Part shown: positions 1 through 64,000 of the stretch, in pieces
How positions within the stretch are numbered: position 1 is the first letter of the stretch
Layout: each line of letters opens with the position of its first letter
Assembly (NCBI GenBank): GCA_904419875.1
Contig: CAJFTG010000010.1
Location: 1 to 64,000 of the forward strand
Origin: Candidatus Avimonas caecicola
Lineage (GTDB): Bacteria > Bacillota > Clostridia > Oscillospirales > Acutalibacteraceae
Length of the DNA stretch: 64,000 bases
Reading direction: 5' to 3'
Position numbers and translations under genes: made by a program
The notes under the pieces: generated by a model
What the model was told of the DNA's origin: nothing
What the model saw: the letters and a program-made list of their open reading frames with translations, nothing else
Databases searched by the model: none

Positions 1-135
1 CTAGTGTTTTGGTTGTGTAGTAACTCCATTCTACCACAGGGGCCTGTATGAACTCTTTTTATTTTACTAAAGTGTTGCACTTGATAGTATAATTCACCTT
101 ATCTTGAAAAACACCGTGCCGTTTTCAGAGCCCCC

Positions 136-1038
136 CTATTCCTTGATGCCGCCGATCATGACCCCCTTGACGAAATGCTTCTGCACAAAGGGATACACGC
201 AGAGGATCGGCACCGTCGTAACCACAATTGTCGCCATTTGAATCGCCTGAGAGCTGACCTTCTGGGTATGGGACTGCATCATCTGCTTGGCGATTGAGGA
301 GAGGTTGCTGCTCATATTGATGAGCACGTTGCGCAGGTAAATCTGCAGCGGCTGGATCTCGGTCTTGTTGATATACAGGTACGCCTGATACCATTCGTTC
401 CATCGCTCCACCGCGTAGAACAGGAAGAAGGTGGCGATGAAGGGCATGGAAATCGGAATGATGATCCGCCAGAGGATCGTGACCTCGTTGGCGCCGTCCA
501 GCTTGGCGGCCTCCAGCAGGCTGGAAGGCAACGAGACGAAGTAATTCTTCATAATGATTAAATAGTATGTACTGATGGCTGAGGGCAGCACCATGACCCA
601 GATATTGTTGACCAGGCCGAGATCCTTGACGACCAGATAGGTCGGAATCACCCCGCCGTTGAACAGCATGGTGAAAAGAATCAGACTGAGGATCAGGTTG
701 CGGCCGATCAGGGTCTTGCGGGAAAGCGCATAGGCGCCGGCCACCGACAGCAGCATGTTGAGCGCCGTGCCCACGATGGTGACAAACAGGGTAACCCCCA
801 GAGATGTAAAGAACGTGGGGTCATTGAAAATGGTGCGGTAGCCGAGCGTGTCGAACTCGTAGGGCAGCACATACAGCGGATGCTTGGCGTAGGACACGGT
901 GTTGGATACCGAGAGAATCAACACCTGGTAAAACGGGTACAGGGTAATCAGCGCCAGAAGGCCGAGAACAACCAGCAGCACCACATCAAACGCCGATACC
1001 TTGGAGAACCGCGTCTTTTTCAGCTTTTTTTCTTTCAT
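136..1038 (-). CDS. Carbohydrate ABC transporter permease (LplC/YtcP-like)
   Basis: ORF with multiple TM segments and the EAA-loop pattern 'EAAKLDGANEVTILWRIIIPISMP', typical of MalG-type sugar permeases. Confidence 0.93.
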   Translation of the reverse strand: MKEKKLKKTRFSKVSAFDVVLLVVLGLLALITLYPFYQVLILSVSNTVSYAKHPLYVLPYEFDTLGYRTIFNDPTFFTSLGVTLFVTIVGTALNMLLSVAGAYALSRKTLIGRNLILSLILFTMLFNGGVIPTYLVVKDLGLVNNIWVMVLPSAISTYYLIIMKNYFVSLPSSLLEAAKLDGANEVTILWRIIIPISMPFIATFFLFYAVERWNEWYQAYLYINKTEIQPLQIYLRNVLINMSSNLSSIAKQMMQSHTQKVSSQAIQMATIVVTTVPILCVYPFVQKHFVKGVMIGGIKE

Positions 1039-1066
1039 ATTCCATCCCTCCCTTTCAAGACACGGA

Positions 1067-2014
1067 TCAGAAGAGCCCGTTTTCCCCCGCCTTGGTCACG
1101 ATCTTGTTGCAAATCACAATCATAATGACGCCGATGAAGGATTTAAAGAACCCGATGGCGGTGGTGTATCCGTAATCCAGGCCCCCGGTAATAAAGGATT
1201 CGCGGAATACATAGGTATCCAACGTATCGGCCACATCGTAAACCGGCGCGGAGTACAGGTTGTAAATCTGGTCAAAGCCGCCGTTGGTCAGGATGGAACC
1301 CACGGCCAGAATCAGCATGATGCAGATGGTGCTCCGGATGCCGGGAAGGGTGATATACCATATCCTTTGCAGACGGTTTGCGCCGTCCACCTCCGCGGCT
1401 TCGTACAGGCCTTCGTCAATCGAGGTGATGGCCGCCAGATAGATGATGGAGTCCCAGCCCGCCTCTTTCCAGATGCCGGACAGCCAGATGAAGGCGCGGA
1501 ACTGGCCGGACGAGGAGATGGGGGTAATGGGCCCCAGCCCGATGGTGCCCAGAACCTGGTTGATTACGCCTGTGGAACCGAACAGATTGATCAGCATTCC
1601 CGACAGGACCACCCACGAAATAAAGTGCGGAAAAGTTACAATGGTCTGGATTACCTTTTTGGAACGGCGGAAGCGCATCTCGTTGAGCGCGACAGCCAGC
1701 AGGATGGCGCAGGGCGTCTGGAAGGCGATGCGACCCAGGCTGAAAATAATGGTGTTGACCGTCGCCCGGATGAACAAACGGTCCTGGAACATGTCAATAA
1801 AGTTCTGAAACCCGATCCACGGGCTGCCCCACAGCCCGTCGCGGAAGCTGAAATCCTTGAAGGCCAGCGTGATGCCCGCCATCGGCAGATAGCAGAAAAT
1901 GATATACCAGGCCACCACCGGCAGCAGCAAAGCATACAGAAGCCAATCGTTTTTCAGCTGCTTGATGACCCGGGAACGCCTGACGCCCGCTTTGGCCCTT
2001 TTCGTCGTTGTCAT
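1067..2014 (-). CDS. ABC transporter permease (LplB-like)
   Basis: 'YEAAEVDGANRLQRIWYITLPGIRSTI' EAA loop; start trimmed to MTTTKRAK (2014) because the upstream extension is not protein-like. Confidence 0.93.
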   Translation of the reverse strand: MTTTKRAKAGVRRSRVIKQLKNDWLLYALLLPVVAWYIIFCYLPMAGITLAFKDFSFRDGLWGSPWIGFQNFIDMFQDRLFIRATVNTIIFSLGRIAFQTPCAILLAVALNEMRFRRSKKVIQTIVTFPHFISWVVLSGMLINLFGSTGVINQVLGTIGLGPITPISSSGQFRAFIWLSGIWKEAGWDSIIYLAAITSIDEGLYEAAEVDGANRLQRIWYITLPGIRSTICIMLILAVGSILTNGGFDQIYNLYSAPVYDVADTLDTYVFRESFITGGLDYGYTTAIGFFKSFIGVIMIVICNKIVTKAGENGLF

Positions 2015-2437
2015 GAGCCTCTCCCCTCTTTCCTGCGGTCCCCGGCCTTCGCTTTCCTGTGAGCCGGCCTCCTGGTTCCCTGTTGGTTCACCATCGGTTA
2101 CCGTCGGATTACATTGGTGATTATACCAAGAACACACGCTGAATAAAATGCTGTTTTTGTGTGATTTTTGAAATCCCTTTCGGGGAAATTTCCATTTTCC
2201 AAAGGATCCCATCTGAGGAATTTCCATTTTTCTAAGAAATCGACTTAAATTTAATATAAAAAGTTACGCAAAATTTTATGTATTATAGATATTCCATTAA
2301 TTAGTTCTTGCATTATTATCCTATTTCATCTAAAATTTATATAAAAGATTCCCAGTCAATTCCTCTCTCCTGGTGGTGTTCCGCCGTCCACGCGGGCGTT
2401 TCCGGGTGGATTGGCCCTGTAAAAAAGGAGCTGTGCC

Positions 2438-4300
2438 ATGCCTTCTGTCAACGCGTCTGCCGGTCAGCGGCGGCTGCTCGGGCTTTCCAGCATCAAAACG
2501 CAGTTCTCGCTGTTCATGGTCGCCCTGTTTCTGGTCCTTGTGATTTTCTGTGTCGTGCTGATCCAGTCGGTGAGCCAAGCCCTGCTCAAGGAGAGCCTGC
2601 AGTATGCCGAAGGGAACTGCCAGGACTTCCAAACGTCCGTTGAGGAGATTACCCGTTGGGCGGACAGCGTCTGCATCCAACTGCAATATGAACCAGCCTG
2701 TCTGGAACTGCTGTCCGCCGCCTCCTATCGGAACGTTTCCCTGGAAACCATACGGGACGTCAACACCGCGATTGCCTCGGCCAGCACCGTCAGCAGCGCG
2801 CTGACCGACGTGGCGTTTGCCAACGAGCTGCTCAAATGGTCCAAGCTGTACCGCCCGGACGACATCCGGCAGATCCAGGCCGCCATGCCGGACGAGCGCG
2901 GGCTGGTCTGCCTGGGGATATGGCAGCCCTCTTCCCCCAGCAATTCCACCGACTATCTCGTGTTTGGCTACCACGTGTATTCCGGAACCAAACGGCTGGG
3001 CACCCTGCTGCTGTCCGTGGACGTTCACAGCGCCGCCGCCCGGTTTCCCAGCCCGCAGAACCCCGGGAGCTCTCTGGTGCTGATCGACTGGAAAGGGGAC
3101 GATTGTATCTTTGGGGAATCGGCCATCCCCGAGGAGGTGCTCGGGGATTACCGGGAGCTTGCCGCACAGTCCGGCGGGGCCTCGTCCAGGGCGGCGGACG
3201 CCGCCGGCCCGCAGCTGGTGCGCCGCGGCGATTACAGCATCCAGCTCGCCGCTCTTCCCCAGATCCGCAGCATCCTGGTCAGCGTGGTCAACGACCGGGA
3301 GGCGTCGCTGGAGCTGGATTCCTTTTATCTGCTCAGCGGCGTGTTCCTGGCGGTTTTTATCGTTGTGCTCGTCATGGGCGGCCTGCTGCTTTACCGGGGC
3401 GTGGTATCGCCCCTGAACAAATTCAGCGGCACCATTGAATTTATCCGGGAAAAGCGCCTGCGCAAGCTTGACCAGCCGCTGACGCTCAGCGGCTGCGCCG
3501 AAATCCGGCAGATCGGGCGGGACTTTTCCGACCTGCTGGTATCCATCAACACCCTGACCGGCGAAATCCTGCAGAAATCCAACGCTCTGTATGAGGCGGA
3601 GGTCCTGCGCAAGAGCGCCGAACTGGATTTCCTGCGCAGTCAGATCAACCCCCATTTCCTGTACAACACCCTGGAGCTGATCCGCGCGGCGGCGCTGCAG
3701 GGCAATATCGAGCAGGTGTCCCTGATCACCGGCGCCATGGGTAAAATCTACCGCTACACCGCCAAGGGAGCCCCCCTGGTGCCGCTCGCGCAGGAAATCG
3801 AGATTGCGAAGTCCTATGTGAGCATCCAGCAGGCGCGGTTCCAGAACCGCATTACCGCCCTGTACAACATCTCTCAGGAGGCGGCGGAGGTGCCGGTGTT
3901 CAAGATGCTGGTGCAGCCGCTGGTTGAAAACGCCTTCGTTCACGGACTGGAGCCAAAGCCGGAGGCCGGCGTGCTTTACATCGGGGCAAAAATCGAAGGG
4001 CCCCTCCTGGTGATTACCGTGCGGGACAACGGGGTCGGAATCCCGCCGGAAACGCTCGCCGGCCTGGAGCGGGAGCTTTCTTCCGGCCGGTACGAAACCG
4101 GCGCGCACCTTGGGCTGGCCAACATCAACGCGCGGCTCAAACTGCAATACGGGGAAGCGTACGGGCTCAGGCTCAGCAGCTCGCCCGGGGACGGCACCTG
4201 CGTGACCGTCCGCCTTCCGGTTCAGGGCGCGCTGCCGGCAGGGCAGGGAAAGGAACAGGCGGAAGAGGATACTTACGGCGATGAAGAGGGGGATGCGTAA
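2438..4300 (+). CDS. YesM-like sensor histidine kinase (HAMP + HisKA_7TM/His_kinase + HATPase)
   Basis: 'LRSQINPHFLYNTLELIRAAA' H-box, 'VQPLVENAFVHG' N-box, 'DNGVGI'; two TM segments. Confidence 0.95.
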   Translation: MPSVNASAGQRRLLGLSSIKTQFSLFMVALFLVLVIFCVVLIQSVSQALLKESLQYAEGNCQDFQTSVEEITRWADSVCIQLQYEPACLELLSAASYRNVSLETIRDVNTAIASASTVSSALTDVAFANELLKWSKLYRPDDIRQIQAAMPDERGLVCLGIWQPSSPSNSTDYLVFGYHVYSGTKRLGTLLLSVDVHSAAARFPSPQNPGSSLVLIDWKGDDCIFGESAIPEEVLGDYRELAAQSGGASSRAADAAGPQLVRRGDYSIQLAALPQIRSILVSVVNDREASLELDSFYLLSGVFLAVFIVVLVMGGLLLYRGVVSPLNKFSGTIEFIREKRLRKLDQPLTLSGCAEIRQIGRDFSDLLVSINTLTGEILQKSNALYEAEVLRKSAELDFLRSQINPHFLYNTLELIRAAALQGNIEQVSLITGAMGKIYRYTAKGAPLVPLAQEIEIAKSYVSIQQARFQNRITALYNISQEAAEVPVFKMLVQPLVENAFVHGLEPKPEAGVLYIGAKIEGPLLVITVRDNGVGIPPETLAGLERELSSGRYETGAHLGLANINARLKLQYGEAYGLRLSSSPGDGTCVTVRLPVQGALPAGQGKEQAEEDTYGDEEGDA

Positions 4301-4302
4301 AT

Positions 4303-5718
4303 ATGTATCAAGTGCTGTTGGCGGATGATGAAACGTCGGTCACCGACTCGCTCCGGCGCTCCGTTGACTGGGCCGGGATGGACCTGGAAGTGGCCGCCGT
4401 GGTGCAGAGCGGGGAGGAAGCGATGGCGGTCATGGAAGACATGCCGATCGACATTGTCATCACCGACATCCGCATGGCCAACACGGACGGGTTGTCGCTG
4501 TGCCAGAAAATCTCGAAAATGGAGCGCAATATACAGACCATCATTATCAGCGGGTTCGCGGAATTTTCCTATGCGCAAAGGGCCATCAGCTACGGGGCCG
4601 TAGGCTACTGCCTGAAACCGCTGGAGTATGACGAAATCCGGCGGGTCCTGCTCCGCGCCGTCCACCAGCTCAAGAAGGCCGCCTCCCCGCCGGATTGCGA
4701 CGACCTTCTTGACGCGCTGCAAAACGCCGACGAATCGGAGCTGCTGTCCGCCCTGGCCACGTTCGGCCTTACCGCGGACGCCTACTTTGCGGCCGTATCC
4801 GCCGGCAGGGAGGTCCTCCCTCCCCTTCCCAAAGGCAAAGGGGTTTCGCTGCGCCTGGGGTACAAGCAGGCGGCTTACATATCCGTCCGGCCCTTTTCCG
4901 ACGCCAGCATCCGCGCCTTTATGGAGAAAGAGCAGGAAGGCGGCTTCAGCTATACGCGGACTCCCTGCCCGGTGTCCGCGCTGCCCAGGATGGTCAAGGA
5001 CCTGCACAATTCCGCCTTCCAGTTCTTCATCCGGCCGGAACAGCAGATTGTAACGGAACGGACGGAGGACCGTTCCGCGCCGGTCCTGCGGAAAATTGCC
5101 AACGCGGCGGCCCTGGGCGACTCCCGGAAAATCGGCGAACTGCTGGATTCCCTCCACGGCCCGGCCGGGCAGGGGTTTACCCTGCACTCCGCCTGGCGTC
5201 TATACAATATCGTTTCCTCCTGCAGCGCTTTTTCGGCGGAGGGCTTTGAGGATGTTTACAGCCCGGAGCAGCTGGTATTCCAGTTCCACCGCTTTTCCGC
5301 GCTGCTGGACGCCCTGCGTGCCGGCATCCTTCCCGACGGCCCGCCGCAGGACCAGGACGGCCTTTCCAATTCCCGCTTTCTGCAGATGATGCGCTACATC
5401 GACAGCCACTACGACCAGGGGCTGACCCTGAACCAGCTGGCGGAGGAAATGAACCTGAACGCCAATTATCTCAGTCAGGTCTTTAAAAAGGAAACCGGAA
5501 AGACGTTTTTAAAATATATCACCGACCTGCGGATTGAAAAGGCCAAGAAGCTGCTCGACTCCAAGAACTATTCCATCAGCGAGGTCGCTTCCCGCCTCGG
5601 CTTCAGCGACTATTTTTACTTCCTGAAAACCTTCAAGCGGGTGACGGGCCTGACGCCCAAGCAATACAAACAGGGCTATCCCCCGCCGGGGTCCGGGATG
5701 CCGGACGCCGCCGGATAA
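4303..5718 (+). CDS. YesN-like response regulator with AraC-type HTH
   Basis: N-terminal receiver 'VLLADDETSVTDSL...VITDIRMANTDGL', C-terminal AraC HTH 'SISEVASRLGFSDYFYFLKTFKRVTGLTPKQYK'. Confidence 0.95.
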   Translation: MYQVLLADDETSVTDSLRRSVDWAGMDLEVAAVVQSGEEAMAVMEDMPIDIVITDIRMANTDGLSLCQKISKMERNIQTIIISGFAEFSYAQRAISYGAVGYCLKPLEYDEIRRVLLRAVHQLKKAASPPDCDDLLDALQNADESELLSALATFGLTADAYFAAVSAGREVLPPLPKGKGVSLRLGYKQAAYISVRPFSDASIRAFMEKEQEGGFSYTRTPCPVSALPRMVKDLHNSAFQFFIRPEQQIVTERTEDRSAPVLRKIANAAALGDSRKIGELLDSLHGPAGQGFTLHSAWRLYNIVSSCSAFSAEGFEDVYSPEQLVFQFHRFSALLDALRAGILPDGPPQDQDGLSNSRFLQMMRYIDSHYDQGLTLNQLAEEMNLNANYLSQVFKKETGKTFLKYITDLRIEKAKKLLDSKNYSISEVASRLGFSDYFYFLKTFKRVTGLTPKQYKQGYPPPGSGMPDAAG

Positions 5719-5755
5719 CGGCGGGCAGGTCCGCAGGGCGGGAAACCCGACGCAG

Positions 5756-5797
5756 AAATCAGGGGCCGCAAAACTTCCGTTTTGCGGCCCCTGATTT
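5756..5797. terminator. Bidirectional intrinsic terminator
   Basis: AAATCAGGGGCCGCAAAA-cttccg-TTTTGCGGCCCCTGATTT, 18-bp perfect stem between convergent genes. Confidence 0.88.
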
Positions 5798-5841
5798 TAA
5801 GGGAAAAGGAACGGGCATTCGCAGCGCTTTGGGACAGGCAA

Positions 5842-6993
5842 CTACCGCACCGGGCTCTGCGTCTCCTCCAGAATGTCGGACAGCGACGCCGGGCGGTAGC
5901 CGTGCTCCTGCATCCACCGGGCCATCGCCAGGATGCGGTCACGGTAGTCGGGCTCGTAAGCGATATAATCGGGATAAAAATGCTGCTCGTGGATCACCAT
6001 CTGGATAAAGCCGCCGGCAGCCGGGTCGGCTGCCAGCCCGTCGAGAAAGGGCCCTACCCGCTGAGCCGGCAGATCCCCCGCGTTGAGCACCATATGCAGC
6101 CGGGCAAATACAATATCCTCGTCGGTGTCCACCCAGAAACAGCGGTGCTCCAGGTTCGCCGTCTGCTCCTTGCTCAGGTAATACGAGACGATCGGCTGGC
6201 CGTTTTCGTAGCAGTCGTAATACTCCTCCCCATGACAAAAGAGGAAATAGCCGCACAGGGCTTTGTAGCCCAGGGAACGCAGAGCCCGCGCCCCTTCCCG
6301 GGTGGCCGCCCCCCAATGCAGGGTGGTGGTGTCCCTCAGAGCGGCCGGACCGACGATCCGGCGCAGCTCGTCCGTCACAAGCAGGCAGTCGGCCTTGACC
6401 GCCTCGTAGCCCTTGTCCCGGTAAGGCAGGTCGGGATGCTCCCGGCGGGCGTGGAAGGAGAAGGACAGCCAGTCGGCGTTGGCCTCAAACTCTTCCCGGT
6501 ACCGGTCGGTCATCCCGGACAGGCTGAAGGAGCCGTCGTCCGTCTCATAAAACGTGTTGATATGGGTCTTGCTGCCGTAAAGCCGGTGCGCCTCCCGGAA
6601 CACGGCGAAAAAGGGGTTGTCAAAGAGGGAGGCGTATTCCCCTTTATGCCGGTTCAGGTCCTCAAACGCCCGGATACAGTCGTCCACGGTGAAGCGGTAC
6701 GCATGGTACGCCTTTTCAAACACAAACACGGTCACGGTCTGCGTCTCCCCGGTATCCGGGTTCACGGCCTGCAGGCGGTTGACCCGGCCGTCCAGCCATA
6801 CCGGGACGGTAAAGGTGCCGTCTTCTCCCCTGTGCGCCGGGCGGCCGTTGACGGTGAGGCGGGCCGCGCCGGGCGCTTCGACCGCCGCCGTGATCTTCAG
6901 ACTGCGGCCTTCCCACACGCCGTCGGCCTGGCCGACCATCACGTCCCCCTGCCGGGGAAACCGAAACCGCGGGGCGGTTTGCCATGTGTTCAT
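5842..6993 (-). CDS. Polysaccharide deacetylase-like (NodB-fold) protein with N-terminal Ig/cadherin-like domain
   Basis: 'YRFTVDDCIRAFEDLN', 'SFHARREHPDLPY', 'LHWGAATREGARALRSLGY' resemble NodB-type fold motifs; N-terminal 'LTVNGRPAHRGEDGTFTVPVWL' beta domain. Confidence 0.6.
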   Translation of the reverse strand: MNTWQTAPRFRFPRQGDVMVGQADGVWEGRSLKITAAVEAPGAARLTVNGRPAHRGEDGTFTVPVWLDGRVNRLQAVNPDTGETQTVTVFVFEKAYHAYRFTVDDCIRAFEDLNRHKGEYASLFDNPFFAVFREAHRLYGSKTHINTFYETDDGSFSLSGMTDRYREEFEANADWLSFSFHARREHPDLPYRDKGYEAVKADCLLVTDELRRIVGPAALRDTTTLHWGAATREGARALRSLGYKALCGYFLFCHGEEYYDCYENGQPIVSYYLSKEQTANLEHRCFWVDTDEDIVFARLHMVLNAGDLPAQRVGPFLDGLAADPAAGGFIQMVIHEQHFYPDYIAYEPDYRDRILAMARWMQEHGYRPASLSDILEETQSPVR

Positions 6994-7040
6994 CCTGCTT
7001 TCCTCCTTTGAGCCGCGGGGCGGTTTCCGCTCTTTCTCCT

Positions 7041-7080
7041 GCTATTTCCTGCTATTTCCTGCAATTACTTGCTATTTTTG
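7041..7080. repeat. 10-bp tandem repeat, 4 imperfect units (gctatttcct)
   Basis: gctatttcct|gctatttcct|gcaattactt|gctatttttg in the spacer between two minus-strand genes. Confidence 0.8.
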
Positions 7081-7155
7081 GCGGTTCCCTGCGGCCCTTC
7101 TGCGGTCCTTCTGGGCCCCGGCGGCTTTCCGCAGATTCCCGCCGCTTTCGGCCGC

Positions 7156-9126
7156 CTAGTACAGCGGCGTTTTAACCCGCCGGTTGGGGTCGGCGGCGGC
7201 GCGGGCGACCGGGTTTTCCGCAAAGGACTGCCGCACCGCAAAATCTGTCAGATAAATTTCCCCCTCATCCGGGGCGGTCTTTACCGTCTGAACGCCGACA
7301 ACCTGATCGTCCGGGTAAGGGTTTTCAACCACAAAACGGAACCGGGTGGTTCCGTCGGGCTGCCGCAGGGGAAGGGTGGTATAGGTCACCTCGGCCAGCG
7401 AGCCGTCGGCGTCGTAGCACTCCATCTCCCCGTCGGGGGTGCGGCTCCAGTCCACCGCCAGGTTCATGATATTCAGCCCGTAGACCAGAGGGATTTCCAG
7501 GGTGCGCCCGCTGCGGTAGGCGACGACGTATTTCCCGACGGTGTCCTTCTGCATCAGCATCGGGGCGCTGGTCAGGTACACATGCTCCCGCCAAATGGTG
7601 GTCATATGGGTGAACTCCAGATGCGGCCCCGCCAGGGCCCGGCGGTTGCGGTAGAGGTACAAATCCCGCATGCAGGCCAGCAGCAGCTCGTCGTACCGGT
7701 CGTCGGTATAATCGGTTTTCCAGAACAGGTACGCGCCGAACGCCACCGAAAGGAGCACCCCGTTGCGCTGCATGGTCACCTCCTCCAGCGTCGTCCAGTG
7801 GGAGGGCGCGGCGCCCAGCGCCCCGGCCTCCACCCGCTGCTGCCAGTGGAAGATGCCGCGGGGATCCCAGTTGCCGTAGGTCATCGGCATGCCGCGGGAC
7901 AGGAACACCTCGTCGTGCGATTCCCGCAGGGCCCAGTACCAGTGGTGCGCCCAGCAGTCGCGGGGGATGCGGTCAACGGCCGCATACGTCGGCTTCATAT
8001 GGTCCACGGTGTTGCGGGCGCATCGGCAGTGACGCTCCGCACCGCCCAGCCCTTCGCCCCCGCTGGTGATGTGGTTGAGCATCTTTTCCGACCAATACAT
8101 CATGCGGATGCCGCGCTCGGCAAGGTAGTCGTGGATGCGGATGAGGTCCCCGGCCAGGATGTCCGCCGGGTCACGGTCCCGGCAGCGGTCGCATATCCCG
8201 ATGGAATAGTATTCATCATGGCCGACGTGCATGACCCGCGGCCGGAACACCTCGATGACCTCGTCCATGACCTCAAACAGCAGCGTATAGCTGGCCGGGT
8301 TGGAAGGGCAGTAGCTGTCCGGGAAGGGGTCATAGGCCCGTTCCGCCAGTTCCTGGTGCGCGTTGAGCAGGTAATCCGCATGGCTGAGGCAGGGCACCTC
8401 CGGAATAACCTCCAGCCCCCGCTCGCGGCAGTAAGCGAGCATTTCGCGCACGGTGTCCTGAGGCAGCCAGCCGCCGTCCCCGTTTTCAAAATGGATGGAA
8501 TTCTTCACCCATCCGAACATATTCTGCACTTCGTCCGCCCGTTCGGGATACCGCCGCATCTCCCGGCAGTATTCCACCCAGCTTTCGTTGATTTCGGGAT
8601 GGTTTTTATACTCCATGGCGCCGCCGATCTCAAGAATCAGGGTATTGTAGCGGTAGTAGGCCAGCATGTCGACGATCTTATAAAACTGGCCGAGCTGCTT
8701 TTCGCCGGGCAGATAGAGCTTCAGCCCGCGGAAGGGGCACTGAGGGACGGCAAAGCGGAGACCGCCGGGCACGAAGCCGTCGTCGTCCTGCGCCTGCTGG
8801 AGCACCTCGTAAGCCCCGTAAAGCAGGCCCCTGCGGCCCTCGGAAAAAATGGTCAGGGTATCCCCCTCGCCGCACACCGCAAAGGCGTCTTCCGTTGCCA
8901 GCTCCTTGTCGGTCACGCCCAGCGCCCGGAGTTCCCCGGCAGTTTCCGGCGGAAAGCCCGTGTGGAAGACGACCTTCTGCCAGCCGTCCTCCCCGGGCGC
9001 GGAAAAGGACGGCGCCTGTATCAGCACGTCGTCAAAAAGGCTCCGTCCCCGGACGGCGGCGCCGGCCGCCAGCCGCTTTTTCCCCTGGATACGGCAGTAC
9101 CGGTTGAGCTGTGTTGTCAGGCTCAT
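7156..9126 (-). CDS. Glycoside hydrolase family 20-like protein (beta-N-acetylhexosaminidase-like)
   Basis: 'FRGLKLYLPGEKQLGQFYKIVDMLAYYRYNTLILEI' and 'VMHVGHDEYYSIG' (H-x-G-x-DE catalytic motif); start trimmed to MSLTTQL. Confidence 0.8.
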   Translation of the reverse strand: MSLTTQLNRYCRIQGKKRLAAGAAVRGRSLFDDVLIQAPSFSAPGEDGWQKVVFHTGFPPETAGELRALGVTDKELATEDAFAVCGEGDTLTIFSEGRRGLLYGAYEVLQQAQDDDGFVPGGLRFAVPQCPFRGLKLYLPGEKQLGQFYKIVDMLAYYRYNTLILEIGGAMEYKNHPEINESWVEYCREMRRYPERADEVQNMFGWVKNSIHFENGDGGWLPQDTVREMLAYCRERGLEVIPEVPCLSHADYLLNAHQELAERAYDPFPDSYCPSNPASYTLLFEVMDEVIEVFRPRVMHVGHDEYYSIGICDRCRDRDPADILAGDLIRIHDYLAERGIRMMYWSEKMLNHITSGGEGLGGAERHCRCARNTVDHMKPTYAAVDRIPRDCWAHHWYWALRESHDEVFLSRGMPMTYGNWDPRGIFHWQQRVEAGALGAAPSHWTTLEEVTMQRNGVLLSVAFGAYLFWKTDYTDDRYDELLLACMRDLYLYRNRRALAGPHLEFTHMTTIWREHVYLTSAPMLMQKDTVGKYVVAYRSGRTLEIPLVYGLNIMNLAVDWSRTPDGEMECYDADGSLAEVTYTTLPLRQPDGTTRFRFVVENPYPDDQVVGVQTVKTAPDEGEIYLTDFAVRQSFAENPVARAAADPNRRVKTPLY

Positions 9127-9225
9127 AAAATTCCCCCTTTTCGGAAGGCAGGCCGCGGCGCACACCGCCGGCGGGGTATGGGAACCCGCGCGCGGGGCGG
9201 TGTGCGCCGGCAGGAACAGCCCGCC

Positions 9226-11139
9226 TTACTTTCCTTCCCCGCCGTCGTACCGGCAGCGGCCCGCCTGCTCAAGCAGACGGATAAACAGGCCGCCCTGCAC
9301 GGTGCGGTGCTGGCTGTAGAACCGCTTGGCGGTTTTGGTGCTGTACCAGTCGGCCATCGGCACGCGGTTTTCCGTCTCATGGAAATACCGCCATACCGGC
9401 GCCATAAACCGCGCGAATTCCTCCCGGCTTTCCGCCAGCGTCCCTGTCCAGGCCAGCCAGTCGGTTTTGGAGGTGCTGCCACGGCAGTCCAGCGGCAGGC
9501 CGTAGGGATTCATATACGGCCAGTAAGAGGCGAACTCCCGTCCCAGCTCCTCGGTGGTGAACAGGCCGGTGCCGAACAGCTTATCCCAGACAATGTTGTA
9601 TTTCAGAGAGTAGGTGCCCGGCTGGTCGAAGGCCAGACGGGTTCCGCCGTTCCCGTCCGCAGCCCGCTCCATCCAGGAGCGCGCCATCCGCCTGGCGGAC
9701 TGCCAATAAGGCGCGGCTTCGCCGCTGCACCCGCTGAGTTCAAGCAGGATCGCCATCGAAGCGATCCCCATGATCGCCTTGACCGCGAGGTTGCAGTTGT
9801 GGGGCAGATGCTTGAAAAAGTCGTCGGTGCAGATCTGGTCCGCCGGGTCCTCGCCGTAACGGATCAGGTATTCCGCCCACTGCTCAAACAGATCCCGGTT
9901 CTCCACGAACAGGGAGGCATCCTTGCCGGCCACTGCGGCCGCGGCCGCCATAACCAGCATATTGCCGCACTCCTCAATCGGCATCTGATGGTCCGGGTCG
10001 CTGCCGTTGGAATACACCTGCCCGTTGAGATGGGGATAGCAGCCCACGTCGTGCGGGGCAAACCCGTACAGCCAGTCGCCGCTCCGGGAGAAGCGGAGGA
10101 CCGGGCGCAGCATGGCGTTGACCAGGGCGGGGTTATAATACAGGTACATCGGCATGGACGGATAGCTGACATCCACGGTCGCGGCACAGCCGTTGGACAG
10201 GCACTCTTTGGAAATATACAGCAGCCCGTCTTCCTCGTCCCGGACCAGTTTGTGGCCGGCCATCACCTGCCGGTAAGCCAGGGAAAGCATCTCGGCATAC
10301 TGCTCGCCTCCCGCGGCGGCAGCCTCCCGGCACAGATCCCGGGAAAAGCGCTCCTCCCGCTCCCGCAGGGCCGGATAATCGCCGTAGGCTTCCGCGATCG
10401 CCTGTTCGATCGTCTTACCGTCCCGCTTCCAATACGCTTTCAGCCGCTTGCCGAAATAAACGATGCTCTCCACGTCGTCATAAGCAAAGGCGAACAGCGC
10501 TCCGCCGTCCTCCAGCGGCGCCCTAGCCGTGAGATAGCTTTCGCCCAGCACCTTGGCCGACCCGGTCTCGCCGCCGCGGACGCACAGGTAAAAATACCCC
10601 CAGTCGATGCGGATGTCGTCCCCACCGCCGACCAGGACGGGCTGGGTGGTCCCTCCCATCCGGGAAAAGGCGATCCCCCCTTCCAGCCGCCCGGCGCTGA
10701 TCTCCACCGGCTCCTGCCGGGCGGTGTCCAGGCAGAGCTCCTCCGAGGCACGAAGCTCCGCGGTCAGCCGCCGGGCCCTGCCGTCCGTGACCTCCGCCGA
10801 CAATTCCAGATAGGAGACCGGCCGGCTGAGCAGATCCAGGTCGTCGGCAAAAACAGGGGTGAAAAAGCGGGCTGTCAGCCGCACGCCGTCCGCCTCAAAC
10901 CCGTAGACCGTGGCCATCGCGGTGATCTCCAGGGAGATCTGCCGCATCGGGATGCCCCCGGCCTCCTCCCCGCCCATAAAGCGGTAGACCGTGTCGTCAA
11001 TTGTCAAAAAGCCGTTGATGGTGTTGGTGTGCCCGGTCCAGTGGCAGGTGGCGGCGGCGTTCAGCCGGTCCGCGCACGACCAGACGCTGAAATAGGGGTC
11101 GACTGTAATCAAGGGGACGGCCGGTGCTCTGAGTTTCAT
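9226..11139 (-). CDS. DUF4965/DUF1793 glutaminase-like family protein
   Basis: N-term 'APAVPLITVDPYFSVWSCADRLNAAATCHWTGH', C-term 'DWLAWTGTLAESREEFARFMAPVWRYFHETENRVPMADWYSTKT', characteristic of this family. Confidence 0.8.
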   Translation of the reverse strand: MKLRAPAVPLITVDPYFSVWSCADRLNAAATCHWTGHTNTINGFLTIDDTVYRFMGGEEAGGIPMRQISLEITAMATVYGFEADGVRLTARFFTPVFADDLDLLSRPVSYLELSAEVTDGRARRLTAELRASEELCLDTARQEPVEISAGRLEGGIAFSRMGGTTQPVLVGGGDDIRIDWGYFYLCVRGGETGSAKVLGESYLTARAPLEDGGALFAFAYDDVESIVYFGKRLKAYWKRDGKTIEQAIAEAYGDYPALREREERFSRDLCREAAAAGGEQYAEMLSLAYRQVMAGHKLVRDEEDGLLYISKECLSNGCAATVDVSYPSMPMYLYYNPALVNAMLRPVLRFSRSGDWLYGFAPHDVGCYPHLNGQVYSNGSDPDHQMPIEECGNMLVMAAAAAVAGKDASLFVENRDLFEQWAEYLIRYGEDPADQICTDDFFKHLPHNCNLAVKAIMGIASMAILLELSGCSGEAAPYWQSARRMARSWMERAADGNGGTRLAFDQPGTYSLKYNIVWDKLFGTGLFTTEELGREFASYWPYMNPYGLPLDCRGSTSKTDWLAWTGTLAESREEFARFMAPVWRYFHETENRVPMADWYSTKTAKRFYSQHRTVQGGLFIRLLEQAGRCRYDGGEGK

Positions 11140-11240
11140 GGCGATTCCTCCGTTTTTTGAAATTTTGGGGGCTGTAAAAGGGGGCTAAAGGGGCTGTAAA
11201 AAAATTCGGCAGAAAACGGCGGCAGCGCCGCGGTTTTCTA

Positions 11241-11269
11241 TTGACTTTTTACAAGTTGAAGTATATCAT
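11241..11269 (+). promoter_or_regulatory. Predicted sigma-A promoter for the AraC-type regulator
   Basis: TTGACT-17 bp-TATCAT. Confidence 0.6.
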
Positions 11270-11321
11270 TATTTTGACGGCAAATAAATGGATTATAACC
11301 GAAAAAGGTGTGTGATATAAT

Positions 11322-12194
11322 TTGAAGGAGGATCTGCGCTTTTTTTATGCGGAGTCTCCGTCCGCCCCGTTCTTTGTGGAACTGACAGGGATTTCCTACT
11401 GTGACGGCAGCTATTATCAGGAGCGGGAGGAATCGGACGTCACGGTTGTGGAGTATATCGTGCGGGGCCGGGGAACGGTGATGTGCAACGGGGAAAAGGT
11501 GAATCCGGCGGAGGGGGACGTCTATATCCTCCACCAGGGGAGCCGCCACGCATACTTTTCCGATGCGGACGACCCCTGGATTAAAATTTTCTGCAACCTC
11601 AAGGGCAACCTGGCGGAGGATCTCCTGCGCGCCTACGGCCTTCAGGATACGGTGCTGGTACGCGGCTTCTGGAATGAGCAGATCTTCCGGGACTTTTACG
11701 CCCTGAGCTGCCTCAAGGAACCGCAGGAAAAGGTGTTCCGGCGATGTGCGCTGAAATTTCACGAAATCGTCTCGGCGCTGTATACCCTGCAAAGCGAGGC
11801 GGACCGCCTTCCGGACGAGGCGCAGAAGCTGCGGGATTATCTGGACGACCGGGTGTTCGGCCGTGTCAGCATCGACGAGCTGGCGGCCTCGATTTACCGC
11901 TCGCCCGATTATACCATCAAGCTGTTCCGCAGGGCCTATGGGCAGACGCCGTACGCCTATCTGCTCCGTCAGAAAATGCGGGCGGCGGAAAACCTTTTGC
12001 GCACCACGCAGCTCCCCTGCTGGGAGATCGCCCGCAAGCTGCAGTTTGAGGACCCCCATTACTTTTCCAACCTTTTCAAGCGCCAGCACGGCATCTCCCC
12101 CCGGCAGTACCGCAGCGTGGTCCGGCCGCAGGGACGGCGGAGCCTGCTTGAGGAATCCTCCTCCCGCCTCCCTCCCATGCAGGAGGGCGGGTAG
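11322..12194 (+). CDS. AraC family transcriptional regulator
   Basis: cupin-like N-terminus plus two HTHs 'SIDELAASIYRSPDYTIKLFRRAYGQTPYAYLLRQKM...WEIARKLQFEDPHYFSNLFKRQHGISPRQYR'; TTG start likely. Confidence 0.9.
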   Translation: MKEDLRFFYAESPSAPFFVELTGISYCDGSYYQEREESDVTVVEYIVRGRGTVMCNGEKVNPAEGDVYILHQGSRHAYFSDADDPWIKIFCNLKGNLAEDLLRAYGLQDTVLVRGFWNEQIFRDFYALSCLKEPQEKVFRRCALKFHEIVSALYTLQSEADRLPDEAQKLRDYLDDRVFGRVSIDELAASIYRSPDYTIKLFRRAYGQTPYAYLLRQKMRAAENLLRTTQLPCWEIARKLQFEDPHYFSNLFKRQHGISPRQYRSVVRPQGRRSLLEESSSRLPPMQEGG

Positions 12195-12251
12195 CGCCGG
12201 CGGGCGGCAGCAAGCGGCAGAACATCGTTTACAGAGAAAGGAGCAGCGGCA

Positions 12252-14693
12252 ATGCGCGAAACAATCCCCCTGAACCGGGGCTGGCTTTTCCGACGGGAAA
12301 CCGACGCCCCCTCGGCGGGCGAACGGGTCGACCTGCCCCACGCCAACGTCGTCCTGCCTTACAATTACCTGCGGGAGGCCGACTATCAATTTGTCTCCTT
12401 CTATGAAAAGACGCTGGCCGCCCCGGAGCAGTGGGCGGGGCGGCGGGTTTTCCTGTACTTTGAAGGGGCGATGGCTTATACGGAGGTGTTCTGCAACGGT
12501 CGGCCGGCCGGCTCCCACAAGGGCGGGTACACCCCCTTCTGCGCCGAGCTGACCGACCTGCTGATTTTCGGGCGGGAGAACCGCCTGGAGGTCCGGCTGG
12601 ATTCAACCGAACGGCCCGACTTTCCCCCCTGCGGAAACGTGGTGGACTACCTGACCTACGGCGGCCTGTACCGCGAGGTGACCCTGTTGGTGACGGAACC
12701 CGATTTTGTGCGCGAGCTGCGGGTTTCTCCCCGCCGGACGGCGGAGGGGGAAATCGTCGAGGTCGCAGCGATTTTCGGCGCCCCTCTGGCGCGGGACGCG
12801 GAGCTGCGGGTGGAAATCAGCGGCCATTTCGCGCGCCGGGAGGCCGTCCTGCACGCGAAAGCGGGCGACGACCGGCTGCGCGCGGTTTTCTCCGGGGCGG
12901 AGGAACTCCGCCACTGGTCGCCGCAGTCCCCCTCCCTCTACCGGGCGCGGGCGGAGCTGTGGCGGGAAGGCGTTTTAACCGACCGGGCGGAGACACGCTT
13001 CGGGATGCGCCTGTGCGAATTCCGGCCGGACGGCTTTTACCTCAACGGGGAAAAGCTCAAGCTGATCGGGCTGAACCGGCACCAGAGCTACCCTTACGTC
13101 GGCGGGGCGATGCCGGAGCGGGTGCAGCGCCGGGACGCGGACATCCTCAAAGGGCTGGGGATCAACCTGGTGCGTACCAGCCATTACCCTCAGAGCCGCC
13201 ATTTCCTTGACCGCTGCGACGAGCTCGGCCTGATGGTGATGGAGGAAATCCCCGGCTGGCAGCATATCGGGGACGAGGCGTGGCAGGAGGCGGCCGTGGG
13301 GCATGTCGAAGAAATGATCCGCCGGGACTACAACCACCCGTGCATTATCCTCTGGGGGGTGCGGATCAACGAATCCGCCGACTGCTCCGCTTTCTACCGG
13401 CGGACCAACCGGAGGGCGCACGAGCTGGACGGCACCCGGCAGACCGGCGGCGTGCGGTGTTCCGTAAAGGGGGAGCTGCTGGAGGATGTGTACACCTTCA
13501 ACGAATTCATCCACAACGGCGGGGAAACCGTGTTCCGCTCCCGGGAAGAGATCACGGGGCGGGAGGAACCGGTCCCCCTCCTGATTACCGAAAGCAACGG
13601 GCACATGTTTCCCACCAAGCGGTTCGATCACGAAAACCGGCTGGTGGAGCACGCGCTGCGGCACCTGCGGGTGATGGACGAGGCGCTCGGCCGGGAGGAC
13701 CTGGCGGGGGAGATCAGCTGGTGCGCTTTTGACTACAACACCCACGGCTGCTTCGGGTCCGGAGACAAAATCTGTTACCACGGGGTGTCCGACATGTTCC
13801 GCATCCCCAAATACGCGGGCCTGGCCTGCATGTCCCAGCGCCCGCCGGAGCAGGGCGCCGTGCTGGAGCCGCTCTCGCTGATCTCACGCGGGGAACGGGA
13901 CGGCGGCGGGATTCTCCCCGTCTGGGTGGCCACCAACTGCGAGTTCGTGCGGGTTTACCGCAACGGGGAACTGGTGGGGGACTTTGCGCCCCACCGCGCG
14001 CCGTTCCCCCATCTGCCCCACCCTCCGGTCCTTATCAGCCATCTGATGCCGCAGAATATCCGGCTTCCCCTTCCGCCCGCCCTGCGGGAGGAGTTTACCC
14101 GCTTTATCGACGAACGGGCCGAACAGGGGGTGCTGCCCGACCTGCTGCCGGAGGACTATCCGTATCTGGAGGACCTGTCCCTGCGCGCCGGGCTGGAACG
14201 CGGCGCCCTGACCGCCCTCCTGTTCGAGACCGCCGGCGGCTGGGGGCAGGCGGAAAACACCCTCCGCCTGGAGGGGTACGTCGGCGGGAAGGCCGTCCTC
14301 GTCCGGGAGGTGGGGGAAGCCAAATCCTTCGCCCGGCTGGACGTGCAGGCGGACGACACGGTGCTGCGCGCCGACGGGAGCACCTACGACGCCACCCGCC
14401 TTGTGGTGCGCGCGCTGGATACGTTGGGGAACCTCTGCCCCTTCTACAACGCCGGGGTGTCCCTGGAAACCGACGGAACCGTGGAGGCGATCGGCCCCGG
14501 CTCCGTGGCCCTGGTCGGCGGCTGCATCGCCTTCTGGGTGCGCACCCGCGGCAAAACAGGGACCGCCCGCGTCCGGGTTCGGAGCGGGGACGAGACGGCG
14601 GAAATCCTTCTGGAGGTCCGCGAAGGGGCCGCAGCCGCCCCGGCGGCCGCGGCAGGCGGCGGAACGGAACCGGCCGCCTGCTTTGCGCTGTAG
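12252..14693 (+). CDS. Glycoside hydrolase family 2 protein (beta-galactosidase/beta-glucuronidase-like)
   Basis: 'LIGLNRHQSYPYVGGAMPERVQRRDADILKGLGINLVRTSHYPQSRHFLDRCDELGLMVMEEIPGWQ', 'RRDYNHPCIILWGVRINES'. Confidence 0.9.
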   Translation: MRETIPLNRGWLFRRETDAPSAGERVDLPHANVVLPYNYLREADYQFVSFYEKTLAAPEQWAGRRVFLYFEGAMAYTEVFCNGRPAGSHKGGYTPFCAELTDLLIFGRENRLEVRLDSTERPDFPPCGNVVDYLTYGGLYREVTLLVTEPDFVRELRVSPRRTAEGEIVEVAAIFGAPLARDAELRVEISGHFARREAVLHAKAGDDRLRAVFSGAEELRHWSPQSPSLYRARAELWREGVLTDRAETRFGMRLCEFRPDGFYLNGEKLKLIGLNRHQSYPYVGGAMPERVQRRDADILKGLGINLVRTSHYPQSRHFLDRCDELGLMVMEEIPGWQHIGDEAWQEAAVGHVEEMIRRDYNHPCIILWGVRINESADCSAFYRRTNRRAHELDGTRQTGGVRCSVKGELLEDVYTFNEFIHNGGETVFRSREEITGREEPVPLLITESNGHMFPTKRFDHENRLVEHALRHLRVMDEALGREDLAGEISWCAFDYNTHGCFGSGDKICYHGVSDMFRIPKYAGLACMSQRPPEQGAVLEPLSLISRGERDGGGILPVWVATNCEFVRVYRNGELVGDFAPHRAPFPHLPHPPVLISHLMPQNIRLPLPPALREEFTRFIDERAEQGVLPDLLPEDYPYLEDLSLRAGLERGALTALLFETAGGWGQAENTLRLEGYVGGKAVLVREVGEAKSFARLDVQADDTVLRADGSTYDATRLVVRALDTLGNLCPFYNAGVSLETDGTVEAIGPGSVALVGGCIAFWVRTRGKTGTARVRVRSGDETAEILLEVREGAAAAPAAAAGGGTEPAACFAL

Positions 14694-14798
14694 AACGGCG
14701 CGGGACCGCCGAAAGGGCGGCGCCCGCGGAGGTTCGGCCTGCGCCGAAAATGCAAATACAGTTGGAACAGTGGGAACACTTGGAAAGGATGATGTTAC

Positions 14799-15437
14799 TT
14801 GGAACAGCAAATTCTCCGCATCATGCAAAAGGAAATCGACCTGGGGCAGTGCCCCGTCCTGGCGGAGGGCCCCCGCTCCGATGAGGAGCTCGCGCGCGAC
14901 TGGGAATACAAAAACGGCGTATGGACGGTCCGGGACGGGTGGGTCTGCGGGAAGCATACCGGGAATTCCGGCGGTATTCTTTATTCGAAGCGCCATTTCC
15001 CCGGGGATGTTCTGCTGGAATTTGAGGGGCGCACCGTCCCCCCCTGCGACAACGACCTGAATTTTACCTGGCACGCCGCCGGCTGGGACGAGCAGGCGGA
15101 CGACGCCGGCGTGAGCTATATTGCCGGCCTGGCCGGCTGGTGGGACAGCAAGACGGGGATGGAACGCTACCCCGAATGCCTCCCCCGCGCCGTCACCCCC
15201 CTGTTCCCCTTTGAAGCGGGACGGCTGTACTTCATCCAGGCCGGGAGCATCGGCGGGCACTGCTTCCTTTTTGTTGACGGCCGGCTGGTCATCGAAATGC
15301 TGGACCCCGAGCCCATCACCCAGTACGGCAAGGTTGGGCTGGGCACCTATGCCAGCCAGATCGCCGTGCGGAATTTCCGCGTCCGCCGGATTGTGAGCCG
15401 GCCGCGCGAGCAAAGCTATACGCCGGCGTTCGACTGA
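14799..15437 (+). CDS. Jelly-roll (DUF1961/DUF1080-like) carbohydrate-associated protein
   Basis: 'WTVRDGWVCGKHTGNSGGILYSKRHFPGDVLLEFEGRTVPPCDNDLNFTWH...KVGLGTYASQIAVRNFRVRRI'; TTG start after AAGG. Confidence 0.6.
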   Translation: MEQQILRIMQKEIDLGQCPVLAEGPRSDEELARDWEYKNGVWTVRDGWVCGKHTGNSGGILYSKRHFPGDVLLEFEGRTVPPCDNDLNFTWHAAGWDEQADDAGVSYIAGLAGWWDSKTGMERYPECLPRAVTPLFPFEAGRLYFIQAGSIGGHCFLFVDGRLVIEMLDPEPITQYGKVGLGTYASQIAVRNFRVRRIVSRPREQSYTPAFD

Positions 15438-15451
15438 GCCTGCGTATAAAC

Positions 15452-15490
15452 GAAATCGGAGTCCCCGGCAAAGCCGGAGGCTCCGATTTC
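15452..15490. terminator. Bidirectional intrinsic terminator between convergent operons
   Basis: GAAATCGGAG...CCGGC-aaa-GCCGG...CTCCGATTTC. Confidence 0.75.
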
Positions 15491-15524
15491 TTCGTGCGGG
15501 GGTTCTACCGCCCGCGGGCCGTTT

Positions 15525-16202
15525 TCATGGCTCCCATGCGCCCGCTTCCCGTCCGGCGTCCCGGACGATGTTGACCGCCGTAATATTTCCAAAATCAAGC
15601 AGCTCCCGGCATTCATACGGCACCGGCTGCCGAAAGAGCGGGCCGTCCAGCACCACGGTATGGTATTCCCCGTTTTCGCCGCAAACGTCAATCCCCCGTT
15701 CCGCCATTTCCCGCAGGACAGCCTCGTCCAGCGCGCGGCCCAGCAGGGACGGCGGAAGGTCGCGGTTGCGCACGCATTTGACCACGCACCGGTAGCCGAG
15801 CGCTATCGCCTCCCGCGTGTTCTCCAGCCGGTCCCGGTGCCAGAGGGGGAACAGCGGCTTCAGGCCCGCCGCCTCACAGCGGGCACGGCACCAGGCCGCG
15901 TTGTCCTCCGCGTCGATATCCCCGAAGGCACAAGCCTCCGCCCCGCCGGCGGCAGCCCGCCGCAGCCCCTCCTCCATAGCCAGATGGTAGTCCTCCCCGG
16001 CCGATTCGCAAAGCAGGAGCGGCAGGCCGAGGGACTCCGCAATGGCGGCGAGCAGGTCCGGGTCGATCCCATGGAACCAGGAACGTCCCAGCGCCCGGTT
16101 CATCATTACCAGCAGGCCGGTCACTTCGTGGCCGGCCTGCTTCAGCTTGTGCAGGGTCAGGACGCTGTCCTTCCCCGCGCTGAAGGAAAGAATACACTTC
16201 AT
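15525..16202 (-). CDS. DUF71/COG2102 (Dph6-like) ATP pyrophosphatase, candidate B12-salvage subgroup
   Basis: PP-loop 'LSFSAGKDSVLTLHKL' and C-terminal 'GIDVCGENGEYHTVVLDGPLF', diagnostic for Dph6/DUF71; lies in a cobalamin riboswitch operon. Confidence 0.9.
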   Translation of the reverse strand: MKCILSFSAGKDSVLTLHKLKQAGHEVTGLLVMMNRALGRSWFHGIDPDLLAAIAESLGLPLLLCESAGEDYHLAMEEGLRRAAAGGAEACAFGDIDAEDNAAWCRARCEAAGLKPLFPLWHRDRLENTREAIALGYRCVVKCVRNRDLPPSLLGRALDEAVLREMAERGIDVCGENGEYHTVVLDGPLFRQPVPYECRELLDFGNITAVNIVRDAGREAGAWEP

Positions 16203-16244
16203 CCGCCCGTTCCTCCTTGGCCGTCCGTTCCCGGCCGGCGGGGC

Positions 16245-17072
16245 CTACCGTGGGGAATTATCCCACGTGCCGGTCCGGCCGAGGTCGTATCCCAGGTCGC
16301 AGGTATACAGCCATTCGATCCGGTCGCCGTCCTTGAGCGGATAGCGGCTGCAGCCGTAATTGGGAAACCACCCGTTCACCCTGTACATCCATCCGCTTCC
16401 CTCGCCGCAGTCCTTTTCATAAAGGTTGTTGATCCCTTCGATATAATTGCTGTTATAGATCGGCGTGCGCTCAAACTCCATATGGATCCGGTTCTTCTTG
16501 GTCTCCCGCAGGAGCACGTCGAAAACCGACTCCCCCTCGTAAAAGGTGACGGTTCGCTCGGCATAAATCACGCCGTCCTCCGGCAGCACCCCCAGCTTGT
16601 CCTTGTTGAACAGATCCATATTGTCCAGGATGGTGTCGCAGCGGATGGACAGGGTGCAGGTGAGGCGGGTTTCCTCATCCACCACCATATCCTCGGGCTC
16701 CACCGGCGCGGGCGTCGTGGTCGGCGCCGCGGAGGAGGTGGAAGAGGTGGAGGAGGTGGGAGAGGTGGGAGAGGTGGGAGAAGAAGCCGGGGCTTTCCCC
16801 TCCCCGACCGCCGTGGTTGAATCCGCGGAACCCGTTTCCTGCGTCCCGCCGCTCTCCGCTGTGCCGGAGCCGGCAGAACCCGCCCCGGGAGAGGCGGCGC
16901 TGTCGACCGGTCCGGAGGGCGCCGGCTCCGCCGAATCGGTGACAGACAGCGGGTCGTCCGCCGCCACCTCGTCCGGAAATTCAATCGTGCAGCCGGTCAG
17001 GGCGGTAAAAAGCAGCGCCAGCAGGCACAGGACCAGAAGGACGCTCTTCGTCCACGTCTGCCTACGTTTCAT
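16245..17072 (-). CDS. DUF4430 (transcobalamin-like C-terminal domain) lipoprotein
   Basis: lipobox 'LFTALTGC'; 'GEGSGWMYRVNGWFPNYGCSRYPLKDGDRIEWLYTCDLG' typical DUF4430. Confidence 0.9.
   Translation of the reverse strand: MKRRQTWTKSVLLVLCLLALLFTALTGCTIEFPDEVAADDPLSVTDSAEPAPSGPVDSAASPGAGSAGSGTAESGGTQETGSADSTTAVGEGKAPASSPTSPTSPTSSTSSTSSAAPTTTPAPVEPEDMVVDEETRLTCTLSIRCDTILDNMDLFNKDKLGVLPEDGVIYAERTVTFYEGESVFDVLLRETKKNRIHMEFERTPIYNSNYIEGINNLYEKDCGEGSGWMYRVNGWFPNYGCSRYPLKDGDRIEWLYTCDLGYDLGRTGTWDNSPR
16732..16785. repeat. 9-bp in-frame tandem repeat within the DUF4430 gene
   Basis: gaggaggtg|gaagaggtg|gaggaggtg|ggagaggtg|ggagaggtg|ggagaagaa; encodes part of an S/T/P-rich linker. Confidence 0.85.
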
Positions 17073-17122
17073 CGGTCATCCCCGCTTTGTTGGTTTCATG
17101 GGTTTCCATAGGTTTCACGGCG

Positions 17123-20032
17123 TTATCTCCGGCCCCTTTTCGCCGCCAGCAGCGCGGCCAGCGCCCCCAGCGCCAGCAGGATCATGCCGCCCGCCGCAGT
17201 GGCCTCCCCGGTGGAGGGGACGCCTTCTCCCGACGGCGAATCCGGGGCCGCCTCCGTCGTCAGGGTGACGGCGATGAAGTATTCGCCGCCCTCCTCCAGC
17301 GTGAGGAGGGCCTTGCCGCCGGCCACGGTCACGGTCTGCACCTTTTCCGCCCGGCCGCTGTCCGCCACGTAGCGGTACAGAACCCGCTGGCCGTCCGGGC
17401 CGCCGACGGACAGCTCCACCGCCGCCCGGCCGGGGAAGGCGCCGCTCTGGTCGAAGGAGAAGGCGAAGGGGTCTTCCGCCAGCTTCTCAATCGCCGCGCT
17501 GTTGGCGGTATCCCCCAGCGTCATGCCGTACCGGAAATCCGCGGGCCGCACGATCTCCAGCCCGTTGAAGGTGATCGAGTAGCCTTCGCCGGAAACGGTG
17601 TAATCCCGGTCGGTATCCCGGATGTTGTCAAACACCAGCGCCGGAATCACGCCTTTCTCCAGAGAGGCGATGATCGCCTGCGCGTCGATCACGTCGTCAT
17701 AATACTGAACGCACGCCTTCTCGGAGTCCCGCAGGGCCGCATATTTCGCCGCGATGGCCGCGACGGTTTCCCTGTCCGCCAGGGTGATGTTCTGCGGATC
17801 CAGCTCGTTCCAGATCAGCCGGTCGATCTCATCCACCGCCGCGCGGTAGCCGAGGATGGCCTGGTACACCGCCTCCAGCTTTTCCCGGCCCGCCGCCTGC
17901 GCCTGCACGTTGGCGTGCAGGGCGGCGAACTCCTCGTACACCGCCTTCACGGCCTCCTCATCCTCCAGCAGCGTCGCTTGAGCGGCCGAGGGCAGAGCGG
18001 CGATCTTTTCCTCCACCGAGGGAAGCAGGACCAGGTCGTCCAGCTCTTGGAGCTTGTCCTTCGCGGCCAGCAGCCGGTCGGCGTTGGTCACCCGCTCCCG
18101 ATCCGCTTCGCTGAGAGCCTGAAACGCTGCCCACAGCTCATTGACCGCCGCCTTATCCTGCGCCGTCACCTCCGCCGCGTCCGGCAGAAGGGCGATGTTT
18201 TCGATCAGGCCGTCGATGGAACCCTTGAGGTCGTACAATGCCTCCACGGCCGCGGCCAGCGTCTCCCGGCCCGCCACCAGCCGCTTGTCTTCCTCCAGCA
18301 GGCTGCCGTAAAGGAAGCTGGCGGTCTCGACCGCCGCTTCGTCCGCCAGGGTGATATCGGCGGGAATTTTGGCGATTTCCGCCTCGGCCTGCGCCACGAG
18401 GGAGGCGGTCAAAGCGTCCATCCGGTCGGTCAGGGCGGTCAGGGCGGCGGCGTTGGACACCTTGGTCTGCTCGGCCGGCGCCAGCCCCTCATACCGCTTT
18501 TCCGCGGCAAGGACCGCCTTTTTGTCGGTATATTCCGCCTCCTGCGCACCCGGAAGAAGGCTGATCGCATTCTCCACGTCCTGCGCGGTGAATTCGGCGT
18601 TTACATTGCGGAAAACAGTGAGCGCGTAGGAAGCGGCCCCCGTCTCGTAGTCCGCCCCGTTGTACGTGCCGAAATAGGTGTTGCTGCCGCCGATCATGTA
18701 CAGGTTACCGTACTGGTCGGCCTTAAAGGAGGAGGAATTGTAGCCGGTCGCCCGGTATCTCTTCCCGCCGATCTCCACGTCGGTGCCGATCTTCATGACT
18801 TCCTTGTATTCCGTCTGCCCGGGCTGGTCTTCGAACACATAACCCACGCCCGACACATAATCGATCGCATACACATACACTGTGCGGCTGTTTTCCGCAC
18901 TGGCGTAGGCCGTGGTAATCAGCGGCACGCTCTGGGAGCTGAGGCCCTCGACATAATACGCGGCCTCCAGCGTTTCGGCGTCCAGCACGGCGAAGGAGCT
19001 GGAAAGGGCGTGCATCCCGCCGGAGGGGACGTAAATCCGCCCGTTGTAGGCGCTGACGCCCCCGGTCACCCCGCCGATGACGCCCTCCGCCGTCCGGCGG
19101 ACGGTCTGCCGGTTGAAGGTGCCGTCCCGGTTAAGCTCGATGGTGAACAGCTGCGCGGTATTCTTGGTGGCCACGATCAGGCGGTTGGTGGTCGCGTCGT
19201 AGATCAGGTTCGAGCGGACCAGGTCCCCCAGGTCGTAGGCGTCGTAAACGATGTCCTCGGTCAGATGGTGGGAATACAGCACGCCGGAATCCCCCGCGAA
19301 ATAAATCCGGCTGCCGACCACCACGCCGCCGGCCCAGTAATAGCCCCCGGTTTCGGATTTCCAGACGTAATCCTTCACCTCGTCGGTCTTCGACGGGTCC
19401 TCGTCCTCGGTGGAAAGGCAGACGTACGCCCCCTCGGTGGCCCCGGTGCCGCCGCTGCCGCCGGAGGTATAGCCGGTGTAGATATACCCGTCGTTGTAGG
19501 TGATGGTGCAGAGCATCTGGTTTTCCGCCGGCGTCAGCCACAGGGATTCCAGGGTTTCGGCGTCAAACGCCTGGATGCGGTCGCTCAAAAGCACGAAAAT
19601 CTTCCCGTCCCCGTAGCAGATGCGGGAGAAATAGCCGGTGCGGCCGTACAGCTTCGTTTCCTTGAGCCGGTTCCCCTCCAGGTCGTAAACCGCCAGCGTG
19701 TCAAATACGGGGCGGCGCGAGCTGCCCGCGCTGGCGACGACCAGATACATCCGCTCCCCCACGATAATGGGGTCCTGCGAGACCAGGTTTTCTTCCTGCC
19801 CGTACAGGATCATCTCCATCTCATCCAGGCTGGCGGGCAGCTTGCTGTCCACCACCGCGGCGTTGCCGCTGTCCCTGGCGAAAGAGGACCAGTACGCCTC
19901 CGCCGGCGCCGTCTCCTCCTTTGCCGAAACCGTGCCGGCGCCAAGCATGGCGGCCAGCATGGCCAGCGTCAGGCCGGCGGCGAGCAGCCGCCGGCGAATT
20001 CCTGTTCTGTTTCCTTTCTCCATCCCGTTCAT
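17123..20032 (-). CDS. Large secreted/cell-surface protein: PQQ-like beta-propeller N-terminal half, helical repeats, C-terminal sorting-signal-like tail
   Basis: signal peptide 'LLAAGLTLAMLAAMLGAGTVSA'; propeller-like 'GERMYLVVASAGSSRRPVFDTLAVYDLEGNRL'; helical repeats 'LPDAAEVTAQDKAAVNELWAAFQALSEADRERV'; tail 'VPSTGEATAAGGMILLALGALAALLAAKRGRR'; start MNGMEKG with GGAGG RBS. Confidence 0.85.
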   Translation of the reverse strand: MNGMEKGNRTGIRRRLLAAGLTLAMLAAMLGAGTVSAKEETAPAEAYWSSFARDSGNAAVVDSKLPASLDEMEMILYGQEENLVSQDPIIVGERMYLVVASAGSSRRPVFDTLAVYDLEGNRLKETKLYGRTGYFSRICYGDGKIFVLLSDRIQAFDAETLESLWLTPAENQMLCTITYNDGYIYTGYTSGGSGGTGATEGAYVCLSTEDEDPSKTDEVKDYVWKSETGGYYWAGGVVVGSRIYFAGDSGVLYSHHLTEDIVYDAYDLGDLVRSNLIYDATTNRLIVATKNTAQLFTIELNRDGTFNRQTVRRTAEGVIGGVTGGVSAYNGRIYVPSGGMHALSSSFAVLDAETLEAAYYVEGLSSQSVPLITTAYASAENSRTVYVYAIDYVSGVGYVFEDQPGQTEYKEVMKIGTDVEIGGKRYRATGYNSSSFKADQYGNLYMIGGSNTYFGTYNGADYETGAASYALTVFRNVNAEFTAQDVENAISLLPGAQEAEYTDKKAVLAAEKRYEGLAPAEQTKVSNAAALTALTDRMDALTASLVAQAEAEIAKIPADITLADEAAVETASFLYGSLLEEDKRLVAGRETLAAAVEALYDLKGSIDGLIENIALLPDAAEVTAQDKAAVNELWAAFQALSEADRERVTNADRLLAAKDKLQELDDLVLLPSVEEKIAALPSAAQATLLEDEEAVKAVYEEFAALHANVQAQAAGREKLEAVYQAILGYRAAVDEIDRLIWNELDPQNITLADRETVAAIAAKYAALRDSEKACVQYYDDVIDAQAIIASLEKGVIPALVFDNIRDTDRDYTVSGEGYSITFNGLEIVRPADFRYGMTLGDTANSAAIEKLAEDPFAFSFDQSGAFPGRAAVELSVGGPDGQRVLYRYVADSGRAEKVQTVTVAGGKALLTLEEGGEYFIAVTLTTEAAPDSPSGEGVPSTGEATAAGGMILLALGALAALLAAKRGRR

Positions 20033-20066
20033 CGTCCCTTTCCTCCGATTTTCCCCGGAAGGAACA

Positions 20067-20094
20067 GAAAAGGAGCCGAAAAGCTTCGGCTCCT
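20067..20094 (-). terminator. Rho-independent terminator, likely the riboswitch expression platform
   Basis: on the minus strand AGGAGCCGAA-gctt-TTCGGCTCCT-TTTTCTGTT between aptamer and the 20032 start codon. Confidence 0.8.
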
Positions 20095-20188
20095 CCGTCG
20101 ACCAAGCGTCTGGGCGGCATGGAATATGGGTAATCAGCCCGCCCGCGCATTGTATCCTCTGTTTCCGCCGAAAAAGATTGATAAACAT

Positions 20189-20385
20189 GCAAGGCAGGTC
20201 TCCTGGCTCGAAATCCTCCTACCGGCGCGGCCCTTCCCGGAGGCGGCAAATCCGTCTCCAGTGGCACCACACGGGAAACCCCGTGTCCGCGCTTTCGTCC
20301 TTCTCACAGTAGCGGGCGGCTGCCGCGGTTTTTCACCGCGTTCCCTTTTCATCCGCCGCGCGGAGCGCGGCGGCAACCATTGCAT
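20189..20385 (-). promoter_or_regulatory. Cobalamin riboswitch aptamer
   Basis: minus strand reads GGGAACGCGGTGAAAAACCGCGGCAGCCGCCCGCTACTGTGAGAAGG...GTGGTGCCACTGGAGACGG...GGGAAGG...GAGCCAGGAGACCTGCC (B12-box consensus elements). Confidence 0.96.
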
Positions 20386-20526
20386 CTGCGCTGTATGAAA
20401 TTGTAAAAAGCCGTATCCATTGTATCCGCAAAAGCCGGAAAAGTCAATGCCTGCCGCCGGTTCACCGGAAAAATCCCGTCGAAGATTGTGGAAATCCCGC
20501 CCAGCGGCCCAAGCGCGCCGGGACTC

Positions 20527-21405
20527 CTACGGCTGGATCAGGCCGTACTTGACCTTGATCCGCTCCAGCTTCTCGATCATCGGCCGGGAGAGCACCAGCA
20601 GGAAGAACACCGTCGCCGCCGCATGGAGAAGGTCGAACGGCAGGGCGGACAGGTATTTGGCGGCGACCATCGGCCAGGTGAGGGCCGCCCCGGTGCCGAG
20701 CAGGGTGCTCAGATTGATGATCCCGCCGTACAGCAGGAACACCGACAGCCCGCCGTAAATGCACAGGGGGACCGGCCTTTTGGGCAGCAGCCCCTTCCGG
20801 AACAGAATGCCGGCCAGGAAGCCGACGACCCCGAAGCAGAACATCTGCCAGGGGGTATGGATCCCCTGCCCGAAAAAAAAGTTGGAAACAAAGCCGGTTA
20901 CCGCCCCGACCAGGAAGCCGGACTCCGCCCCGAAGCAGACCCCGGCGATGATCACGATGGCGCACACCGGCTTGAACTGGGGCAGCATGAAAAAGGCGGC
21001 CCGGCCCGCCACCGCCAGGGCCGAAAGGGTGGCGATCACGACCAGCTCCCGCGCCTGGGGCTTCCGCTTTTCAAACGTCATGAAAAACGGGATCATGGCG
21101 CAGACAATGATCAGGAGCGAAACCGCGTAGTGCAGCCGCCAGACCACCGTCGTGCCGAACAGGGAAAACTCCCATTTCATCGTCTGCAGCCGGCTGCCGA
21201 GCAGCAGCAGCGCCGCCGGAATGAGGACGACGATGAAAACCAGCGCGACCCAGGTCCGCCGGCTCAGGCGGCGGCTCGGCTTTTCCCCGCCATTTCCGCC
21301 GTTTCCGCCTTCCCCGCCGTTTCCGCCCGCCGCGGGCCGGGTGGAGGCCGGACGCGCCGGCGCCGCCGATTCCGCCGGCGCGCCGTTCAGCGATTGCCGT
21401 TGCAC
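20527..21405 (-). CDS. ECF transporter S component (candidate cobalamin/corrinoid specificity)
   Basis: 'IATLSALAVAGRAAFFMLPQFKPVCAIVIIAGVCFGAESGFLVGAVTGFVSNFFFGQG'; GTG start overlapping the upstream ATPase gene; Gly/Asn/Glu repeat N-terminus. Confidence 0.85.
   Translation of the reverse strand: MQRQSLNGAPAESAAPARPASTRPAAGGNGGEGGNGGNGGEKPSRRLSRRTWVALVFIVVLIPAALLLLGSRLQTMKWEFSLFGTTVVWRLHYAVSLLIIVCAMIPFFMTFEKRKPQARELVVIATLSALAVAGRAAFFMLPQFKPVCAIVIIAGVCFGAESGFLVGAVTGFVSNFFFGQGIHTPWQMFCFGVVGFLAGILFRKGLLPKRPVPLCIYGGLSVFLLYGGIINLSTLLGTGAALTWPMVAAKYLSALPFDLLHAAATVFFLLVLSRPMIEKLERIKVKYGLIQP
21283..21327. repeat. 9-bp in-frame tandem repeat (5 units) encoding GGN/GGE
   Basis: TTCCCCGCC|ATTTCCGCC|GTTTCCGCC|TTCCCCGCC|GTTTCCGCC. 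Confidence 0.88.
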
Positions 21406-23063
21406 AGGGCGATCACCTCCTCGTTGGTCACCGCGTCGGGGAAGAAGCGGCGGGCCATCCGGTTGGCGGCCGTGGTGTAAAAGCTGTTCCCCGCAAAAAA
21501 GGCCCGGGCAGGCCCGGCGGTTACCACGCTGCCGTTGAAAAACATCGCGCAGGTGTCGGCGTACCGGGCGCAGAACTCGAGATCGTGGGACACCATGACG
21601 ATGGTCACGCCATCGGCCTGAAGCCGCTTCAGGATACCGGCCAGCGTGCGCTTGAAATAGCCGTCAATCCCCTTGGTCGGCTCGTCCAGCAGGAGAATCC
21701 GCGGTTCGAGCAGCAGCACCTTGGCCAGCGCGGCCCGCTGCTGCTCCCCGCCGCTGAGGTCGTACGGATGCATGGGGAGCAGTTCCTGAATCTCGGTCAG
21801 CGCCGCCATACCGCGCACCTTCGCCCGCTTTTCCTCCGCCGTCATCTTGCGGTCGGAAAACATCTCCATCAGATCCAGCTCCACCGTCTTTTTCACAAAC
21901 AAAGCCTGCGGGTTCTGGGGAAGCACCCCCAGGTTCCGGCGGAACAGCTCCGCGTCGGCGTATTTTCCCAGGTCCTTCCCGTTCAGCTTCACCCGGCCGC
22001 GGTAGGGACGGCTCAGGCGGCTCATCAGGTTGAGGGCGGTGGTCTTGCCGGTGCCGTTTCCTCCGACAATGGCCATCCACTCGCCCGCGCGGACCGTCAG
22101 GTTCAGGCCGCGGATTACGTCGGGCGCGTTCTTCTCGTACCTGAACCATACGTCGGCCATCTCAACGGCCGGCACGCGGTCCTCCCTCCTCCTCTCCGCT
22201 TGGGCCGGAGGCGCAGACCGGACCGGGGCCTGTCCCGCAAACAGCGTATCCAGCCATTTCCGCCCGTCCCGGACGGTGAGCGGGCAGGGGAGGGAATTGT
22301 CCACCCCCGCGTAAATCTGGATAGGCGCAGGCATGGCGAAAAACAGGCCGTTCCCCTGCTCCCTGAGAAGCCGCCCCACCTCCGCCGGCCTGTCACAGCA
22401 GAGCAGCCTTCCCTTTTCCAGCACCGCCGCCCGGTCGGCCGCGGGGAAAATTTCGTCCAGCCGGTGTTCCGAAACCAGAATGGTGGTGCCCAGCTCCCGG
22501 TTGATCTTTTTCACCGTTTCGAGAAACTCGGAGGCGGCAATCGGGTCGAGCTGGGAGGTCGGCTCGTCGAGAATCAGTACGCCGGGCTGCATTGCCATGA
22601 CCGAAGCGAGGTTAAGCAGCTGCTTCTGCCCGCCGGACAGCTCGGTGACAGGCCGCATAAACCAGTCCTGAATGCCGAAAAAGCTCGCCATTTCCGCCAC
22701 CCGCCGCCGGATGGTTTCGCTGTCGAGCCCCAGGCTTTCCAGCCCGAAGGCCAGTTCGTGCCACACCTTGTCGGTGACGATCTGGTTGTCCGGATTCTGG
22801 AGCACATACCCGATCTCGGATGCCTGGGTGCGCTGGTCGGCCTCCTCCAGCGGGCGGCCGTTGTACAGGATGATCCCCTCCCGTGTCCCATGGGGGGTGA
22901 GGACGGTTTTCAGATGCCGCAGAAGGGTGCTTTTCCCGCAGCCGGAACGGCCGCATATCGCGACGAACTCCCCCTCCTCGACCGTCAGGGTCAGACGGTC
23001 GAGCGCCTTCCGGTCCTGCCCCGGATAGGAAAAGGTCAGGTTTTCGATTGCAAACGAGCCCAT
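21387..23063 (-). CDS. ECF transporter fused double ATPase (A1-A2)
   Basis: two Walker A (GRSGCGKST, GGNGTGKTT) and two signature/Walker B sets (LSGGQKQL...LILDEPTSQLD; LSGGEQQRAALAK...LLLDEPTKGID). Confidence 0.95.
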   Translation of the reverse strand: MGSFAIENLTFSYPGQDRKALDRLTLTVEEGEFVAICGRSGCGKSTLLRHLKTVLTPHGTREGIILYNGRPLEEADQRTQASEIGYVLQNPDNQIVTDKVWHELAFGLESLGLDSETIRRRVAEMASFFGIQDWFMRPVTELSGGQKQLLNLASVMAMQPGVLILDEPTSQLDPIAASEFLETVKKINRELGTTILVSEHRLDEIFPAADRAAVLEKGRLLCCDRPAEVGRLLREQGNGLFFAMPAPIQIYAGVDNSLPCPLTVRDGRKWLDTLFAGQAPVRSAPPAQAERRREDRVPAVEMADVWFRYEKNAPDVIRGLNLTVRAGEWMAIVGGNGTGKTTALNLMSRLSRPYRGRVKLNGKDLGKYADAELFRRNLGVLPQNPQALFVKKTVELDLMEMFSDRKMTAEEKRAKVRGMAALTEIQELLPMHPYDLSGGEQQRAALAKVLLLEPRILLLDEPTKGIDGYFKRTLAGILKRLQADGVTIVMVSHDLEFCARYADTCAMFFNGSVVTAGPARAFFAGNSFYTTAANRMARRFFPDAVTNEEVIALCNGNR

Positions 23064-23923
23064 TTGGCATCCTCCCACAGGTTGAAAAGCAGCGGCAGCA
23101 GGCAGAGCCCCGCGTATCCGCCATAGACCACAAGGCTGAAGGGGGTGACCGGCCTGGCGGCGAGGACGGGAAAATATACGATATTGTTCTCCCCGGCCGC
23201 CGCCCCCGCCAGCACCAGCGCGATCAGCGCGATCAGCGCCGTCATCCCCAGCGCGTCCCGCCGGTCGAAACGGAAATTGGAAAAGCTGGTCCTCCCCTTC
23301 AGCCCGTATCCCCGGGACTTCATGGAATCCGCGGTCTCGATCGCGTTTTCCAGCGCCCAGGTGGTCAGGATGGAGAGGATCCGCATCCCGTTCTTCGCCT
23401 TCTGAATCACATTCCCGTTGCTGACGTCCCGCCCGATGCATTTCTGGGCGTTCGAGATCACCCGCGTCTGTGCCTTGAGCCGGGGAACCAGCCGCAGCAC
23501 CATCGACAGCACCAGGGACAGGGCGGGGATCACCCGCCCGAACAGATCCATGAATTTGTCCGAGGTCATCACCGCGTTGTAGCAGGAAAACCAGATCATG
23601 ACCGAAACAAACATCGTGGCGGCGGCAAAGCCGTACACAATCGATTCGGCGGTGATGGGGTTGTCGTTGACGTAAACGAGGATGGTGGCGCCCTCGTGGT
23701 TAAAAACCGGGTTCATCACGGCGAACAGCAGCAGGGTGGGGAGCATGACCAGCAGGTTGAACCGCACCGCCCGCCGCCCGTTGAGCCGAATGGAATACGC
23801 CGTGCCGCACACCAGGGAAATCCCCAGGAACACGGGGTGGAGGAAAAACATGCTGAACAGGATGACCGCCAGGAAATACAGAAAATTCACCGCCGGATGA
23901 AACGACGAAAAGGTATCCTTCAA
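23036..23923 (-). CDS. ECF transporter T component (EcfT)
   Basis: polytopic protein with 'LENAIETADSMKSRGYGLKGRTSF' coupling-helix region; probable TTG start with upstream GGAGGGGGAG. Confidence 0.88.
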   Translation of the reverse strand: MKDTFSSFHPAVNFLYFLAVILFSMFFLHPVFLGISLVCGTAYSIRLNGRRAVRFNLLVMLPTLLLFAVMNPVFNHEGATILVYVNDNPITAESIVYGFAAATMFVSVMIWFSCYNAVMTSDKFMDLFGRVIPALSLVLSMVLRLVPRLKAQTRVISNAQKCIGRDVSNGNVIQKAKNGMRILSILTTWALENAIETADSMKSRGYGLKGRTSFSNFRFDRRDALGMTALIALIALVLAGAAAGENNIVYFPVLAARPVTPFSLVVYGGYAGLCLLPLLFNLWEDAKWARLQSKT

Positions 23924-23985
23924 CGCAGCTCCCCCTCCCGTGCAGGGCATTCCGCCGCCGGCCCGGCCGGTGCAGCCCGCCTTTA

Positions 23986-24014
23986 AGCTTAATATACGCC
24001 TCCCCCGCTGTCAA
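23986..24014 (-). promoter_or_regulatory. Possible promoter for the ECF operon
   Basis: minus strand TTGACA-17 bp-TAAGCT (weak -10). Confidence 0.45.
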
Positions 24015-24090
24015 GGACGGCGGGGGAAAATCACCGAAAAGTGCGAAAAAACCCGTCTTCCTCCCAAAAAACGGGAAAACGGCGGGAATA

Positions 24091-24134
24091 GGGCAGGTAA
24101 GGAACAGGTAAGGGACAGGAAAGGGACAGGAAAA
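24091..24134. repeat. About 11-bp tandem repeat, 4 units, intergenic
   Basis: gggcaggtaa|ggaacaggtaa|gggacaggaaa|gggacaggaaa. Confidence 0.82.
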
Positions 24135-24178
24135 CGCCCAAAGGCCGCTTCGTATCCCCAGACCGGGGCCCTCCCCCT

Positions 24179-25171
24179 TTATTCTTCCGGCGGGCAGAGC
24201 CGCAGAAGGTCCCCGCATTTCGCCCCCCGCGCCTGCCGGAAGGCCGCCGCATCCCGCCGGGCAACCGTCCGCTTCTCCAGCCCGGCCCCGGTGCACAGGG
24301 TCAGGACGACCCGCCCTTTGGCCGCCTGCGGGTGGCGGAGCACCCGCTCCCCTCCCGCCGCCTTCTCCGCCAGAAGCGCCGGTCGGCACAACGCCAGGTA
24401 GGCGTACTTTTCATCCTCATAAGGGGCCTCCCCGCCCTTGAGCCGCCGGTGCAGCCGGCTGCGGGCCACCCGGCAGGAAAAGTGGCACCAGTCCTCCCCC
24501 TCCATCGGGCAGGGACCGCCGCCCGGGCAGGGCGCGGCAATCCGGGCGCCCTCCTCCAGAAGCTGCTCCCGTGCCATCCGCAGGACGGCGGAGCCGGCCG
24601 GGGTGCCCGGCTCCGCCAGCAGCAGCATCCCCTGCGCCGCGTCCCATAGCCGACGGATCGCTTTCCGCCGGTCTTCGGCCGTCAGCTCGTTGAGGACATA
24701 GGCCGCCGTCACCAGCTCCGCCCGGACGGGAAGCGGCCCGCCGAGCAGGTCCCCCGCCTCCCAGCGGGCGGCGCGCAGGGCGGGGGAACCCGCCTGCATC
24801 AGCCGGCGGCCCACCTGCCGCATCGCCGGTTCCCGTTCCAGACAGGTCACCGTTTCCGGATGGAACACCGCATCCGCCGCCCAGGCCGCCGCCCCGGTGC
24901 CCGCCCCCACGTCCAGCAGGGAGGCGGGCCGGAAATCCGGCAGCGCCTCCGCCGCGTACCGCAGCGCCGCGGCGGCCGCGCCGAAGGTGGCGGGCATCCG
25001 GGCGGCGGCGTAGGCGACCGCCTCCGTCTCGCTGGTGAGAAGGCGGCGTCCCTGCCCGCTCTCCTCCCGGTAGCGCCGGGACAGGGCCTGCGCCTGCGCC
25101 GCCAGGCGGGAAAGGCCCGCTTTGTCCGCCTCCTTCTCGACCGCCGCCCGCAGTTCCATGGGAAGTTCCAT
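24179..25171 (-). CDS. Rsm22-like small ribosomal subunit methyltransferase family protein
   Basis: SAM motif 'LLDVGAGTGAAAWAA' and Cys cluster 'CPGGGPCPMEGEDWCHFSC' characteristic of Rsm22 family. Confidence 0.85.
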   Translation of the reverse strand: MELPMELRAAVEKEADKAGLSRLAAQAQALSRRYREESGQGRRLLTSETEAVAYAAARMPATFGAAAAALRYAAEALPDFRPASLLDVGAGTGAAAWAADAVFHPETVTCLEREPAMRQVGRRLMQAGSPALRAARWEAGDLLGGPLPVRAELVTAAYVLNELTAEDRRKAIRRLWDAAQGMLLLAEPGTPAGSAVLRMAREQLLEEGARIAAPCPGGGPCPMEGEDWCHFSCRVARSRLHRRLKGGEAPYEDEKYAYLALCRPALLAEKAAGGERVLRHPQAAKGRVVLTLCTGAGLEKRTVARRDAAAFRQARGAKCGDLLRLCPPEE

Positions 25172-26011
25172 TTTTCTTTCCCCCTTCTCCTTTCCCTTTT
25201 CCCCCGCCCCTCTTCCCCGCCTTCCGCCGTCCCGGGTACCCACCCTCTAATATGCCAGGCGGCCGGGATGCGTTGGCCGTTCGAACGGCATGACGGCAGG
25301 CGGCCCGTCGGAACAGCCGGGACGCCGCCGCCCGGGCAGGTTCGCCGCCCCCCGGCGGGCTTTCCGGCGCGTGCGCCCTGTTCAAAGCGCCGCGTCCTCC
25401 CCCGGCCCTCCCTCCGCGCCCTCAGCCGCACGCGCCGCAGAGACCGCACAGGGGGCCGAAAGCCCCCCCGGACAGCGGCACCTTGGAGGATTGCGGCCGT
25501 TCGAGCGGCTCCCTTTGTGCGCTTTCGCGAAATGAAAACCCGCCGCCCTGCCGGGGAGAGCAAAACGGCTTTCGCCGCAAGGAGTGGGCGGAGAGGGAAA
25601 TAAATAAAAATATTTTTTACAGCATAGGGCCTGATTTAGCGCCTTTCGGCTCCCGTTTTCGGGCGGCGGGGGCAATGAAGCAGGCGTTGCAAGTGATGCA
25701 GGCGGTAGCTTCAGAGCCTTTTGAGAGGCTTGCCGGCATAATCCCCTCAGGGCCTCCGCAAGCCCCCGGCTCCGCCGGAGGGGCTGCCTTTCCGCAGGCG
25801 AAGACGGGCGGGGCTGCCGTCTCCGGCAAAAATGCGCGGTGCCGTAAAGCCGCCGCCTCCTCCGTCGCGCTCGACCGGCCGCACCCCATCCGGTCCTCCC
25901 GGACGCCGCCGGATTTTTCACCGCCGCGCCGCCGGTTTCCCTCCGCAGAGGCGGCTTCTTCCGCGACCGGCGTTTCCTCTATATTAGCACAACCTGCCGG
26001 AAAACGGCAAC

Positions 26012-26058
26012 AAAAAGGAGAGGCCGCAAAACCGACAATTTTGCGGCCTCTCCTTTTT
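26012..26058. terminator. Bidirectional intrinsic terminator
   Basis: AAAAAGGAGAGGCCGCAAAA-ccgacaa-TTTTGCGGCCTCTCCTTTTT, 20-bp perfect stem. Confidence 0.88.
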
Positions 26059-26359
26059 TGTTTTGGACACCACCGGCTTTGGCGGGGGAAGGAATGCCGG
26101 AAAAAGTTTTCGCTCCCCGTATCGAGCGAAGCGCGTTGCCGATCAAAAGCCGGTCGATCAGCAGAAAATGGCAAAAACATTTGCCCAGTGAGAGAAATGC
26201 CCGTTTCCAGGCGGCAGAAGGCTTGAAAAAAGCGGGAAAATGCTTCCTTTCGTCTTTAAAAGGACACCGGCCGGTAAAACCCTTCCCGGGTCTTTTGCCG
26301 GCTTAGCAGGCGGTTTTGGCCCTGCGGATTATCGCCGCCGTCTCCGTCAGACGCTCCGG

Positions 26360-27400
26360 TCACTTCGGCAGAACCGACAGGGCGAACATCGCCATTCCGG
26401 CCACGGCCAGCCAGACCGGCAGCGGCCGGAAAGAAGCCGGCAGATGCGGGTTGCCGGAGGTATCCACACGCGGGGTCGCCGCCGCCGCCAGCGCACAGCC
26501 GAGCCCGAGAATCAGGGCGGCCGCCGCCGTGCCGCCGAACAGGGGCAGGGCGGCCGCTTCCGGCAGCCGCCGGTCGGCGGCCAGCACCGCCAGCGACGCC
26601 AGGGCGGGAAGGGTGCCGTCTGCAAAGACGGCGCGCAGAGTCCCCCTGACGGGGGCTTCATTCGGCTTTTCCCGGAAAGCCGCGCCCGCCGCCAGGGCGA
26701 GCAGCCCCGCCAGAACGGCGGCGGCAAACGTCCTCCACAGGGACGGCAGCGGGAGAAGCCGGGTCAGCGGGGCGAACAGCGCCCCTGCAGCCGCGGCCAG
26801 GCACGCCGCGCCCGCCGCATAAACCAGCCCCTCCGAAATCCGGTAGCCGTTCAGCCTTCCCTGCCCGCGGATGCGGAACAGGGCAAACAGCAGCGCGGTC
26901 GTAATCAACCCCGCCCCGCCGAAGGCGAAGGAATCGGAAACCGGGAACCCCTCCGGCAGGAGCCGCACCCCCGCCAATGTCCCGGCCGACAGCAGCTCCC
27001 GCGCCGCGCCGATGATCAAAAGGACGGCAGCGCAGAAAAACAGCCGTTTTGCCGGCAGCGGCGGCTTTTCCGTCAGGGACAGCGCGGCCGGGGCGCTGAA
27101 CAGGGCCAGGGCGGCAAGGAGGCCCTCCGGCCCCATCGCCTCCAGCCAGGCGGGACGGAAGGCGGCCAGCGCCAGCCGCAAAGCAGTGTACAGCGCGGCG
27201 GCGAAAAGAAGGGAGGCCGCGTTGCGCATCCGGCCGGAGAGGGGCCGGAATATCAGAAGCATCAGCAGGTTGAGCAGCAGGAGCAGCGCGCCGCCGGCGA
27301 TGGCCAGCAGCGCGGCGGTCAGCGACCCGCAGCCCGCCGCCAGCAGGCAGAGGAAAACCGCCGCGCCGTCCACCGACGGACGCCGTTTCACGGGGGCCAT
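26360..27400 (-). CDS. Divergent fusion of RnfE-like and RnfA-like membrane subunits
   Basis: N-half 'LFFCAAVLLIIGAARELLSAGTLAGVRLLPEGFPVSDSFAFGGAGLITTALLFALF' resembles RnfE; C-half 'LILGLGCALAAAATPRVDTSGNPHLPASFRPLPVWLAVAGMAMFAL' resembles the RnfA C-terminus; directly follows rnfG. Confidence 0.65.
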   Translation of the reverse strand: MAPVKRRPSVDGAAVFLCLLAAGCGSLTAALLAIAGGALLLLLNLLMLLIFRPLSGRMRNAASLLFAAALYTALRLALAAFRPAWLEAMGPEGLLAALALFSAPAALSLTEKPPLPAKRLFFCAAVLLIIGAARELLSAGTLAGVRLLPEGFPVSDSFAFGGAGLITTALLFALFRIRGQGRLNGYRISEGLVYAAGAACLAAAAGALFAPLTRLLPLPSLWRTFAAAVLAGLLALAAGAAFREKPNEAPVRGTLRAVFADGTLPALASLAVLAADRRLPEAAALPLFGGTAAAALILGLGCALAAAATPRVDTSGNPHLPASFRPLPVWLAVAGMAMFALSVLPK

Positions 27401-27401
27401 C

Positions 27402-28409
27402 CTACCGGCTCCCCCCGGCGAGGGCCGCCGCGAATTCATACGCGCGGTTGGCGGCCTTCACCACCGCTTTGGAGGAGACCGTCGCGCCGGTCACGCCGTC
27501 CACTTCCCCGCTGCCGGTCGCCGCGTTCTCCACCCTGCCGCCGGATTCGTCCCCGCTGCCCTGCGCACCGGCGCTCGCCAGCGCCTCCGAAGCCAGCGAC
27601 ACGAACTCCGACACGTCCACCGAAACCCCGGTGTAGGCGTCGGTTTTCCCCGTGTCCGCATCGTACACCAGCGCCGCCGGGTCCTGCGCGTCGATCAGCG
27701 CTTCCTCCATTGTCTTCGCCTGCTCATGCCAGAGGGGGCCGTCTTCGGTCATCACATATTCCCCCGCCTCGGATTCCTGCTTTTTGGTCCGGTCGGACCC
27801 TTCCTTGAGCGCGTCCCAGTTCACCGCCGTGATCCGGCCGCCCTCCACCGTGATCTCCACGAAATATTGGTAGCCCTGCACATATTCCGCCTGCTCCGCC
27901 CGGTAGCTTCCGTCCTGCATCGCAGCCGCGGAGGAGGAACCGCCGCTCCCCGTCCCATTCTCCAGGCCGGTGTAGCCGTCCAGGGAGGCGGGAGCCGCCA
28001 GGGAATTGAACTGGCTGTAAAACGCCTCCTCGGTCACGCGGGAGCCGTACCCCTGCGTCTCCTGGTTGTCGCCGACCCGCAGTCCGAGGAAGCGGGAGGC
28101 GTCGGGGGAAAGCGCGGTGTGCACCTGCATCTCCCCGCCGTAACCCTTCACCGATACGGTGACCGCATAGCCGAGCAGGGACCCGTCCTTATCCAATACG
28201 CGGTAAGCCGCCTTGATGTCGGATTCGCCGGCGGTGTCCACCGCCTCCCAGGTATCGCCGGAAATCACGCCGGAAAACGCCTTGTGTACCGCCTGCATTT
28301 CCTGCTTTTCAATCACGGTGCGGGTGACGGCGTCCATGCCGAACAGCAGCGCCACCGATATTGCGGTCACCGCCAGCAGGCTGAGCAGCGGTTTAAGCCA
28401 TTGTTTCAT
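27402..28409 (-). CDS. rnfG: RnfG-like FMN-binding protein with an extra internal FMN_bind-like domain
   Basis: N-terminal TM, 'KGYGGEMQVHTALSPDASRFLGLRVGDNQETQGYGSRV', internal 'DGSYRAEQAEYVQGYQYFVEITVEGGRITAVNWDALKEG', single flavinylation motif 'DGVTGATVSS'. Confidence 0.85.
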   Translation of the reverse strand: MKQWLKPLLSLLAVTAISVALLFGMDAVTRTVIEKQEMQAVHKAFSGVISGDTWEAVDTAGESDIKAAYRVLDKDGSLLGYAVTVSVKGYGGEMQVHTALSPDASRFLGLRVGDNQETQGYGSRVTEEAFYSQFNSLAAPASLDGYTGLENGTGSGGSSSAAAMQDGSYRAEQAEYVQGYQYFVEITVEGGRITAVNWDALKEGSDRTKKQESEAGEYVMTEDGPLWHEQAKTMEEALIDAQDPAALVYDADTGKTDAYTGVSVDVSEFVSLASEALASAGAQGSGDESGGRVENAATGSGEVDGVTGATVSSKAVVKAANRAYEFAAALAGGSR

Positions 28410-28485
28410 CCTATCCTAACTCCTTCCTTCTTGTACCGGGCTTCTGCCGGGGGCGGACCCGCCGGCCGCCTTTCTCCCGGGCGGC

Positions 28486-29436
28486 TCACCGCTTCGCCGG
28501 GTCGGGGGCGGCCGAACGGGACGGCCAGGTGCCGTAAACCGGCGGCCTGGTAAGGTACTCGATCAGCGGGGTGGCGAGGTTCATCAGCAGGATGGCGAAG
28601 CACATCCCCTCCGGGTAAGGGCCCCAGAGGCGGAGCGCCGCCGTCACGATCCCCACGCCGCCCGCGAAAAGCAGCTCGCCGGCAAAGGTGGTGGGCTTTC
28701 CGGTGAAATCCGTCACCATAAAAAACGCCCCCAGCATCAGGCCGCCGGACAAAACCTGTGCCGCCGCGTCCCCGGTAAACAGGGTATCGCCGCCGAAGAT
28801 CCACATAAACAGCGCGAAGCTCCATATGCAGGTCACCGGCACCCGGAGCCGGATGCAGCCGGTGCAGAGCAGATAGGCCCCGCCCAGCAGGATCAGCAGC
28901 GCCGAGGTCTCCCCGATGCTGCCGTTCTCCCGGCCCCACAGCATGGACCAGAGGCCCTCGTCCCCGGTCATCGCCAGCGGGGTGGCGGAAGAGGCGGCGT
29001 CTGCCCAGCCGTATCCGCTCAAGGCGGTGGGCCACACCGCCATCAGCATGGCGCGTCCCGCCATCGCGGGGTTAAGGAGGTTGTGCCCGATGCCGCCGAG
29101 CAGCTGCTTGACCACCGCAATGGAAAAGACGCCCGCCGCCGCCGCGGCGAACAGGTTGGTCCCCGCCGGGAGGGAAAGGGCCAGCAGCAGCCCGGTCACG
29201 ACGGCGCTGCCGTCGAAGGGCGCCCCGTCCCGGCGGAGCCGGAGACAGGCCCATTCGGTCAGCGCACAGGCCGCCACCGTCACCAGCAGCAGCCACAGGG
29301 CTTTCCACCGGAAGAACCAGAGGGCGGCGACTACCGCCGGGGCCAGCCCGATGCAGACGTCCCGCATGATGCCCTGCGTGTCCCGCGGCCGGCGGATATG
29401 CGGGGCGGAAAGCGCGATGTTTTGTTTATACTCCAA
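28486..29436 (-). CDS. rnfD: RnfD-like membrane subunit
   Basis: 'SAPHIRRPRDTQGIMRDVCIGLAPAVVAALWFF', 'KQLLGGIGHNLLNPAMAGRAMLMAVWP', flavinylation-like 'SSATPLA'. Confidence 0.93.
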   Translation of the reverse strand: MEYKQNIALSAPHIRRPRDTQGIMRDVCIGLAPAVVAALWFFRWKALWLLLVTVAACALTEWACLRLRRDGAPFDGSAVVTGLLLALSLPAGTNLFAAAAAGVFSIAVVKQLLGGIGHNLLNPAMAGRAMLMAVWPTALSGYGWADAASSATPLAMTGDEGLWSMLWGRENGSIGETSALLILLGGAYLLCTGCIRLRVPVTCIWSFALFMWIFGGDTLFTGDAAAQVLSGGLMLGAFFMVTDFTGKPTTFAGELLFAGGVGIVTAALRLWGPYPEGMCFAILLMNLATPLIEYLTRPPVYGTWPSRSAAPDPAKR

Positions 29437-29487
29437 GAAGGGTCTCCCCCTTTCGTTGACTGAAGCGCCGGCGCGCCGGCCGGCCGC

Positions 29488-30798
29488 CTACGCAGGCTTC
29501 ACCCGGTTCTCCCGGAAGGCGGAACGGGCCATTGTCACCCGGTGAGCCAGATGCCGCTTGGCCGGACAGATATACGAGCAGCAGCCGCAGGAGATGCACT
29601 GGTCGGCCCGGTAGGTCACGCAGGCGGCCATATCCCCGGCGATCACCGCCGCGTCGATGGCGAAGGGCAGCAGCGAGGAGGGGCATACCCGCGCGCAGCC
29701 GCCGCAGCGGATGCAGTTGCTCTCCCGGTTCTCCGGCCGGTCCAGCACCACCAGCCCGGCGGTGCCCTTGACGACCGGCACCTCCAGAGAGGGCAGCGCC
29801 GCGCCGGTCATCGGTCCGCCCGCAATCCACAGATGCCGGGCGTCCCCCGTGACGCCGCCGCAGTATTCCAGCAGCTCCGACAGGCGGGTGCCGACCGGGA
29901 CATACAGGTTGGCGGGCTTTCCCACCCGGCCGGCCACGGTCACCACCCGGTGGGTCAGCGGGCGGCCCTGCAGCGCGTCGGCAAGGGCGACCGCGGTCCC
30001 CACGTTGCTGACAATCACCCCGCAGTCGGCGGGCAGGCCGCCGGCTGGCACCTCCCGCCCAAGGACCGCCTTGATAAGCTGCCGTTCGCCCCCCTGCGGG
30101 TACCTGGCGGGCAGGCGGACGACCGAAAGCCCCTCCTGTCCCCGGACAGCATCCTCCAGCAGGGCGATCGCATCCGGTTTGTTTTCCTCCACACAGAGCA
30201 TCCCCAGCGCACCGCCCGCCGCCGTCTGCAGCGCCTTCGCCCCGGCGATCACCTGCGCCGTCTGCTCCACCATCAGGCGATGGTCGCCGGTGAGGTAGGG
30301 CTCGCATTCCGCGCCGTTGACCAGCACATAACGAATCGGCTTGTTGGTATCGTATTTCAGAAAAGTGGGGAATCCGGCGCCGCCCATCCCGGTCAGGCCG
30401 GCTTCCCGCATCAGGGCGCGGACGCCGTCCCGGCTGTTTGCGCCCAGCAGCGGCGGGGCCGCTTCCCCCTTTCCGTCGCTGTCCACCACCACGGCCAGGG
30501 TCTGCCCTTCGGCCGAGGGCCGGGGCTCCACCGCCCGGACCGTTCCGGACACGCCGCAGTGGACGGGCGCGGCAAAGACCGGACGGTTTCCCTCCGCCGC
30601 GGGGGGAACGCCGACCACCTGGCCGGCCAGCACCCGGTCGCCGGGCTTCACCGTCGGGATACACTCCGCCCCGAAGCCCTGCCGCATCAGCAGCACCAGG
30701 CGGGCGGGAGTAAAGGGCTGAATCTTGCTCTGCGAGGTCTGATCCTTATGCTCCACGGCATGGCCGAACGCCACGCCCCCTCGAAAAGGCAGGGGCAT
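29488..30798 (-). CDS. rnfC: RnfC-like subunit
   Basis: 'GLTGMGGAGFPTFLKY', 'VLVNGAECEPYLTGDHRLM', two 4Fe-4S motifs 'CIRCGGCARVCP' and 'CISCGCCSYICP'. Confidence 0.95.
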   Translation of the reverse strand: MPLPFRGGVAFGHAVEHKDQTSQSKIQPFTPARLVLLMRQGFGAECIPTVKPGDRVLAGQVVGVPPAAEGNRPVFAAPVHCGVSGTVRAVEPRPSAEGQTLAVVVDSDGKGEAAPPLLGANSRDGVRALMREAGLTGMGGAGFPTFLKYDTNKPIRYVLVNGAECEPYLTGDHRLMVEQTAQVIAGAKALQTAAGGALGMLCVEENKPDAIALLEDAVRGQEGLSVVRLPARYPQGGERQLIKAVLGREVPAGGLPADCGVIVSNVGTAVALADALQGRPLTHRVVTVAGRVGKPANLYVPVGTRLSELLEYCGGVTGDARHLWIAGGPMTGAALPSLEVPVVKGTAGLVVLDRPENRESNCIRCGGCARVCPSSLLPFAIDAAVIAGDMAACVTYRADQCISCGCCSYICPAKRHLAHRVTMARSAFRENRVKPA

Positions 30799-30915
30799 CG
30801 CTCTTCATCCTTTCTCCGCAGGTTCGCGTATTTTCTTTAATATGAACAATATACACCGATAGAAACCGGCCGGCGGCCATCCCCCGCGCCGCGCACGGGC
30901 CTGCCGCCGCGGCCG

Positions 30916-31968
30916 TCATTCCACCGCTTCCAGGACAAAGCCGGAAGTGGCCGCCGTGCTTCCGTCCTCAAACACCCACAGCGCCTCCAGCCCGGGGGTT
31001 TCCTCCGCCAGCCGCCGCGCCTGCTCATACGGCTGGGCGTACAGCGCGGTGGAATAGAAATCCGCCGTCCCCGCATCCGGCGCCAGCACGGTGACCGCCC
31101 GGACGTACGAGGCGGGGAGGCCGGTCGCGGCGTCGAGTATATGGGTATAGGGTATCCCGTCTTTCACAAAATATTTCTGGTAGTCCCCGCTGGTGGCGAT
31201 GCAGATGTCCTCCGCTGTGATCTGCCCCAGGGAAGCCGGCGGCTTCTCCGCCCCCGAGAGATTGAGGGAAGCGTCCGGATTGCTCACCGCCACGGTCCAG
31301 CCCTCCCGGCCGGGAGGGGAGCCCGCGCACACCAGGGTGCTGGTGCCGCAGTCCAGCAGAAAGCGGTCGAGCCCGCTCTCTTTGAGCTTGTCCGCGACCG
31401 TCTGCGCCGCCAGCCCCTTGGCCACGCAGCCAAGGTCCAGGGACATCGCCGGGTCGGCCAGCTCCACCGCCGCGCCGTCCCCGTCCCGCGTCACGAGGAC
31501 CGCGTCCATCGAAACGTGCCGCATCGCCTCCGCCACCGCCTCATCCGCAGGCGGGGCTCCCGCCTCCCTGGCGGTGTGCCAGAGGGAAAGGACGCCGCCC
31601 ATGGCGACATTCACCGCCGGCGTCCGCGCCTGCCAGGCGCGGCAGGCGTCGACCGCGTCGGCCAGCGCCGGCTCCGTCCGAACCGGGCCTTTCCCCGCCC
31701 CGGCGTTGACGCGGGACAGCTCGCTGTCGGCCCGATAACGGTTGAACAGCCGGTCCGCCTGCTCCAGCTCCGCCTTCACCAGCTCGGCGGCCCGGTCAAA
31801 CTCCGCGCTGTCGGTACAGTAGGCGGTCAGGCGCACCACCGTATCCAGCGAACCGACAAAGGCGGTTTGAAAGCGGCCGAGCGCCGGTTCCGCTCCGGCC
31901 GCACAGCCGGGCAGGAGGCCGCAGGCCAGCAAAACAGCAGCGATTTTCAACCGCCCAACAACCGGCAT
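30916..31968 (-). CDS. apbE: FAD:protein FMN transferase (ApbE), lipoprotein
   Basis: lipobox 'ACGLLPGCAAG'; 'LDLGCVAKGLAAQTVADKLKESGLDRFLLDCG'; 'HILDAATGLPASYVRAVTVLAPDAGTADFYSTALY'. Confidence 0.95.
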   Translation of the reverse strand: MPVVGRLKIAAVLLACGLLPGCAAGAEPALGRFQTAFVGSLDTVVRLTAYCTDSAEFDRAAELVKAELEQADRLFNRYRADSELSRVNAGAGKGPVRTEPALADAVDACRAWQARTPAVNVAMGGVLSLWHTAREAGAPPADEAVAEAMRHVSMDAVLVTRDGDGAAVELADPAMSLDLGCVAKGLAAQTVADKLKESGLDRFLLDCGTSTLVCAGSPPGREGWTVAVSNPDASLNLSGAEKPPASLGQITAEDICIATSGDYQKYFVKDGIPYTHILDAATGLPASYVRAVTVLAPDAGTADFYSTALYAQPYEQARRLAEETPGLEALWVFEDGSTAATSGFVLEAVE

Positions 31969-32198
31969 GACAGCCCCCGTCCTTTCCCCTTCGGCACAAC
32001 TCCCGGCAAAAAGCTCCGTCCCCTCTCCGCCACGAGCTCTTACCGGGATTATACCATAAACGACGGCAAAAAGGGGGAATTATTTCCAATCCCTCTTAAA
32101 TTTTCTTAATCCGGCTTTTATTTTATACCGAATCGTGGTAGAATACTCTCAGTTTCTTTTCCGGATGGTTTTCAGACTACTTTCAGGAGTTGATCGAG

Positions 32199-32687
32199 AT
32201 GAAAAGCGACCGTTCCTTTCCCCATATGCCGCTCCGCCTGAGCCTTGCGGTCCTGGCCGCCGCGGCCGCCCTGTCCATGGCCGCCTGCACCCAGAAGGAG
32301 GATTCCCCGAACGCCGGCGGGGACGCGACAACCGCCGCCTCGCAGACCGATACGACCACCGCCGTCACCACCACCCTGGCAACCACCGCCGCCACCACCG
32401 TGCCTCCGGTGACCGGCGACCTGACGACCGGTTGGTCCACCGATTCGGTGAACATCCGCACCGGCCCCGGCATCGAATATTACGCAATCGGCGGGCTGCA
32501 TGTGGGGGAACAGGTCACCATTCTCGGTAAAGAGGGCGATTGGTACAAAATCCGCTTTGTCAACGGGCCGGACGGCGTGGGGTATGTAAACGCCCAGTAC
32601 ATTTCGGGGAGCCTGGTGCCCACGGCCACCACGTCCGCCACGACCACTGCCCCGGCGGCCACCACCACGGCCGCCGCTGCCCAGTAG
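32199..32687 (+). CDS. SH3b-domain lipoprotein with Thr/Ala-rich linkers
   Basis: lipobox 'LSMAAC'; 'DSVNIRTGPGIEYYAIGGLHVGEQVTILGKEGDWYKI'. Confidence 0.88.
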   Translation: MKSDRSFPHMPLRLSLAVLAAAAALSMAACTQKEDSPNAGGDATTAASQTDTTTAVTTTLATTAATTVPPVTGDLTTGWSTDSVNIRTGPGIEYYAIGGLHVGEQVTILGKEGDWYKIRFVNGPDGVGYVNAQYISGSLVPTATTSATTTAPAATTTAAAAQ

Positions 32688-32715
32688 CGGCGCGGCAGCG
32701 CGCCATCAAGCCATC

Positions 32716-32750
32716 AAAAAGGAGGAAGGGCGGCGCTCTTCCTCCTTTTT
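32716..32750. terminator. Intrinsic terminator
   Basis: AAAAAGGAGGAAG-ggcggcgct-CTTCCTCCTTTTT. Confidence 0.8.
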
Positions 32751-32784
32751 ACGGAAAAAGCCGGTTCCAAAGAAAGGAAACGCC

Positions 32785-33990
32785 ATGAGACAGAACCGCG
32801 ACTATCCCCGCCTGACCGTCACCCGCAAGGCCCAGCTTTCCTGCGAGGCGGGCCATCCCTGGATCTACGATACCGAAGTGCTCGCCGCCGAGGGCCACGA
32901 GAACGGCGGCATTGTGGACGTGTTCAGCACCCGGGGCCGGTATATCGGCACCGGGCTGGTCAGCGACCGCTCCAAAATCCGGGTCCGCCTGCTCACCCGC
33001 AACGCCTCGGACCGTTTGGACGAGGCGTTCTGGGAGCGGCGCATCCGGTATGCATGGGAATACCGCAAAACGGTGATGGGGGCCGACTGCGGCGCCTGCC
33101 GCGTGATTTTCGGGGAAGCCGACCAGTTCCCCGGCCTGACGGCGGACCGTTTTGAAAACGTGCTCGTCACCCAGACCCTCTCGATCGGCATGGAGCGGCT
33201 CAAGCCGGTGCTTTTCCCCCTCCTGCTCAAGGTGCTGCGGGAGGACGGGCAAACCGTGGACGGGATTTACGAGCGCAACGACGTGGCCATCCGTCGGCTG
33301 GAGGGGCTGGAAGAGGAAAAGGGCTGGTTCGGGCCGGCCCTCCCGTCCACCCGCCTGACGCTGACCGAAAACGGCGTGATGTATGCGGTGGATTTTGAAA
33401 ACGGCCAGAAAACCGGGTTTTTTCTGGATCAGAAATACAACCGCCGGGCCGCGGCCCGGCTCGCCGCCGGCCGGCGGGTGCTTGACTGTTTCACCCACAC
33501 CGGCTCCTTTGCGCTCAACGCCGCGCTGGCCGGAGCGGCGCATGTGACCGCGGTGGACATTTCGGCCGAGGCCGTGGCCATGGCTGCGGAAAACGCCCGG
33601 CTCAACGGGCTGGAGGGGCGGATGGACTTCCTGTGCGAAAACGTCTTCGACCTGCTTCCCGCCCTGAAGGGGCGGCCCTACGACTTCATCATCCTCGACC
33701 CGCCGGCCTTCGCCAAATCCCGCTCGGCGACCGAGAACGCCGTGCGGGGCTACAAGGAGATCAACCTGCGCGCCATGAAGCTGCTTCCCCGGGGCGGGTA
33801 TCTCGCCACCTGTTCCTGCTCCCACTTCATGACCGAACCGCTGTTCCGGGACATGCTCAAGGCGGCGGCCGCCGACGCGGGCGTCTCCCTGCGCCAGATC
33901 GAGGCGCGCCGGCAGTCGCCGGATCACCCCATCCTCTGGAGCGTGCCGGAGACCGACTATCTGAAATTTTACCTGTTCCAGGTCGTCTGA
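32785..33990 (+). CDS. PUA-domain class I SAM-dependent rRNA methyltransferase (RlmI-like)
   Basis: 'HPWIYDTEV' N-terminal, 'QKTGFFLDQKYNRRAAARLAAGRRVLDCFTHTGSFALNAALAGAAHVTAVDIS', 'ILDPPAFAKS'. Confidence 0.95.
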   Translation: MRQNRDYPRLTVTRKAQLSCEAGHPWIYDTEVLAAEGHENGGIVDVFSTRGRYIGTGLVSDRSKIRVRLLTRNASDRLDEAFWERRIRYAWEYRKTVMGADCGACRVIFGEADQFPGLTADRFENVLVTQTLSIGMERLKPVLFPLLLKVLREDGQTVDGIYERNDVAIRRLEGLEEEKGWFGPALPSTRLTLTENGVMYAVDFENGQKTGFFLDQKYNRRAAARLAAGRRVLDCFTHTGSFALNAALAGAAHVTAVDISAEAVAMAAENARLNGLEGRMDFLCENVFDLLPALKGRPYDFIILDPPAFAKSRSATENAVRGYKEINLRAMKLLPRGGYLATCSCSHFMTEPLFRDMLKAAAADAGVSLRQIEARRQSPDHPILWSVPETDYLKFYLFQVV

Positions 33991-34214
33991 GGCGGGGAAG
34001 CCCCGTCTGAAACCGTGCGCGGTGCGGACCCGCGCGGGATAGGCCGCGACGCCCCGCCGCGAGGGGGGAAGGCCGTCTGCCGCCCATCCGGAGCGGCGGT
34101 TTCTCCGGGGCGAACGCGGGACGGCTCTTCATAAAGAAACAGGGCGGCCGCTCCGCCGCCCGTGCCGGAATCATCCGTGGGCCGGGGATCGCAGCCCGCG
34201 CGCGGTTATCCGGG

Positions 34215-34250
34215 GCCCGCCGCGGCACGCTGTGCCTGCGGCGGGCTCTT
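34215..34250. terminator. Intrinsic terminator
   Basis: GCCCGCCGCGGCAC-gct-GTGCCtGCGGCGGGC followed by TCTTT. Confidence 0.7.
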
Positions 34251-34348
34251 TGCCTTTCTCGGGGCCGGATGCTGCCGGCAAGTATACTTCCCTGCGCATT
34301 GCATATACTTTAGGGTATCGGTATCGACCTTTTTAAGGAGGAATCGGC

Positions 34349-34828
34349 ATGGCCCCGCTCGCCTTCGCCGCAAACAGGGACGGCGAAACGGTGCTCGCCC
34401 TGTGGATCGCGGCCGCCGGGATCCTGGCCACCGGACTGGCCGGCTGCCTGGCCGGGCTGTTCACCCCCTGGCTGCTGGGCCTCGCCGCTCTGACCGGCGC
34501 GGCGACGGTGGTCGGCGCGCTCTGGTACCCGCCGCGGTATGCCGCCTCCCTGCGCGGCCGCTTCGACGGCGTCGCCGTCCGGGCGGAAAAGGGCGTGCTC
34601 TGGAAGCGGGAAATCTATGTGCCCGCCTCCGCGCTGCGCACCGTGGAATCCGGTTCCACGCCGCTGCAGCGGAAGCTGCACTGCCGGACGGTGGTGCTCC
34701 GCTTCGCCGGCGGCGCGGTGCTGCTGCCGCTGGTGCCGGAAAAGGAAGCCGAAGATTTGTCCCGGGCGCTGGAGGCCGTTTCCGCCGGGGAGGAGCCGGC
34801 CCCGCCGCCTCCCTCCGGACCCGCCTGA
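34349..34828 (+). CDS. YdbS-like membrane protein with bacterial PH (bPH2) domain
   Basis: two TMs then 'RFDGVAVRAEKGVLWKREIYVPASALRTVESGSTPLQRKL' PH-like strand pattern. Confidence 0.65.
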   Translation: MAPLAFAANRDGETVLALWIAAAGILATGLAGCLAGLFTPWLLGLAALTGAATVVGALWYPPRYAASLRGRFDGVAVRAEKGVLWKREIYVPASALRTVESGSTPLQRKLHCRTVVLRFAGGAVLLPLVPEKEAEDLSRALEAVSAGEEPAPPPPSGPA

Positions 34829-34882
34829 GCGGCCGTGCCGGCGGATGCCCTGCGGCCGGGGCCGCTTTAAAGGAGTATCGCC

Positions 34883-36271
34883 ATGTTCCGCCCTCACCCG
34901 CTGTACTGTTATTACGACGCAAAAAAATGGATACTCCTGCTCCTCCTGCCCGTCCTGCGGGCGGTTTTTTCGCCGCGGGACATCGTCTCCATCCTGCTGG
35001 CGTCCCTGCGGGACGTTGCGCTGGCGGCGCTGCTCATCGGCTGGTCGGCGGCGAAGTGGCGGAGAGCGCGGTATTCCCTGCACGGCGGCCTGACGCTGCG
35101 GCAGGGCCTGCTGTACCGCCGCACCCTGCGGATATCCGCCGAGGACGCCGCCTCGGTGGAAATGGAGCGGACGCCCCTGATGTGGCTGGCCGGCGGAAGG
35201 CGGGTGCGGGTGAATACCGCCGGGCTGCGGCGGCGGGCAGACGCGACCATCTATCTCCCCGTCTCCGCCACCCGGAAGGTGATGCTGGAGGGAACGGACC
35301 GGCGGCGGCGCCGGTACGCCGCCCGCGCTTTCCCGGTGGCGGTGATGTCCGCCTCCAGCTCCAATGCGGCGCTGGGGCTGCTGACCCTGGCCCCCGCGGT
35401 GCGGCAGGCAGGCCAGATCCTCGGCCGGGAGATGACCGGCGAGGTCTACGGCCTGATGGACCGCCTGCTGTCCATCGGCCTGCCCCCGCTGTTCAACACC
35501 CTGACCAACGTTCTGGTGCTGGGCTGGGCCTACGCCTTTGTCCGCACCTTCATCCGCACCGCCGGGTTCTACGCCGAGAGGGACGGCGAACAGCTGCACG
35601 TGACCTCCGGCCTCCTCACCCGGCGGGACGTGTATATCGACTGCAGCCGGATCACCGCGCTGGAGCTGCGGCAGACCCTGTTCATGCGGCTGTTCAGCCT
35701 GCACACCGTAACCATCACGGCGGCCGGCTACGGCCGGGAAAAGGGGGCGCGCCCCCTGATTATCCCCGCCGCCCGTCCCCGGGAGCTCTGTGCGGCGCTG
35801 GACGCGCTGCTGCCGGAATACCCCATCTGCGCCGGCTCCCTCCGCCCGGTCAAAAGCGCGCTGTGGCGGTATGTCTGGCCGCCCCTGCTGCTGGCGGCGG
35901 GGAGCCTGCTCCCCCTCGCCTTCGGCGGGGTGTGGTCAACGCTGGCCGCCGTCTGGTTCCTTGCCGGTTCCTGGTGGCTTTTCATCCGGCTGACCGGATA
36001 CTTCCGGGCCGGCTTCGGGGTGGGCCGGGGAGCGGTCACCATGCGGTATCCCCGCGGCCTGGCGCTGTATGAAATCCACGTCCCCTGCGAGGTGGCCGAC
36101 TGTCTGATGATCACCCGCAGCCCGTGGGAGCGGCGGAACGGCACCTGCACGGCGGAGCTGCGCTGCTTCGGCGAAAAGCGCCGCCGGCACCGGGTGCGCG
36201 CCCTGCCCTATGAGCCGACGGCCATGCTGGCCCGCCGGCTGATGGAGATGGACGCCGCCGTCCGCAAATAG
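34883..36271 (+). CDS. YdbT-like membrane protein with multiple PH-like domains
   Basis: 'LTLRQGLLYRRTLRISAEDAASVEMERTPLMWLAGGRRVRVNTAG' and 'LHVTSGLLTRRDVYIDCSRITALELRQTLFMRLFSLHTVTITAAGYG'. Confidence 0.7.
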   Translation: MFRPHPLYCYYDAKKWILLLLLPVLRAVFSPRDIVSILLASLRDVALAALLIGWSAAKWRRARYSLHGGLTLRQGLLYRRTLRISAEDAASVEMERTPLMWLAGGRRVRVNTAGLRRRADATIYLPVSATRKVMLEGTDRRRRRYAARAFPVAVMSASSSNAALGLLTLAPAVRQAGQILGREMTGEVYGLMDRLLSIGLPPLFNTLTNVLVLGWAYAFVRTFIRTAGFYAERDGEQLHVTSGLLTRRDVYIDCSRITALELRQTLFMRLFSLHTVTITAAGYGREKGARPLIIPAARPRELCAALDALLPEYPICAGSLRPVKSALWRYVWPPLLLAAGSLLPLAFGGVWSTLAAVWFLAGSWWLFIRLTGYFRAGFGVGRGAVTMRYPRGLALYEIHVPCEVADCLMITRSPWERRNGTCTAELRCFGEKRRRHRVRALPYEPTAMLARRLMEMDAAVRK

Positions 36272-36561
36272 CCGGCGTCCCCTGCGGCGGGCGGCGGGAC
36301 GTAACCGCGGCCGGCGCGCCGCTCCCGCGGGCTCCGTGCGCGGCCTTTCGCCGCGGTCCTCTTCCCTGCGCGGGGACCGCCGGGCCGATCTTTTCCCCCG
36401 CACGCGGCGGCTGCCGGCGGAGCGCCGTTCCCAGAAGCCCGGTCCTGTTCCCGGCGTCCGCCCTTCGGCGGGCGCCTTTTTCGTCCGCCGTTCCCTATAC
36501 CGTGCCCTATGCCGCCCCCGCCCTTCTGTTTTGTGAAATACGGAAAATCCGCGCAAAAACG

Positions 36562-36590
36562 TTGAATCGGCCGGACAAACATGCTATTCT
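36562..36590 (+). promoter_or_regulatory. Predicted sigma-A promoter
   Basis: TTGAAT-17 bp-TATTCT upstream of the aldo/keto reductase. Confidence 0.55.
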
Positions 36591-36675
36591 AGGGGGAAGA
36601 AGGCGGCCGGGCGGCAGGTCCGGCCGGGCAAAACGCCGCACAATTCCGCAAGGCAGAAAGAGGGACACACAGCCC

Positions 36676-37782
36676 ATGCAGTATCGCAAATTCGGGAAAA
36701 CCGGGGAAACGGTGTCGGTGCTCGGCTTCGGCGCGATGCGCTTCCCCTCCAGGGACGGCAAGGTGGATGTGGACAGGGCCGTGGAGATGATGCGCCGCGC
36801 CATCGACGGCGGCCTCACCTATATCGACACCGCCTATTTTTACCACGACGGGGAAAGCGAAAAAATCGTCGGCAGGGCGATCAGGGACGGGTACCGGGAA
36901 AAGGTACGGATTGCCACCAAGCTGCCAATGAGCATGGTGAAAAGGGAGGAGGATTTCGAACGGTTTCTCTCCACCCAGCTCGGGCGGCTGGAGATCCCCA
37001 CGGTTGACTTCTACCTTCTGCACGCCCTGAACCGGGAGGAGTGGGAAAAGGCCAAGCGCCTGCACATCATGGACAAGATGGAGCAGGCCCGGCGGGACGG
37101 GCGGGTCCGGCACATCGGCTTCTCCTTCCACGACGATTACGACGCTTTCCGGCAGATTATCGACGAATACGACGGCTGGGAATTCTGCCAGATCCAGCTC
37201 AATTACATCGGCACGGACTACCAGGCGGGGCTCCGGGGGCTGGAATACGCCGCCGCCAAGGGGCTGGGCGTGGTGATTATGGAGCCGCTGCTCGGCGGCC
37301 GCCTCGCCGCTCCGCCCCGCGGGGTGCAGGCCGCGCTGAGCCCCGATAAAACGCCGGTGGAATGGGCGTTCGACTTCCTGTGGAACCGGCCGGAGGTCAC
37401 CCTCCTTCTCAGCGGGATGAGCAGCATGGTGCAGACGGAGGCCAACCTGCTTTATGCCGACCGCGCCCGGCCCGGGATGCTCGGCGAAGCGGACCTCGCC
37501 ATGCTGGCCGAGGCCAAACGGGTGTACGACACCGCCGCCCTCGTTCCCTGCACCGGGTGCCGGTACTGTATGCCCTGCCCCTTCGGCGTGGATATCCCGC
37601 TGGTGTTCGAGGGGTACAACCGGACCGTATCCCGCGGGAAGGACGCGGCCAGAGCCTTCTATGCGGGTATCGGGGGAAAAGCGGATCAATGCCGCGCCTG
37701 CCGCCGCTGCGAGCAGAAATGTCCCCAGCACATCGAGATCAGCGCCATGATGGACGAGGTGCGCGACGCCTTTGCCGGATAG
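36676..37782 (+). CDS. Aldo/keto reductase with C-terminal 4Fe-4S domain
   Basis: 'MQYRKFGKTGETVSVLGFGAMRFP', 'YIDTAYFYHDGESE', C-terminal 'CTGCRYCMPCPFGVDIP' and 'CRACRRCEQKCPQHIEI'. Confidence 0.95.
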   Translation: MQYRKFGKTGETVSVLGFGAMRFPSRDGKVDVDRAVEMMRRAIDGGLTYIDTAYFYHDGESEKIVGRAIRDGYREKVRIATKLPMSMVKREEDFERFLSTQLGRLEIPTVDFYLLHALNREEWEKAKRLHIMDKMEQARRDGRVRHIGFSFHDDYDAFRQIIDEYDGWEFCQIQLNYIGTDYQAGLRGLEYAAAKGLGVVIMEPLLGGRLAAPPRGVQAALSPDKTPVEWAFDFLWNRPEVTLLLSGMSSMVQTEANLLYADRARPGMLGEADLAMLAEAKRVYDTAALVPCTGCRYCMPCPFGVDIPLVFEGYNRTVSRGKDAARAFYAGIGGKADQCRACRRCEQKCPQHIEISAMMDEVRDAFAG

Positions 37783-37848
37783 GACGGCCGCGCCGGCGCT
37801 CCGTGCTGATTTACAAAAGATCATTTTACGCAAAGGAACTGTGACGCT

Positions 37849-38421
37849 ATGACCGGACAAAAAACGCCTTTTTATCAGGTAAACCTTCGCCAGGTGGTTT
37901 GCGCCGGGCTGCTGCTGGCGATCGGCGTGGTGCTGCCTCAGCTGTTCCACGCGGTCGGCGGGCCGGTGATGGGTAAAATCTTTCTCCCCCTGCACATCGC
38001 GGTGCTGATGGGCGGGCTGCTCCTCGGTCCGATGCTTGGCGCGCTGATCGGCGTGCTGCTCCCGCTGCTGAGCTTTCTGACCAGCGAGATGCCTGCGCCG
38101 CCCACCCTGTTTTTCATGCTGTTTGAGCTGGCGGCCTACGGCCTGTTTACCGGCCTGTTTTACAAAAAGCTCCCGCTTATCCCCAGCCTCATCCTGGCGA
38201 TGCTGGCAGGCCGGCTGGTGAACGCGCTGGCCCTGCTGGTGGGCGTCGGCCTGCTTGGCGTGTCATACCCCGGCGTCAGCGGCGCGCTGCTGCCCGCCGT
38301 GGCCGGCACGGTGGCGGGGGCGGCGGTGACCGGCATTCCGGGGATTCTCCTTCAGCTAACCGTCATCCCCCTGCTGGTGATGGCGCTGAAGAAAAGCGGG
38401 GTGCTGTATGGAAGAGGCTAA
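37849..38421 (+). CDS. ECF transporter S component (substrate unknown)
   Basis: six-TM protein 'GVVLPQLFHAVGGPVMGKIFLPLHIAVLMGGLLLGPMLGALIGVLLPLLSFL'. Confidence 0.82.
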   Translation: MTGQKTPFYQVNLRQVVCAGLLLAIGVVLPQLFHAVGGPVMGKIFLPLHIAVLMGGLLLGPMLGALIGVLLPLLSFLTSEMPAPPTLFFMLFELAAYGLFTGLFYKKLPLIPSLILAMLAGRLVNALALLVGVGLLGVSYPGVSGALLPAVAGTVAGAAVTGIPGILLQLTVIPLLVMALKKSGVLYGRG

Positions 38422-38818
38422 AGCGCTGTATGCGCTGTTGGAGAACGAGGGCCTGACCTGCGTGGTTTCACGGGACGGGGCGCTTTTCCGCTCGGAGGAG
38501 CGCGGCGTCCGGCCGCTGCTGCACTGGCTTCGGGCAGACCCGGCGTTCTGCCGGGGCGGCCTGGCCGCCGACCGCGTGGTCGGGAAGGCGGCGGCGATGC
38601 TGTTTGTATACGGCGGCATCCGTGCGGTGTATGCGGGCGTCGTCAGTGAGCCGGCTCTTGCCGTCCTCCGCAGGGCGGGGGTGGAGGCGGATTACGGCAA
38701 ACTTGTCCCGTACATCATCAACCGCGACCGTACCGGCCGCTGCCCGATGGAAACGCTGGTCCTGGAGGTGGACGACCCGGCCGAGGCGTTCGCGCTGCTC
38801 GACCGGAAAGTGTCGTGA
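38408..38818 (+). CDS. DUF1893 domain protein
   Basis: 'DRVVGKAAAMLFVYGGIRAVYAGVVSEPALAVLRRAGVEADYGKLVPYIINRDRTGRCPMETLVLEV'. Confidence 0.88.
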   Translation: MEEAKALYALLENEGLTCVVSRDGALFRSEERGVRPLLHWLRADPAFCRGGLAADRVVGKAAAMLFVYGGIRAVYAGVVSEPALAVLRRAGVEADYGKLVPYIINRDRTGRCPMETLVLEVDDPAEAFALLDRKVS

Positions 38819-38851
38819 CCCGTGGCGGGAATTCACCTTTCCGACCATGGA

Positions 38852-38900
38852 GCATTAAGGAGGGGGAGAGGGCTTAAAGCCCTCTCTCCCTCCTTAATGC
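38852..38900. repeat. 24-bp inverted repeat (terminator-like hairpin)
   Basis: GCATTAAGGAGGGGGAGAGGGCTT/AAGCCCTCTCTCCCTCCTTAATGC, one mismatch (G-U in RNA); no clear T-tract. Confidence 0.8.
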
Positions 38901-38971
38901 CGGGCCCGCCGCCCGGCCGGCTTAGTCCCAACCGGGCCGCGGAAGGAGATTTGCACAATACTATTTTTTGA

Positions 38972-39322
38972 AATAGATATTGTGGTGTCTCCTGCATTTT
39001 TCTTGTTTCCATCATCCGGACGGAACGGTTTTACCGCAAAAAAGAGCTGGGCTGCCTGCAGGTTTTCGGCCTGCGGCGCCGTCAGGTCAAAGCCAATCTT
39101 CTGGCGGAATACGCCGTAAAGATGGCGGCCGCTTTTATCCTCGCCGTTCTCGGCTGTGCCGCCTCCATTCTCGTGTATGGCGCCGTTTCCGGGCAGTTTG
39201 CGCTCTTTAACGCTGTTTTCACGCCAGTCGTCCTCCGGCTGCTGTTCGCCATATACCTGTCCACCGTCGATTTTTCCGCCCGGCGCTTTTTGAAAAAGAG
39301 CGTCCGTTCGCTGATCACTTGA
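38972..39322 (+). pseudogene. C-terminal remnant of an FtsX-like ABC permease
   Basis: open frame after a TGA reads CGVSCIFLVSIIRTERFYRKKELGCLQVFGLRRRQVKANLLAEYAVKMAAAFILAVLGCAAS..., the FtsX C-terminal pattern, with no N-terminal part present. Confidence 0.6.
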
Positions 39323-39403
39323 CCGCCTCCCCGTCCTGCCCGTACCTCGCCCGGTAAAACGTCCCGCCGAAAAAAGGTGCCGCTTGCACAAAAAGGGTCG
39401 CAA

Positions 39404-39446
39404 AAGGGGTCCGCTGCAAAATAAGGTATTTTGCAGCGGACCCCTT
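39404..39446. terminator. Bidirectional intrinsic terminator
   Basis: AAGGGGTCCGCTGCAAAATA-agg-TATTTTGCAGCGGACCCCTT, 20-bp perfect stem. Confidence 0.85.
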
Positions 39447-39463
39447 GCTTTGCTGTTCCCGTT

Positions 39464-41635
39464 TTATCCCATCAGCCCGGCCAGGTTGACCGCCAGGGTG
39501 CCGATCTGATACACGACCAGGGAGGCCGCCCACGCCACGCCGGTCTGCATTGCCACGGTGCCGAGCGCCCATTTGGTGGAATTCATCTCCCGCCGGATGG
39601 CGGAAAAGGCCGCCACACAGGGCATGTACAGCAGCACGAACACCAGGAAGGACAACGCCGAAACCGGGGTGAAAACCCCCTGCAGCGCGGCGCTCATCGC
39701 CGCATCGGTGGAGGTGTTGTACAGGATGCTCAGGGTGCCGACCACCGCCTCCTTGGCGACAAAGCCGGACACCAGAGCCACCGACGCCTGCCAGAAGCCG
39801 AAGCCGAGGGGGGCGAACAGCGGCGCGATCACCCGGCCGATGGAAGCCAAAATGCTCTGCCCGCTCTGCTCGGGAGCCAGCATGGTCAGGTGCAGGTCGA
39901 ACGACCGCAGGAACCAGATGACGACGGAGGCCGCCAGCAGAATGGTCCCCGCCCGCACGGCAAAATCCTTCACCCGCTCGTACATATGCATCCACAGGGT
40001 GCGCAGGGTGGGCAGGCGGTAGGGCGGCAGCTCCATCACAAAGGGAGCGTGCCCGCCCTTGAGCACCGTTTTGCGCAGCACCATCGCCACCAGGATGGCC
40101 ACCACCACGCCGGTCAGGTAAATCCCGCACACCACCAGCCCCCGGTGATTGGGGAAAAAGGCGGCGATGTACAGGGCGTATACCGGCATTTTCGCGCTGC
40201 AGGACATGAAGGGGGTGAGCATAATGGTCATCCGCCGGTCCCGCTCATTCTCCAGCGTGCGGGCGGCCATCACCCCCGGCACCGAGCAGCCGAAGCCCAT
40301 CAGCATGGGCACGAACGACCGACCGGAAAGGCCGGTCTTGTGGAGGAGCTTATCCATGATAAACGCCGCCCGGGCCATATAGCCGCTGTCCTCCAGCACC
40401 GAAAGGAAGAGGAAAAGCAGCAGGATCTGCGGGAAGAAGGAAACGATGGAGCCCACCCCCGCGATCACCCCGTCGCACACCAGGCTGACCGCCCAGCCGG
40501 AAGCGCCCGCACCCTCCAGCAGCGCCCGCACCCAGGGGGTGAACCGGCTGGAAATCAGGCTGTCCAGCCCGTCGGTCATCCAGGTCCCCAGCGGGCCGAA
40601 GGTGATGAAGAACACCAGCGCCATGACCCCGATAAACAGCGGCAGGGCGAAAATCCGATGGGTGGCGATCCGGTCGATCCGGTCGGACACGGTCAGCTCG
40701 CCCGGTTCCTTCCGCCGGACGACGCATTCGGCGCACACCCGGCAGATAAACCGGTATTTCTGGTCGGCGATAATCATATCCCGTTCGCCATACTTTTCCT
40801 CCAGCGAGCGGATGATTTCGTCGATCAGGTGCGCCTCGCCCTCGGTCAGGTCCAGGGACTCGATGGTGGGCGCGTCGTCGTCGATGATCTTGACCGCCGA
40901 CCAGCGCAGGGCCATCCCTTTTTTCAGGCATTTCGGCTCGATGATGTCCTCGATGCGCAGGATCGCTTCCATCACCGCCGGGGTATAGATTTCATCGATC
41001 ACGTAGGTCGAGCGGTATTCCTGCGGATGATGTTCCCGCCGGTCGTGGAGCTGGTGGCGTATGTAAGGGTTATCCCCGTACCGCTCGTCGATCGCCCTGG
41101 CCAGACGCTGCTCGTCAAAGGGGGCGGGTTCCGCGCTCTTCCGCTCCGTCCCGTCGTGGTGGGCCCGCTCGACCAGCTCCTTAATCCCCTTTCCCCGGCT
41201 GGCGGCAATCGGCACCACCGGCAGGCCGAGCCGGTGCTCCAGCCGCTGCACGTCGATCTCCAGCCCCCGGCTTTTGAGCATGTCCATCATATTCAGCGCC
41301 ACCACCAGCGGGCGGCCCAGCTCGGCCAGCTGAAGGGTGAGGTACAGGTTGCGCTCCAGATTGGTGGCGTCCACCACGTCCAGAATCACGTCCGGGTCCT
41401 CGCCGATGACAAAGTTCCGGGTAACCATCTCCTCCGCCGAATAGGGGGAGAGGGAATATATGCCCGGCAGATCCACCACCGTCACATCCTGCCCGTGGGT
41501 TTTCAGCCGGCCCTCCTTCTTTTCCACCGTCACGCCGGGCCAGTTCCCCACATACTGATTGGAACCGGTCAGTTCGTTGAACAGGGTGGTTTTCCCGCAG
41601 TTGGGGTTGCCCGCAAGGGCATAGGTATGTCCCAC
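39464..41635 (-). CDS. feoB: Ferrous iron transport protein B
   Basis: 'YALAGNPNCGKTTLFNELTGSNQYVGNWPGVTVEKKEG' G-domain, 'GFGCSVPGVMAARTLENERDRRMTIMLTPFMSCSAKMPVY'; GTG start. Confidence 0.97.
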   Translation of the reverse strand: MGHTYALAGNPNCGKTTLFNELTGSNQYVGNWPGVTVEKKEGRLKTHGQDVTVVDLPGIYSLSPYSAEEMVTRNFVIGEDPDVILDVVDATNLERNLYLTLQLAELGRPLVVALNMMDMLKSRGLEIDVQRLEHRLGLPVVPIAASRGKGIKELVERAHHDGTERKSAEPAPFDEQRLARAIDERYGDNPYIRHQLHDRREHHPQEYRSTYVIDEIYTPAVMEAILRIEDIIEPKCLKKGMALRWSAVKIIDDDAPTIESLDLTEGEAHLIDEIIRSLEEKYGERDMIIADQKYRFICRVCAECVVRRKEPGELTVSDRIDRIATHRIFALPLFIGVMALVFFITFGPLGTWMTDGLDSLISSRFTPWVRALLEGAGASGWAVSLVCDGVIAGVGSIVSFFPQILLLFLFLSVLEDSGYMARAAFIMDKLLHKTGLSGRSFVPMLMGFGCSVPGVMAARTLENERDRRMTIMLTPFMSCSAKMPVYALYIAAFFPNHRGLVVCGIYLTGVVVAILVAMVLRKTVLKGGHAPFVMELPPYRLPTLRTLWMHMYERVKDFAVRAGTILLAASVVIWFLRSFDLHLTMLAPEQSGQSILASIGRVIAPLFAPLGFGFWQASVALVSGFVAKEAVVGTLSILYNTSTDAAMSAALQGVFTPVSALSFLVFVLLYMPCVAAFSAIRREMNSTKWALGTVAMQTGVAWAASLVVYQIGTLAVNLAGLMG

Positions 41636-41704
41636 GGCGATCCTTCCTTTCCCTGGCGCCGCGCCGGGCAGGCCGCCCACCCGCCGCGCCGTATCCTCTC
41701 CGTT

Positions 41705-42049
41705 TTACCGGTTTTTCTCCCCACGGCACGCCCTGTGCCGGCGGAAGCGGGACCGTACACCCCGTTCCCCGGAAGGGGCCCGCTCATCCTCTCCGCCGGA
41801 CGGCGCGGCCGCTTCTTCTTCGGCGCCGACGACCGTGATCTCCCGCGCCTCGGAGCGGCGGATGCTCAGCTCATAGCCCCGCACGTTGATTTCCAGAGGG
41901 TCGCCCATCGGCGCCGCCTTGCGCAGGATAACCACCGCCCCGGGCGTAATCCCCATGTCGATGATCCGCCGCCGGAGGGCGCCGGAGCAGCCCAGCCCCG
42001 TCACAACCGCCTTTTCACCAATCTTCAGATCGTTGACCGTCCTGCCCAT
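41705..42049 (-). CDS. feoA: FeoA family protein
   Basis: 'LKIGEKAVVTGLGCSGALRRRIIDMGITPGAVVILRKAAPMGDPLEINVRGYELSIRRSEAREI'. Confidence 0.95.
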   Translation of the reverse strand: MGRTVNDLKIGEKAVVTGLGCSGALRRRIIDMGITPGAVVILRKAAPMGDPLEINVRGYELSIRRSEAREITVVGAEEEAAAPSGGEDERAPSGERGVRSRFRRHRACRGEKNR

Positions 42050-42078
42050 AAACCGCTCCCTCTTCCTTCCGCCCGGAT

Positions 42079-42120
42079 TGCGCGCCGCATTGTTAGATGT
42101 ATCTAACAATGCGGCGCGCA
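42079..42120. promoter_or_regulatory. Perfect 42-bp palindrome in the feoAB leader; core resembles a DtxR-family-type operator
   Basis: TGCGCGCCGCATTGTTAGAT-GT-ATCTAACAATGCGGCGCGCA, 20/20 bp arms. Confidence 0.9.
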
Positions 42121-42161
42121 CCAATCCACCGAACAGCCGCCGGTAACTATTGACTGTGTTT

Positions 42162-42190
42162 ATTGTATCACCCGCGTATCCCCCTGTCAA
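42162..42190 (-). promoter_or_regulatory. Predicted sigma-A promoter for feoAB
   Basis: minus strand TTGACA-17 bp-TACAAT. Confidence 0.75.
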
Positions 42191-42309
42191 TGCGGCCCCT
42201 CCCCCAGGGCGGACAAACCCGCGCGGGACGCGCGGGAGCAAGGCGCGGCGCCCGCCCCGCGCACTGGCTCCCGCCGGGAGGACGCCGCCGCGCGGAGGCT
42301 GTCCCGCCT

Positions 42310-42792
42310 TCAGGCGGCCGGCACGGCATAATCCAGGGAATAGTGATATTTTTTCGTACCGAAAAGCCCCTCAATGGAAAAATCAACCTGAATGGCCACG
42401 ACGTACCCTCCCCCTCCGGCAGCCTCCGGCGGGATAAAGCTCTCCCCGCCTTCCAGAACCCCGCCCGGCCACAGGACCTCGCTCACCGCCGGCCCGGTAC
42501 GGACCGGTTCCTCCCCGCCGTCCCGCCGGCATATCCCTATCCGGACCGGCGCCCCGGTATGGACGACGCGGTAAGCCCGCGGGGATTGGTTCTTCACACG
42601 GACCCGCACGGACAGTTCCTCCCCCGGGGAAAGGCGGTCGGGAATCCCCTCCGCCTCCACCGTAAAGGCGTCCTCCCCCGGCGGCAGAAAAACGAGATGG
42701 AAGGCCCCGCCGAAAAGGTACAACATCAACAGCAGCAAAAACAGAGCCGCCAGAGCGGCAAGCCCGCACAAACGCCGTTTGGATTTGTCCAC
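42310..42792 (-). CDS. Hypothetical membrane-anchored protein
   Basis: N-terminal TM 'LCGLAALAALFLLLLMLYLFGGAFHL' followed by beta-rich domain; GTG start. Confidence 0.6.
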   Translation of the reverse strand: MDKSKRRLCGLAALAALFLLLLMLYLFGGAFHLVFLPPGEDAFTVEAEGIPDRLSPGEELSVRVRVKNQSPRAYRVVHTGAPVRIGICRRDGGEEPVRTGPAVSEVLWPGGVLEGGESFIPPEAAGGGGYVVAIQVDFSIEGLFGTKKYHYSLDYAVPAA

Positions 42793-42869
42793 AGAATCTC
42801 CCCCTCCGGCAGCCGTTCCTGTCTACAGTATACCGGCGCGGGCGGGCTCTTGTCAAACGGCGCGGGCCG

Positions 42870-43367
42870 TCAGCCCATCAGCAGCCGCACGGCCAGGGAG
42901 GAAAGGACGATGCCGCACAGGTCGCCCCCGGCCGCCGCCGCCAGGGTGTGGCGGGTTCGCTTGACCCCCACCGCGCCGTAATAGACGGCGATGGTGTAAA
43001 AGGTGGTTTCGGTGGAGGATTGCAGCACGCTCGCCACCCGGCCGACCAGGGAGTCCGCCCCGTAATGGGCGTATACGTTTTCCAGCATCGCCAGGGAGCC
43101 GCTGCCCGAAACCGGCCGCAGAAGCGCCAGCGGCACCGCCTCCGGAGGGAAGCCCAGCTTCTCCGCCAGCGGCGTCACCGCCGCGGTCAGCAGCTCCATC
43201 GCGCCGGAGGCGCGCAGCATGGAAACCGCGGTCAGCAGGGCGACCAGAGAAGGGAGCACCTTCACGCAGGCGCGCAGACCGTCCGCCGCCCCGGCGGTGA
43301 ATTCATCGAAAACCGGCACCCGCCGGACCAGGCCGGACACCAGCACGGCCGCTACAAAAACCGGCAC
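42870..43367 (-). CDS. spmB: Spore maturation protein B (start uncertain)
   Basis: 'ALLRPVSGSGSLAMLENVYAHYGADSLVGRVASVLQSSTETTFYTIAVYYGAVGVKRTRHTL'. Confidence 0.92.
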   Translation of the reverse strand: MPVFVAAVLVSGLVRRVPVFDEFTAGAADGLRACVKVLPSLVALLTAVSMLRASGAMELLTAAVTPLAEKLGFPPEAVPLALLRPVSGSGSLAMLENVYAHYGADSLVGRVASVLQSSTETTFYTIAVYYGAVGVKRTRHTLAAAAGGDLCGIVLSSLAVRLLMG

Positions 43368-43440
43368 CGCCCACAGGGCGAGAATTTTCGCCGCCTCCAG
43401 AGGAACCGCCTTCCTTCCTGTTGCATCCCCATCCCGCCGG

Positions 43441-44109
43441 TCAGACGGGAAGGGACGATTTCTCCGCTTTTCCCGCCTTTCTCGCTTTGCCCGCCCTTTT
43501 CCCCTTTTCCCGCCGCGGCGGGCGGCGGGTCAAAGCGGCGCCGCTGCCAAGGATTTTCGCCAGGGTCACCGCCACCGCGGCGGAAGCGAAGGAGGTCAGC
43601 CATACGGCGGGAAGGATGTCGAAGGGCGCGGCCGCGCCGTACCGCAGCCGCAGGGTCGCCACCGTGGTCGGCAGCAGCTGGATGGAGGCGGTGTTCAGCA
43701 CCACGAACACCACCATATGGTTGGAAGCGGCGCCGGGCTGCGGGTTCTCCTTTTCCAGCTCCGCCATTGCCTTGAGCCCGAACGGGGTCGCGGCGTTGCC
43801 CAGCCCCAGCAGATTGGCCGCCATGTTCATCAGCATGGCGCGGCAGGCGGGGCCGGCGGGGTCCAGCCTGGGGAAAAGGAGCCGCATGAGCGGCGCCATC
43901 CCCCGCGCGAACAGGGCGGTCAGTCCCCCCTTCTCCGCTATGCGCATCAGCCCTCCCCACAGGCACATCGCTCCGCCCAGCGTAAGCGCGAGCTGGATGG
44001 CTTCCCCGCCGCCCGCCAGCAGCGCGTTGGTCACCTGGTCCAAGCGCCCCGTCGCCGCGCCCGCCGCCAGGGAAAGCAGCATGATTCCCACCCAGAGTAT
44101 GTTCAGCAT
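43441..44109 (-). CDS. spmA: Spore maturation protein A with Lys/Arg-rich C-terminal tail
   Basis: 'LALTLGGAMCLWGGLMRIAEKGGLTALFARGMAPLMRLLFP', 'NMAANLLGLGNAATPFGLKAMAELEKENP'. Confidence 0.95.
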   Translation of the reverse strand: MLNILWVGIMLLSLAAGAATGRLDQVTNALLAGGGEAIQLALTLGGAMCLWGGLMRIAEKGGLTALFARGMAPLMRLLFPRLDPAGPACRAMLMNMAANLLGLGNAATPFGLKAMAELEKENPQPGAASNHMVVFVVLNTASIQLLPTTVATLRLRYGAAAPFDILPAVWLTSFASAAVAVTLAKILGSGAALTRRPPRREKGKRAGKARKAGKAEKSSLPV

Positions 44110-44230
44110 TGCCCCGGCCTTCTTTCCTGATTCCGTGTAATCCCGCGCATTCCTTCTTCCCTCCCTCTTCCCTCCCTATTTTTATGAAAAAATAAATGCG
44201 GATATACGCAAAAAAACCGGGTGCCATGCG

Positions 44231-44259
44231 TTGACAAAATGGTAAGAAAATGGTAACAT
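44231..44259 (+). promoter_or_regulatory. Predicted sigma-A promoter for the AbrB-like gene
   Basis: TTGACA-17 bp-TAACAT; spacer overlaps direct repeat AAAATGGTAA x2. Confidence 0.7.
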
Positions 44260-44322
44260 TTCTTAGGAATAGCTGGTTATTCGACAGCCTGCAAAAAAGC
44301 GGGCGGAAAGAGAGGAAAAAGC

Positions 44323-44568
44323 ATGAAGTATACAGGAATCGTGCGCCGTATTGACGATTTGGGGCGAATCGTGCTGCCTGTCGAGCTTCGGCGCACACTG
44401 GAACTGGAAACGGGAGATTCGCTGGAAATTTTTGTGGAGGATAATACGATCATCCTGAAGAAATATCAGCCGGCCTGCATCTTCTGCGGCAATGTCCGCG
44501 ATATCACGGTCTATAAAGACCGGAATATCTGCAGCGCCTGCGCGAAGGATATCGCCAGCAAGCTGTAA
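44323..44568 (+). CDS. AbrB family transition-state regulator with C-terminal Zn-ribbon-like CxxC pairs
   Basis: 'GIVRRIDDLGRIVLPVELRRTLELETGDSLEIFVEDNTIILKKY' SpoVT-AbrB fold; 'CIFC...CSAC'. Confidence 0.95.
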   Translation: MKYTGIVRRIDDLGRIVLPVELRRTLELETGDSLEIFVEDNTIILKKYQPACIFCGNVRDITVYKDRNICSACAKDIASKL

Positions 44569-44600
44569 TATCCGTCGTATTCTCCTGTTTGCGAAAACGT

Positions 44601-44638
44601 AAACCCGTTGATGGATTTTTCTATCCATCAACGGGTTT
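44601..44638. terminator. Intrinsic terminator
   Basis: AAACCCGTTGATGGAT-ttttct-ATCCATCAACGGGTTT. Confidence 0.85.
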
Positions 44639-44791
44639 TCTGTTTCCGGGGGCCCGGCGGAGACGCGGCGTCCGTATGGCAAAAGCCGGCGCACCCGGCG
44701 GGCCGAAGGCCATCCGCCGCCCACACACAGGCCCGTGCAGGCGGGCCTCATGGAAAAGACGCCGCCGGACGGCAGCGTCTGCAAAACAATT

Positions 44792-45865
44792 TTACAACCC
44801 GTTTTTGGGGAGTTCTCCCCGGCGGAGGCCGGGCTGCCGCCGCATCATGGCGGGCTGAGGACGGCGCCGCCTCCCGCGCTTCGCCGCACGATGCATGGCG
44901 GAGCGGCCGGGAGAGCGCCCCTCCTTCTCCGGCGGAGCCTGGCGAAGGAAGCGCAGAAACGCCTGCGCCCGCATTGTCTGGAACAGGGGGGCGGCGTAAA
45001 AATACGGAAGGACGGCAAAGCAGGCGGCAAACCAGCCGGCAAAGCCCAAATACAGCCAGATCGCCTCCCCCATCCGGCCCCGCATGATCTGCCGGGCCCG
45101 CCGGAACAGATGCCGTTCCTCCGGGTCCGCAAGGAGGTACTGGGCGGGAAGATATCGCAGCATCAGCATTTCCAGCGCGACAAAGCCGCCCAGCAGGGCC
45201 ATCAGTCCCAGCAGCGTGCACAGCAGCATGGTCAGGTCCGCCAGCGGCGTATCGCTTCCGCCCCGGCGCAGCAGCTCCCGGTAGCCGGCGATCAGGGCCG
45301 AGGGCGCATAACACAGCGCGCCCCAGCCCAGCCGGCGGATAAACAGCCCCAGCCGCCAGCGAAGCGCCCGCCCGTATCCCTGCCGGTAAAAGGTGAAAAC
45401 CAGCGTATAAGGCGGCTGCTCCGGGCGGCCGCCCTCCGGCTGCTTTTCCTCCCGTCCGGGGAGGCGGGCAGGAGGATACCCTCCCTTCTTCTCTGCCGGC
45501 AGACGGATCTCCTGCGTTTTTTCCAGCATCGCCCGCGCCGCCCGGCCGTCCCCATCCGCGGGGGCGGCGGCTGTCCCTCCGCTGCGCGCCAGCCGCCGGT
45601 AATACAGCGCCTGCCCGGCGAGGACGGGAGAAACGAGCAGCCAGTCCAACACCAGCATCCCCAGCAGAACGACGCCGTACAGCCAGCCGCCGGTCCAGAG
45701 CGCCCCCACCGGGACGACGCGGTCGGCTCCCAGCCCCAGCACATGCAGCGCGGCCAGCTCGCCGATCAGTACCGTCAACCCAAACGCAAGCTGCGTACAC
45801 TGCACCGCATTGGCCGTCAGCCAGTTGCCCTTCAGTTTACCACGTGCCCGCTGTGCCGGTCTCAT
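44792..45865 (-). CDS. Hypothetical multi-pass membrane protein
   Basis: about 6 predicted TM stretches; MRPAQRAR start preceded by AAGGGGGGGG. Confidence 0.65.
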   Translation of the reverse strand: MRPAQRARGKLKGNWLTANAVQCTQLAFGLTVLIGELAALHVLGLGADRVVPVGALWTGGWLYGVVLLGMLVLDWLLVSPVLAGQALYYRRLARSGGTAAAPADGDGRAARAMLEKTQEIRLPAEKKGGYPPARLPGREEKQPEGGRPEQPPYTLVFTFYRQGYGRALRWRLGLFIRRLGWGALCYAPSALIAGYRELLRRGGSDTPLADLTMLLCTLLGLMALLGGFVALEMLMLRYLPAQYLLADPEERHLFRRARQIMRGRMGEAIWLYLGFAGWFAACFAVLPYFYAAPLFQTMRAQAFLRFLRQAPPEKEGRSPGRSAMHRAAKRGRRRRPQPAMMRRQPGLRRGELPKNGL

Positions 45866-46116
45866 CCGCCCGCCCCCCCCTTTTCCGTGCAAGGCGCCGT
45901 CCGCCCAAATCTGCCGTCGCCGGACCAGGTCCGTTCATTCCCGCCCCTGGTCGGAGCCGCCGGCTTCCCCTTCGGCAGGCGGAGGACCTGCCTCTTGCCG
46001 CTGGTTAGTATGCCCGGCGGCTTTCCATTTCATACCGCAAAGGCGGGAGGCGCCGTGTCTCCATTTCGTTTTTGCATTTTCGGACAAGTTTTTTGGCTTT
46101 TCAGGCGAAATTTTTC

Positions 46117-46145
46117 TTGATTGTTCGGCTCCTCTGCGGTAAAAT
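46117..46145 (+). promoter_or_regulatory. Predicted sigma-A promoter for glmS
   Basis: TTGATT-17 bp-TAAAAT. Confidence 0.65.
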
Positions 46146-46340
46146 ACAGAAGGTAAGTAGAAGCTCGGCGGACAGCGGGACAAAAGGAGGCCCTTTGTGG
46201 GAGGGCATCCGGCCGATGCGCCCCCTCCGGGGTGCGGCGACCGGCCGCCGGGGCAAGCCGGCCGTCCGGGAAAGGACCCGGCGCCGTTTGTGGGAACGGC
46301 GCCGGGCAGCGGACGGCGGGACGCGAAAGGAGAAAACCGT

Positions 46341-48170
46341 ATGTGTGGAATTGTAGGCTTCATCGGCTGCAAGCCGGCCGCCCCCCTGCTGCTGGAAGGG
46401 TTGGCCAAGCTGGAGTACCGGGGGTACGACTCGGCGGGCATTGCGCTGGTGGAAAACGAGCGTATCGACATTTACAAGGCGAAGGGGCGGCTGAGCGTGC
46501 TCAGCGAGCGTCTCCACGGGGGGCGGGACATCGCCGCGACGGCCGGGATCGGCCATACCCGCTGGGCGACGCACGGCAAGCCGAGCGACGAGAACTCCCA
46601 TCCGCATAAAAGCGCGAGCGGGCGGTTCGCCGTGGTGCACAACGGGATTATTGAAAACTATGCCGTGCTGAAAAAACAGCTGCAAAGCGAAGGGGTTGAA
46701 TTTCTGTCTGAAACCGATACCGAGGTGATCGCCCACCTGATTGAGCGCAGCTACACCGGCGACTTCCTGGCCGCCGTGCGCGCCGCCGTCCGGAAGCTGG
46801 AAGGCTCCTATGCGCTGGGGGTGCTGTGTGCGGAGCATCCGGACGAATTCATTGCCGTGCGCAACGCCAGCCCGCTGATCGTGGGGCTGTCCGACATCGG
46901 CAATTTTATCGCCTCCGATATCCCGGCCGTGCTGGCCCATACGCGGCGGGTGCTCCAGCTGGCCGACCACGAGCTTGTCCGGCTGACGCGGGACTCGGCC
47001 GAAGTGTTCGACCAGACCGGGCGGCCGGTGGAAAAGCAGGCGATAACGGTGGATTGGGACGTGACCAGCGCGGAAAAGGGCGGCTACGACCATTTCATGA
47101 TCAAGGAGATCCTGGAGCAGCCGCAGGCGCTGTCGGCCACCATCTCCCCCCGCATCGATGCGGACGGCGGCATCGTGCTGGACGGCATCCATCTGACCGC
47201 CGCCCAGCTGCGGAAGATCAACCGCCTGTTCATCGTCGCCTGCGGCTCGGCCTACCACGCGGGCGTGGTGGGAAAATACGTGATTGAAAAGCTGGCGCGG
47301 GTCCCGGTGGAGGTGGACCTCGCCTCCGAATTCCGGTACCGCGACCCCATCGTGGACGAAAAATCGCTGGTCATTATCATCAGCCAATCCGGCGAAACGG
47401 CCGACACGCTGGCCGCCCTGCGGGAAGCAAAGCGCCGCGGCGCGCGGGTCCTCTCCGTCGTCAACGTGGTGGGGAGCACCATCGCCAGCGAAAGCGACGA
47501 CGTGCTGTATACCTGGGCGGGACCGGAAATCTCGGTCGCCACCACCAAGGCGTATTCCACCCAGCTGACCATGCTGTACCTGATCGCCTTCTACATCGCT
47601 CACAAGCTGGGCCGTATCGACGAGCGCGATCTGCGGCGGCTGCTCAGCGCCCTGATCCGCCTGCCGGATATGGTGTCCGGTATCCTGCGGCAGGCCGGGG
47701 AGCTCAAGCAGCTCGCCCAGCGGTACGCCTATCTGGAGCACGCCTATTTCATCGGGAGGAACCTCGATTACGCGGTCTCGCTGGAGGCTTCCCTCAAGCT
47801 CAAGGAGATCAGCTACATCCATTCGGAGGCGTACGCCGCCGGGGAGCTCAAGCACGGCACCATCTCCCTGATTGAGGAAGGGACCTTCGTGGTCGCCCTG
47901 GCCTGCTGTGAAAAGCTGATGGAAAAAACCATGTCCAACATCAAGGAGGTCAAGGCCCGCGGGGCGGAGGTGCTGGTCCTCACCACCGACGATAACCGCG
48001 ACGTGCTGCCGGAAGCGGACCACGTGATCTATATTCCCAAGACCAACGACCTGCTGATGCCCTCGCTGGAGGTGGTTCCCATGCAGCTGCTGGGGTATTA
48101 CATCGCCCTGGCCCGCGGCTGCGACATCGACAAGCCCCGCAACCTGGCCAAAAGCGTCACCGTGGAATGA
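46341..48170 (+). CDS. glmS: Glutamine--fructose-6-phosphate aminotransferase (isomerizing)
   Basis: 'MCGIVGFIGCKPAAPLLLEGLAKLEYRGYDSAGIAL' and two SIS domains; C-term 'DIDKPRNLAKSVTVE'. Confidence 0.98.
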   Translation: MCGIVGFIGCKPAAPLLLEGLAKLEYRGYDSAGIALVENERIDIYKAKGRLSVLSERLHGGRDIAATAGIGHTRWATHGKPSDENSHPHKSASGRFAVVHNGIIENYAVLKKQLQSEGVEFLSETDTEVIAHLIERSYTGDFLAAVRAAVRKLEGSYALGVLCAEHPDEFIAVRNASPLIVGLSDIGNFIASDIPAVLAHTRRVLQLADHELVRLTRDSAEVFDQTGRPVEKQAITVDWDVTSAEKGGYDHFMIKEILEQPQALSATISPRIDADGGIVLDGIHLTAAQLRKINRLFIVACGSAYHAGVVGKYVIEKLARVPVEVDLASEFRYRDPIVDEKSLVIIISQSGETADTLAALREAKRRGARVLSVVNVVGSTIASESDDVLYTWAGPEISVATTKAYSTQLTMLYLIAFYIAHKLGRIDERDLRRLLSALIRLPDMVSGILRQAGELKQLAQRYAYLEHAYFIGRNLDYAVSLEASLKLKEISYIHSEAYAAGELKHGTISLIEEGTFVVALACCEKLMEKTMSNIKEVKARGAEVLVLTTDDNRDVLPEADHVIYIPKTNDLLMPSLEVVPMQLLGYYIALARGCDIDKPRNLAKSVTVE

Positions 48171-48204
48171 GGAAGCCCCCTCCCGGAAAAGCCACGCCCA
48201 CATA

Positions 48205-48239
48205 AAAACGCGCCGCAAACACGGTTTGCGGCGCGTTTT
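48205..48239. terminator. Intrinsic terminator
   Basis: AAAACGCGCCGCAAAC-acg-GTTTGCGGCGCGTTTT. Confidence 0.85.
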
Positions 48240-48684
48240 GCTTTGTGGTAACAACCACGGACCATGCCGGTGGAGCGAAGGAAGCTTTAGCGATGAGTGA
48301 GACAAAAAACTCCTCCCGGTGTAGAATGAACTGGCGGGCTGGCAGCTGCAGGAGACGCCAAAAGGAGGACGTTCAAATTGAACGGCAATAAGAGCGGCAG
48401 CAATCCAGGCTTGCTGCGGCACATACAGGTTGGAACGGCAAATATCCCGTCGTGTCTGCGCCAAAGTTCCGGCGATAAAATCTTATGGAGAAATGCGGGC
48501 GGAAATCAGGAAAATCTTGCCGAGGACAGCGAGCAGCAAACCACAAATTTTTGCCAGTGTCCGGCCGTACCTTGCCATCGCCATGGCAGCCAGTAACAGC
48601 GGGCTGCACCCGCTTGTGCAATGCCGCCGGCTTCGCTGGCGGATATTTACCTGTCGGAAGCCTTTCGGTCGCCCGGCCGGCCTT

Positions 48685-49359
48685 TCATCCGCGGATCCCG
48701 TATTCCCTGAGGTAAGCCTCCATCTTCTCCCGCATCGCGTCGTCCAGAATCACCCGGCCGTCCACCGGCACGTTGTGCAGGGTTTCGATAATCTCCCGCA
48801 CGGTGACGATCGGATAGGTATCGATCCCGTATTCCCGCTTGATCTCCTGAATGGCGGAAAGTTCGCCGGTTCCCCGCTCCATCCGGTCGGCGGAAACCAC
48901 CAGCCCGGCGATCTCCACGTCCGCAATCCCCCGCAGGATGGGCAGGCATTCCCGCATGGCGGTGCCGGCGGTAATCACATCCTCGATGATGACGACCCGG
49001 TCGCCGTCCTTCAGCGGGCAGCCGACCAGCACCCCGCCCTCGCCATGGTCCTTGGCTTCCTTGCGGTTGAAGCAGTAATTCACGTCCCGGCCGTACCGGT
49101 TATACAGCGCAATGGCGCAGGCCACCGAAAGGGGAATTCCCTTATACGCCGGGCCGAACAGCGCGTCCACCCCCTGGGGGAAGTGCTCCTGCACGCAGGC
49201 GGCGTAATATTCGCCGAGCTTGGCGGCCTGCGCGCCGGTGCGGTAGTTCCCCGTATTGATAAAATAGGGGGTCCGCCGTCCGCTCTTGGTGACGAAATCG
49301 CCGAAGGTCAGCACCTTCGACCGGACCATAAATTCGATGAATTCCTTCTTATACGACAT
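48685..49359 (-). CDS. pyrE: Orotate phosphoribosyltransferase
   Basis: 'SGRRTPYFINTGNYRTGAQAAKLGEYYA', 'FGPAYKGIPLSVACAIAL', 'VVIIEDVITAGTAMRE' PRPP loop. Confidence 0.96.
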   Translation of the reverse strand: MSYKKEFIEFMVRSKVLTFGDFVTKSGRRTPYFINTGNYRTGAQAAKLGEYYAACVQEHFPQGVDALFGPAYKGIPLSVACAIALYNRYGRDVNYCFNRKEAKDHGEGGVLVGCPLKDGDRVVIIEDVITAGTAMRECLPILRGIADVEIAGLVVSADRMERGTGELSAIQEIKREYGIDTYPIVTVREIIETLHNVPVDGRVILDDAMREKMEAYLREYGIRG

Positions 49360-49858
49360 CTTCCGTCCCATCCTTCCCGTTTTCTGACTGTCTGCTCTCC
49401 GCGTCCCCTGCCGCGGCCGGGCGCTGCTCCCGCGCCAGCAGGCGCCGTCCCCTGGCCGTAAGCACCGCCCTGCCCCGCCGGATGTGCGGGGTATCGAACA
49501 GGAAGCCCGGCCGGGTCTTTCCCTCCGCAACCAGTTCGCACAGCCGGTGGTAAACGTCCGATTCCCGGTAAACGGCATAGTCCGCCGCCACCGTGACCGC
49601 CGGGCGGTAATCCAGCCGGATCAGGCCGGCCTCCTCCAGGCGGGCGAGCGCCTCTCCCCGCGCCCGAAGCGCCTCCATCCCCTCGTCCGGCCGTTCCAGC
49701 CGGACATGGTTGAGGGCGGTGGAGCGCAGCTCGCGTTCCCGGCTGCTACGCAGCTCCAGCCGGACGAGGGGATACCGCCTCGCGCCGGCCACCGACCCCA
49801 GCAGCGCCCGGTCCTCCGGACGGAGCCCGTCCTGCCCGCCGTCTTCCCTGTGTTCCAT
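49349..49858 (-). CDS. Hypothetical protein
   Basis: ORF overlapping the pyrE start, same strand, coding-like composition; no family recognised. Confidence 0.55.
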   Translation of the reverse strand: MEHREDGGQDGLRPEDRALLGSVAGARRYPLVRLELRSSRERELRSTALNHVRLERPDEGMEALRARGEALARLEEAGLIRLDYRPAVTVAADYAVYRESDVYHRLCELVAEGKTRPGFLFDTPHIRRGRAVLTARGRRLLAREQRPAAAGDAESRQSENGKDGTEDVV

Positions 49859-49931
49859 TCCTTTGCCCGCCTTTCCCTTTCCGCGGCGGAAAACGCCGCC
49901 CTCTGCCGGAACCTTTTGCCGCGCCCCGCCG

Positions 49932-50225
49932 TTACCGAAGGACCAGCGTGGTGACCCCCGGATTCAGCCCCGCCACCTTGGCGCGGATGCGGGGGTGCTT
50001 CAGGCCCCCGCGCACCATGTCTCTCAACACGGTGCCGCCGGTGTACCCGTGGATAACGGTCACCTCCCGCACATTGCCGTCCAACCGGCCGAGCAGCCGC
50101 TCCAGATGGGATTTCGCCTGTTCCCGCGTCATGTGGTGGATGTCCACCTCCACCTTCTGCGCGGAGGAAAACTGCGGCGTCCATCCCGGCGTCATCCGCC
50201 GCGAGGGGGGATGAGAACGCGCCAT
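49932..50225 (-). CDS. Smr/MutS2 C-terminal domain protein
   Basis: 'VEVDIHHMTREQAKSHLERLLGRLDGNVREVTVIHGYTGGTVLRDMVR'. Confidence 0.85.
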   Translation of the reverse strand: MARSHPPSRRMTPGWTPQFSSAQKVEVDIHHMTREQAKSHLERLLGRLDGNVREVTVIHGYTGGTVLRDMVRGGLKHPRIRAKVAGLNPGVTTLVLR

Positions 50226-50299
50226 GCCGACCGCCCCTTCCTTTTCCGCTTTTGTCCATTATACGGCATCCCGCCCCCGAACGCAAGGGCCGCGCGGCG

Positions 50300-50327
50300 T
50301 TGACTTTTTGCGCGGCGGGGTTATACT
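50300..50327 (+). promoter_or_regulatory. Predicted sigma-A promoter
   Basis: TTGACT-16 bp-TATACT upstream of the YwlG-like gene. Confidence 0.65.
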
Positions 50328-50400
50328 AAGGGGAGAAGGGGCGGCGCGGCCGTACATACGGCGGCCGCCCGCGGCACAGAGCCGGAAGGAGGAACTTCGT

Positions 50401-50952
50401 ATGTACGAAAGCATGGCGGCGCAGGCCCGAAACGCCGTGGAGGAATTGATCGACGCCGCCGGGATGAAGGCCGGGCAGCTGCTGGTGGTGGGGTGCTCCT
50501 CCAGCGAGGTGATCGGGAAACGGATCGGCACCTGCTCCAGCGAGGAAGCGGCCGCGGCCCTGTTCGGCGGGCTGTATCCGCCGCTCGGGGAGCGGGGCGT
50601 CTTCCTGGCCGCCCAGTGCTGCGAACACCTCAACCGCGCCCTGATTGTGGAGCGGGAGGCGGCGGAACGGTACGGGCTGGAAATCGTCAATGCCGTTCCC
50701 CGGCCCAAAGCGGGCGGCTCCTTTGCCGCGGCCGCCTACGCGGCTTTCACCGATCCCGTGGCGGTGGAAACCATCCGCGCCCATGCGGGCATGGACATCG
50801 GCAGCACCCTGATCGGCATGCATCTGCGGCCGGTCGCCGTCCCCCTGCGGCTTTCGGTGACACAGATCGGGGAAGCGCCGCTGGTCTGCGCCCGTACCCG
50901 GCCCAAATACATCGGCGGCGAACGCGCCCATTACCGCGGGGACTGGGCGTAG
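50401..50952 (+). CDS. UPF0340/TIGR01440 family protein (YwlG-like)
   Basis: 'LLVVGCSSSEVIGKRIGTCSSEEAAAALFGGL', 'FLAAQCCEHLNRALIVEREAA'. Confidence 0.93.
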   Translation: MYESMAAQARNAVEELIDAAGMKAGQLLVVGCSSSEVIGKRIGTCSSEEAAAALFGGLYPPLGERGVFLAAQCCEHLNRALIVEREAAERYGLEIVNAVPRPKAGGSFAAAAYAAFTDPVAVETIRAHAGMDIGSTLIGMHLRPVAVPLRLSVTQIGEAPLVCARTRPKYIGGERAHYRGDWA

Positions 50953-51807
50953 CCGGCGGATGCCGCCGGCTGCGCCGATATTCCCTCCGCCGGTCAAACC
51001 GCGTCTCACCCTGATTTGCACGGCTCCCGGAAGGCCCGGCATCCGCCGCGCGGCAGCCCCTTCCGGGGCGTCGGGAAACAAGCCTGCCGCCACACATACC
51101 GCTGCACGCAGGGCCATGCGATAGCGGATCGCATTTCCTTTTGAGCGAGAACGGTTGGGGAAGAGGACTGCCGTTTTTTCGCATGTTTCTCTTCGGGAGC
51201 CCATCTCTGAAGCTATTTCACCCCTCCGCCCTTCTCGTTCACCCCCTCCTTTTCCCGGCTTGACCGCCCGCTGTACCGTCGCCTCCCCCGCCTCCGGTAC
51301 AGCGGAGGAGGAAACGGGGAGGAAGTGGGGACGAAGCGGAGAGGAAGCGAAAGCGTATAATACGCCGCTTCTTGCTCTCACGGTACTGCGGGTTCCCCAC
51401 CGGGACAAAGGGCGGGCGCCTGCCGGCGGCCGCAGCCGCGGCGGACGGCGTTCCCGCATCCAACAGTCCGGCATCCGCCGCGCGCCGGGCCTCATCGCCG
51501 TCAGGCCGGAAGGCGTTTTTCGTGAGGAAAACGAGCGCCGGCGGGCCAGGCGAGCAGCCGGGCCCCGCATCGATCCGCCGCGGCCCCCTTTCGGGAGTCC
51601 ACGACGGAACCGCGCGTTGTAATCCCAGGCCGGACGGGCGGCTGCCGCGGGGGCCATGAGGCGCCATATCCTGTTATGCGGCCTCCTCCGCAGCAGGTTG
51701 TGCGGCCGGGCGCGTCCATTAATCCAAAAGCCGTGTTCCCTCTGCCTGCCGGAGGAAGGCGCCTTTCACGCAGACGCCGGGCAGCCGCGCCGTTCCCGGT
51801 TCAAGCG

Positions 51808-52479
51808 CTATACGATCCGCCCGTCGCTGATGGTCAGGCAGCGGCCGCAATAGTCCGCCACCTCCCGGGCATGGGTGGCCATCAGCACCGTGACGCCGCG
51901 GCGGTTCAGCCCTGTCATCAGGTCTAAGATCTCCGCGGACGTTGCCGTATCCAGCGCGCCGGTCGGCTCGTCCGCGATCAGGAGAAGGGGGCTGGTTACC
52001 ATCGCCCGCGCAATGGCCACCCGCTGCTTCTGCCCGCCGGACAGTTCGGAGGCCCGGGTGTTCCGCTTTTCGGCCAGCCCGACCAGTTCCAGCATCTCTT
52101 CCACCCGGGCCGACGCCTCCTTGCGGGAAACGCTGCGGTTGAAGAGCAGCGGAACCGCGACGTTGTCAAAGGCCGTCTTGCTCAGAATCAGCCCGAAATC
52201 CTGCAGCACGAAGCCGATCTTCCGGTTGCGCCACTCCGCCAGCTCATCGCTGCTTTTATCCCCGGCATCCTCGCCGTCCAGACGGTAGGTTCCCTCCTGG
52301 TAATTGTCGAGACAGCCGATGATATGCAGCAAGGTGGATTTGCCCGACCCGGACCGACCCATGACCGCGATCATTTCCCCCTGCTCCACCTCCAGGCTGA
52401 CGCCCTTGAGGGCATGAACCTCCGACGGCTGCCTGTAATTGTAATATTTGTGAATGCCGGCCATTTGAATCAAGGACAT
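51808..52479 (-). CDS. ABC transporter ATP-binding protein (LolD/MacB type)
   Basis: 'VMGRSGSGKSTLLHIIGCLDNYQEG', 'LSGGQKQRVAIARAMVTSPLLLIADEPTGALD'. Confidence 0.96.
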   Translation of the reverse strand: MSLIQMAGIHKYYNYRQPSEVHALKGVSLEVEQGEMIAVMGRSGSGKSTLLHIIGCLDNYQEGTYRLDGEDAGDKSSDELAEWRNRKIGFVLQDFGLILSKTAFDNVAVPLLFNRSVSRKEASARVEEMLELVGLAEKRNTRASELSGGQKQRVAIARAMVTSPLLLIADEPTGALDTATSAEILDLMTGLNRRGVTVLMATHAREVADYCGRCLTISDGRIV

Positions 52480-52497
52480 GCCTGCCTCCCCTTTCGG

Positions 52498-53619
52498 CTA
52501 CAGCCACTGATGAATATAGGACACGATGGAGCGCTGGTTGAGCCGACGGATAAACACCGCCGACGAAACCCCGAAGATCAACGCCACAAACAGGTACGAA
52601 CCGAGGATGCCGGGGACCGAAACCGAGGCGATCAGCCCGGCGGCCGGAAGGAAAACCATCGCGGCCAGGGCCAGCAGCATGGGAAGCCCCACCAGCAGGG
52701 CGTCGTGCAACAGCTTCACCGTCACGATCTCCCGCGTTTTGGCCCCGCAGAGAAAATAAATCGCCATCCGCTTTTCCCTGTCCAGAAGGCTGAGAAGGTT
52801 GTAGCCCAGAAAAGCCGAGAGGCAGAAGCACAGCAGAGCGATGGACAGGATGATCGGCAGCTGCATGGTGCTCATCAGCGAGCGCCGGCTGCTCCGGTAG
52901 CTTTCCTCCAGCGGAAGCGCCGCAGCCTGCAGCGCCGCCGTTTCCTCTGCCGTCAGGCTCTCCGTCTCCCGGAGATAATAGCTGCTGTAGTTGGTATTCA
53001 TCCCTTCCAGTACGCCGGACAGATCCAGCCCCAGGAAGCCGGTCCCCCGTTCGTTGACCCCGCCGCCCGGCGTGGGGGTAACCGCACCGGCCAGGACGCC
53101 GGCCACGTAAATCTCCACCTCGCGGGTCTGTGCGTCGTCGTTCTCGTCACGGTACCACACGGTGCGGGAATAGGTTTCCCCCACCCGGAGGCGGTTCTCC
53201 TGCCCCCTGGGGATCAGGATGTTCAGACAGCCCTGGCGGGGGGAGGCCATCCCCTCCCCCTCGCTGAGCCTCAGGGGAAACTGCTCATAAAAGGCGGACG
53301 GCCAGAGATAGACTGCGGGATTGTCCGCGCTCATGTTGTAGCTCTCCCCCGGCGGCAGGAGGGTCACTTCCCGGCTGCCGCCAACCACCGTTACGCTTTC
53401 GGGGATTGCCGCCCCCTGCTCCTGCAGCGTATCCCCGTCCGTGGTCCATACCCTTTCCATCTCCATGGATTCGTACAGGGCGGTCAGGTCGAACAGGATT
53501 CCCAGCCGGGAGGCAAACACGTTGAACGCGACCAGGGTAATGGTCAGTTCCACCATCATCAGCAGAACCATGCCCTTGCGTTCCGTCAGCTGCTGCCAGG
53601 CCATGCGCAGCGCTCTCAT
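52498..53619 (-). CDS. FtsX-like ABC permease
   Basis: N-terminal TM, large extracytoplasmic domain, C-terminal 3 TMs 'LCFCLSAFLGYNLLSLLDREKRMAIYFLCGAKTREIVTVKLLHDALLVG'; start MRALRMAW with GGAGGTG RBS. Confidence 0.85.
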   Translation of the reverse strand: MRALRMAWQQLTERKGMVLLMMVELTITLVAFNVFASRLGILFDLTALYESMEMERVWTTDGDTLQEQGAAIPESVTVVGGSREVTLLPPGESYNMSADNPAVYLWPSAFYEQFPLRLSEGEGMASPRQGCLNILIPRGQENRLRVGETYSRTVWYRDENDDAQTREVEIYVAGVLAGAVTPTPGGGVNERGTGFLGLDLSGVLEGMNTNYSSYYLRETESLTAEETAALQAAALPLEESYRSSRRSLMSTMQLPIILSIALLCFCLSAFLGYNLLSLLDREKRMAIYFLCGAKTREIVTVKLLHDALLVGLPMLLALAAMVFLPAAGLIASVSVPGILGSYLFVALIFGVSSAVFIRRLNQRSIVSYIHQWL

Positions 53620-53623
53620 ATCG

Positions 53624-54817
53624 TCACCTCCACAAACGGCGGTCCATCGGCTGCCGGCGCGCAATGTCCCGAATCATCGGGCGGATAATCAGCTGCATCA
53701 GTCCGACCAGCAGAAGGAGGACCGCCAGATAACCGTACCATGGAACAGCCAGTGGGAAAACCGACGCCGGCACCGCCAGGGACACCAGCCCGAACAGCAG
53801 ACACCCCAGCCCGCCCGACAAGGCGGTGAGGCACAGGGTGGTAAACCGCAGGGCACGGGCGATTACCGCGCTGCGGGCGCCGCACACCTTGTACACCATG
53901 TACCGGTAGCTGTTCAGCTTCAGCACGCTGCGGAACAGCCCCAGAATGTTGAGCGCGCACACAAAAACCATCACCACGGCGATGCCCAGGACCATCAGCG
54001 TATTCCAGAAGACCCCTGACCCCGATTGGTCGAGGTTGGACTTCGGCATATCCAGATAACCCCCGCGCGCGAAAGATTCGGCGATCTCGAGCCGCTCCTC
54101 CCGGGTGAGCGGGCGGGTGAATTCGATGAACACCTGATACCCGTCAGCATAAAAACCGCTGTTGTCGGTCTCGTTCCTCTCCAGCGTGCGGTAGGGAATG
54201 TAGTTGTGGTCGACATAAAAACCTTCCAGCCCCTCGTCCACCCCGTCGGTAATCCCCACCACCCGGTAGGGTACGTCGTTGATGATGTAATCCTCCAGGG
54301 TATCGGGGTCCAGCTCGGGGCGGTTCTCCTCCAGCCACGGCTGGGAGAGCACGACCACGTTTTCTCCGTTGAGGATTTCCTCCTGTGTAAACCACCGCCC
54401 GCGCAGGATGGCGGGCGACGGGATATACAAAAAGTCGCAGAAGGAGGGATCCACCACCGTATACCCGCTAAAAGACGGAGGAAGGGCCAGGATCTCTTCC
54501 TCGGTCATCTGTTCGTACTCCAAGATTTGATACGAACGGATCATAAACGGCCACATCTCAATAATTTCCGGATAATCGCCGAACAGCAGCTGGTTCATCG
54601 ATTCCATACGAAAATTTCCACCGGTGGCAACAACCGGAATTCCGTAAAAGCGGGAATCGTAGTCCAGGTCCCGCAGGTCGCCCACTGTTTCGAAGAGGAT
54701 GGCGACAAAGGCCAGGATCACCGCCGTGGTGACAGAGATCGAAAAGGTGATGACCGCGGCCGCCTTCCTGGCGCCCCGCACCACATCGCCAAAATCGGTA
54801 AAAATAAAACGCCGCAA
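53624..54817 (-). CDS. FtsX-like ABC permease
   Basis: 'MVFVCALNILGLFRSVLKLNSYRYMVYKVCGARSAVIARALRFTTLCLTAL' FtsX-like coupling region; TTG start. Confidence 0.83.
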   Translation of the reverse strand: MRRFIFTDFGDVVRGARKAAAVITFSISVTTAVILAFVAILFETVGDLRDLDYDSRFYGIPVVATGGNFRMESMNQLLFGDYPEIIEMWPFMIRSYQILEYEQMTEEEILALPPSFSGYTVVDPSFCDFLYIPSPAILRGRWFTQEEILNGENVVVLSQPWLEENRPELDPDTLEDYIINDVPYRVVGITDGVDEGLEGFYVDHNYIPYRTLERNETDNSGFYADGYQVFIEFTRPLTREERLEIAESFARGGYLDMPKSNLDQSGSGVFWNTLMVLGIAVVMVFVCALNILGLFRSVLKLNSYRYMVYKVCGARSAVIARALRFTTLCLTALSGGLGCLLFGLVSLAVPASVFPLAVPWYGYLAVLLLLVGLMQLIIRPMIRDIARRQPMDRRLWR

Positions 54818-54840
54818 CGCTGTGTCCCCCTTTCCCGCGC

Positions 54841-55431
54841 CTAATCGGTGAAAGCGGCGTCCGCCGGCCGGTCGGTGTGAACGCTTTCCCGAAACTCCGG
54901 ATAGTGTTTGTCAACCAGAGCATACGCCAGAAACCCAAGCCCTTCAAAAATCAGATACAGGCACAGGTCGGTGACATCCGCCGGCCGCCCTTCGCAGCCG
55001 GTGAAGCCCCGTATCAGGAGCTGAATCAGAAAGAAAACCAGGACAAAGGAAAACCCCGCAGCCAGGGCGGAAAAAGCGCGCTTCCTTCTGAAAAGGAAGG
55101 GGACGCCGCATCCGGCCAGTACGGCAGCGGACAGCAGGGGGAGGGTCTCCTGCAGATAAGGCAGGAGACCCTCTTCCTGAATCCGGGAAAAGGCGGAGAG
55201 AAAAGGGACCATCCGCACCGGCGTTTTCGGAAGGTAAACCGCAGACAATCCCTCGGCATTCAGCGGCAGGGGCAGCAGGAAATAGGTGCAAAGAAAATAC
55301 AGCGCCGCCCCCGGGAGCAGAAGGAGAAAAATGAACAGGCCGCTTTTCCGGTTTATGGCGGCGATGGTGCCGCCAATCAGAAAAAGGCCCAAAAAAAGGA
55401 GAAGGTAAAAGGTCGGATTAAAAATAACCAT
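54841..55431 (-). CDS. VanZ-like membrane protein
   Basis: 'RMVPFLSAFSRIQE...GRPADVTDLCLYLIFEGLGFLAYALV' matches VanZ-like 'N/R-x-IPF' and 'DVTDLxLNxxGxxLGY' pattern. Confidence 0.6.
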   Translation of the reverse strand: MVIFNPTFYLLLFLGLFLIGGTIAAINRKSGLFIFLLLLPGAALYFLCTYFLLPLPLNAEGLSAVYLPKTPVRMVPFLSAFSRIQEEGLLPYLQETLPLLSAAVLAGCGVPFLFRRKRAFSALAAGFSFVLVFFLIQLLIRGFTGCEGRPADVTDLCLYLIFEGLGFLAYALVDKHYPEFRESVHTDRPADAAFTD

Positions 55432-55518
55432 GTTGTCTCCCCGGCTTTCCGCCGGCCGTGTTGCGCCGCCCCCGCCGGCAGCCGCCGTGGACGGGGGCGG
55501 CGGGCAATCGCCGGCCGG

Positions 55519-56049
55519 TCAGTTGGTGGACCAGTTGGTTAATGTCGCCCCAAACTTCAGGTATATCCCGTCGTCAGCGTTGGAATTTTTAAAGGTCCAA
55601 TGACTATTTTTCCCTCGATATGTATTGTCCGTAGTGTATATGCTGGAAGAAAGTAAAAACTTTGAATCACGCACGGTAGCGAACTGCCAGCCGATCTGTC
55701 CTTCATATAAGGTGATGTTTGCCTCTCGCGTACTGATGATGGAACCGTCTGTCCACCATTCCAGGCTGATCCGGGTCTCTTTATAGGGGGTGCCCTGATC
55801 CCCGTCAAACTTAGCATAACCTACAGTTTGCCCGGTCAAGTAATTTGTGGTTGTATAGTCACAAGTAATTGTTATGGTTTCCTCTTGGTTGGACTTGCCG
55901 ATTGGCGAGCGCTCAGAACTGGAGCCGCGAATCTCATAATAGACCTTGTTCGTTCCCGCAGCTGCATTGAGCGACACGACCGACGCCAGCACCGCCCCAA
56001 TCACCAGCAGTGGAATGGCTCTCCTTGTTTTCCCTTTCACAGCGGACAT
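55519..56049 (-). CDS. Secreted protein of unknown family
   Basis: signal peptide 'RRAIPLLVIGAVLASVVSLNAAAG'; beta-rich, Ser/Thr/Trp/Tyr-rich mature part; first gene of the operon; GTG at 56040 has better RBS spacing than ATG 56049. Confidence 0.75.
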   Translation of the reverse strand: MSAVKGKTRRAIPLLVIGAVLASVVSLNAAAGTNKVYYEIRGSSSERSPIGKSNQEETITITCDYTTTNYLTGQTVGYAKFDGDQGTPYKETRISLEWWTDGSIISTREANITLYEGQIGWQFATVRDSKFLLSSSIYTTDNTYRGKNSHWTFKNSNADDGIYLKFGATLTNWSTN

Positions 56050-56218
56050 CCTTTCTTATTTTGGTTTTTCTTCTCTCCTGCCGGCGCAGGCGGCGTTTCT
56101 CCGCAAATACCGCAGCGCGGGGGACGCCGCATCCGGCCTTCATTCACCGCCCAAGGGAATCGCCTCCATAAACGATTAAGTTTTGCTTGCTAAATTTCTC
56201 AATTATATTACAAGACAT

Positions 56219-56247
56219 AGTATAGAATAATATCTCAATATTGTCAA
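56219..56247 (-). promoter_or_regulatory. Strong predicted sigma-A promoter
   Basis: minus strand TTGACA-17 bp-TATACT in an AT-rich region upstream of the secreted-protein operon. Confidence 0.85.
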
Positions 56248-56379
56248 TATTAAATCGAAATTTCAATGGAGTATCCCTATGAATTTCTGTATATTTTGCC
56301 GCAGATTGTCCACAAAACGGCATTTTATGCCCGCCATCCGGCCCCCACCCGTATATTTGTGACGGGAATTTTCACGCTG

Positions 56380-56420
56380 AAAAACGGCCTTCCACCCACA
56401 GGGGATGGAAGGCCGTTTTT
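56380..56420. terminator. Intrinsic terminator
   Basis: AAAAACGGCCTTCC...GGAAGGCCGTTTTT. Confidence 0.85.
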
Positions 56421-56673
56421 CATTGCATCACCGGCGGGAAAGGAGCGGCCGGACAGTGGCGCAAACCACCGGGCCGGCCGGTTCGCCCGCCGCCGCCGGC
56501 TTCGGCGGAGGGCCAGGCGGGACGCCGCCCGCTGCCAAAGCAGGAACAGCGGCAGAAGCCCGCCGTGTTGTCCCCGGGCCGCCGGGAATACCCGCCGGCC
56601 CGGAGGATGGGCGCAGGCGCAGGCGGTCGGGCATAGGAGCCCGGGCGCACAAACCGCCGGGCGCCTGGGCTGT

Positions 56674-58140
56674 TCAAGCGTGGCGGTGGATGTTGGCCTT
56701 GTCCAGGCCCTTGCTTTCGACGTTGTGCACCACGCTTTCTTCGCCGTCCAGCCGGGTGTCAAACACCTTTTTGGACTTCTGAATTTCCGCGAGGGTCGCC
56801 GGGCCGCCCATGCAGCCGCCCACGCAGAACATCCCTTCCACAAAATCCACCGGCAGCTTGCCGGCCTTCAGAAGCATCAGCGCTTTGCGGCACTCGTCCG
56901 CACCGCTGCACTTCTGCGCTTTCACGTCGGCGTCCTCGCCCCGTTCGCGGAGCACCTGCGCCACCGCGCCGGTGACGCCGCCCGACACCGCGAAGCCCTT
57001 ACCGTAGCGGGTTGCGTCCTCGGGCGCTTGCTCCGCCTCCTCCACCGCAATATCCAGGGCGCAGAACATAGCGTACAGCTCTTCAAAGGTGAGCGCGTAG
57101 TCAATCTCGTCCACGTAGCTGCCCATCACCTCGTTCTTCTTGGCGATGCAGGGGCCGATGAACACGGTCACCACCTCGGGGCGGATACTGCGGATGTACC
57201 GCTCCACCGCGACCATGGGAGAAACGGTGGTGGAAACGTATTTTTCCAGCGCCGGGAAATGCTTGCGCACCAGGTTGACGAACGCCGGACAGCAGGAGGA
57301 GGTCATCGGTTCCCCGGCGGCCCGCCTCTCGGCCAGCTCGGCGGCCTCGCTGTACGCGACCATGTCCGCTCCCAGCGCGACCTCGTATACGTCGTCAAAA
57401 CCGAGCCTGCGGATCGCCTGCTTGATCTGGGGCAGGGTGGCCGCGCCGAACTGCCCTTCAATGGCGGGCGCGATCATGGCGACCACTTCCTTGTCCTCCG
57501 CCCGCAGGGCGTCGATCACGCTGACCATCATCGACACGTCCGAAATCGCGCCGAAGGGGCAGCCCACCACGCAGGCCCCGCAGTTGACGCACTTTGCCGG
57601 GTCGATGGTGGCGATGTCGTTTTCATCCATGTTGATCGCCTTGACCGGGCAGCTTTTGATACAGGGCCGCTCGATCTCCACAATCGCGTTATAGGGACAG
57701 GCCGCGACGCATTTCCCGCACTTCCGGCATTTGGACTGGTCGATCACCGCGCCGTGCGGCGTGCTGGTGATCGCACCGAACGGACAGGCCTTGACGCATT
57801 TTTTGGCCAGGCAGTTCTGGCAGTTCTGGGTGACGGTGATCTTGGTGATCGGGCAGCCCTCGCAGGCGCAGGGAATCACGTGGACCACCTGGGCGCTGTC
57901 CGCGTCGGTGTACAGCACGTCCACCGGCAGCTTGCCCATCGCCATGCGCACCCGCTGGCGGACAATCTCCCGCTCGCGGTATACGCAGCAGCGGAACTGG
58001 GGCTTGATCCCCTCGATCATCTCATAGGGGATCTGGTCATACGCGTCATACAGGTCTCCGTCGAACGCGTGCCTGGCGGTGCGCCGCAGCACCTCGTGCT
58101 TGATTTGTACGATATCGGTGATGTTATCCATTTTGTCCAT
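56674..58140 (-). CDS. [FeFe] hydrogenase, group B-like
   Basis: multiple 4Fe-4S motifs (CQNCLAKKCVKACP, CRKCGKCVAACP, CVNCGACVVGCP) and H-cluster motifs 'MTSSCCPAF', 'FIGPCIAKKNE', 'GMFCVGGCMGGP'. Confidence 0.92.
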   Translation of the reverse strand: MDKMDNITDIVQIKHEVLRRTARHAFDGDLYDAYDQIPYEMIEGIKPQFRCCVYREREIVRQRVRMAMGKLPVDVLYTDADSAQVVHVIPCACEGCPITKITVTQNCQNCLAKKCVKACPFGAITSTPHGAVIDQSKCRKCGKCVAACPYNAIVEIERPCIKSCPVKAINMDENDIATIDPAKCVNCGACVVGCPFGAISDVSMMVSVIDALRAEDKEVVAMIAPAIEGQFGAATLPQIKQAIRRLGFDDVYEVALGADMVAYSEAAELAERRAAGEPMTSSCCPAFVNLVRKHFPALEKYVSTTVSPMVAVERYIRSIRPEVVTVFIGPCIAKKNEVMGSYVDEIDYALTFEELYAMFCALDIAVEEAEQAPEDATRYGKGFAVSGGVTGAVAQVLRERGEDADVKAQKCSGADECRKALMLLKAGKLPVDFVEGMFCVGGCMGGPATLAEIQKSKKVFDTRLDGEESVVHNVESKGLDKANIHRHA

Positions 58141-58214
58141 GCCTTTCCGACCGCCGTCCAGCCGATGGCGGGCGGTCTGTTGTAGTGCGCCGGTTTTTGC
58201 GCCTGCGCCGCCGG

Positions 58215-59384
58215 TCAATAGTACCGGATGCGCACGATCTTGCCCGCCGCCTTCAGGGTGTCGGCCAGCTCCTCGAGCAGCCGGATCTTGATGCTCAGGT
58301 CCACCGGCAGGTTAGGATTCTGGTGGGCGGGATTGATCGCCTTGCCGATGAACATATTCAGGTGGGTGCAGTGCTCGATGAGGATACGGGCGATCATCGC
58401 CGCCCCGTTGTCCGCATCCAGCGCCTTGATATTCTCCGGGTCCGCCGGGTTTTCCAGGGAATTTTTGACCAGGACGTTCACCTGCCGGATGGTCAGCACC
58501 CCTTCGGTCACCAGATCGATGCCCTTGATGTGGGCGATCGGCGGCAGGTCGCTGTCGTAATTGAGGTCGGTGGTCACTTCCCGCCCGAGCACGCGGGCCA
58601 CGAGGTTGGCGCTGCTGCCGCCGCAGACGATCTTCAGCCCCTCCGGGGCCATGAAGTCCACCACCACCCGGTCGTCGTCCTGCTTGAAGCGGGGCGGGCC
58701 GGAGAAGAGGCTGACCACCTGCTGCGGGATCACCCGCACGGTGGCGACGGTGGTATCGTCCCCCGGCTGACGCATGTACAGGTCCTCGCACGCGCCGACA
58801 AGGGCGGAGGTCATCCGGGCGCTGGTCGTGTCTTCCCTCCAGTTCTCCTCCAGGAAGTCCCGCACGCTTTCCCAGTTCCAGCCCAGGTTAAGCACCGCGC
58901 CGATGCCGGCAAACATCACGCCGTCGCTGATGAGGGTGAGGACATCCCCCACCTCCACGTCGAACGCGGCCTCCTTGATGGTCTTGCCGCCGACCTCCCG
59001 CTCGGTATACTCGATGGGATAGGCCACCCCGTCGTGCACATGGATGCAGCCGGGGCAGTCGAATTCGGTCAGATACGCCTTGCCGTCGGTGGTTAGCTTC
59101 AGGATGGAAAAGGTGGAATAGGCGACATGCCGCACCTTGCACACCGGCAGGGTGTGAATGATGGTGTCCACCGTGTCCTCCAGCGTCGCGCCGGACTGCA
59201 TCATGGTGGCGATGATTTTGGAGGTCAGGGTGGCGAGAATGTTCGCCTTCACCCCGCTGCCCAGCCCGTCCGACAGGACGACGATCACCCCGTCCTCGAC
59301 GTTGACCACCTCGACCTTGTCGCCGCACAGCTCCTCGTTTTTCTTGTTCAGGCTTTTGGAGGTAACGTCATAATACACGCTCAT
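58215..59384 (-). CDS. SpoIIE-family (PP2C-type) protein phosphatase
   Basis: 'VEDGVIVVLSDGLGSGVKANILATLTSKIIATMM', 'VGDVLTLISDGVMFAG', 'PGDDTTVATVRV'. Confidence 0.9.
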   Translation of the reverse strand: MSVYYDVTSKSLNKKNEELCGDKVEVVNVEDGVIVVLSDGLGSGVKANILATLTSKIIATMMQSGATLEDTVDTIIHTLPVCKVRHVAYSTFSILKLTTDGKAYLTEFDCPGCIHVHDGVAYPIEYTEREVGGKTIKEAAFDVEVGDVLTLISDGVMFAGIGAVLNLGWNWESVRDFLEENWREDTTSARMTSALVGACEDLYMRQPGDDTTVATVRVIPQQVVSLFSGPPRFKQDDDRVVVDFMAPEGLKIVCGGSSANLVARVLGREVTTDLNYDSDLPPIAHIKGIDLVTEGVLTIRQVNVLVKNSLENPADPENIKALDADNGAAMIARILIEHCTHLNMFIGKAINPAHQNPNLPVDLSIKIRLLEELADTLKAAGKIVRIRYY

Positions 59385-61132
59385 GACGGGTCACCTTCGT
59401 TCAGCATCTGTTTTTTGAGGTTCACCAGGGTCACCTTGGTTTCGGCGGTGGTCTCGCCCAGGAGGCTGGCGATCTCCTGCGCCACGGTCATCTGCTTGTC
59501 GATGACCTTCTGCGCCATCTCCGCCGCCTCCAGGCGGGCGCGGCGCGCCTCCTCCTTCTGCCGTTCCTCGTCGGTGATGTCCTTGAAGAAGCCGATGACG
59601 ATGTCCTGCTCCGGCACGTACATCAGGGTTTCCTCCACGACCGTCTCCTTCGAGTCAAGGTGCGTTTTTTTATTGACAATATTGCGGTGGGTGTCCAGTA
59701 CCTCCTGGAAATCCTCCGGGTCCATATACTCGAACAGGTCGGCCTTGAGCGCCTCCTGGCGGGAAACGCCGAATTTCTTCTGGGCCATCTGGTTGAACTC
59801 CACGATCCGCAGGTCCCGGTCCACCGCAATGATGTAGTTGGGGGTCACGCTCAGGGTGACGTTGCTCAGGGACTGGGACAGGTCGATCATATACGGCAGG
59901 CACATGTACAGCTCCGCCTTGCCGCGGTACACCGCGATTGCCTTATCCCGGCAGGTGTTGTATCCGCAGGACCCGCAGTTGAGCTCCTTGTCCGGGGTGG
60001 GCTTGCCGATCTCGGTCAGGATCTTGCGGATGGTGCGCTCATCCGGCATGTCCTCCCGGCGCGCCTCCGGCTCGAACCGCAGGGCCAGGTCGGCGCCGGC
60101 GCGCGCCACGCTCTCAAAGCCGTCGGCCGCGTATTCCTCCACCGACAGCCGGGCGCGGAAGGAGGCCCGGCGCTCTTCGGGAATCAGCGGGCCGTTGACG
60201 CAGCCGCCCTCGCAGGAATTCAGCTCCACAAACAGCCGGCCGCAGTGGCCCGCCTGCAGCTCGTCCAGAAAGGCCATCACGTTTTCCAGCCCGCAGACGC
60301 TCAAAAAGCGGTAGCCGTTGTAGGCGCTGCTCCCAAAGCCTTTGTGGGAATGGAGCTTTACATCCCGCACCACCCCTTCCGGCACCGGATAGATGCGGGA
60401 GAAGGGGGCGGACGGCGCCGGCGGACATTCCTCGGCCTCCGGGGCCGCCTGCACCGCCGACGGCTCCATCCCCCGTTCGGAGAGGAGAGCGTCCAGCTGG
60501 CGGAAGGTGATGACGCCGTCCGCCGATTCGGGGTGGTCGTCGATTTCCTTGATTTTGGACAGGCAGGGCCCGATAAACACCACCTTCGTGTCCGCGCCGT
60601 CCCGCGCCTTAATCATCCGCCCGTGGGCAAGCACCGGGGAAACCACCGGCGCCATAAAGGGAACGAGCGAGGGATAGTACTTGGTGACCAGGCTGTTCAC
60701 CGTGGGGCAGCAGGTGGTCAGGATGCAGTCCATCTTTCCCTCGTCCAAAAGGTCCTTGTACGCCGCCGTGACCTCGTTGGCTCCTACGGCGGTCTCTTCC
60801 ACCGCATCGAAGCCGAGGCGGTATAACGCCGCGCGCAGCCCGGCCGCGCTCTCTCCCTTCTCCGCGCTGCCGTACAGGCCGGCGTAGGAGGGCGCCAGGC
60901 TCGCCACCACCCGGACGGACGGGTCGGCCAGCCAGCCAAGGATGCCGGTGATGTCGTTCACCACCGTCTTGGCCTTCTGGGGACATACGTTGACGCAGTG
61001 GCCGCAGAGGATGCACTGGTCGGCGATGACCTCCACCCGGTCGTTGATATAGCTGATCGACTTGACGTCACAGTGCTTGAGACATTTGTAGCAGTTTTTG
61101 CAGTTGGCTTCCTTGACCTGTATGTATCCCAT
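59381..61132 (-). CDS. Group C (HydS-like) sensory [FeFe] hydrogenase with 4Fe-4S and PAS domains
   Basis: 'CKNCYKCLKHC', 'CILCGHCVNVCP', degenerate H-cluster motifs 'TTCCPTVNS', 'FIGPCLSKIKE', 'NSCEGGCVNGP', C-terminal PAS 'YIIAVDRDLRIVEFNQMAQKKFGVSRQEAL'. Confidence 0.9.
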   Translation of the reverse strand: MGYIQVKEANCKNCYKCLKHCDVKSISYINDRVEVIADQCILCGHCVNVCPQKAKTVVNDITGILGWLADPSVRVVASLAPSYAGLYGSAEKGESAAGLRAALYRLGFDAVEETAVGANEVTAAYKDLLDEGKMDCILTTCCPTVNSLVTKYYPSLVPFMAPVVSPVLAHGRMIKARDGADTKVVFIGPCLSKIKEIDDHPESADGVITFRQLDALLSERGMEPSAVQAAPEAEECPPAPSAPFSRIYPVPEGVVRDVKLHSHKGFGSSAYNGYRFLSVCGLENVMAFLDELQAGHCGRLFVELNSCEGGCVNGPLIPEERRASFRARLSVEEYAADGFESVARAGADLALRFEPEARREDMPDERTIRKILTEIGKPTPDKELNCGSCGYNTCRDKAIAVYRGKAELYMCLPYMIDLSQSLSNVTLSVTPNYIIAVDRDLRIVEFNQMAQKKFGVSRQEALKADLFEYMDPEDFQEVLDTHRNIVNKKTHLDSKETVVEETLMYVPEQDIVIGFFKDITDEERQKEEARRARLEAAEMAQKVIDKQMTVAQEIASLLGETTAETKVTLVNLKKQMLNEGDPS

Positions 61133-61161
61133 GCCGGAGCCCTCCTTTCCGCACGCCGCCC

Positions 61162-61404
61162 TTACGGCTGCTTGGCCACGGTGGTTTTGAAAAAGTCCTC
61201 CACCGTTTCGGGGCGCACGCTGTAGATTTCGTCCGCATACCTGACGCAGACGCCCGCGTCCGCGCAGTGCCCCATGCAGAACGAGCCCTTGAGCTCCACG
61301 CTGTCCCCCAGCCGATACTCCTCAATCAGCTCCTTGAGCCGCTTGATGACCTCCCGCGAGTTCTGCAGATGGCAGGAGCTTCCGACGCATACCATCAAAT
61401 CCAT
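61162..61404 (-). CDS. Thioredoxin-like [2Fe-2S] ferredoxin-domain protein
   Basis: 'MVCVGSSCHLQNS...VELKGSFCMGHCADAGVCVRYADEIY'. Confidence 0.92.
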   Translation of the reverse strand: MDLMVCVGSSCHLQNSREVIKRLKELIEEYRLGDSVELKGSFCMGHCADAGVCVRYADEIYSVRPETVEDFFKTTVAKQP

Positions 61405-61498
61405 TGCTGACACCTTCCAATCCTGTTATGCGAAAGATTTTTCGGCCGCCCCGCCGCCGGCTTCCCCGGCAGACGACGGCCCGTATGCAGTTATTTTC

Positions 61499-61527
61499 AG
61501 TATACCGTTTTGTTATTTTTGTGTCAA
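61499..61527 (-). promoter_or_regulatory. Predicted sigma-A promoter for the hydrogenase cluster
   Basis: minus strand TTGACA-17 bp-TATACT. Confidence 0.8.
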
Positions 61528-61533
61528 TGTATA

Positions 61534-61570
61534 ATTCCCCCTGATTCCCCTGATTCCCCCTGAATTTCCA
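61534..61570. repeat. 9-10-bp tandem repeat, 3-4 units, immediately upstream of the hydrogenase promoter
   Basis: ATTCCCCCTG|ATTCCCCTG|ATTCCCCCTG|AATTTCCAG. Confidence 0.82.
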
Positions 61571-61920
61571 GCCAATTTCCCGCCTGCATGCCTTTTTTCG
61601 CTCAAAGGAAGCCGTTTGCCGTTTTCGGCCTGCCTTCACGGGCATACCGCCCGGGCCTCCCCTGCGCTCCTTTGCATAGCGCGCTTCCCCCGCGCAAAAG
61701 CGGGATTAAGCGATCCTTAAGGTTTCGTTCCCCTGGTTTTCACCAGCCCGTGCTAAGATAAGGGAAAACAGGGCGGGCTTGGAGGGGCGTCCGGAGCGCC
61801 GTGGAATTCCGGGGTGCAATTCCGCTCAAAATATGCTATGCTGGACAGGGCGGCCGGACGCCCGCCGGGCCGTGAGGTAAACGCCCGGCGCAAACGGGCC
61901 GCCGGAAAGGAAGAGTGGCA

Positions 61921-62634
61921 ATGGCACAGACGATCCTGGTATGCGACGACGACAAGGAAATCGCCGCCGCCGTGGATATTTACCTGACCGCGGAGGGCTA
62001 CCGCGTCATCCAGGCCTACGACGGGTTCCAGGCGCTGGAAGCGGTCCAGAAAAACGACGATATCCAGCTGATCCTCATGGACATCATGATGCCCCGGCTG
62101 GACGGGGTGCGCGCCACCATGAAAATCCGGGAAACCCGGAACATCCCGATCATCATGCTCTCCGCCAAAAGCGAGGACAACGACAAAATCCTCGGGCTGA
62201 ACATCGGGGCGGACGACTACATCACCAAGCCCTTCAACCCCATGGAGCTGATCGCCCGGGTGCGTTCCCAGCTGCGGCGGTATACCAACTTCGGCGGGAC
62301 GCCGGAGGCCGATGCGGCGAAGAATCCGGCGGTGATGGTCAACGGCGGGCTGGAGCTGGACGACGGCGCCAAGCGGGTGACGGTGGACGGGCAGGAGGTT
62401 TCCCTGACGCCGGTGGAATACAAAATTGTCAAATTTTTCATGGAAAACAAGGGGCTGGTCTTCTCCAGCGCCCAGATTTACGAGAGCGTGTGGAACGAAC
62501 CCTCCTACGGGGCGGACAACATCGTCGCCGTGCATATCCGCCATATCCGGGAAAAAATCGAAATCAACCCCAAGGAGCCCCGGTATATCAAGGTGATCTG
62601 GGGGCACGGCTACAAGATGGAGAAGATCGGCTGA
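61921..62634 (+). CDS. OmpR/PhoB-family response regulator
   Basis: receiver 'ILVCDDDKEIAAAVDIYL...LILMDIMMPRLDG...IMLSAKSEDNDK' and winged helix 'LTPVEYKIVKFFMENKGLVFSSAQIYESVW...VHIRHIREKI'. Confidence 0.96.
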   Translation: MAQTILVCDDDKEIAAAVDIYLTAEGYRVIQAYDGFQALEAVQKNDDIQLILMDIMMPRLDGVRATMKIRETRNIPIIMLSAKSEDNDKILGLNIGADDYITKPFNPMELIARVRSQLRRYTNFGGTPEADAAKNPAVMVNGGLELDDGAKRVTVDGQEVSLTPVEYKIVKFFMENKGLVFSSAQIYESVWNEPSYGADNIVAVHIRHIREKIEINPKEPRYIKVIWGHGYKMEKIG

Positions 62635-62689
62635 CCGGCCCGGAAAAGGGCCGGAGTCAACGCGTTTTCGCGGGAAAGGGAGGGCCGCC

Positions 62690-64000
62690 GTGAGCTTGAA
62701 AAGCAATTTGTTCGCCAAGGTGTTCGCCTTCGGCCTTTTCGTCGTGTTCGCCGTGGGCTGCGTGCTGACCTCCACGCTGGCGTATTATCTGTATTTTGTG
62801 CTGGAGGCCTACCAGGAAACATACACCGACACGTCGCTTTATTACAACTCCATTTACGGAGATGTCAACCGGCTGGATAATTACGGCCGGCTGCTCCAGA
62901 AAGAGAAGGACGCCGGCCTGACGCCCGAGGAACAGGACGAGGCCGACTATCTCAACAGCTACTTTTTCCCCCCGGCCGGCTCCAACATCGCCTGGGCCCT
63001 GCTGGACGCGGACGGGAACTGCCTGGCGACCAACACCGAAGGGGCCTCGGCGGTCGAGTCGGTCAAGGAAGAGACCGGCGGCCGTTTTGAACAGATTCAG
63101 CAGGAGTCCGCCTATGTGCTGATCGGCATGAAAACCAGCCTCGCGGTCAGCGACCGGTACAGCGAGGGCCTGGCTGATTTTCAGGACGCGCACCGATGGG
63201 GCCGGCTGGTCCTGTTTGGCGCCGGCTCCTGCCTGCTGCTGAGCATCGCGCTCTTCTCCTTCCTGATCGCCGCGGCCGGCCACAAGCAGGGGGCGGAAGG
63301 GATCGCCCTCAACCCTTTCGACCGCATCTGGACGGAGGCGGTGCTGTTCGGCGCCTGCCTGCTCGTTGCCGCCGGGATGAGCGTATTTTACAGCCGCATG
63401 TACGTCCATGAAATCATCATCCTCGCCCTGCTCTGCTTTATCGGCGCGCTGATCCTCTTCTTTTCGCTGATCCGCCGGGCGAAGGCGCGGGTGCTGTTCA
63501 AAACCTCCTTCCTCTGTCTTGTGTTCCGCCTGTTCCGGGTCATTTTCCGCCATCTGCGGATCACGGCCCGCATCCTCGGTTTCCTGATCGCCTACGCGCT
63601 GCTGCAGCTCCTTCTGGTGATCGGGATGACGGCGGGGAACCCGGTCTCCATCTTTTTCTTCGTCACCACCAACGTGGCGCTGTTCATCGTGGTCTGCCTG
63701 GGCTTTATCCAGTATCATCATATCTGCCGGGCGACCGAACGGATGGCGGCGGGGGAGCTGGACAACCTGGTGGACGAAAACACCGTCCCCTTCTTCCACC
63801 GGATCGCCCATAACCTGAACAGCACCGGTAAGGCGATGACCCTGGCGGTGGAAAAGGCGACCCAGAGCGAGCGGATGAAAACCGAGCTGATCACCAACGT
63901 CTCCCACGACATCAAAACGCCGCTGACCTCCATCATCAGCTATGTGGGGCTGCTGCACACCACCGATATCCGGGACCCCAAGGCGCTGGAATACATCGAT
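62690..64000 (+). CDS. Sensor histidine kinase (5' part; runs off the window, absent from the ORF track because no stop is reached)
   Basis: open frame from GTG 62690 (VSLKSNLFAKVFAFGLFVVFAVG...) with several TMs and H-box 'ERMKTELITNVSHDIKTPLTSIISYVGLL'. Confidence 0.93.
   Translation, partial: MSLKSNLFAKVFAFGLFVVFAVGCVLTSTLAYYLYFVLEAYQETYTDTSLYYNSIYGDVNRLDNYGRLLQKEKDAGLTPEEQDEADYLNSYFFPPAGSNIAWALLDADGNCLATNTEGASAVESVKEETGGRFEQIQQESAYVLIGMKTSLAVSDRYSEGLADFQDAHRWGRLVLFGAGSCLLLSIALFSFLIAAAGHKQGAEGIALNPFDRIWTEAVLFGACLLVAAGMSVFYSRMYVHEIIILALLCFIGALILFFSLIRRAKARVLFKTSFLCLVFRLFRVIFRHLRITARILGFLIAYALLQLLLVIGMTAGNPVSIFFFVTTNVALFIVVCLGFIQYHHICRATERMAAGELDNLVDENTVPFFHRIAHNLNSTGKAMTLAVEKATQSERMKTELITNVSHDIKTPLTSIISYVGLLHTTDIRDPKALEYID

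Follow-up and report, generated by a model that had tools for sequence, protein, structure and literature searches.

The window, a stretch of 64,000 nucleotides from a contig of Candidatus Avimonas caecicola, carries on its minus strand three genes that encode, in order, a 969-aa exported protein, a lipoprotein with a DUF4430 domain and a DUF71 protein (Table 1). The intergenic gaps are 50 and 42 bases, and clear Shine-Dalgarno sequences precede the propeller gene and the DUF71 gene. This confirms the tightly spaced operon (a propeller/helical protein with a sorting signal, a DUF4430 lipoprotein and a PP-loop DUF71 protein) that an initial annotation had described. The annotation was right about the three genes and the aptamer but missed another part of the same island: a complete ECF importer (S component, fused ATPases and T component; 20527-23950) on the same strand, directly upstream of the operon. 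The first gene starts at 20032, with GGAGG ahead of the start and a signal peptide encoded from it; an ORF start at 20188 was rejected because it falls inside the aptamer. A large plus-strand ORF (17087-20398) was discarded as a shadow of the GC-rich coding strand, as relatives exist for the minus-strand proteins. The hairpin 3′ of the DUF71 gene is the probable end of the operon. Convergent with it, on the plus strand at 11322-15437, lies a set of ordinary sugar genes: an AraC regulator, a GH2 glycosidase and a weak match to 3-keto-disaccharide hydrolase.

Table 1. Features of the island in the window, and short CbiP homologues at related loci
Feature	Position	Strand	Basis
Hairpin then GTTTATA, 3′ of DUF71 gene	15452..15490	-	read from sequence
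DUF71-B12 PP-loop ATP pyrophosphatase-family enzyme (Dph6-like)	15525..16202	-	PF01902, GENGEYH, tree
Lipoprotein with C-terminal DUF4430 (transcobalamin C-terminal-like) domain	16245..17072	-	PF14478, lipobox LTGC, Foldseek
Exported 969-aa protein: signal peptide, predicted beta-propeller, helical repeats, VPSTGE sorting signal	17123..20032	-	relatives, AF2, Foldseek
Intrinsic terminator, riboswitch expression platform	20069..20096	-	12-pair stem, then TTTTCTGTT
Cobalamin riboswitch aptamer	20176..20397	-	RF00174, full-length, 100.7 bits
Sigma-70-type promoter TTGACT-17-TACAAT	20419..20447	-	scan match, 10/12 positions
ECF S component, CbrT-like, upstream of riboswitch	20527..21405	-	PF12822; phmmer 4e-12 to 6fnp_A
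Fused double ECF ATPase (EcfA-EcfA), 558 aa from MGSFAIENL	21387..23063	-	TIGR04520 + TIGR04521, two stretches
ECF T component (CbiQ family)	23036..23950	-	PF02361; same order in L041, L042, L043
GATase_3-less CbiP homologues, 256-306 aa	L042:11048-11920, L103:1769-2605, L105:7171-8004, L106:7159-8004, L134:7227-7997, L146:7052-7972, L157:7108-7980

The minus-strand B12 aptamer of the initial annotation was recovered with the Rfam covariance model RF00174 at 20397-20176; the match scores 100.7 bits (cut-off 31.5; E 5e-24) and covers the model end to end (positions 1-189 of 189). It is the only cobalamin riboswitch that a genome-wide RF00174 search found in the 3.2 Mb genome; a pattern match to a B12 box at 10808 on the plus strand had no Rfam support and was discarded. 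Together with a promoter and a strong terminator, the aptamer precedes the three genes, which supports a B12 riboswitch heading the operon, and the element is laid out as a transcriptional OFF switch, its ligand response being predicted from sequence. The same promoter-aptamer-terminator layout lies ahead of the same genes at two loci of the same genus (L041, L042) and at one from another genus of the family (L043). At all three the aptamer is preceded by an equivalent promoter (TTGACTTTT...TANNNT); the terminator has the same position in L041 and also in L043, there with a different sequence, and in L042 the hairpin was read by eye, the scan having listed none. Since the aptamer has its own promoter 3′ of the S-component gene, the layout suggests that the switch acts downstream only: it would control the three genes that follow it and not the importer.

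The importer itself points to B12. When the S component was compared with PDB sequences by phmmer, 6fnp_A (4.2e-12) was the sole ECF S component matched, the rest lying above 0.1; 6fnp is CbrT, the S component of a vitamin B12 transporter. The window protein can be called CbrT-like, and B12 transport is predicted for it. ECF-CbrT has been shown to transport both cobalamin and cobinamide (PMC5997447).

Exported proteins and their distribution

The 969-aa protein has no Pfam family over cut-off and gives only chance matches to the PDB by sequence. Its C-terminus reads VPSTGE, a hydrophobic stretch and RGRR, and its N-terminal part is predicted to be all-beta in a low-confidence AF2 model (pLDDT 56, pTM 0.62). 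The leading Foldseek matches of this model are BamB, PQQ dehydrogenases and other propellers, with an 8-bladed likeness; BtuG is absent from its top 50 matches, at the same low confidence (pLDDT 56). Relatives in L041 and L042 are 70-74% identical, and in L103, from a distant, uncultured clostridium, 512 of 954 aligned residues are identical. The L103 homologue (L103:2697-7064) is 1456 aa long and ends in PDTGE; its approximately 490 additional N-terminal residues resemble a second propeller with helical repeats.

The lipoprotein carries PF14478 at 70.3 bits (cut-off 23.8). It is the genome's sole DUF4430 protein, and its gene sits in the operon with the sole cobalamin riboswitch. Searched with Foldseek against 350,542 chains, the DUF4430 model (pLDDT 64) has, at a modest E of 0.009, rat transcobalamin at ranks 1 and 2 and another transcobalamin entry, 2v3n, at rank 5; rank 3 is 3u7z, a small R. 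gnavus protein, which the sequence profile also touches. The claim of a relationship to transcobalamin, which the initial annotation had made, rests on Foldseek because the sequence profile reaches transcobalamin-1 in the PDB at E 0.29 only, which is not significant; the predicted kinship is thus at the level of the fold only. Export signals, co-regulation and fold together suggest that the two exported proteins capture corrinoid. Extracellular capture, also put forward in the initial annotation, is their likely role, and the neighbouring CbrT-like importer strengthens the case. No paper tying DUF4430 to bacterial B12 uptake was found in the open-access library searched.

The whole island is retained in two other genomes of the genus (G010 and G004). 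Another member of the family, G234, lacks the propeller protein and has the ECF genes, the aptamer, DUF4430 and DUF71. L103, whose DUF71 protein is 64% identical, keeps the S component, the propeller protein, DUF4430 and DUF71. The genes shared with the window stand in the same order in all four. The Rfam riboswitch search gave no match in L103 or in L105 (Methanocorpusculum), despite the presence of the genes. In L131 a DUF4430 protein leads a CbrT-like ECF T-A-S set, and this set faces DUF71 on the opposite strand; the L112 locus has a DUF4430 protein and an S-like protein whose genes converge on DUF71. In the window's lineage, therefore, what stays constant next to a CbrT-like importer is the pair of DUF4430 and DUF71. 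The lipoprotein that adjoins DUF71 in L107 looked DUF4430-like at first and is actually PepSY. The island is unevenly distributed across the genus, with DUF71 in 3 of 12 genomes, some of which are incomplete.

DUF71 subgroup and corrinoid gene content

The DUF71 protein matches PF01902 at 133 bits and scores 100 bits against the Dph6 model TIGR03679, below its cut-off of 197.3. Its motif CGENGEYHT carries GENGEYH, the signature of the DUF71-B12 subgroup, in which ENGEF/YH stands in place of EGGE/DXE (PMC3541065). In a tree of 103 sequences, including two archaeal Dph6, the window protein falls within a 75-row clade (support 99/96). All 34 rows with B12-gene neighbours belong to this clade, and a separate 26-row group contains no such row; a very long branch (3.1) leads to the archaeal Dph6 pair. 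All 75 clade members have H181 where Dph6 has Glu; C109 is found in 70 and C174 in 72 of them, both positions being Ala in the two archaeal sequences. C174 is also present in 23 of the 26 members of the group without B12 neighbours. As His occupies the Dph6 Glu position in that group too, it marks bacterial DUF71 generally, and the B12 assignment is carried by the tree and the neighbourhood, which here consists of the riboswitch and the CbrT-like ECF importer. Membership of the B12 subgroup is therefore established as far as sequence allows, signature and tree both placing the protein in that predicted subgroup. A Dph6 (diphthamide) function was rejected on the TIGR03679 cut-off, the motif and the tree: the protein shares with archaeal/eukaryotic Dph6 (PF0828, 3RK1) the PP-loop S-GKDS fold (phmmer 1e-16) and differs from it in a TIGR03679 score below the cut-off, in His for the catalytic Glu and in the branch length of 3.1.

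DUF71 genes were also seen in other settings. At L052:7139-15104 a divergent DUF71 gene is flanked by a radical-SAM-like gene on one side and, on the other, by a YcaO gene with an ABC exporter. The locus has the look of a RiPP cluster, in which DUF71 may take part in modifying the peptide. At L109:7041-8669, L059:4300-8720 and L060:8688-13110, DUF71 is near genes for BadF/BcrA-type activases (called by Pfam in L109 and by eye in L059 and L060); the DUF71 ORF of L059 and L060 is 613-637 aa long, an apparent fusion.

A survey published by de Crecy-Lagard et al. in 2012 proposed that DUF71-B12 replaces CbiZ or offers another route of pseudo-B12 salvage, ahead of CbiB (PMC3541065). No report of an experimental test of this prediction for the bacterial proteins was found. 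CbiB, needed in that proposal for cobyric acid salvage, is part of the proposed role and lies outside the sequence definition of the subgroup; in the window genome, a 96% complete draft, neither it nor CobS, a GATase_3-type CbiA/CbiP or CbiZ was found. The genome has no CbiP of any form, and a CbiP-like match on its contig C59 is BioD. These absences come from a draft, yet they are repeated in independent genomes: CbiB, CobS, CbiP and CbiZ were not found in G234 (99% complete), CbiB and CobS are both missing from G292, and CbiB is absent from 7 of the 18 genomes that were tested among those with a clade DUF71, including the single-contig genome G121. CbiZ occurs in just 1 of 21 DUF71 genomes. 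That one, G105, encodes it together with a member of the DUF71-B12 clade (L193, G105:C15:53607-54230), which departs from the strict anticorrelation that the 2012 survey described for bacteria.

The corrinoid proteins of the window genome are one MetH-like protein, which combines homocysteine, pterin and B12 domains, and one nearest MtgC, both of them methyl-transfer proteins. The organism, a gut-type member of the Clostridia, is apparently a cobamide auxotroph, unable to make or rebuild B12. Because CbiB, CobS, CbiA/CbiP and CbiZ were not found, known enzymes could not reassemble a corrinoid that had been cut to cobyric acid or cobinamide; the cell would use an imported cobamide unaltered, and a degrading step would lead nowhere unless the product were restored by unknown enzymes. 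The DUF71 enzyme would for the same reason act outside the CbiZ-CbiB route of 2012. Remodelling in the established sense, as the initial annotation had it, is not borne out by this gene set and is unlikely; the enzyme probably processes or repairs B12.

Candidate reactions and alternatives

A clue to the reaction comes from relatives. At many loci in other genomes DUF71 adjoins CbiP, the enzyme that amidates corrin side chains, and in seven cases (L042, L103, two Methanocorpusculum genomes, L134, L146 and L157) CbiP has kept its C-terminal tail without the glutaminase domain. The short CbiP gene is close to a DUF71-B12 gene in all seven, directly adjacent in five and across the operon in L042 and L103; in Methanocorpusculum the CbiP and DUF71 genes overlap by four bases. 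The short forms make up two tree groups that mirror two DUF71 groups, and a single origin is possible; the search for them covered mainly DUF71 loci. No paper on a glutaminase-less CbiP was found in the open-access library searched. Amide ligases without a glutaminase would draw on free ammonia, which is plentiful in the gut. Because relatives pair DUF71 with a glutaminase-less CbiP, DUF71-B12 could be an ATP- and ammonia-dependent ligase acting on corrinoid carboxylates. ATP-dependent amidation of imported corrinoids, as a repair, is the favoured reading and the better half of what the initial annotation had suggested; it is a possible one. In its specific form, an ammonia-dependent amide ligase that repairs deamidated corrinoids, alone in the window genome or with a glutaminase-less cobyric acid synthase elsewhere, it is best regarded as conceivable and rather doubtful. 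Two points speak against it: the catalytic Glu of Dph6 is His in DUF71-B12, so the reaction may differ, and the clue is taken from relatives while the window genome has no CbiP at all. A corrinoid-repair step of this kind has, to our knowledge, not been described.

The operon as a whole very probably serves corrinoid acquisition. In the mechanism envisaged, high intracellular cobamide would make the aptamer favour the terminator, and low cobamide would allow the three genes to be made. At the surface, the transcobalamin-like lipoprotein and the propeller protein anchored in the wall would gather corrinoid and pass it to the CbrT-like importer, standing in for BtuF. In the cytosol, DUF71-B12 would activate a corrinoid carboxylate with ATP and amidate it with free ammonia, restoring corrinoids that lack a side-chain amide for use by the MetH-like and MtgC-like proteins. 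This full scheme, a B12-repressed scavenging operon of a cobamide auxotroph with DUF71 amidation included, is tentative and falls somewhat short of an even chance, mostly on account of the chemistry. Confidence is much greater in capture than in amidation.

The scavenging operon would be otherwise the same if DUF71-B12 did the job of CbiZ, opening the nucleotide loop in cobamides that the cell does not want, for example pseudo-B12, and so starting their remodelling. The 2012 survey lends itself to this idea, as 75 of 102 DUF71-B12 genes lay beside B12 transporters and anticorrelated with CbiZ (PMC3541065), and the rarity of CbiZ among the DUF71 genomes compared here fits as well, as do Clostridium loci that link DUF71 with cobU, cobS, cbiB, cobD and cbiP. 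Remodelling requires CbiB and CobS at later steps, however, and the window genome, G234 and G292 lack both; the clade genomes without CbiB, the co-occurrence of CbiZ and DUF71 in G105 and the oddity of an ATP-consuming PP-loop fold in a hydrolase also make a CbiZ-like role unlikely. LarE and comparable PP-loop enzymes use a cysteine to thiolate carboxylates. With that precedent, DUF71-B12 could instead act on a carboxylate outside the corrinoid side chains, for example on a small molecule or partner protein that is needed for corrinoid handling and would be thiolated or amidated, with the near-invariant Cys109 and Cys174 involved. The conservation of the two cysteines in the clade, against Ala in both archaeal Dph6, and the DUF71 gene within the YcaO cluster of L052 are in keeping with such a substrate. 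But C174 is nearly as common in the group without B12 neighbours and so is not specific to B12, and the tight linkage to CbiP favours a corrinoid; the probability of this alternative is low.

A different objection concerns the surface. DUF4430 is found in many proteins, and propellers with helical repeats and a sorting signal are common among surface proteins. The propeller could thus be a generic adhesin and DUF4430 a structural module, both unrelated to corrinoid binding and co-regulated by chance, and the propeller is indeed missing from G234. Such a coincidence would have to place the genome's only DUF4430 gene and its only cobalamin riboswitch in one operon, tie DUF4430 to CbrT-like ECF genes in several lineages and give transcobalamin as the top structural match, and it seems quite improbable. 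Capture of corrinoid by the exported proteins is the reading preferred here. Were the amide-ligase reading also true, a repair step would be coupled by a riboswitch to Gram-positive surface capture with a transcobalamin-like lipoprotein. An auxotroph with DUF71 and no detectable CbiB, CobS, CbiP or CbiZ is a simple natural case: as none of the four was detected, the enzyme would serve direct use of the imported corrinoid. Fewer candidates are then left, and the question becomes open to experiment.

Relation to known B12 uptake systems

Gut communities are shaped by competition for B12, and the operon can be seen as a Gram-positive counterpart of the Bacteroides surface binders. Like BtuG and BtuH (PMC6143338, PMC8941943), the window proteins are surface-exposed, include one predicted beta-propeller and are encoded at a B12 uptake locus of a gut bacterium; they differ in their Gram-positive wall anchoring, in having no TonB transporter and in a propeller model nearest to BamB/PQQ 8-bladed folds, and binding is predicted for them. 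In the Foldseek search the DUF4430 model is matched best by the transcobalamin and intrinsic factor C-terminal domain; the bacterial version is carried by itself in a lipoprotein, with no alpha-barrel N-terminal domain. A bacterial relative of the transcobalamin tail domain could reveal that domain's origin.

The importer resembles ECF-CbrT of Lactobacillus delbrueckii (PMC5997447), the only ECF relative of its S component in the PDB, with T and A encoded alongside; in the window the ATPases are fused, the ECF genes come before the riboswitch and exported proteins are added. The DUF71 enzyme agrees with the DUF71-B12 subgroup (PMC3541065) in the ENGEYH that replaces the Dph6 motif, in its linkage to B12 uptake and in its clade. 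Its linkage is to a CbrT-type ECF importer and DUF4430 and not to BtuFCD, and in a genome without detectable CbiB, CobS and CbiZ the proposed CbiZ-like role could not be completed. The module is a variant of known B12 uptake systems, one that would place the DUF71-B12 enzyme in a sharply limiting context.
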